IMG/VR virus record: IMGVR_UViG_3300050028_000018
Location: 1-25,468 of that record
Origin: a virus
DNA length: 25,468 nucleotides
Strand: one strand, 5' to 3'
Part shown: positions 1-25,468 of the stretch, piece after piece
Layout: the number at the start of each line of letters is the position of its first letter
How positions within the stretch are numbered: position 1 is the stretch's first letter
Made by a program: the position numbers and the translations under genes
The notes under the pieces: generated by a model
Databases searched by the model: none
What the model saw: the letters and a program-made list of their open reading frames with translations, nothing else
What the model was told of the DNA's origin: nothing

Positions 1-371
1 ATGCCGGAGCGTGTCAAGCATTATTTTGTGATTATTTGCACTCTTGTGACGGTGCGCACAATTTATCTGCAAGGTGCTGTAATTGCTGTAGTTATATCGT
101 GATGCGCATATGGGGTGCGGGGATGCGGATTGCTCTCAACTCTCAATTTTGTGGCCTCAACGCGCGCGCGAGAAACATCCGTCGGTGTGTAGGCATAGAG
201 CGGCTTTTGGCTCCCGCAGAGTGTTGCGCTATGCGTGCGAGTTCCCTCGCCGTGCTCCCTGGGCCTGAGCTGCGTTTTCGCAGGCGGTACATTTCGCACC
301 GGGCCGGGCTGGATTAAGCCGCGACAACCAATTCGCGCAACGAAAGCAGCATATCACACCTAAACAAGCGA

Positions 372-450
372 TGAAACGTTACTATTCCGTTTCAGAAACG
401 TTTACATGAAACATTACCCGCGTTTCATGCTCTGTTTCATCGCGTTTCAC
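372..450. repeat. Cluster of TGAAAC/GTTTCA words
   Basis: Within about 80 bp there are seven hits to the same half-site in both orientations: GAAACGTT (373-380), CGTTTC (388-393), GAAACG (395-400), TGAAAC (407-412), CGTTTCA (421-427), TGTTTCA (433-439) and CGTTTCA (443-449). The half-site is the arm of the LacI/GalR-family operator TGAAACGTTTCA and also resembles arms of parS-type sites. The density and mixed orientation suggest binding sites for a phage or host regulator, or origin-type iterons. The sequence shows the repeats; the role is inferred. Confidence 0.6.
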
Positions 451-537
451 CGATTTTAATTTGCGCCGAGTTTACTCTATAAAAACTCGATTTGAATTTG
501 TAAATCGTTAATATCAAACAAAGTTTAGTTCCAATCG

Positions 538-567
538 TGAAACGTTTCAGAAACGTTTCTGAAACGG
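538..567. promoter_or_regulatory. Phased 11-bp operator-like repeat
   Basis: The perfect palindrome TGAAACGTTTCA (538-549) is followed immediately by AGAAACGTTTCT (549-560) and a third arm TGAAACGG (560-567). GAAACG therefore starts at 539, 550 and 561, exactly 11 bp apart, about one helical turn. Adjacent sites on the same DNA face are typical of cooperative operator binding. The 12-bp palindrome equals the general LacI/GalR-family operator form. No cognate regulator gene lies in the window. Confidence 0.6.
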
Positions 568-570
568 ACC

Positions 571-610
571 AGAACAGAACAGAACAGAACAGAACAGAAC
601 AGAACAGAAC
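571..610. repeat. AGAAC pentanucleotide microsatellite, eight copies
   Basis: Eight perfect tandem copies of AGAAC fill exactly 40 bp, followed by a partial AGA. The array sits between the phased GAAACG repeats and the hairpin upstream of the first lysis gene. Perfect short arrays are prone to slippage, so copy number may vary and change the spacing between upstream sites and the gene. The minus-strand open frame that crosses it reads as a Cys/Leu/Phe periodic peptide and is an artefact. Confidence 0.95.
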
Positions 611-622
611 AGATAAAGCATT

Positions 623-646
623 GTCTGCGCAAAAAACCGCGCAGAC
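623..646 (+). other. Hairpin upstream of lysis cassette
   Basis: GTCTGCGC (623-630) and GCGCAGAC (639-646) form a perfect 8-bp stem around an A-rich 8-nt loop. No T-tract follows on either strand, so a simple intrinsic terminator is unlikely. It lies 28 bp before the first gene and could act in a 5' leader or as a DNA cruciform or protein site. Confidence 0.6.
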
Positions 647-674
647 GCAAAATGGCGTGTGCTAGACTTTTTGC

Positions 675-1046
675 ATGTGGAAATACGAGCAATCGACCGG
701 CCAACTGTTCAATCCCGAAGGCGAACTGGTAGCGCGCGGATACTCGGGGCATGACGCAGGGCTCAACAATCCAGCGATGCAGGACGCTCACGACATCGGG
801 CCGATCCCTATCGGCGAGTACGCGATTGATGCGTTCTTTGACGATCTAGTAGGCGGGAAGGGGCCAATCGTTGCGCACCTGGATCCAAAAGAAGGCACGG
901 AGACCTTTGGCCGCTCCGGCTTCATGATCCACGGGGACAACTCGGCGGCCAACCACTCAGCCTCTCACGGCTGCGTGATCCTTTCGCGCCTTGTGCGCGT
1001 GGCGATCAGGGACAGCTTCGACAGGGTTCTTCAGGTGGTATCATGA
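675..1046 (+). CDS. L,D-transpeptidase-like wall enzyme (DUF2778/Tlde1-type)
   Basis: This 123-residue protein matches the DUF2778/Tlde1 family, small enzymes with the L,D-transpeptidase fold that act on peptidoglycan stem peptides. The N-terminal MWKYEQSTGQLF stretch and the GYSGHDAGLNNPAMQ region (about 22-36) are family hallmarks. The active-site signature is HGDN (86-89) followed by SHGC (97-100), with Cys100 the presumed nucleophile and His86/His98 its partners. There is no signal peptide. It is the first gene of a cassette of small membrane proteins, so I infer a lysis role; the alternative is wall opening during entry. No convincing Shine-Dalgarno precedes the ATG. It overlaps the next gene by ATGA. 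Confidence 0.75.
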   Translation: MWKYEQSTGQLFNPEGELVARGYSGHDAGLNNPAMQDAHDIGPIPIGEYAIDAFFDDLVGGKGPIVAHLDPKEGTETFGRSGFMIHGDNSAANHSASHGCVILSRLVRVAIRDSFDRVLQVVS

Positions 1047-1669
1047 CGATCTCGCGTACGTTTGCGATTGTGGCGGGCGTTATCCTGGCGCTTGCGCTGG
1101 TGCTCGGCGGCTACGAGTTGCTTCAGGAGCATGATGCGCGGCTCAAGGCTGAGTCAACGCAGACTGCACAGCAGCAGGTGATTGCCACCGCGCAAAAGAG
1201 CATCGACCAGGCCAAGGCCGACCAGGTGCAGACTGCCAGTGACCTCAAGTCGCAACTCGCCGCCATTGCCAGCCAGCGCACCGTCGTGGTAACGCCCCAG
1301 CAGGCCGCCGCGGTCGCCAACAATCTCCCAAATCTCCCTGCACAGGTCCAGGTCCAGCAGGTTCCGGCCACGCTTAATGCGCCTGCCACGCAGCAGCTCG
1401 TGATTCCGCAGGCCGATATTCCCGCGTTTCAGGCGTACAAGCTGGATTGCGACGAGTCCAACGTCAAACTCAGCGCCTGCTCGCTCAACGCTGCCAGCGC
1501 CGCCGTGATTCAGCAGGGCACGTCCAACCAACTCGCCGCGGTGACCAAAGAGCGCGACACGTGGGAGGCCACCGCCAAAGGCGGCACATGGAAACAGCGG
1601 ACGCTCACGGCGGCGAAGTGGATTATAGTTAGCGGAGCGGTGGGATACGTTGCGGGCAAAAAGTTTTAG
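1043..1669 (+). CDS. Membrane protein with coiled coil, spanin-like
   Basis: A 208-residue protein with an N-terminal hydrophobic helix (about 7-24), a long Ala/Gln-rich heptad-like region (about 28-75), a Pro/Val/Gln-rich middle and a second hydrophobic segment near the C terminus (about 190-203, followed by GKKF). The layout recalls inner-membrane spanins (Rz type: one N-terminal anchor plus periplasmic coiled coil), but the second membrane segment is unusual for them. It overlaps the upstream wall enzyme by ATGA, has AGGTGG as ribosome binding site and precedes a holin-like gene, which supports a lysis role. Family membership is not recognised from sequence. Confidence 0.6.
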   Translation: MTISRTFAIVAGVILALALVLGGYELLQEHDARLKAESTQTAQQQVIATAQKSIDQAKADQVQTASDLKSQLAAIASQRTVVVTPQQAAAVANNLPNLPAQVQVQQVPATLNAPATQQLVIPQADIPAFQAYKLDCDESNVKLSACSLNAASAAVIQQGTSNQLAAVTKERDTWEATAKGGTWKQRTLTAAKWIIVSGAVGYVAGKKF

Positions 1670-1681
1670 GAGACTGGCCAA

Positions 1682-2020
1682 ATGAGCGGCAATTGGGCAG
1701 CAGGGTTTCTCAGGTCGCAGATGAGCGACAAAGACGGAACGGTGAGCAACACCAAGGTCTGCATCGCGATGATCGTAACCGCTGTCGTTTCCTGGGTTTC
1801 CTGCCTGTTTTACAAGCTGCACACGCCGGTTACCGTGACAGACATTGTGACATTTTTGGGCGCTGCCGGCACGTTTACGGCGCTGGTCTGCGGTACCCTG
1901 GCCGGGCTCAAGTACGGCGCGGACGCAATCAACAACCGAGCGTCGACAGCTTCAACGCAACTCCAGCCGCCAGACAATCCATGCGTAGACGCATCTGGTA
2001 CACTCTCCAATAAGCAGTGA
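1682..2020 (+). CDS. Putative holin, two membrane segments
   Basis: A 112-residue protein with two predicted transmembrane helices (about 25-44, VCIAMIVTAVVSWVSCLFY; and about 53-75, IVTFLGAAGTFTALVCGTL), a short loop between them and a polar C-terminal tail. This is the topology of class II holins, which make the membrane hole that ends the lytic cycle. The start has AGGAG a few bases upstream. The neighbours are a wall enzyme and other small membrane proteins. The holin call rests on topology and position, not on a recognised family. Confidence 0.6.
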   Translation: MSGNWAAGFLRSQMSDKDGTVSNTKVCIAMIVTAVVSWVSCLFYKLHTPVTVTDIVTFLGAAGTFTALVCGTLAGLKYGADAINNRASTASTQLQPPDNPCVDASGTLSNKQ

Positions 2021-2029
2021 GGTTTAAAT

Positions 2030-2167
2030 ATGGGGTATTTCGTGTTGTTTTCAATCGCAATTTTCGTGGGGTTCGGGCTGGGCGTGTGGCTTGCGCCTGT
2101 TGTGCGCGGTGACTATAGCGCGTTTAAATCCTACGTTGAGCGCTTCAAGTCGGAGGGGAGCAGGTGA
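2030..2167 (+). CDS. Small single-span membrane protein (45 aa)
   Basis: ATG at 2030 opens a 45-codon frame beginning MGYFVLFSIAIFVGFGLGVW, a strong single hydrophobic helix, followed by a charged tail ending RFKSEGSR. GAGG lies upstream at 2019-2022, overlapping the end of the previous gene. It ends GTGA, sharing 4 bp with the GTG start of the next gene, which argues that it is a real translated frame. It could be an antiholin, an alternative holin or a spanin component; nothing in the sequence decides. Confidence 0.6.
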   Translation: MGYFVLFSIAIFVGFGLGVWLAPVVRGDYSAFKSYVERFKSEGSR

Positions 2168-2418
2168 ACTGGTCGGCCATATCGGCAATCATTTCCTCGC
2201 TCACGCTGATTGGCGTGGTTGGTATCGGCGGCGTGATGTGGGGGAGACTTACTGAGCGAGTCACCGGGCACAATAAGCGGCTCGATGATCATAAAGCGCA
2301 ACTCGCTCTGCATGATAGCCATTTCAACGTACTGGATAGCGAGATCGCCCGATTGCAGGAGTGGAAGAGCGGATACAACGCTGCGGCACGAATCAGCGGG
2401 AGAACGGCAGAAGTTTAA
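2164..2418 (+). CDS. XhlA-like membrane/coiled-coil protein
   Basis: An 84-residue protein starting at GTG with a strong leader (GGAGGGGAG) just upstream. It has one N-terminal hydrophobic helix (about 5-26, SAISAIISSLTLIGVVGIGG) and then a charged helical region with heptad spacing (about 30-70). In size and layout it resembles haemolysin XhlA-type phage lysis accessory proteins, though those often place the membrane segment at the C terminus. It is translationally coupled to the 45-aa gene before it and lies 2 bp from the small terminase gene. The function is inferred from context. Confidence 0.55.
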   Translation: MNWSAISAIISSLTLIGVVGIGGVMWGRLTERVTGHNKRLDDHKAQLALHDSHFNVLDSEIARLQEWKSGYNAAARISGRTAEV

Positions 2419-2420
2419 TT

Positions 2421-2882
2421 ATGGCGACAATCCTCTACAGGCCGGAATACATCGAGCGTGCCAGGGAAATGTGCCTGGGCGGCGCAACAAACGCTGACCT
2501 CGCGACAGAGTTTGGCGTTGGAACCAGCACGATCAAGTCCTGGCAGGCTAAGTTCCCCGAGTTCCGTGATGTCATGGTAGCCGCAAAGGATGTGGCTGAT
2601 ACACGCGTTGAGCGGTCGCTGTACGAGCGGGCCACCGGATACACGTACGATGCGGTCAAAATATTCTGCGGCAAAGATGGAAAAGTTACGGAAGTCCCTT
2701 ATAAAGAGCATGTTCCACCTGACACTACAGCGCAGATATTCTGGCTCAAGAACCGCAAGCCGGGTGATTGGCGCGACAAACATGAGTTCGAGGGCGAGAT
2801 CGGCATCAAAACCGTGATGGTCGCCAAGCCGATCAAGGATGTCACGCAGCGGCCCGCGCCGAAGCCAGCATTCGAGTCGTAG
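2421..2882 (+). CDS. terS: Terminase small subunit
   Basis: A 153-residue protein starting at ATG 2421, chosen because the upstream gene stops at 2418 and the sequence downstream begins the conserved part. Residues about 8-50 form a helix-turn-helix (YIERAREMCLGGATNADLA, then FGVGTSTIKSWQAKFPEF), the DNA-recognition domain of phage small terminases. The C-terminal half includes FWLKNRKPGDWRDKHEFEGE, a sequence very common in small terminase subunits. It would bind the packaging site and hand DNA to the large subunit encoded next, 1 bp downstream. Confidence 0.85.
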   Translation: MATILYRPEYIERAREMCLGGATNADLATEFGVGTSTIKSWQAKFPEFRDVMVAAKDVADTRVERSLYERATGYTYDAVKIFCGKDGKVTEVPYKEHVPPDTTAQIFWLKNRKPGDWRDKHEFEGEIGIKTVMVAKPIKDVTQRPAPKPAFES

Positions 2883-2883
2883 T

Positions 2884-4521
2884 ATGGCGCATCCTGCGGT
2901 CGTAAACGGTGTGCTTGACACAGATAAGCTGTGGGAGCCAACCGCCAAGAACAAGATCATCCGGCAATCCACCTCGCACAATCGGCTGCGCGTGGGCGGC
3001 ACAGGTTCAAGCAAAAGCTCGGATGCAATGATGGAGATCGTAACTGATTTTCTCTTGCGCTTCCCTGGGTGCTTTGCGCTGATCCTGCGCACGACAATGC
3101 CAGAGCTTGAGCGCTCGAACATCCCAAACTTTCGCGCATACGTTCCGAGCGATCTCTATACGTGGAACGATACAAAGCACATAGCGACGTTTTACAACGG
3201 GTCAAAGCTGTTTTTCTCGCACATGCAATATTTCACATGGAAGGAAATGGAGGCATACCAGTCTTCCAGTTTCCCGGTGATCTTCCTCGACGAGTGCGGC
3301 GGCATCCCAATGGCTGTGTGGGACTTCTTCCAGGCCCGCAACCGTGTCAACCCTGAGTGCCAGCCTGATACCAACGGAGAGTTGCCTATTCCCTGCACGC
3401 TGGGCGCAACCAACCCCATCGGCGCATACTGGGGGGAATACAACGATCGATTCGTCGCGAAGAAGCCGGATGGGCAACCAGAGGGGAGCAAGGCTGATCG
3501 GCACGGGCGCATATGGTCTCCAGTGCGAGGTGCATCATCAGATGTGCGCAACCCGGAAGATTGGCGACTTGAGTACGATCCATTCGAATGGGATTACGTC
3601 CACAGCACAATCATGGATAATCCGCACATGCTGGCGAAAGATCCCGGCATCGTGGCGCGCCTGAACGCCATGCCGAAGGAGTTGCGCGAGAAGCTACTTG
3701 ATGGGCGCTTAGATACAACGGTCGGCCAGTATTTCGATTGCTTTGACCCCAACTTCGACGTAATCAACCTGCGCGAGGATCCGGACGCGATTATCTGGCA
3801 GTATTGGCAACCACGGTGGTTGGGATGGGACTGGGGCCGCGCGCACTGGAACTCAGTCGTCTGGTTCACTAAGGCGCTAGTGCGGCGTGCCGGGGGCGAG
3901 TACAAGCTCAAGACGGTGCAGTACCGCGAGTATGTGGACCGTGGGCGCGATTACGTTGAAATGGCGCAGATTGTAGCCAAGATGACGCGCCTGGGACTGC
4001 CTGGAGCCACAGATGAGGATCGAGCACAGAAGCGCGGCTGCGATTACCGCGCGGCCTACTTCAGCCACGAGAAGTTCGCCAAGCAGATGGAAGCGGAGAG
4101 TCCGGCCGCCAAGCTCAGCAAGTATATGATGGACCTCGGCTTGGCAGGAATGACGCGTGCGACGACTGACCGCGTGGGCCGCGCAACGCTGCTTTACCAT
4201 TTGTTCAAGGTGCGCGAGTTCGTGATTCTGGATAGCTGCCCGGACACGATCAAGGCGCTCCCGCAGTGCACGCGCGATGAGGGCAACCTGGAAGATGTGC
4301 TCAAGGTTGAGACCAAGGGCGACGACGTTTACGACTCGGTTGCGTTGGGTCTGTTCGGCGAGTTGGGCACCCGTCCAAAGCCGCAGGAAGAGAAAGACCG
4401 CGAGAAAGTTGAGTCGCAGGCGGACGAACGTGCTAAGTTTCTTATGAGGTACAAGCTCACGCAGGAGCGCGACCAACGCGAGGCGCGGTCGGAAGAGCGG
4501 CCACCGGAGAACTGGGAATGA
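2884..4521 (+). CDS. terL: Terminase large subunit (ATPase and nuclease)
   Basis: The packaging motor, 545 residues from ATG 2884. A longer frame opens at 2839 but would overlap the small subunit by 44 bp. The ATPase domain has a Walker A-like loop GGTGSSKSS (38-46) and a Walker B strand VIFLDE with Asp136/Glu137. The RNase H-like nuclease domain starts near GWDWG (Asp316) and ends with the acidic pair-plus motif DDVYDSV (Asp480, Asp481, Asp484), which would hold the catalytic metals. Length and domain order are normal for the family. It overlaps the next small gene by ATGA. Confidence 0.95.
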   Translation: MAHPAVVNGVLDTDKLWEPTAKNKIIRQSTSHNRLRVGGTGSSKSSDAMMEIVTDFLLRFPGCFALILRTTMPELERSNIPNFRAYVPSDLYTWNDTKHIATFYNGSKLFFSHMQYFTWKEMEAYQSSSFPVIFLDECGGIPMAVWDFFQARNRVNPECQPDTNGELPIPCTLGATNPIGAYWGEYNDRFVAKKPDGQPEGSKADRHGRIWSPVRGASSDVRNPEDWRLEYDPFEWDYVHSTIMDNPHMLAKDPGIVARLNAMPKELREKLLDGRLDTTVGQYFDCFDPNFDVINLREDPDAIIWQYWQPRWLGWDWGRAHWNSVVWFTKALVRRAGGEYKLKTVQYREYVDRGRDYVEMAQIVAKMTRLGLPGATDEDRAQKRGCDYRAAYFSHEKFAKQMEAESPAAKLSKYMMDLGLAGMTRATTDRVGRATLLYHLFKVREFVILDSCPDTIKALPQCTRDEGNLEDVLKVETKGDDVYDSVALGLFGELGTRPKPQEEKDREKVESQADERAKFLMRYKLTQERDQREARSEERPPENWE

Positions 4522-4679
4522 AAATGGACGGACGGAAATACGCGCTGATGGGGTTTGTTGTGGCGGAATTCTCGCTTTGCGGGTTAATATTCGCAGAGTG
4601 GGGATGGAAGGCGCTGGGCGTGTGTATCGTCCTGTGCGTAACAGTCGGCATTCGCAGGGAAGTCGAGAAGCTAAAATGA
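4518..4679 (+). CDS. Small membrane protein (53 aa)
   Basis: This 53-codon frame starts in an ATGA overlap with the large terminase gene and ends in an ATGA overlap with the next gene. The sequence MKMDGRKYALMGFVVAEFSL opens two hydrophobic stretches (about 10-26 and 31-47), then a basic tail RREVEKLK. It is probably a one- or two-span membrane protein. No family is recognised. Both junctions being coupled is the main support for it being real. Confidence 0.6.
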   Translation: MKMDGRKYALMGFVVAEFSLCGLIFAEWGWKALGVCIVLCVTVGIRREVEKLK

Positions 4680-4861
4680 CTGAATCGCAGCGCATCGTAA
4701 TGAACTGGCGCGCCAAGCTCAAAGCGCTGGGCTGGCCAGAGGATGCTATCGCGGAGATCGTCAAAGGTCTATGCGAGGCTGGTTACTGGCAGTGCATGGA
4801 AGACATTCGGGCGCGCGCGGACAAGACGGATGCGCTAATTGCAAAGGTGGCGGGAAATTGA
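4676..4861 (+). CDS. Small hypothetical protein (61 aa)
   Basis: The ATG at 4676 overlaps the stop of the previous frame. An in-frame start at 4577 lies inside that gene and is less likely. The protein is soluble and helical, with MTESQRIVMNWRAKLKALGW at the start and a Lys/Asp-rich end (ARADKTDALIAKVAGN). No known family is recognised. It ends in TTGA, overlapping a probable TTG start, so it sits in a coupled chain of small genes. Confidence 0.6.
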   Translation: MTESQRIVMNWRAKLKALGWPEDAIAEIVKGLCEAGYWQCMEDIRARADKTDALIAKVAGN

Positions 4862-5019
4862 TCATCGATCTATCCAAAGACGAGCTAATGATACTGCTTC
4901 AGGCGATGTATCATTACCGCGAAGAGTATCGTCTTGGCGGCGATGAATTGGAAACGCTTCGCAAACTCAAAAAGGCTTTGGGCGCAACTGATGAGGAATG
5001 CGCAAAGGAGCACGCATGA
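4858..5019 (+). CDS. Small hypothetical protein (53 aa), TTG start
   Basis: I choose TTG 4858 because it overlaps the preceding stop as TTGA and is preceded by the purine-rich GGTGGCGGGAAA. The first upstream ATG in this frame (4771) lies well inside the previous gene and would add an implausible Cys/Gly-rich leader. The protein is acidic and helical: DLSKDELMILLQAMYHYREE, then LETLRKLKKAL. No family is recognised. Its stop overlaps the next start by ATGA. Confidence 0.6.
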   Translation: MIIDLSKDELMILLQAMYHYREEYRLGGDELETLRKLKKALGATDEECAKEHA

Positions 5020-5159
5020 GCATACGCGAACTTGTCTTCGGTGTACTTCCTGAGCCGCTGAACCTTGCGTACTGGTTTCTCGTTTATGAAACGATTGATC
5101 CTCGTAATTGGTTCATAGCAACAGAACTGCATTCCTTGGAGTTTTATGACCTTGCGTGA
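5016..5159 (+). CDS. Small hypothetical protein (47 aa)
   Basis: This is a 47-codon frame starting in an ATGA overlap with the previous gene. The product begins MSIRELVFGVLPEPLNLAYW and is rich in aromatic residues and Leu, without a clear membrane helix. It overlaps the next gene by 14 bp. No family is recognised. The coupled start is the main evidence for translation. Confidence 0.5.
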   Translation: MSIRELVFGVLPEPLNLAYWFLVYETIDPRNWFIATELHSLEFYDLA

Positions 5160-5562
5160 ACTCTTCATCAACTGGATCACAGCCTCTCGGTTCATCCAAT
5201 CGCTTGAGGCGCGGATTGTCGAGCAGCGCCAGGATTATGCCGAGCTTCTGGCAGATAAACAGAATCAAATCAAGCTTTTGCGTATTGACCTTGCAGGCGC
5301 GAAACTCGAGTGCGATAGAATGCGTGCAGTGCTGATGCCGTTTGGGTCACCAGCGGGCGCGGCGTTCGCGCAGCAGTACCAGACCGGAAATAAGCCGCCC
5401 GTGGTACCCGCGTTCGACGGGCCGGACGATTGGCAGGCGGAACTCAACAAGATTTACCAGAAGGAGCAGAGCGATGGCATTCATGAGCAAAGACGGGAAC
5501 TTCAAGAGCACGAATCGCGCCCCGGCAATGGCGCACGACCGGTCGATGGCGCGGAAGAGTAG
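5146..5562 (+). CDS. Coiled-coil hypothetical protein
   Basis: A 138-residue protein with a GGAG ribosome binding site six bases before ATG 5146. Residues about 15-65 (LEARIVEQRQDYAELLADKQ and onward) have coiled-coil character. The middle is Gly/Pro-rich (GNKPPVVPAFDGPDDWQAEL), and the last 30 residues are polar and low-complexity because they are read in a second frame over the start of the next gene, with which it shares 89 bp. No function is recognised. Confidence 0.65.
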   Translation: MTLRELFINWITASRFIQSLEARIVEQRQDYAELLADKQNQIKLLRIDLAGAKLECDRMRAVLMPFGSPAGAAFAQQYQTGNKPPVVPAFDGPDDWQAELNKIYQKEQSDGIHEQRRELQEHESRPGNGARPVDGAEE

Positions 5563-5818
5563 CGGTGGCGCTGGCCTGATGGGCCGCAGCGACCCTCTCC
5601 AGCAGCCTGGGCAGGATGGTGGCGGCGCAGACGAGCCTGAACCCGGCGATATGCCCCTTCACACCGAGCATCACGCGGAGGGCCATCACACAACCACGCA
5701 TGAGTCTGGCAAGGAACACGACAGCCAGAACCTCGACGAGCTGAAGCAGCACCTGGACAAGTTCCTGGGCGAAGAGAAGCAGGAACCGTCCGAGCAGGGC
5801 GAGCCGGAATATGAGTAA
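5474..5818 (+). CDS. Acidic hypothetical phage protein
   Basis: A 114-residue protein from ATG 5474, which has AAGGAG seven bases upstream; an earlier in-frame ATG (5342) has no such site. The N terminus is MAFMSKDGNFKSTNRAP, the middle is Gly/Met-rich, and the second half is strongly acidic with His/Glu runs and a short helical part (LDELKQHLDKFLGEEKQ). It resembles the small, disordered proteins often encoded between terminase and portal. It overlaps the previous gene out of frame by 89 bp and the next by 8 bp. Confidence 0.65.
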   Translation: MAFMSKDGNFKSTNRAPAMAHDRSMARKSSGGAGLMGRSDPLQQPGQDGGGADEPEPGDMPLHTEHHAEGHHTTTHESGKEHDSQNLDELKQHLDKFLGEEKQEPSEQGEPEYE

Positions 5819-6284
5819 TCTCCGCGAGCGCTGCAAGCGCGAAAATTATGGACTTTTCGATCTGATCTGCGAGCTGGAAGAACGCCTCGAGCGGATCGAC
5901 GAGCGCTTTGAACGCCTGCTAGAAGCGCTTGGCAAGACACGAATCACAGGCTTTACTGTCAAGCTCCAAGGAGAAAACATGCTTTCGATCATCCCCGGCA
6001 ATTCCCCGGTATTCACCGCAACGCCCGTTCCTGCAACCTCCGCGCCTTCGACCCCGCCCACCTGGGAGAGTTCGGACACGGTCAACGCGCCCATCACCGT
6101 CGATTCCACCGGCCTCGTTGCGACCGTGGAGATTCCCGCAACCGCAGTCGTCGGCACGGGCTTCACACTTACCGTGAGCTATACCAACGCGGACGGCACC
6201 GTCGCCACCGGAACGACCTCACAGACCATCGTGGCCGCGCCCAGCCCGGACATTACCAGCTTCACCATTGCGCAGACCGTCTAG
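5811..6284 (+). CDS. Coiled-coil plus Ig-like domain protein, possible dual start
   Basis: The 157-residue frame from ATG 5811 has two unlike parts. Residues 1-45 are a charged helix (LICELEERLERIDERFERLL). Residues 57-157 form a Thr/Pro/Ala-rich beta domain that reads like a bacterial Ig-like fold (VNAPITVDSTGLVATVEIPA and GFTLTVSYTNADGTVATGTT). A second in-frame ATG at 5979 follows AAGGAG with good spacing and would give the 101-residue Ig-like part alone. That form would suit a head decoration or accessory surface protein. Function is inferred from fold type only. Confidence 0.6.
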   Translation: MSNLRERCKRENYGLFDLICELEERLERIDERFERLLEALGKTRITGFTVKLQGENMLSIIPGNSPVFTATPVPATSAPSTPPTWESSDTVNAPITVDSTGLVATVEIPATAVVGTGFTLTVSYTNADGTVATGTTSQTIVAAPSPDITSFTIAQTV

Positions 6285-6292
6285 GAGGCGCT

Positions 6293-6481
6293 GTGTACGG
6301 CACCAAGAAAGTAGACCTCGGCAAGCGTGGCTCCTTCCATATCAAAGAGGGGGCCATGACTGCTGCTGCAAAGCGCGAAGGCGTTAGCAATAGCGCCTAC
6401 GAGCAGGAGCACAAGGGCGACTCTGGAACGGCCGGCAAGCGTGCGCGTCTGGCGCTCACCATGAAAAGCTGGAGGCACTGA
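6293..6481 (+). CDS. Small basic phage protein (62 aa), GTG start
   Basis: GTG 6293 is preceded by a full AGGAGG (6283-6288), which fixes the start. The product is basic: GSFHIKEGAMTAAAKREGVS, then GTAGKRARLALTMKSW. Small proteins with this pattern are common near phage portal genes, but I cannot assign a role. It ends in TGATG with the next gene. Confidence 0.65.
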   Translation: MYGTKKVDLGKRGSFHIKEGAMTAAAKREGVSNSAYEQEHKGDSGTAGKRARLALTMKSWRH

Positions 6482-6720
6482 TGGAATTCGAGCAGCAGAA
6501 GCCGATCACGGATGAGTTTCGCAAGGGATGGGAGCGCATCTACGCGCAGCGGGAAGCGTGGAAGTGTCCGCGTCTGTCTGAAGTGAACACAGATGGCGCA
6601 TGTTTGACACCTGAACTTATCCGCAAGACCATTGCGAATTGGAAAATCTCGATGGGACGCTTAGAGTATCCCAACGGCTGCACGATCCTGAGCGAAGGTC
6701 CGCAGAAAGATGATCTCTAA
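6481..6720 (+). CDS. Hypothetical protein upstream of portal (79 aa)
   Basis: The 79-residue frame starts in a TGATG overlap with the previous stop and ends in a TAATG overlap with the portal start. It contains Trp-rich helical segments (FRKGWERIYAQREAWKCPRL) and no recognised domain. Tight coupling on both sides suggests co-translation with the portal. No function is assigned. Confidence 0.6.
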   Translation: MEFEQQKPITDEFRKGWERIYAQREAWKCPRLSEVNTDGACLTPELIRKTIANWKISMGRLEYPNGCTILSEGPQKDDL

Positions 6721-9278
6721 TGGCTGACTCGAACGACAACCGCACCGATGCGCCGATCCTCGACGAAGAGGATCAGGAGCTTGACGAGTTCGACCCGGCC
6801 AGCCTACCGCTCGGCACATTCGCAGCGTTTGATGTGAGCGACGAGCCACTTTGGACCGACAAAGACGGCGAACACCATATAAACCAGGACCAAAAGAACG
6901 CAATCAAGGCGATGGTCCAGGCCGCCGCGCAGGCAGACTCCGTTCCGCACCGCATCGAAATTCAGGGCGCATGGATGCTCGAACTGCTCGACCGCGGACT
7001 TCAGCGGATGCGCACTACCAGCGGCGGCGGCTGGGAACCTTTCTATGGATCTCGCACCGCGTCTATTGGCATGTACGGCGCGCAACAGTCGGGCGGATAC
7101 TACGATACCAACGTCATCGGCGAGAAAAACGACACCATCACCTCGCTACTCTCCTGCGAGATTGCCAGCTCGACATTCTACCCTGAGAAGCCGGGCGACC
7201 CCGACGATGAGGTTTACGCGCAGCAAGCCAACTGCCTGAAGCACTTCTGCGCTGAGGAAAACAACTACGGCGAACTCCAGGCCGAGGTTGGGCGCTATGC
7301 CTGCACGGATGAGACTTCCATCGGCTACACGCGGCCCGTGGCCGACGCGCAGCGCTGGGGCTACGAGGATAACGCTCCCGATGTTGTGCCCGAGACAGAG
7401 GACGGTGAAGACCCCAATGCCAAGAATGCAGCGCAGTCCAAGCGGCCCAAGATTCGCACCCTCACCAATATTTACGGCAAGCTCTCGCGCAAAGTTCCGC
7501 TAGTCGCCCGCTCCAAAGCCGAGTGGGCTTATGCGATGCTGGCGCATGAGATCGATATTTCAATCGCCAAGGCGAAATGCCCGTGGGTGGCGAAGCAGAT
7601 CACCGCGGGCGACATGGGTATCGCGGAACTGAAACTTGACCGCCTGGCGCGTCAGTCTGTGCAGATGGCCATGCAATCGCAGTATGCCACCGGCGACAGC
7701 CTCATGCGCGACGTGACTGAGACGTATGTCTGGTTCCGGCCGAGCTTCTATATGGACGATTCCTGCCCCAAGGATCAGCGCTCATGGTTCTGGACCAACT
7801 TCCCTAAGGGGATGCTTGCAGCCTACGAGTCCGGCGTATTGGCCTGGGCGCGGAATGAATCGATGGACGAGGTTCTGACTGAATTCCATGCACGCAGCGG
7901 GAATGGCCAGAACCGGCGCGCACTGACCGAGAGCTTCGCCGGTCCTCAGATGCGTCTGAATGTACTCGTTGATTTACGCGACGAGTTTTGTCGCAAGTCC
8001 ATTACCCGAGTGGGGCTCGACTCCGCAGTTTGGAACGTGGACAAAATGCGGTCTTCGAGTGTCCGCGCCGGTGTCTATGAGCCGTTTCTGATGCCGGTCG
8101 GCCAGCGCCCCGCCGCCGACACCGTTCTACAGATTCCAGGCACCAACGGCACCCCGGACATTACCGCGTTCATAGACTGGATCAGCGGGCCGCTTGCCGA
8201 GCAGCTAACCCATGCGCAGCAGTCCATGAGCGGAAGCGGCGACCCGAACGATCCGCAGCAGACGGCTACCGAGTACAACCGCAAGGACAAGAACGCGAAA
8301 GCCAGCTTTGGCGAGTGCTGGCGCAATATCCTGCGCGGGTTCGCCAACATCAACACGCAATCCGCCGCGTGGAATGCGCGTGTGCAGCCGGAAAGTGCCA
8401 AGTTTGATTCCAATTTCACCGGCCTGGGCCGCGTTACCGCAGAAATCGGCAAGATGAAGACTGGTGCTGGGGTGGCGCGCGCCGACGGCATGAGCGATTC
8501 GCCCGAATCCTGGGCCGATCGGCAGGCTGCCTGGAAAAAGGCGATGAGCGACCCTGACCCAGCCATGGCCTCAATCAAGAGCGACCCGCAGAACATGGCG
8601 GCTGCCAAACGCTTCATGCCACCAGGGATGGTATTACCGGGCGTGGATGCGGTCGAGAAGCAGCAAGCTGAGTTCGATATTCTGCTCAAGACTGCGCCGA
8701 TGGATAACCCGCAGTTTGTCAAGATTCAGCAACTTGTGCAGCAGGGAACCGCCGCACTCCAGCAAGCGGTGGCAACCGGCCAAGAACCAGACCCGCAACA
8801 GGTCCAAGCATTGCAGCAAGGCCAGCAGATGCTCCAGCAGACACCGCCGATGATCTCGAGCGTGCCGGTACGCGGAGACGGAAGCGAGAACGACGGAGTG
8901 GAGGCGTTGATCTGCCTTCGCATGATGAACTCAGCTGAAGGCCGGCGCTTAGCATCGAGCAAAGACCCTGATGATCAGGCGCACTTCGCCAACCTGCACA
9001 TGCACTGGCAGCAGCACCAGGCCAGCGCGGCCAAACTTGCAGCGCAGAATCAGCAGCCGATCCAGCCAAAGACCAGCCTTACGGTTGCGGTGGACAAGCT
9101 CGACCCGCAGGCGCAGACCTCAGCGCTGCAAAAGATGGGCGTTGCAACCACGCCGGAGGCAATTCAGCAGCAGAACCAACTTGCTCCGCATGAGGTTACG
9201 ACTACCGAGCGTGGCGTGGGGCCGATGGGCAGCGAGATCGAACGCAAAACCAGCGTTGTGGGAAAATCAATCAGTTAG
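6720..9278 (+). CDS. Portal protein
   Basis: An 852-residue protein in the position and size range of large podovirus-type portals, which form the dodecameric DNA channel at one head vertex. The N terminus is acidic. The core has the aromatic and charged pattern seen in portals (for example GSRTASIGMYGAQQSGGYYD near 110-130 and TETYVWFRPSFYMDDSCPKD near 337-356). The last 200 residues are very Gln-rich (about 645-720 and 760-800), as in the helical barrel or tail of many portals. It follows terminase and precedes scaffold and capsid. The call rests on context, length and general composition rather than a single motif. Confidence 0.8.
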   Translation: MADSNDNRTDAPILDEEDQELDEFDPASLPLGTFAAFDVSDEPLWTDKDGEHHINQDQKNAIKAMVQAAAQADSVPHRIEIQGAWMLELLDRGLQRMRTTSGGGWEPFYGSRTASIGMYGAQQSGGYYDTNVIGEKNDTITSLLSCEIASSTFYPEKPGDPDDEVYAQQANCLKHFCAEENNYGELQAEVGRYACTDETSIGYTRPVADAQRWGYEDNAPDVVPETEDGEDPNAKNAAQSKRPKIRTLTNIYGKLSRKVPLVARSKAEWAYAMLAHEIDISIAKAKCPWVAKQITAGDMGIAELKLDRLARQSVQMAMQSQYATGDSLMRDVTETYVWFRPSFYMDDSCPKDQRSWFWTNFPKGMLAAYESGVLAWARNESMDEVLTEFHARSGNGQNRRALTESFAGPQMRLNVLVDLRDEFCRKSITRVGLDSAVWNVDKMRSSSVRAGVYEPFLMPVGQRPAADTVLQIPGTNGTPDITAFIDWISGPLAEQLTHAQQSMSGSGDPNDPQQTATEYNRKDKNAKASFGECWRNILRGFANINTQSAAWNARVQPESAKFDSNFTGLGRVTAEIGKMKTGAGVARADGMSDSPESWADRQAAWKKAMSDPDPAMASIKSDPQNMAAAKRFMPPGMVLPGVDAVEKQQAEFDILLKTAPMDNPQFVKIQQLVQQGTAALQQAVATGQEPDPQQVQALQQGQQMLQQTPPMISSVPVRGDGSENDGVEALICLRMMNSAEGRRLASSKDPDDQAHFANLHMHWQQHQASAAKLAAQNQQPIQPKTSLTVAVDKLDPQAQTSALQKMGVATTPEAIQQQNQLAPHEVTTTERGVGPMGSEIERKTSVVGKSIS

Positions 9279-9289
9279 GACGGTGACAA

Positions 9290-9754
9290 ATGAAAATCAA
9301 GATCAAGAAAAGCCCAACCGCAGATACACGCACTTGCGACTTTGCCAACACGACAAAAGAAACCTTGCTTGCGAGCAGTCATCAGCATATTCAGGATGTG
9401 GGTGTCGCGATGGCGAGTTTTGCCATTATGCTCTGCGCCCAGGCGGAAGTTCACGATCACGACAAGATTTCTGACATTGACGGTTTCCATCGTGACTTCT
9501 TGACCGGATTCGAGGAGCATTCATGGTGGGACAACCATCGCAAGGTCAACCGCCATCATCTGCTCGAAGCCGATGGCGTTCCCGCCGATGTAAACCTGAT
9601 CGACGTTCTCGATATGATCGCTGATTGCGTCATGGCGGGGATGGCTCGTTCTGGTTCCGTGTACGCACTCGACATCAAGCCGGAAGTTTTGATGGCCGCA
9701 TTTCAGAACACGGTCGAGTTACTGAAAAACAACGTGGAAGTTGTCGAAGGATAG
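9290..9754 (+). CDS. HD-type phage protein, DUF5662-like
   Basis: A 154-residue protein preceded by AGGACGG (9277-9283). It has the spaced His/Asp pattern of a small helical metal-binding domain: His31/His33, HDHDK (55-59), His67, His83, HH (89-90) and DVLDMIAD (105-112). This resembles the DUF5662 group of phage proteins, which look like distant HD-superfamily phosphohydrolases. Activity is unproven. It lies between portal and scaffold, an uncommon place for an enzyme, and could be a nucleotide or signal hydrolase or a structural relic. Confidence 0.6.
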   Translation: MKIKIKKSPTADTRTCDFANTTKETLLASSHQHIQDVGVAMASFAIMLCAQAEVHDHDKISDIDGFHRDFLTGFEEHSWWDNHRKVNRHHLLEADGVPADVNLIDVLDMIADCVMAGMARSGSVYALDIKPEVLMAAFQNTVELLKNNVEVVEG

Positions 9755-9766
9755 GATGGAGCAAAT

Positions 9767-11041
9767 ATGCCAGACGAAGGAATGAGCGCAGTTGCGGAAG
9801 TAGTCGAACCTGTCAATGCGGAAGTTGACGCAGGGGAATCAACCGAGTCAACAGGCGCAGATAAAGGCCAGCCAAAGGTCAAAGAGGGCGAAGGCGATCG
9901 CCAAGACAACCGCCACCAGCCGGATGCGCTCAAGAAGCACATCGCCGACTTGCGCCGCCGCGCGGATGCGATTACCGATCCTGTCGAGAAGAAAGCAGAA
10001 CTCGACCGCATCAAGTTTCTCTATGACACCAGCGGCAAGGCGCGGGGCTACGAACAGCAGTTCTCGACAGTGCGCGAGGCCCGCGAGGTTCGTGCGCTGC
10101 TTGAGTCCGTCGGCGGTCGCGAGGGTGTCACGCAGATGCAGGCCACGCTCAGCGAGATTGAGCAGGTTGATCGCGATTTAGCCGCGGGGAACCCTACTGT
10201 TGCTGATCGCATGTGGGATGAAGCGCCGGACGGTATGCCCAAGATCATGCCCGCGCTGCTCGACAAGTTCGCCCAGGCCAAGCCGCAGGAGTACGAGAAG
10301 TTCATCGCGCCGCGCTCAATCGGTTATCTCGACCAGGCCGGTTTCCCGCAGGCGTTCGACCGCATGGTGCAGCTCTACGATGCGGGCAAGATCGACGAAG
10401 CGCAGGCCATCCGCAACGAACTGATTCAATGGGTGAGCGGCAACCGCCAAGCCGCGCAGCAGCAGAAGCAGGCAGACCCGGAAGTCGAGCGTCTGCGTGC
10501 TGAACTGGCAAAGCGCGATGAGGGACAGGAGTCGCAGAAGGTAGACGCGGCCTACAGTTCCGTTGTGGATCACGCGGGCACCGCCATCGACACCGCAGCG
10601 CGCCCGCTCATTGGTAAGCTGGGATTGTCCCGCGAGGAGAACGCCGCATTCCGCCAAGCGGTCTGGAATCACCTCCAGGAGACGCGCAACGCGCACGCAA
10701 ACTACAAGACCATCGCTCCGGCCAAGCAGCGGCAGGGCTACGACAAGTGGACCGATTACGCCAATCGCTGGACTGACGACAATGCTGAGGCATCTATCCG
10801 CGCCGTGCTCAAAACTCCGCCGTGGAGCCGCATTGCCAGCAGCAAAACACCTGTGACAGCCGTCACAAAATCTCCAGCGCAGGTTTCCGTTCAGAAGGGA
10901 ACCGAGCCTAGCCCGAGCGAGATTGATTACGGTCCGAAGGGATTGCAGGCGGCGCGCAAGGCTGGGTTCAAGGATCTGGGCGATATGCTGCTGAGTGGAC
11001 AAGCGCCAATGAAAAGTGGCGGAATCCGCAAATGGCGGTAG
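9767..11041 (+). CDS. Scaffold-like protein
   Basis: A 424-residue, highly charged helical protein located between portal and major capsid, where scaffolds are normally encoded. The N terminus is acidic and disordered. The middle has long helices, including QVSGNRQAAQQQKQ-type regions near 220-260 and a coiled-coil stretch LRAELAKRDEGQESQKVD. The C terminus is basic (KSGGIRKWR), as expected for the segment that docks on the capsid lattice. The ribosome binding site is AGGATGGAG. No protease motif is seen. Its stop codon lies inside the first copy of a 22-bp direct repeat. Confidence 0.75.
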   Translation: MPDEGMSAVAEVVEPVNAEVDAGESTESTGADKGQPKVKEGEGDRQDNRHQPDALKKHIADLRRRADAITDPVEKKAELDRIKFLYDTSGKARGYEQQFSTVREAREVRALLESVGGREGVTQMQATLSEIEQVDRDLAAGNPTVADRMWDEAPDGMPKIMPALLDKFAQAKPQEYEKFIAPRSIGYLDQAGFPQAFDRMVQLYDAGKIDEAQAIRNELIQWVSGNRQAAQQQKQADPEVERLRAELAKRDEGQESQKVDAAYSSVVDHAGTAIDTAARPLIGKLGLSREENAAFRQAVWNHLQETRNAHANYKTIAPAKQRQGYDKWTDYANRWTDDNAEASIRAVLKTPPWSRIASSKTPVTAVTKSPAQVSVQKGTEPSPSEIDYGPKGLQAARKAGFKDLGDMLLSGQAPMKSGGIRKWR

Positions 11042-11054
11042 AATGGATTTGCGC
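11033..11054. repeat. 22-bp direct repeat, copy 1
   Basis: A 22-bp block (TGGCGG then TAGAATGGATTTGCGC) recurs at 11348-11369 with one mismatch (21 of 22). This copy spans the end of the scaffold gene; its TAG at 11039-11041 is the stop codon. The offset between copies is 315 bp. Confidence 0.9.
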
Positions 11055-11330
11055 AGCGTTGCAGTTGAAAGCAACCTCTCTCTAAATAGGGCCCGTCTCG
11101 TCAGAACACTGCGAGTTCCCGGCATATAGCCCGAACAGATGAATGCTGGATAGTGGCCAGTGTTGCGCAAATCTTGAATGTGGGCGAGGTCCCGCCACCG
11201 TAGCCGCCCTTGGCGAGAGTGAACCTTGACAGCCGGGAAAGACCGGCATTGCGTGTGGTTGGGCCTGCGCACGTGATTTTGGCCAGCCGTGGGCGTGAAA
11301 GCGTTATTGCTGTTACTGTGTCCACCAAAC

Positions 11331-11359
11331 TTGACGGGATTCGGCGCTGGCGATAGAAT
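11331..11359 (+). promoter_or_regulatory. Sigma70-type promoter
   Basis: TTGACG (-35, 11331-11336) and TAGAAT (-10, 11354-11359) are separated by exactly 17 bp, the optimal housekeeping spacing. Transcription would start near 11366 and read the T-arm-like hairpin and then the GIY-YIG gene. The -10 box lies within the second copy of the 22-bp repeat; the first copy has the same -10 but no matching -35. Confidence 0.7.
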
Positions 11360-11369
11360 GGATTTGCGC
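11348..11369. repeat. 22-bp direct repeat, copy 2
   Basis: This is the second copy of the block at 11033-11054, identical at 21 of 22 positions (A instead of G at 11353). It contains the -10 box of the predicted promoter and is followed within 7 bp by the T-arm-like hairpin. Confidence 0.9.
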
Positions 11370-11375
11370 GGAACC

Positions 11376-11400
11376 GTGGGTTCGATTCCCACCCTCGCCC
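11376..11400 (+). ncRNA. tRNA T-arm-like hairpin (tRNA remnant or mimic)
   Basis: GTGGG (11376-11380), loop TTCGATT and CCCAC (11388-11392) form a perfect 5-bp stem with a canonical 7-nt T-loop (TTCRANN), followed by CCTCGCC plus CCCA, which looks like the 3' acceptor strand and near-CCA end of a tRNA. The bases just upstream do not form an anticodon arm. The only perfect acceptor partner, GGCGAGG followed by T, lies at 11183-11189, much too far for a normal tRNA. This may be a tRNA 3' fragment, an attachment-site relic or a structured leader. Confidence 0.5.
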
Positions 11401-11501
11401 CATGCTTCACCGGCTAAGGCTTGGATAGGCTAGCAAGGTCAGACCGCCGCGCAATTTGACGGGATGTGCTAATATTTCACCAGCGATGGAACCGCTTAAG
11501 T

Positions 11502-11519
11502 TATAGTGTATAATGGGGT
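11502..11519 (+). promoter_or_regulatory. Possible promoter element before GIY-YIG gene
   Basis: The segment contains TATAAT (11509-11514), a consensus -10. It matches at 14 of 18 ungapped positions a segment at 13588-13605 just before the other endonuclease gene. No good -35 is seen at 16-18 bp. A small hairpin (TGGCA 11522-11526, TGCCA 11534-11538) follows. Confidence 0.45.
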
Positions 11520-11564
11520 TGTGGCACTGCAAATGCCATCACTTCACGCTTAGGAGAGCGCCAA

Positions 11565-12098
11565 ATGCCAACCCCACTTTCAGGATACATCTATCTTATC
11601 GGATCAGAGCGATTTGGCTGGTACAAAATCGGCCGGTCATCAGTCCCTCATGTTCGCATATCCAATATTGGAATTTTGTTGCCCTTTAAAATTGATCTAT
11701 TTGCAGTTTGGAGTACGGAAAACCAGTGCTGCCTAGAGGCGTTCCTACACGAAAAATTCTCCGAATTCCAGATAAATGGAGAATGGTTTGCTTTTGGCAG
11801 AGAAAAGATGTTGGAGGTGATTGACGGGTCGTATCCATGGAAAGCGTCTAGAACCGATATTTCCAATGTGTCCTTTTCCAATATCGAGAAAGACCACGTA
11901 ATTGACGGATGGAAGGCAGAAAAGAACAGACTGTTTCAGGAGGCAGTTTCCGCTTACCTAGCAGATCATAACCTAGAGGCTACAAAAGACAATAAAAGGC
12001 TTGCGATTGAAGCCATTAAGGTTGTCCGAGAAAAAGAACGTCCACGCGAACAAAGAAACCGTGATAAGATGATTCACAGCAAAGCCGGGATGTCTTAA
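11565..12098 (+). CDS. GIY-YIG endonuclease (T5orf172/MUG113-like)
   Basis: A 177-residue protein with a GIY-YIG domain of the T5orf172/MUG113 kind: GYIYLI (7-12), YKIGRS (20-25) with Arg24, Glu58 in CLEAFLHEKF with His62, and GEWF (72-75). The C-terminal half is basic and helical, probably DNA-contacting. It has a good AGGAG site and its own promoter-like signals, and is visibly AT-richer than the flanking structural genes. Position between scaffold and capsid, with non-coding flanks on both sides, fits a selfish free-standing homing endonuclease. Homing activity is inference. Confidence 0.8.
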   Translation: MPTPLSGYIYLIGSERFGWYKIGRSSVPHVRISNIGILLPFKIDLFAVWSTENQCCLEAFLHEKFSEFQINGEWFAFGREKMLEVIDGSYPWKASRTDISNVSFSNIEKDHVIDGWKAEKNRLFQEAVSAYLADHNLEATKDNKRLAIEAIKVVREKERPREQRNRDKMIHSKAGMS

Positions 12099-12244
12099 GA
12101 ATGCCGGAAGGTGCCCACACCTACGTGGAAATAAATACCAAGAGGAACCGCGAACCTGGCCCAAAACCAGCGATACGGTGAAAACCAATATGCCTCTAGG
12201 GATGCAGGACAGCGAAAGCTGAATCTCATTTCTAGGAGCTTTAT
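12099..12244 (+). other. Leader between GIY-YIG gene and capsid gene
   Basis: These 146 bp hold no gene. They contain two small hairpins: AGGTG/CACCT (12109-12122, loop CCCA) just after the endonuclease stop, and CAGC-GAAA-GCTG (12210-12221), a stem capped by a GNRA tetraloop shortly before the capsid ribosome binding site. No T-tract follows either. The segment could be a structured capsid mRNA leader or the right flank of the endonuclease insertion. Confidence 0.45.
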
Positions 12245-13567
12245 ATGCCTACCCTTTCAGAAGCAGCCGTAGAATCAATCGAACTGGAGCAGGTTGGGCG
12301 CGAAATCGCCATCCTGTGGCCGACCTTCAAGGGACTCTACAACGAGTTCCAGAAGTCCGCGAAGAAAGTCAACATCGCCAATGTGACGCAGGCAGCGGGA
12401 ACCACCCGTTCGGCCTGGCGCGAACCCATGATCACGCAGGGTGCTTCGGGCATCAGCGTTGGCACCGGCGACGGTTCCGCGCTCGGCCCCGGCACCGGCT
12501 CGCAGACCGCATCGTTTGCCATGGCCCCTATCTGGGCTTTCAATGTCACGCAGTACACCCGTCTGGCCGAGCTGGCCACCAACGGCGCAGAGCGCGCGGT
12601 CGAATCATTCACCAAGAGCGAAATCAAGCGCAGCATCAAACAGTTCTACAACGGCATTGAAGGCCTGATGAATGGCGATGGCTCTGGAGCGTTTGACCAG
12701 ATTCCAGCAAACGCGGTCATCACCACTGGCGGATCCGGCAACACGACCGCTGTGATTCAGGGAATTCAGTGCGCTGCAGCCTTCGTCGATCAGCAGGTTG
12801 TGCAGATCTTCCCGTCTGAAGGCGGAACCTCGCGCGGCAACGCGACAATCGGCATTGTCAGCGTCGTCGAGCAGAAACTGAACTTCTCTACCGCGCTCCC
12901 GGGCGGCACCACGCAGGGCGACTACATCATGGTTGCCGGCGCATCGGGCGCGGTGGGCTCGTCCGTCCTGGGAATCCCCTACTGGAATACCAACGGCAAC
13001 GTTGGCACCAAGGGCGGATTGACCATGGCGAACTACCCGGATCGACTTAGTACCCCGGTCATCAATCTTGGCGGCGCGCAGATTACTCCCAGCGTGGCGC
13101 AGAGGGCCTTCGTGCTGCTTACCCGCGCACTGGGCGATGATGCCGAGGAACTGGACAAGGGCGTTTGGTACGGCAAGCCCGAGCAGGTTGCCACCATCGC
13201 CGCGCAGTGGTACTCGACGCTCATCACGCAGAACAGCGAAGGCCGCGACGGTGCGCAGTTCGACCGTGCACGTCCCGGCGTGGCGAAGGAGTTCGGCGAT
13301 AAGCCGTTCATCTACTCGAACACCGCCAAGGCCGGTCGCGCCGATCTGCTCTTCCCGGAAAACTGGGCGCTGGGCGAACTCTGCCCGGTTGGCCTGTACG
13401 ACTTCGGCGGCGGCAACACGGTTATGCCAGTTCCCGACACCAGCGGCGTAGCAGGCGCGACCTACCTCACTGCCAAGATGTTCGTTTATGAGGTTGGACT
13501 TCAAGTTTGTAATAGAATCCCTCGCCACGGCCTTTTCGTAACAAACGCCGGTACAATCCAGATTTAA
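12245..13567 (+). CDS. Major capsid protein
   Basis: A 440-residue protein following the scaffold-like gene, with the length and Gly/Ala/Thr-rich composition of HK97-fold phage capsid proteins. The N-terminal helix (ESIELEQVGREIAILWPTFK) resembles the N-arm, the middle has many short beta segments and Gly loops, and the end (FVYEVGLQVCNRIPRHGLFV) reads like a terminal beta strand pair. A strong AGGAG precedes ATG 12245. It is flanked by endonuclease genes on both sides. The last 80 bp are AT-richer than the rest of the gene. Confidence 0.8.
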   Translation: MPTLSEAAVESIELEQVGREIAILWPTFKGLYNEFQKSAKKVNIANVTQAAGTTRSAWREPMITQGASGISVGTGDGSALGPGTGSQTASFAMAPIWAFNVTQYTRLAELATNGAERAVESFTKSEIKRSIKQFYNGIEGLMNGDGSGAFDQIPANAVITTGGSGNTTAVIQGIQCAAAFVDQQVVQIFPSEGGTSRGNATIGIVSVVEQKLNFSTALPGGTTQGDYIMVAGASGAVGSSVLGIPYWNTNGNVGTKGGLTMANYPDRLSTPVINLGGAQITPSVAQRAFVLLTRALGDDAEELDKGVWYGKPEQVATIAAQWYSTLITQNSEGRDGAQFDRARPGVAKEFGDKPFIYSNTAKAGRADLLFPENWALGELCPVGLYDFGGGNTVMPVPDTSGVAGATYLTAKMFVYEVGLQVCNRIPRHGLFVTNAGTIQI

Positions 13568-13587
13568 TTGGACTTGTGCTAGTTGTT

Positions 13588-13605
13588 TGTAGTATACAAT
13601 GGAGT
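13588..13605 (+). promoter_or_regulatory. Possible promoter element before HNH gene
   Basis: This 18-bp segment shares 14 of 18 positions with 11502-11519 upstream of the GIY-YIG gene and contains TACAAT (13595-13600) aligned with TATAAT there. A TTGTGC at 13574-13579 lies 15 bp upstream, a poor -35 spacing. The match between two unrelated endonuclease genes is the main reason for listing it. Confidence 0.4.
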
Positions 13606-13621
13606 CAAGGACGGTGACTCC

Positions 13622-14080
13622 ATGACAATGGCAATGATACCGGTTTGCAGAAAGTGCGGGAACCCAAAAGATTATGTCATCAAGAGCGGAAAACGCGCGG
13701 GGAAGTATCACACGTATTGCCGAGCGTGTTTATCGGCTCAAGTTGTTGCGTGGCAGCGAAGTAACCCTGAGCGTAGCCTTGAAAGGCAACGGGCATATTG
13801 GCGAGATAATCCAGACCGAAAACTGCGCGCTCAGCTTCGTAGATACGGCGTGGATGAAGTCTGGTACAAAAATAAGCTCGATGCTCAAGGTGGAGTTTGT
13901 GAGATTTGCCACCGCAAAGAGGAAACTGCGCAGTGGGCTCGTCTCAGCGTCGATCACAACCATGAAACTGGTAAAGTTCGAGGCCTTCTCTGCAATACCT
14001 GCAATATGCGCCTCGCTGGCCTAGAAGCACACGAATGGCTTGCATCGGCGATGGCATACTTAACGCAGTATCAACCCTGA
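13622..14080 (+). CDS. HNH endonuclease, endonuclease VII type
   Basis: A 152-residue protein from ATG 13622; a TTG at 13583 is possible but lacks a leader, while AGGACGG lies seven bases before 13622. It has an N-terminal zinc-ribbon-like set (CRKC 9-12, CRAC 33-36), a basic helical middle, and the endonuclease VII core: CEIC (93-96), DHNHETGKVRGLLC (111-124) and CNTC (124-127). The Cys residues would bind zinc and His112/Asn113/His114 would form the beta-beta-alpha-metal active site. This group includes Holliday-junction resolvases and homing-type nucleases. Insertion directly after the capsid gene favours the latter. Confidence 0.85.
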   Translation: MTMAMIPVCRKCGNPKDYVIKSGKRAGKYHTYCRACLSAQVVAWQRSNPERSLERQRAYWRDNPDRKLRAQLRRYGVDEVWYKNKLDAQGGVCEICHRKEETAQWARLSVDHNHETGKVRGLLCNTCNMRLAGLEAHEWLASAMAYLTQYQP

Positions 14081-14095
14081 AAGGACGGTTTCAAG

Positions 14096-14497
14096 ATGGA
14101 AGTTCAGGATTCGCGCACAGTTAGCGGGCATAAGCAGGATGCGCCCAAAGTCGAGATCAACGGGCCGGTGGCCGGGTTCGTTCCCGCATTCGACCGCGTT
14201 CTCATCAAGCGCCTTCCCAAACCCTCTGAGTCGATCAACGGCATCATCCGCCCGGAGATCATGCAGGAGCAGGCCGCCCGCGGCTTTGTCATTGCCGTTG
14301 GCGAAAGTGCGCACCCGCTGCCGCCTGTGGGCGCAGTTGCCAGCTTCAGCAAGTTCGCTGAGGAAAAGCACTTCGACGACGAGGGCGCAGACGAATACGC
14401 GCTCGTGTGGAACGTGGATATTCGCGGGTGGCATTATCTGCCGACTTACGAGTTGCGCACAGATGGAAATATTTACGAGGTGGGTAAAGATGCCTGA
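14096..14497 (+). CDS. GroES-like co-chaperonin (Cpn10 fold)
   Basis: A 133-residue protein whose residues 30-120 follow the Cpn10 pattern: PAFDRVLIKRLPKPSE (compare P-L-x-D-R-V-L-V-K-R), GIIRPE (49-54), ARGFVIAVGE (61-70), a central PPVGAVASFSKFA strand and a final region around EYALVWNVDIRGW. The mobile loop between the first two motifs is short, and an N-terminal extension of about 28 residues and a C-terminal tail are added. The T4 gp31 precedent suggests it could replace host GroES when GroEL folds the capsid protein encoded just upstream. The ribosome leader contains AGGACGG. Confidence 0.75.
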   Translation: MEVQDSRTVSGHKQDAPKVEINGPVAGFVPAFDRVLIKRLPKPSESINGIIRPEIMQEQAARGFVIAVGESAHPLPPVGAVASFSKFAEEKHFDDEGADEYALVWNVDIRGWHYLPTYELRTDGNIYEVGKDA

Positions 14498-14687
14498 AGT
14501 TGATCCTCCCCGTAAAAAATCATTTCGAATTCCTTTCCAAACGACACGCGCTTCGTTCACGGGCGATTTAAGGGATGCGCTGTTGAGCCGCACGCCTATG
14601 TGGGATTGGCGCTGGAGTACAGAAGAGGAAGAATCTAATCCGAAATGGAAGGAAGCTGTAGCGTCTGCGGAGGTAGCGAATGCGTGA
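14490..14687 (+). CDS. Small hypothetical protein (65 aa)
   Basis: ATG 14490 follows GAGGTGGGTAAAG and overlaps the end of the GroES-like gene by 8 bp. The protein has a basic N terminus (PPRKKSFRIPFQTTRASF), a Trp-rich middle (MWDWRWS) and an acidic helical end. No family is recognised. It overlaps the next start by 8 bp. Confidence 0.6.
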   Translation: MPEVDPPRKKSFRIPFQTTRASFTGDLRDALLSRTPMWDWRWSTEEEESNPKWKEAVASAEVANA

Positions 14688-15369
14688 CATCGAGCGCAGA
14701 CGTTGCCCGGACGCTTTCCAGGAACTGCTGACGCGCCATGTCGGCCTGAACCGATACGGCGATCCCAACTTCATCATCGCCTGGGGGCAGAGTTTTTTCT
14801 ACACCGCTGGCGGCATCTGGCCGAAGCCGCACGGTGATGGCTATTTAGGCTACCGCAAGTTGCCGCTGTCCAATTCCAGCTTCAGCGGTCGCGGAATGCC
14901 TTGCTGGATGATTCTCGAATGGCATCCACCCGAGGATTACGGAAGCCCGGCAGCTTACTACTACGACAACCGCGACGAGCTGACAGGGCTACAGACCTTG
15001 GGAGAGTACCCGCACCGGGGCCGCTACGAGGTTGCCTATAAACTCAACTCGCAGGAGTTCCGCGATGGGCAAATGCGCGTTGCAAACTACCATCTTGACG
15101 GCTGGATTCTCGATATGCTGATACCCTGCATCCTCGAAGGCCAAAAGATGGACATGAAGCGGCGCTTGCAGTTTCTGCGCGAAGCGGATGAGCGCGAGGA
15201 AAAGGAAAAGGATCGCAAGATCGACGACGCGATTCATGCTTCAAAGCGCCACCCGCTGCCCTCGCAGGTCGATGACCGCGTGCGGCTGATTCAACGGCAA
15301 ATGAGCGAAATGCTCAAGACTTTCGGGCGCGTTCAGCCCGGATTCAAACAGGGCAGCATCGCTGCTTGA
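14680..15369 (+). CDS. Conserved-looking structural or connector-region protein
   Basis: A 229-residue soluble protein. The first 120 residues are rich in Trp, Tyr and Gly ([20 protein letters not shown] and [20 protein letters not shown]), and the last 80 are strongly helical and charged ([20 protein letters not shown]). There is no recognised domain. It lies between capsid/chaperonin and adaptor genes, so a head or connector role is possible but unproven. Confidence 0.55.
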
Positions 15370-15380
15370 GGAGGACGGAT

Positions 15381-15623
15381 ATGGCAAATTTTCGCAAAAA
15401 GCCAGTTGAGATTGAGGCTGTGCAATGGACAGGTAAAAACGCGCCTGACGTGCTTGCGTTTGTCGGCACAACAGGCCGGATGGCCCCGGATGGTTCGTTG
15501 TTTATCGATACCCTTGAAGGGGTGATGCGCGCGAGTGTCGACGATTGGATCATCAACGGCGTGAAGGGCGAATTCTATCCCTGCAAGCCGGACATTTTCA
15601 CTGCAACATACGACGCAGCTTAG
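15381..15623 (+). CDS. Small phage protein with PVEIEAVQW motif
   Basis: An 80-residue protein from ATG 15381, which has GAGGAGG (15368-15374) upstream; the earlier in-frame ATG at 15366 overlaps the previous gene and would place this site inside the coding region. The N-terminal [15 protein letters not shown] and the C-terminal [20 protein letters not shown] are hallmarks of a very widespread small phage protein family of unknown function. Confidence 0.75.
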
Positions 15624-15637
15624 GAAAGGACGGAACC

Positions 15638-16516
15638 ATGGCAACGCAGACAATCATTCCAGGATCACGAACCACAGCAGGCGTAATCAAGGACGGACCC
15701 GGAGCGCATGAGAAATCCATCTATCTCGACCCCGACCAGATGCGCAAGGGAGAGTACACGGTATACCTGCACTCGATCTCGAAGCGTAGTTTCGAGCAGC
15801 CGCACCCGATCTACCGCAACGTGGTCATTCCGGCATGTCCCAAGGACAAGCGCTACATCACCTTCATGCGCATCACGCACCCAGTGCAGATTGCGACGGT
15901 GGACCCGGACAACGTGAGCGGGCCGCTGAAGTGGTTCTTTGAGAACGCCAAGCGCGCCGCGCTCTGCGTCTGTAATCCCAGCTACGTCGGAAACGACTTG
16001 GCGGCACAGGACAAGGAAATCGCGAACGAGTACCAGATTGCATCCAGAGAGAGTAACCTTACGCAGCAGGGTATTTTTGCCTCGCTGAACGAGGTTCCGA
16101 CCGAAGAGGAGCTGAAAAAGGCCGAGGGGCGGCGCACGGCCTATTACAAGCGCATCTTTGAGGAAATGAACGGGCTTTTCCGCTCAGACCCAAAGGTGGC
16201 GCAGGAGAGGCTTGGAATTGACCATCACCTGGCTGCGGAGATGTTCGCCATTGATGTGGACTGGCACAAGCTCACCACGCCCAAGGTTGAGTGCCCGAAC
16301 TGTGGCGAGAAAATCAAAGAGGGCATCGCCTTCCATTATTCGAACGGTAACCGCTGTGTGCTCAATTGGAATCGGGCATGGCTCGCCGGAGCGGTGAAGA
16401 AAGAAGATGTTCCTGATACTTTCCGCTGGTGGGAAGACGCTGAACCGAAGTCTGCCGGAGTTGAATCCGCAGCAGAGCCGGTGCGGCGCGGTCCCGGTCG
16501 TCACGCAGCGGAATAA
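15638..16516 (+). CDS. Hypothetical protein with CxxC motif
   Basis: A 292-residue protein from ATG 15638 preceded by AAAGGACGG; a frame opening at 15545 lies inside the previous gene. It has a beta-rich N-terminal half (YTVYLHSISKRSFEQPHPIY), a charged helical middle (TEEELKKAEGRRTAYYKRIF) and a C-terminal ECPNCGEKIKEG motif with a further Cys (RCVLNW), suggesting a small zinc knuckle. The tail is basic, low-complexity (RRGPGRHAAE). Its place in the head-to-tail region suggests a virion component. No family name is given. Confidence 0.6.
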   Translation: MATQTIIPGSRTTAGVIKDGPGAHEKSIYLDPDQMRKGEYTVYLHSISKRSFEQPHPIYRNVVIPACPKDKRYITFMRITHPVQIATVDPDNVSGPLKWFFENAKRAALCVCNPSYVGNDLAAQDKEIANEYQIASRESNLTQQGIFASLNEVPTEEELKKAEGRRTAYYKRIFEEMNGLFRSDPKVAQERLGIDHHLAAEMFAIDVDWHKLTTPKVECPNCGEKIKEGIAFHYSNGNRCVLNWNRAWLAGAVKKEDVPDTFRWWEDAEPKSAGVESAAEPVRRGPGRHAAE

Positions 16517-16597
16517 AGTTCTGGGGCGAGAGAATTCCCGCCGCGTCCGTCCCGCTTTAGGTTTACTCGGACCCCAGATTCAACAGGAGTTGCGCAC

Positions 16598-17440
16598 ATG
16601 CCGACTGTCGTAGTTGACGTAACTAGCTTTCCGAATGTCCAGACGATCACTAATCTGGTGCGCTCGGACATACGCGATGACATGCAGGGCGCGACAGACA
16701 CTATCGGCGAAGGCCAGATACTCGTCGATAACCTCGCGACCAGCGTCACCATGGCTAATTTCTTCAACTCGGCCGTGCGTGAAATCTGCCGCAAACTGCG
16801 CATCGTAGGCGCGCCGATGCTGATCGCCGACAACTACATCCTGAAGAACATCCCGCCGATGAACGGACCGCTGGGCTTCCAGGTGGCTGATCCATCTGTG
16901 CAGGTGATGATCGGCTTCAACGGCTACTACGATGGCACGCAGTGGAATAATGGCGCAGGGAACTCCTGGCAGCTTCCGCAAGGCTGCTATCAGGTGCTGC
17001 GCTGCTGGGAGCGGCAGACGGCCAGCCAGAACAACTTTTGTGACATGGGAGAACCGGCGAACGGCTTGGCAGGTGTTTACCAAACATGCGGATTCGGTCG
17101 CTGGGAGTGGCGCCAGAATATGGTTGTGCTGCCCGGATCGCTCGATTACCGCGACCTGCGCCTACGCTACAAGATGATTCTGAACGCAATGTTCGTCGCC
17201 AACGCGAACCCGGCAACGACCTACCTGCCTATCATGGGATGCGAAGAGGCGGTCGCGCGGATCATCGACCGGCTATATGCAGCGCGGCAGGGAGGTGCAG
17301 TCTGGGAGATGCGCAAGGCTGAGGCCGATTCCGCAATATGGGACTTGCTGAACGAGGAAGTGCAGCACAAACAGGGCCAGAATTACCAGACGCTTGCTTA
17401 CGGCTCAGAAGCGCCGCCAGTGATAAACGGCGGATATTGA
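16598..17440 (+). CDS. Head-tail adaptor protein (SU10 adaptor-like)
   Basis: A 280-residue protein with an AGGAG site before ATG 16598. The N-terminal part (ITNLVRSDIRDDMQGATDTI, then FFNSAVREICRKLRIVGAP) and the long C-terminal helix (MRKAEADSAIWDLLNEEVQH) resemble adaptor proteins that bind the portal from below in short-tailed phages such as SU10. It would link portal and tail hub. Order after capsid and before the large tail proteins agrees. The family call is from pattern memory and is moderately sure. Confidence 0.6.
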   Translation: MPTVVVDVTSFPNVQTITNLVRSDIRDDMQGATDTIGEGQILVDNLATSVTMANFFNSAVREICRKLRIVGAPMLIADNYILKNIPPMNGPLGFQVADPSVQVMIGFNGYYDGTQWNNGAGNSWQLPQGCYQVLRCWERQTASQNNFCDMGEPANGLAGVYQTCGFGRWEWRQNMVVLPGSLDYRDLRLRYKMILNAMFVANANPATTYLPIMGCEEAVARIIDRLYAARQGGAVWEMRKAEADSAIWDLLNEEVQHKQGQNYQTLAYGSEAPPVINGGY

Positions 17441-17457
17441 TTGTAAAAGTGTGCGAA

Positions 17458-17479
17458 TTTTATTCCACTTTTATTCCAC
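17458..17479. repeat. Tandem 11-bp repeat TTTTATTCCAC
   Basis: Two exact, adjacent copies of TTTTATTCCAC (17458-17468 and 17469-17479) lie in the 67-bp gap before the next gene. On the other strand they read GTGGAATAAAA twice. The 11-bp period is one helical turn. AT-rich compared with its surroundings; it could be a protein site or UP-like promoter element. Confidence 0.85.
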
Positions 17480-17507
17480 GCACCATCAACCATGAGAGGA
17501 CGGAAAT

Positions 17508-17801
17508 ATGAATCCCTTGTTGGATGAAGTAATCGCACAAGAAAAAGCAGCCTACGAAAAGATGGGAGCGCAGCAGGCCAATTGCGGGCAAGTTGCAGAT
17601 CTTAGAAATACGCGCGAGACACAGTCAACACCCAGACAGAATCACTGTCGCCGCCCGTCACTGCGCGAAGAGGCTGAAAAGAATGTCGGATATCACCGTG
17701 AGCAGGCAGAAAAGCACGATCAAGCAGCGGCCTTCTTCCGCGAAAACCCAGCTTTCGATGAGTTCATCAGGCTTATCCGCTCTGGAGCGATCCAGGTTTA
17801 G
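17508..17801 (+). CDS. Small charged hypothetical protein (97 aa)
   Basis: ATG 17508 follows GAGAGGACGGAAAT. The product is hydrophilic and mostly helical (MNPLLDEVIAQEKAAYEKMG, later REEAEKNVGYHREQAEKHDQ and ENPAFDEFIRLIRSGAIQV). The C-terminal pattern (AAAFFRENPAFDEFIRLIRSG) recalls small phage proteins of unknown role encoded beside structural genes. It is separated from both neighbours by short gaps, unlike the coupled genes elsewhere. Confidence 0.6.
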   Translation: MNPLLDEVIAQEKAAYEKMGAQQANCGQVADLRNTRETQSTPRQNHCRRPSLREEAEKNVGYHREQAEKHDQAAAFFRENPAFDEFIRLIRSGAIQV

Positions 17802-17859
17802 TCCACGGTGCGAGAAGCGCCCTAACCAAGCAGCACGTTGCCGAGGAGGCAGCATCAAC

Positions 17860-18777
17860 ATGGCAAATCAACTTTTTGTAGACCCGTATCCTTTCGGGGG
17901 AATTGATTTCACGCAAGCCAGCGAGATCATCAGCGGATCGATTGTCTTTGCTGGATCGTTTGCCTCCACTGGAGAGCCAGTCAACTTCGCCAACATGGTA
18001 ACCGGAATTGGGTTCAACGAAAAAAACTTCGTTGGCAACGGCCCCACGCTGAACACTGGCAGCGCACTTGTGACTGCCTTTGCGGCATCGGCTGGAATCG
18101 TCACTGCAACTGCCGCGAATAACTTTCCGGTGGGCGCGAAAATCACATTCCTTGGAAATACTTCCGTATTGGGATTGCTGCTAAACGGAACAACCGCAAC
18201 AGTGCTCACTTCGAGCGCGACACAGTTCACGTTTGCAAGCTCTGCGACTGGAACGGGAACCAGCGAAGTTGGCCTAGCCGTCAACATCTCGCAGGGGTAT
18301 GTCTTGCCGAACGTGGCTCCGGCAATCAACCAAACCTCGACTATCACCGCGCTTTCGGCATCTGGCGGCGTTGTCACCGTCACGGCGGCAAACAACTACC
18401 TCCCAGGCGCAACGATCACCCAATTTAGTGGATTTACTGCGGGTCTCGGCCTTGCGCTTCAGAACGCTCTGGCGGCCGGCACAGTCTTTACCGTATTGCA
18501 ATCGACTGGATCAGCGTTTACGTTCCTCTCTACTGCAACCGGATCCACGGGGACCGGATATTGCATTGGGTTCAACTGCGCACAGCCTTACCTTGTAGAC
18601 ATTTGGTCTGAGTCGGGAAGCGGCTATCTGTACGCCTATGTGCAGCAGACGGGCGTTGTCTATGTGCAGCAGAGCGCGACCAGTGGTAGTCCTCATGGGA
18701 ACATCTCCGCAGGCGCATACCCTGCAGGCGTGCTTTCCGATGTGGTGAACTTCACGCTGTCCTTCCAGAAAGGCTAA
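17860..18777 (+). CDS. Beta-rich virion protein with internal duplication
   Basis: A 305-residue protein from ATG 17860, fixed by GAGGAGG (17843-17849); longer in-frame starts lie inside the previous gene. It is rich in Gly, Ala, Thr, Ser and Val with almost no charged residues in the middle. Two related blocks are visible at about 69-143 and 159-237, both running from an A-x-S-A-x-G-V-T-x-T-AANN motif to a FTF-x-S-x-ATG motif. This is typical of secreted or virion beta-sandwich proteins. A tail or decoration role is inferred. It ends 3 bp before the next gene. Confidence 0.6.
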   Translation: MANQLFVDPYPFGGIDFTQASEIISGSIVFAGSFASTGEPVNFANMVTGIGFNEKNFVGNGPTLNTGSALVTAFAASAGIVTATAANNFPVGAKITFLGNTSVLGLLLNGTTATVLTSSATQFTFASSATGTGTSEVGLAVNISQGYVLPNVAPAINQTSTITALSASGGVVTVTAANNYLPGATITQFSGFTAGLGLALQNALAAGTVFTVLQSTGSAFTFLSTATGSTGTGYCIGFNCAQPYLVDIWSESGSGYLYAYVQQTGVVYVQQSATSGSPHGNISAGAYPAGVLSDVVNFTLSFQKG

Positions 18778-18780
18778 CTG

Positions 18781-21700
18781 ATGCCCGGTCAGCCGGTCGT
18801 ACTTGATTCATTCGGAGGACTTGTCACGACGACGCGCCCGGAGGATTCACCCGAGGGCGCATCGCCGCGCAATAATGACGTTGATTTTATCGTTGGACGC
18901 TTTATCCAGCGGCCAGGCTGCCAGAGCGTCTATACGCTTGCGCAGGCGCAATATGGTCCAAATGGCGGGGCATCTGCGACAGTTATTGATACTATCCTGA
19001 GTTCTTGGGTGAATCCAGCAAACATCCTGCTCGACAATGAGACTTACGCCACTACTACGCTTGCTGGTCCCTCTGCTGCTAACTACGCGGTTCAGTCCAT
19101 GGCGATCACAACGGGAGGATACTACACACCCAGCGAAACACCTGTAGCCGAGTTGAGCGGCTTTGGAGCGGGCGCGATATTCAGTTTTTCCGTAGGAACC
19201 ATTACGCCAGCCGTGGGCGATCCCTACAATACGGTTACCGGCGTGACTGTCTTGACGGGCGGCATTTATACGGGCCCGGTCGCAATCAATTTTTCTGGAG
19301 CATCTGCTGGTAACAATGCTGCGGTCTCTGTCACGATGCAGCCTTTGGCATCAACCCTTGCGCTATCCAACATTCTTCAGGTGACGGGATTCTCGCTGCC
19401 GATTACGGCCACCTATCAGATCAACGGTATCGGCGTAAATGTGCGTGGGTTCGCTCCTTCCGGCGCAACGGTCTTCGCGCAACTGCTCAAGGCCGGCGTT
19501 CCCGTCGGAGACGTAGAAAGCCTTGCGCTGCCTGCGACAAATGGATATGTTGCACTGGGAAGTCCGATTGATCTATGGCTTACAACGTGGCTGAACACCG
19601 ACACCGACTCGCCGGGGTTCGGCGTGAATCTTTGGGTTGGATCAGAATCAGCATCGACAGTTTCGCTAGATTATGTCGAAATTGTCGTTTATGGCAAACC
19701 GAAGAGCGCGAACTTCAACGGGATTGGATCGGTCAACCTGAATCAGACAGACCAGACCACACTCACGATCGATGCCAACGGCCTGACATGGAAAGAGGAT
19801 GCAAGCAACAATCCAGGGATTCTCTATCTTGAGACTGGCATCCCGGATGTAATGGTGGACAGTTTCCTGAAGGCTATCGACGCTAACGGCGTAGCCTTTA
19901 TGGCTTATTCAGACCTCACGCAGGGTACCTCGCAGCCGATGCAGTACAACGGCGCATGGTGCGACCGCATTACGCAGGTAGGCCCCGGTGTAGCTCCGAA
20001 CTTCACGCCCCAGCAAACATCAACGAATAGTTTCGCGGTTACCCTCATCAAGCAACCCGCGCAAATGTCTGACCCAGCCGACTATGGGCACATCAACGTG
20101 CTACAGCAGAGCGCCGGTCCATCCAGCACCGCTCCAGGGAACACGGTGACGGTTTTCTATGCGAATTCGCAGTATTATCCGCTAGACTCTGACTTGGTGG
20201 ATGCCTACAACTCAGGGAATCCAGTCTATGTTTACGTTTCAGGGACGAGCCTCGCGGCGGCTAACGGAACATTTCTTGTAACAGGAATTGGCAATTCGAT
20301 TCCACCTGGGGGTGCCTATTACCGCTGGTACTTCACATTTCAGGTTGCAAGCACGGCCTATCAGCAGTTTGGCGGACCGGATGATTCGCCGGGTTACTAC
20401 CAGCGCACGCTAGCGACGATGATTGTCGCAACGCCCGTCCCTGGATTGACGGTCGGCAACCAAGTCACCATCTCCGGAAACTCGAACAGCAACTACAACG
20501 CGCAGTGGACTATCACGCAGGCGCTCAATTCCGGAGCATCGCGGATCACTGCTACGTCGGTTACCGGAGGCGTGGCGACTTACCAGTATTCCTTGCAGAG
20601 TGGGCAGCCGCCTGTGGCTGGCGAACTGGTGACGGTGACGAACACCACGAACGCCCTCGGTGCGCTGAATGTGACTCAGGCGACAATCGCCTCATCCACG
20701 GCCTACGGCGGCACAGTGAACACCACTGGCACCGCTGTAACCTTGGTCAGCGGGAATGATTTCTCTTCGCTGACGAACGGCCAAGCGATCACCATCAATA
20801 GCGTAGGCTACACGATTTCAACGGTGAACAGCCCGACGAGCATCACGCTATCATCAAGCGCGGGAACGCTATCCGGGGCGGTTTACACTGCGGGAACCCT
20901 AAACGTGGGCAGTTTTACCGTGCTAGTTCCGATTACCGCAACCTACGGTTCTACTCCGGAGCCGACCAACGCCAGCGCAACGACGGCGGGAACTGTCTTT
21001 ACGTTCGATCCAGGGGCGCTGGTAGTTGGCACCTCGACAAACCCGATTTACGGCAGCGGTCACGGCGGCTCCTTTATCTTCGTCAGTGCGGCCAGCCAAG
21101 TTATCACGTCTGGCGTGAGACAAGGCAGCGTGTTCTTCATCACCCGCAATGGGGCGGTGACGCGGCCAGCTCCCCCTGTTCAGTTCACTGTGCCAGAGAA
21201 CTGCGGCGCGATCATTGCGAATCAGGTTCCAATCGGGCCGGAAAACGTTGTGGCACGCGGGATCACGTTCACGGAAAGCGGACAGAATCAGGTGGCTGGC
21301 GCTAACTTCTACTATTACGACACGGCGCAGACCTACTATGTAAATGGCATCAAGTATACGTCTGACGCGCTGATTATCCCGGACAACACAAGCACTAGCG
21401 CGACATTTTCATTTTCAGATGCGGTGCTTTTCGCGAGCGATGAGATCGACATTCCCGGAAACGATTACTTCAACCTGATCGAACTTGGAAATCCTGCCTG
21501 GATTTTCCAATATGCGAACCGGATGCTTTACGGCCTCTGTCAGACGAAGATTCAGAATTTTCTGAACATGAGCTTCGATGGGGGATACCTGCCTACTGGA
21601 TCTTCGGCGCTTCCAATGCCGACGGGATGGAACGCTCCATCCACCAACCCAAGCATGGGGTTAGTGCAATCGCTGGACTTCGGAAACGCATTCCAAATCG

Positions 21701-23235
21701 TAAATCCGAACGATTCAGCTTGGACAAATGCGCAGGTACTTTATCAGTCTGCCTTCCAGGATTATCTGAACGTCAATATTATCCAGCCGAACACGTCCTA
21801 TTCTGTGCGCGTAAAGGCGCGCTCGATCTACGCGGACGGGCAGACGGTAACGCTCCAGCTTCCTACCTACGCGAACGGCGCTTTCTCGCCTACGGTCTCA
21901 GGGTCAGCGTCATTCACGTTAAACCAGGGCAATTACGAGATTCAATCCGCGCCGCTGATTACCGGAAACGGGCTTGCGACGGTTCCAACCGCTCTTCAGA
22001 TCGCGTTGGGCGTGAGTGCGCTGTCCGTTGGCGCTGGGGTGGAGATCGACCGCATTGAAATCTTCCCGACGAACCGCCCGGTGGATACAACGACTATCTG
22101 GACCAGCTACGCTGGTAAGTTTGAATCGGTGGACATTAACACGGGCACGCTCGGCGTAGGCGCGGACAATGCGCAGGCGGCAACTGGCGCTTTCGAGATT
22201 CTGGAGCAACTTTACATCGAAAAGTCCAAATCGCTTTGCGTAACACAGGATTCACCCAACTATGAGCCGAACAATTGGCAGGTGCGCCAAGCCAGCGACC
22301 GCGCCGGGGCGGTAGGCCCGAATGCCTTCGATGAAGGCGAGGAATTCGCGGTATCTGCCAGCCGGAACGGGGTCTACTACTTCGATGGCGGCAAGCCGCA
22401 GCCGATTTTGCGCGAACTACAGAACAGCGCGAAGGGCCTTAACCTCTGGGAATCGATCAACTGGGAAGCTGGCGCGACGATCTGGATTCGCAACGACCTG
22501 AACAACCGCCGACTAATGATCGGGATTCCCATGATTACGCCGAATCCGTGGTTGCCAAATGCTGCCGCATCAACCCCCATCAGCCCGAATATCATTCTGA
22601 TGTGCAACTACACCGGCTGCCCAACCGGCGCAGAGCTGGCCGAAAGCAGCGAGGTCCATGTCACAATGTTTGGCGACCTGAAGGCGCTCGACATGCGGCG
22701 CAAGTGGTCGCTTTGGCAGATTCCCTGCCCGGTTGCCGAATTTGTGCCACGGACGGATGGGTTTACAACGCCGCTTTTCCTTTGTAATGGAAACGCTTCG
22801 GGAAAGATTTACCAGCTTCTGCCCGGCGCTGCAGATGGCAGCGGCCAGAATGACGACGACGGCGCTGCGATCAACTGGAGCTATTGCACTTGCGGTTTCG
22901 TCAAGGGGAAGGCTGGGCAGCAGGTTCAAGGCTTGGGAGCGCTTCGCAAGATCGCCTACTATTTCACTGCGACGATGGAAGGGATAGGGCAGGTTGCCGG
23001 AAAGCTCTACGCAAACTCGCTAGGGGCGCTTGGGCGCAACACGTTCACGATTCCGCTGCCGTTCACACTCAGCTCCCCGCAGCAGAATGACCAAGAGAGA
23101 ACGCTGGAATTTGGCGCACAACGTATTTTCGTGGAGTTTTCCTCTATCGGAAGCGGTGGATATGCGGAAATTGGATCTGTCACTCTGGATATGGATGCAG
23201 ACAAAAATAGTCCACACAGGGGCGTGTCGTCATGA
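18781..23235 (+). CDS. Very large tail/hub protein (1484 aa)
   Basis: The largest gene of the window. The N terminus (VVLDSFGGLVTTTRPEDSPE, then NNDVDFIVGRFIQRPGCQ) resembles tail nozzle or hub proteins of short-tailed phages that start with this kind of beta-propeller strand. The long middle is Gly/Thr/Ser/Val-rich with Ig-like modules (for example GNQVTISGNSNSNYNAQWTI near 560 and GQAITINSVGYTISTVNSP near 668). The C-terminal third (RNGVYYFDGGKPQPILREL, then a final LEFGAQRIFVEFSSIGSGGY) looks like a second ordered domain. It would form much of the tail below the adaptor. The exact role is inferred. Confidence 0.6.
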   Translation: MPGQPVVLDSFGGLVTTTRPEDSPEGASPRNNDVDFIVGRFIQRPGCQSVYTLAQAQYGPNGGASATVIDTILSSWVNPANILLDNETYATTTLAGPSAANYAVQSMAITTGGYYTPSETPVAELSGFGAGAIFSFSVGTITPAVGDPYNTVTGVTVLTGGIYTGPVAINFSGASAGNNAAVSVTMQPLASTLALSNILQVTGFSLPITATYQINGIGVNVRGFAPSGATVFAQLLKAGVPVGDVESLALPATNGYVALGSPIDLWLTTWLNTDTDSPGFGVNLWVGSESASTVSLDYVEIVVYGKPKSANFNGIGSVNLNQTDQTTLTIDANGLTWKEDASNNPGILYLETGIPDVMVDSFLKAIDANGVAFMAYSDLTQGTSQPMQYNGAWCDRITQVGPGVAPNFTPQQTSTNSFAVTLIKQPAQMSDPADYGHINVLQQSAGPSSTAPGNTVTVFYANSQYYPLDSDLVDAYNSGNPVYVYVSGTSLAAANGTFLVTGIGNSIPPGGAYYRWYFTFQVASTAYQQFGGPDDSPGYYQRTLATMIVATPVPGLTVGNQVTISGNSNSNYNAQWTITQALNSGASRITATSVTGGVATYQYSLQSGQPPVAGELVTVTNTTNALGALNVTQATIASSTAYGGTVNTTGTAVTLVSGNDFSSLTNGQAITINSVGYTISTVNSPTSITLSSSAGTLSGAVYTAGTLNVGSFTVLVPITATYGSTPEPTNASATTAGTVFTFDPGALVVGTSTNPIYGSGHGGSFIFVSAASQVITSGVRQGSVFFITRNGAVTRPAPPVQFTVPENCGAIIANQVPIGPENVVARGITFTESGQNQVAGANFYYYDTAQTYYVNGIKYTSDALIIPDNTSTSATFSFSDAVLFASDEIDIPGNDYFNLIELGNPAWIFQYANRMLYGLCQTKIQNFLNMSFDGGYLPTGSSALPMPTGWNAPSTNPSMGLVQSLDFGNAFQIVNPNDSAWTNAQVLYQSAFQDYLNVNIIQPNTSYSVRVKARSIYADGQTVTLQLPTYANGAFSPTVSGSASFTLNQGNYEIQSAPLITGNGLATVPTALQIALGVSALSVGAGVEIDRIEIFPTNRPVDTTTIWTSYAGKFESVDINTGTLGVGADNAQAATGAFEILEQLYIEKSKSLCVTQDSPNYEPNNWQVRQASDRAGAVGPNAFDEGEEFAVSASRNGVYYFDGGKPQPILRELQNSAKGLNLWESINWEAGATIWIRNDLNNRRLMIGIPMITPNPWLPNAAASTPISPNIILMCNYTGCPTGAELAESSEVHVTMFGDLKALDMRRKWSLWQIPCPVAEFVPRTDGFTTPLFLCNGNASGKIYQLLPGAADGSGQNDDDGAAINWSYCTCGFVKGKAGQQVQGLGALRKIAYYFTATMEGIGQVAGKLYANSLGALGRNTFTIPLPFTLSSPQQNDQERTLEFGAQRIFVEFSSIGSGGYAEIGSVTLDMDADKNSPHRGVSS

Positions 23236-23810
23236 GCACCAGCGCAAAAGGAACGCTTTCCGGTGGAAGGGCTTTAACCAAATGGATGCAGGACAACCCC
23301 ACGCAGGGTTCGCTGCTCCAGAAGATCATCACCGCAGTCAACACGCTGGGCGACAACACCGCGTCAAGCGCCGTCGGCCGCAGCACAGCGCCGCCGCCCA
23401 TCAACGCGCTGAACGTCAAGGTGGCCGGCGAATATGCCCATGTGACCATCACGCACACCGGGAACATCCAGCAGGGCGTTCACTACTTTGTGGAGGCCGC
23501 GAACAATCCGCAGTTCAACGGTGCGCACCCGATCCACTTTGGCACCAGCCGGACGCGCGATCCGATCCACCTGGCAGCAAACGATGACGCTGGGAATCCG
23601 CAAAAGTGGTATTTGCGCGGATATGCGCAGTATCCGGGTTCTGACCCATCCACGCCGGTCAACCATGGCGGCACCGAACCCACCGCGATTACAACCACAG
23701 GCGCAACGAACCTCTCGTGGCAGACCTCAACTGGCAGCGGTACAGCATCAAATTCTGGGCAGCAGGCGGCGTGGGGATTTGGTCGTATTCAGCGGAGGCA
23801 GAAAGCATGA
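23232..23810 (+). CDS. Tail-associated FN3-like protein
   Basis: A 192-residue protein in ATGA overlap with the large hub gene. After an N-terminal helical part (TKWMQDNPTQGSLLQKIITA) there is a beta domain of fibronectin III-like appearance (about 55-145: NALNVKVAGEYAHVTITHTG, HYFVEAANNPQF, WYLRGYAQYPGSDPSTPV). Such domains are common in phage tail and surface proteins. The end is Ser/Thr/Gly-rich then basic. Role inferred as tail accessory. Confidence 0.6.
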   Translation: MSTSAKGTLSGGRALTKWMQDNPTQGSLLQKIITAVNTLGDNTASSAVGRSTAPPPINALNVKVAGEYAHVTITHTGNIQQGVHYFVEAANNPQFNGAHPIHFGTSRTRDPIHLAANDDAGNPQKWYLRGYAQYPGSDPSTPVNHGGTEPTAITTTGATNLSWQTSTGSGTASNSGQQAAWGFGRIQRRQKA

Positions 23811-23878
23811 GCAATAAAGAACTGAATTTGCTATCATCAAATCGGCATCGGACGGATGCTCGCGGGGGTACCGTCTAA
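23807..23878 (+). CDS. Possible 23-residue linking ORF
   Basis: The frame MSNKELNLLSSNRHRTDARG plus three residues starts in an ATGA overlap with the upstream stop and ends TAATG on the downstream start. It may be a genuine microprotein or merely a reinitiation bridge that carries ribosomes from one structural gene to the next. There is no further evidence. Confidence 0.35.
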   Translation: MSNKELNLLSSNRHRTDARGGTV

Positions 23879-24471
23879 TGTTTGGAATGCAGGGTTCAAT
23901 TTCGTCGTCTGCGCAGCGAAATGCCGGAACGGCCGGAGACGTGGGCGCAGGATATGGCTCCGGCGCTTCCAACATCAATGCGCAGCTCATGCCCTTCCTC
24001 ACCCGCGAACTCAATGCCCCGCAGGGATACACCCAACAGCAGACCGGCTCGATGCTCAACCAGGCGGAAGCTGGCGCGGGCGGCGCGACGGCTGGGCTGA
24101 CCACCGAGGCGAATCTTGCTTCTGCTCGGAACCGCAACAGTGGCGGGTTCTCTGGGGCGCTGGACGAAGCCGCGCGGGACAAAGGAAAGACACTTTCTGG
24201 CATATCCAGCGGAATCGCCGCGCAAGATGCCAATCTCCAGCAACAGCACCAGCAAAGCGCGGCAACGGGCCTGAGTAATATGTACGGGCAAGATACCAGC
24301 GCGCAACTGAAGGCAATGGGGTTGCAGAACGATGATTTGAATACGGCGGCATCCACTTACGGAAAAGGAAGCTGGGTAGATAACCTTGATACTTTGGCAA
24401 AAACTGCCGGAGATATAGGGAAGACTGGCGCAGGGTTTGGAATCCCTGGATTCGGAGGGTTTGGGAAATGA
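23878..24471 (+). CDS. Putative internal virion (ejection) protein
   Basis: A 197-residue protein very rich in Gly, Ala, Gln and Ser. It has no hydrophobic signal, a low-complexity Gly/Ala middle (NQAEAGAGGATAGLTTEANL), a Gln-rich helical stretch (DANLQQQHQQSA) and a Gly/Phe-rich end. Composition and place, after the tail hub and before a larger Gln-rich protein, resemble the small internal core proteins of short-tailed phages that are ejected with DNA. No motif confirms this. It overlaps the next gene by ATGA. Confidence 0.5.
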   Translation: MFGMQGSISSSAQRNAGTAGDVGAGYGSGASNINAQLMPFLTRELNAPQGYTQQQTGSMLNQAEAGAGGATAGLTTEANLASARNRNSGGFSGALDEAARDKGKTLSGISSGIAAQDANLQQQHQQSAATGLSNMYGQDTSAQLKAMGLQNDDLNTAASTYGKGSWVDNLDTLAKTAGDIGKTGAGFGIPGFGGFGK

Positions 24472-25468
24472 GCACGATTCCCTATTTTCTTCGCAATCCG
24501 AACCTTGACGATCAGGCTCAGCAGCCTATGACGATGACCCCCGCTGCGGCCCCGCAGGGGATGGCCGCACAGGTCGTTCAGCATCCTATGCATGCGATGA
24601 TTGCTCCGATTGTGGGTGCCCCGTTGCGCATGTCCACGCTGCACCCCGCAGAAGATCCCGGCCAGGAACCCGCGCCAATGGGCCAGAGTGAAATTTCCGG
24701 CGTTGGCGGCGACCAGATGAGTGCGCCGATCCAGGGAACCCCGTCGGCTATCGAACCTAAGCGTCCCACTGTGCGCACCATGAGCCCAATGGAGCGATAT
24801 GAAGATCATCTGGCAGCGAAGCAGATGGCAGATTACGCCAAAGACGAAAACCCTTACGGATCGGATAATAATCATCGGGGAGTCTTTGGAAAGATTCTGC
24901 ATGGGTTGAGCGTGGCAACTGGTGGGCCGAATCGCCGCCTATTCGCAGAGAACCAACGCGAACAACAGATTGAGGGAACCGAGAAGAATATCGGCGAGCA
25001 GGCTTTGCAGAGTGCGAAAACAGGAGCGCAGGAAGCTACCACTGACTACACCGAACAAAAACCGGAAATTGAGAAGACGCGCTTGCAGCAGCAGAACAAT
25101 ATCGCATCCTCCAAAAACGCTTCGGTTTTGGCAAAAGCAGGTTACAAGCAAGACGACGATGGAACGATTGTTCCGATGGATTACGGGGAAATGAGCCCGG
25201 CGCAACAGTCTACCTACGACCTGAAAAATGCGCAGCAGAATCTTGCAAAAACGACGATGGAGCTAAGGGGCGCGCAGGCTGACTTCGAGAAGATGAAGGG
25301 TGATCCGAATAGCCCCGTTAACCAGCAAATTGCGCAGCGGTTGCAGATTGCAAAGCAGGCTCAGGACCGCATGACGGGCATGATGGGAGCCATGCAGGAA
25401 CGCGCCGATGCGCAGATGATCAACGCCAAGGCCGGAGCCTACGGGGTCGGCATGGACAATCAGCCGTT
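24468..25468 (+). CDS. Putative internal virion protein, truncated by window end
   Basis: An open frame of 333 codons from ATG 24468 runs to the last base without a stop. The first 130 residues are Pro/Met/Gln-rich and probably disordered. The rest is helical and rich in Gln, Ala, Lys and Glu (EKTRLQQQNNIASSKNASVL, later IAQRLQIAKQAQDRMTGMMG) with coiled-coil character. With the preceding gene it fits a pair of internal or ejection proteins, though a tail-fibre-associated coiled coil is an alternative. Coupled to the upstream gene by ATGA. Confidence 0.6.
   Translation, partial: MSTIPYFLRNPNLDDQAQQPMTMTPAAAPQGMAAQVVQHPMHAMIAPIVGAPLRMSTLHPAEDPGQEPAPMGQSEISGVGGDQMSAPIQGTPSAIEPKRPTVRTMSPMERYEDHLAAKQMADYAKDENPYGSDNNHRGVFGKILHGLSVATGGPNRRLFAENQREQQIEGTEKNIGEQALQSAKTGAQEATTDYTEQKPEIEKTRLQQQNNIASSKNASVLAKAGYKQDDDGTIVPMDYGEMSPAQQSTYDLKNAQQNLAKTTMELRGAQADFEKMKGDPNSPVNQQIAQRLQIAKQAQDRMTGMMGAMQERADAQMINAKAGAYGVGMDNQP

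Follow-up and report, generated by a model that had tools for sequence, protein, structure and literature searches.

A divergent GroES-like co-chaperonin encoded beside the probable capsid gene of a phage, with a short roof loop and an arginine in the GroEL-contact tripeptide

Introduction

Bacteriophage T4 encodes its own Cpn10, gp31, which has a known role in head morphogenesis. gp31 takes the place of GroES on GroEL and so allows gp23 to fold (PMC3012670). It has no roof loops and folds gp23 together with GroEL; its flexible loop was given as 22 residues, compared with 16 in GroES, under a loop definition that differs from ours (PMC6318259). Both gp31 and CocO are able to replace GroES for all essential folding in E. 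coli (PMC3012670). GroES of E. coli contacts GroEL through the tripeptide Ile25-Val26-Leu27, and the L27A variant is unable to interact with GroEL (PMC3514286). The gp31 gene adjoins rIII and 31.1 and lies outside a head cluster, as do the Cpn10 genes of many other phages, for example SP-15 and Vibrio phage D93.

Other phages carry an annotated Cpn10 gene within their head module. These include HTVC023P, CRP-902, DSL-LC04, ct2G2228, ct2os315, Alcaligenes phage QDWS535, Shewanella phage 1/44 and others, and in HTVC023P-type pelagiphages GroES is a core gene (PMC9599517). Cpn10 genes are widespread among phages: across 50,697 phage records, we found matches to Thermus GroES in 110, some of which look like bacterial DNA filed under a phage name. 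Head-module Cpn10s of phages are already known. What is new in the locus described here is a divergent Cpn10 clade, the loss of the roof and an arginine where GroES has Leu27.

Results

The window, the whole stretch of DNA analysed, comprises 25,468 nt of the virus record IMGVR_UViG_3300050028_000018 (positions 1 to 25,468). An open reading frame at 14096-14497 on the plus strand, with an ATG start and an AAAGGA-type ribosome-binding site upstream, encodes a protein of 133 aa. The first-pass annotation had seen a Cpn10 signature in this protein, and Pfam, PHROGs and NCBIfam agree. The match to PF00166 scores 27.9 bits (curated cut-off 21.1, E=2.5e-6) and covers profile positions 3-70 of 93, compared with 3-90 in the relatives, which are IMG/VR contigs. 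PHROG 3188 (phrog_3188, 'co-chaperonin GroES') is matched at 7e-4, and the GroES models of NCBIfam at about 3e-6, which is under their curated cut-offs. All ten family members match PF00166 (E up to 1), the L005 record under the cut-off. When a profile of ten relatives was searched against the PDB, the 18 chains found at E<0.002 were all Cpn10 or Cpn20, and no non-Cpn10 chain appeared at E<1. Pairwise dN/dS of the gene among relatives, where computable, was 0.07-0.22, which shows purifying selection among them. Library matches, PDB profile search and dN/dS together place the Cpn10 assignment well beyond chance. AlphaFold2 models of the family (pLDDT 42) and of the capsid candidate described below (pLDDT 29) were not usable because the underlying alignments were too shallow. 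A tblastn search with the Cpn10, capsid and portal proteins gave no matches in the 50,697 phage records, and no proviral or host context for the Cpn10 or capsid gene was found in the genome contigs searched.

Loop lengths were measured on a single alignment, in which the family was joined by the GroES proteins of E. coli and Thermus, by T4 gp31 and by 18 further phage Cpn10s. The Thermus sequence was taken from the PDB search and the phage sequences from database records; E. coli GroES was included as its commonly known sequence. The mobile loop (residues 40-61, 14213-14278, plus strand) sits between the first two core strands. It had initially been described as short, but at 22 residues it has exactly the length found in E. 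coli and Thermus GroES, with 20-22 residues in the relatives and 27 in gp31. The short element is instead the roof-loop region (residues 70-78, 14303-14329, plus strand), which has 9 residues where GroES has 17 and gp31 has 10. Not every family member shows this loss: the relative L033 has a roof region of 16 residues. Both termini extend beyond GroES, as the first-pass annotation had stated, but only the N-terminal extension is a family trait. It comprises residues 1-28 (14096-14179, plus strand), is conserved at 28-35 residues across the family and is absent from GroES. The C-terminal extension of 20 aa (14435-14494, plus strand) is shared only by the window and one near-identical contig, L002, whereas the other relatives stop 2-5 residues past the Cpn10 core. 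In L005, the Cpn10 stop codon overlaps the next gene.

In the mobile loop, the residues aligned with the GroES contact tripeptide are I50-I51-R52. The codon of Arg52 (cgc, 14249-14251, plus strand) aligns with GroES Leu27, and the family tripeptides I-I-R, I-V-R and L-I-R all end in arginine (10/10 members). Among the 21 comparison sequences, the third residue is Leu in 15, Ile in five and Arg in one, from phage MinM2. The hydrophobic IVL-type tripeptide expected of a GroEL-binding co-chaperonin is thus absent from the family. Shifting the register by one would give some members a fitting L-I-I, the tripeptide of gp31, whereas that of the window protein would then begin with Gly; the Pro-Glu that follows also fixes the register used here. 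The invariant arginine, the one puzzling point, is what chiefly argues against a GroEL contact of the standard kind.

In a phylogenetic tree, which resolves relationships at the level of clades, the present family forms a clade (support 100/98) apart from that of the podoviral head-module Cpn10s (99/97). The latter group (HTVC023P-type phages, CRP-901-type roseophages, DSL-LC04, ct2G2228, QDWS535 and MinM2) resembles the present locus in having a podovirus-type Cpn10 in the head module, many with N-terminal extensions of 18-45 residues, and MinM2 shares the I-I-R tripeptide. It differs in that the portal gene and the capsid gene enclose the Cpn10 gene, which precedes the capsid gene by about 2 kb, and that the roof is mostly of full length (15-21 residues; 9 in ct2os315). 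For the gp31/RB49 CocO group, the measured comparisons are with T4 gp31. Like the present protein, it is a Cpn10 of a phage and has next to no roof loop, but it has the longer mobile loop, L-I-I as its tripeptide and no conserved N-terminal extension, and it sits on a separate branch. Bacterial GroES shares the Cpn10 core and the mobile-loop length, and differs in its 17-residue roof, the Leu at the third tripeptide position and the lack of an N-terminal extension.

The gene order around the Cpn10 gene is TerS-TerL, portal candidate, scaffold candidate, capsid candidate, Cpn10. The terminase pair was assigned through PHROG 979 and PHROG 309; the large subunit (2839-4521, plus strand) matches phrog_979 at 3.5e-19 and phage terminases by tblastn. 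The probable portal protein (6720-9278, plus strand; 852 aa) is proposed from its position and is conserved in 29 viral loci, and the probable scaffolding protein (9767-11041, plus strand; 424 aa) from position and composition. The 440-aa protein encoded at 12245-13567 (plus strand) is probably the major capsid protein, mainly by gene order. It matches the NCBIfam model capsid_maj_Podo under the cut-off (E=0.007), has no confident family match in Pfam, PHROGs or the PDB, and its profile showed no similarity to the CRP-2 coat protein or to the HTVC023P-type capsid protein set.

Cpn10 is the next conserved gene after the probable capsid gene in 13/13 informative contigs. They comprise the window plus 12 further contigs, some of them near-identical; each contains the whole capsid gene and DNA beyond it, and their capsid identity is 74-98%. 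The gap between the two genes is 26-84 bp in most relatives. In the window and some relatives it holds an endonuclease gene, so that the first-pass placement next to the capsid gene is right as to the conserved order but not as to immediate adjacency. The intervening endonuclease VII/HNH gene (13613-14080, plus strand; PF02945, 5.6e-18) is absent in L003, L005 and L010. Together with a T5orf172/MUG113 homing-type endonuclease gene at 11565-12098 it brackets the capsid gene, and both are missing at that site in L003 and L010. Different HNH genes occupy the capsid-Cpn10 junction in L027 and L034, which marks it as a recurrent insertion site. Read by eye, extra ORFs in the head block of relatives look DNA methyltransferase-like and DEDD-type exonuclease-like (L024 5027-5830 and L003 1592-2065).

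Neither the window nor the scanned parts of a 45.6-kb relative contained a recognisable tail tube, sheath or tape measure gene. Together with the weak podoviral capsid match, this is compatible with the short tail suggested by the first-pass annotation, without proving it. A protein of 1484 aa (18781-23235) with no confident family match is placed where a tail or tail-spike protein would be expected. A perfect tandem repeat of CAGAA (8.8 copies) occupies 570-613, close to the record's left end. The ORF at 675-1046 contains a Tlde1 / L,D-transpeptidase-like domain (PF10908, 2.3e-12); it lies beside a possible Rz-like spanin ORF and is possibly part of the lysis cassette. Scans for tRNAs and Rfam families gave no matches. 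A Cpn60 (GroEL) gene was found in none of the ten viral records searched, while all control genomes were positive; as these records are possibly fragments, the phage may still carry one elsewhere.

Discussion

We propose that the protein probably acts as a capsid-dedicated Cpn10 lid for host GroEL, as gp31 does in T4. By analogy with gp31, seven copies would assemble into a ring and close host GroEL late in infection. Loss of most of the roof loop would make for a more open lid, like that of gp31, and the protein folding inside would be one of the phage head, most likely the 440-aa capsid protein encoded nearby. Cpn10 membership, a mobile loop of GroES length, the short roof, the strict linkage to the capsid gene and purifying selection all favour this reading, as do the negative Cpn60 search in the ten viral records and the head-module Cpn10 genes of other podoviruses. 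Counted against it are the arginine at the third tripeptide position, the lack of a confident family match for the capsid candidate and the low pLDDT of the Cpn10 model. The argument from a larger cage is weaker here, as the capsid candidate is smaller than gp23. The gp31-like strategy suggested at first pass thus agrees with the Cpn10 sequence, the capsid linkage and the roof-poor lid, but not with the unlengthened mobile loop or with the place of the gp31 gene; a role in the head, known for gp31 in T4, is here inferred from genetic linkage.

Alternatively, the protein could be a general replacement for GroES that sustains folding capacity or steers GroEL to many phage proteins, with its position among the head genes reflecting late expression. 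The capacity of gp31 and CocO to take over all essential folding in E. coli (PMC3012670) would fit such a role, as would the many phages with Cpn10 genes outside head clusters. We consider it unlikely, though not negligibly so, given that every informative contig has the gene in the same place behind the capsid gene, across the observed range of capsid identity. The same strict linkage would also suit a protein that kept the Cpn10 fold but lost its function with GroEL and now serves in the virion or in its assembly, for example as a ring or plug of the head, and both the invariant arginine at a GroEL-contact position and the conserved, novel N-terminal extension speak for such a change. Without GroEL binding, however, the mobile loop would be expected to decay. 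Its length and the flanking I-I/V and P-E are instead kept, which makes a GroEL-independent role improbable. The partial PF00166 match of the window protein could even suggest a head-completion protein that resembles the first half of Cpn10 by chance. This is hardly credible and was rejected: the relatives align over nearly the whole profile, every family member matches PF00166 and the PDB search returned Cpn10 folds only.

If the capsid-dedicated lid is the correct reading, such GroES-like lids would occur in several unrelated phage lineages, and roof loss, believed to enable gp31 to fold a capsid protein that is oversized, would also be found beside a smaller one. The invariant arginine offers a clear and cheap test of how strict the contact rule between GroES and GroEL is. 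We tentatively suggest, as a less likely extension, that lids with this arginine may fit a divergent host GroEL or use another contact, making them private lids that host GroES could not replace. MinM2 may represent an independent case. Its Cpn10 (L046 6944-7324) belongs to a second lineage, with I-I-R, a place in the head module and a full roof loop. Since it sits in a different supported clade, the arginine seems to have arisen twice.
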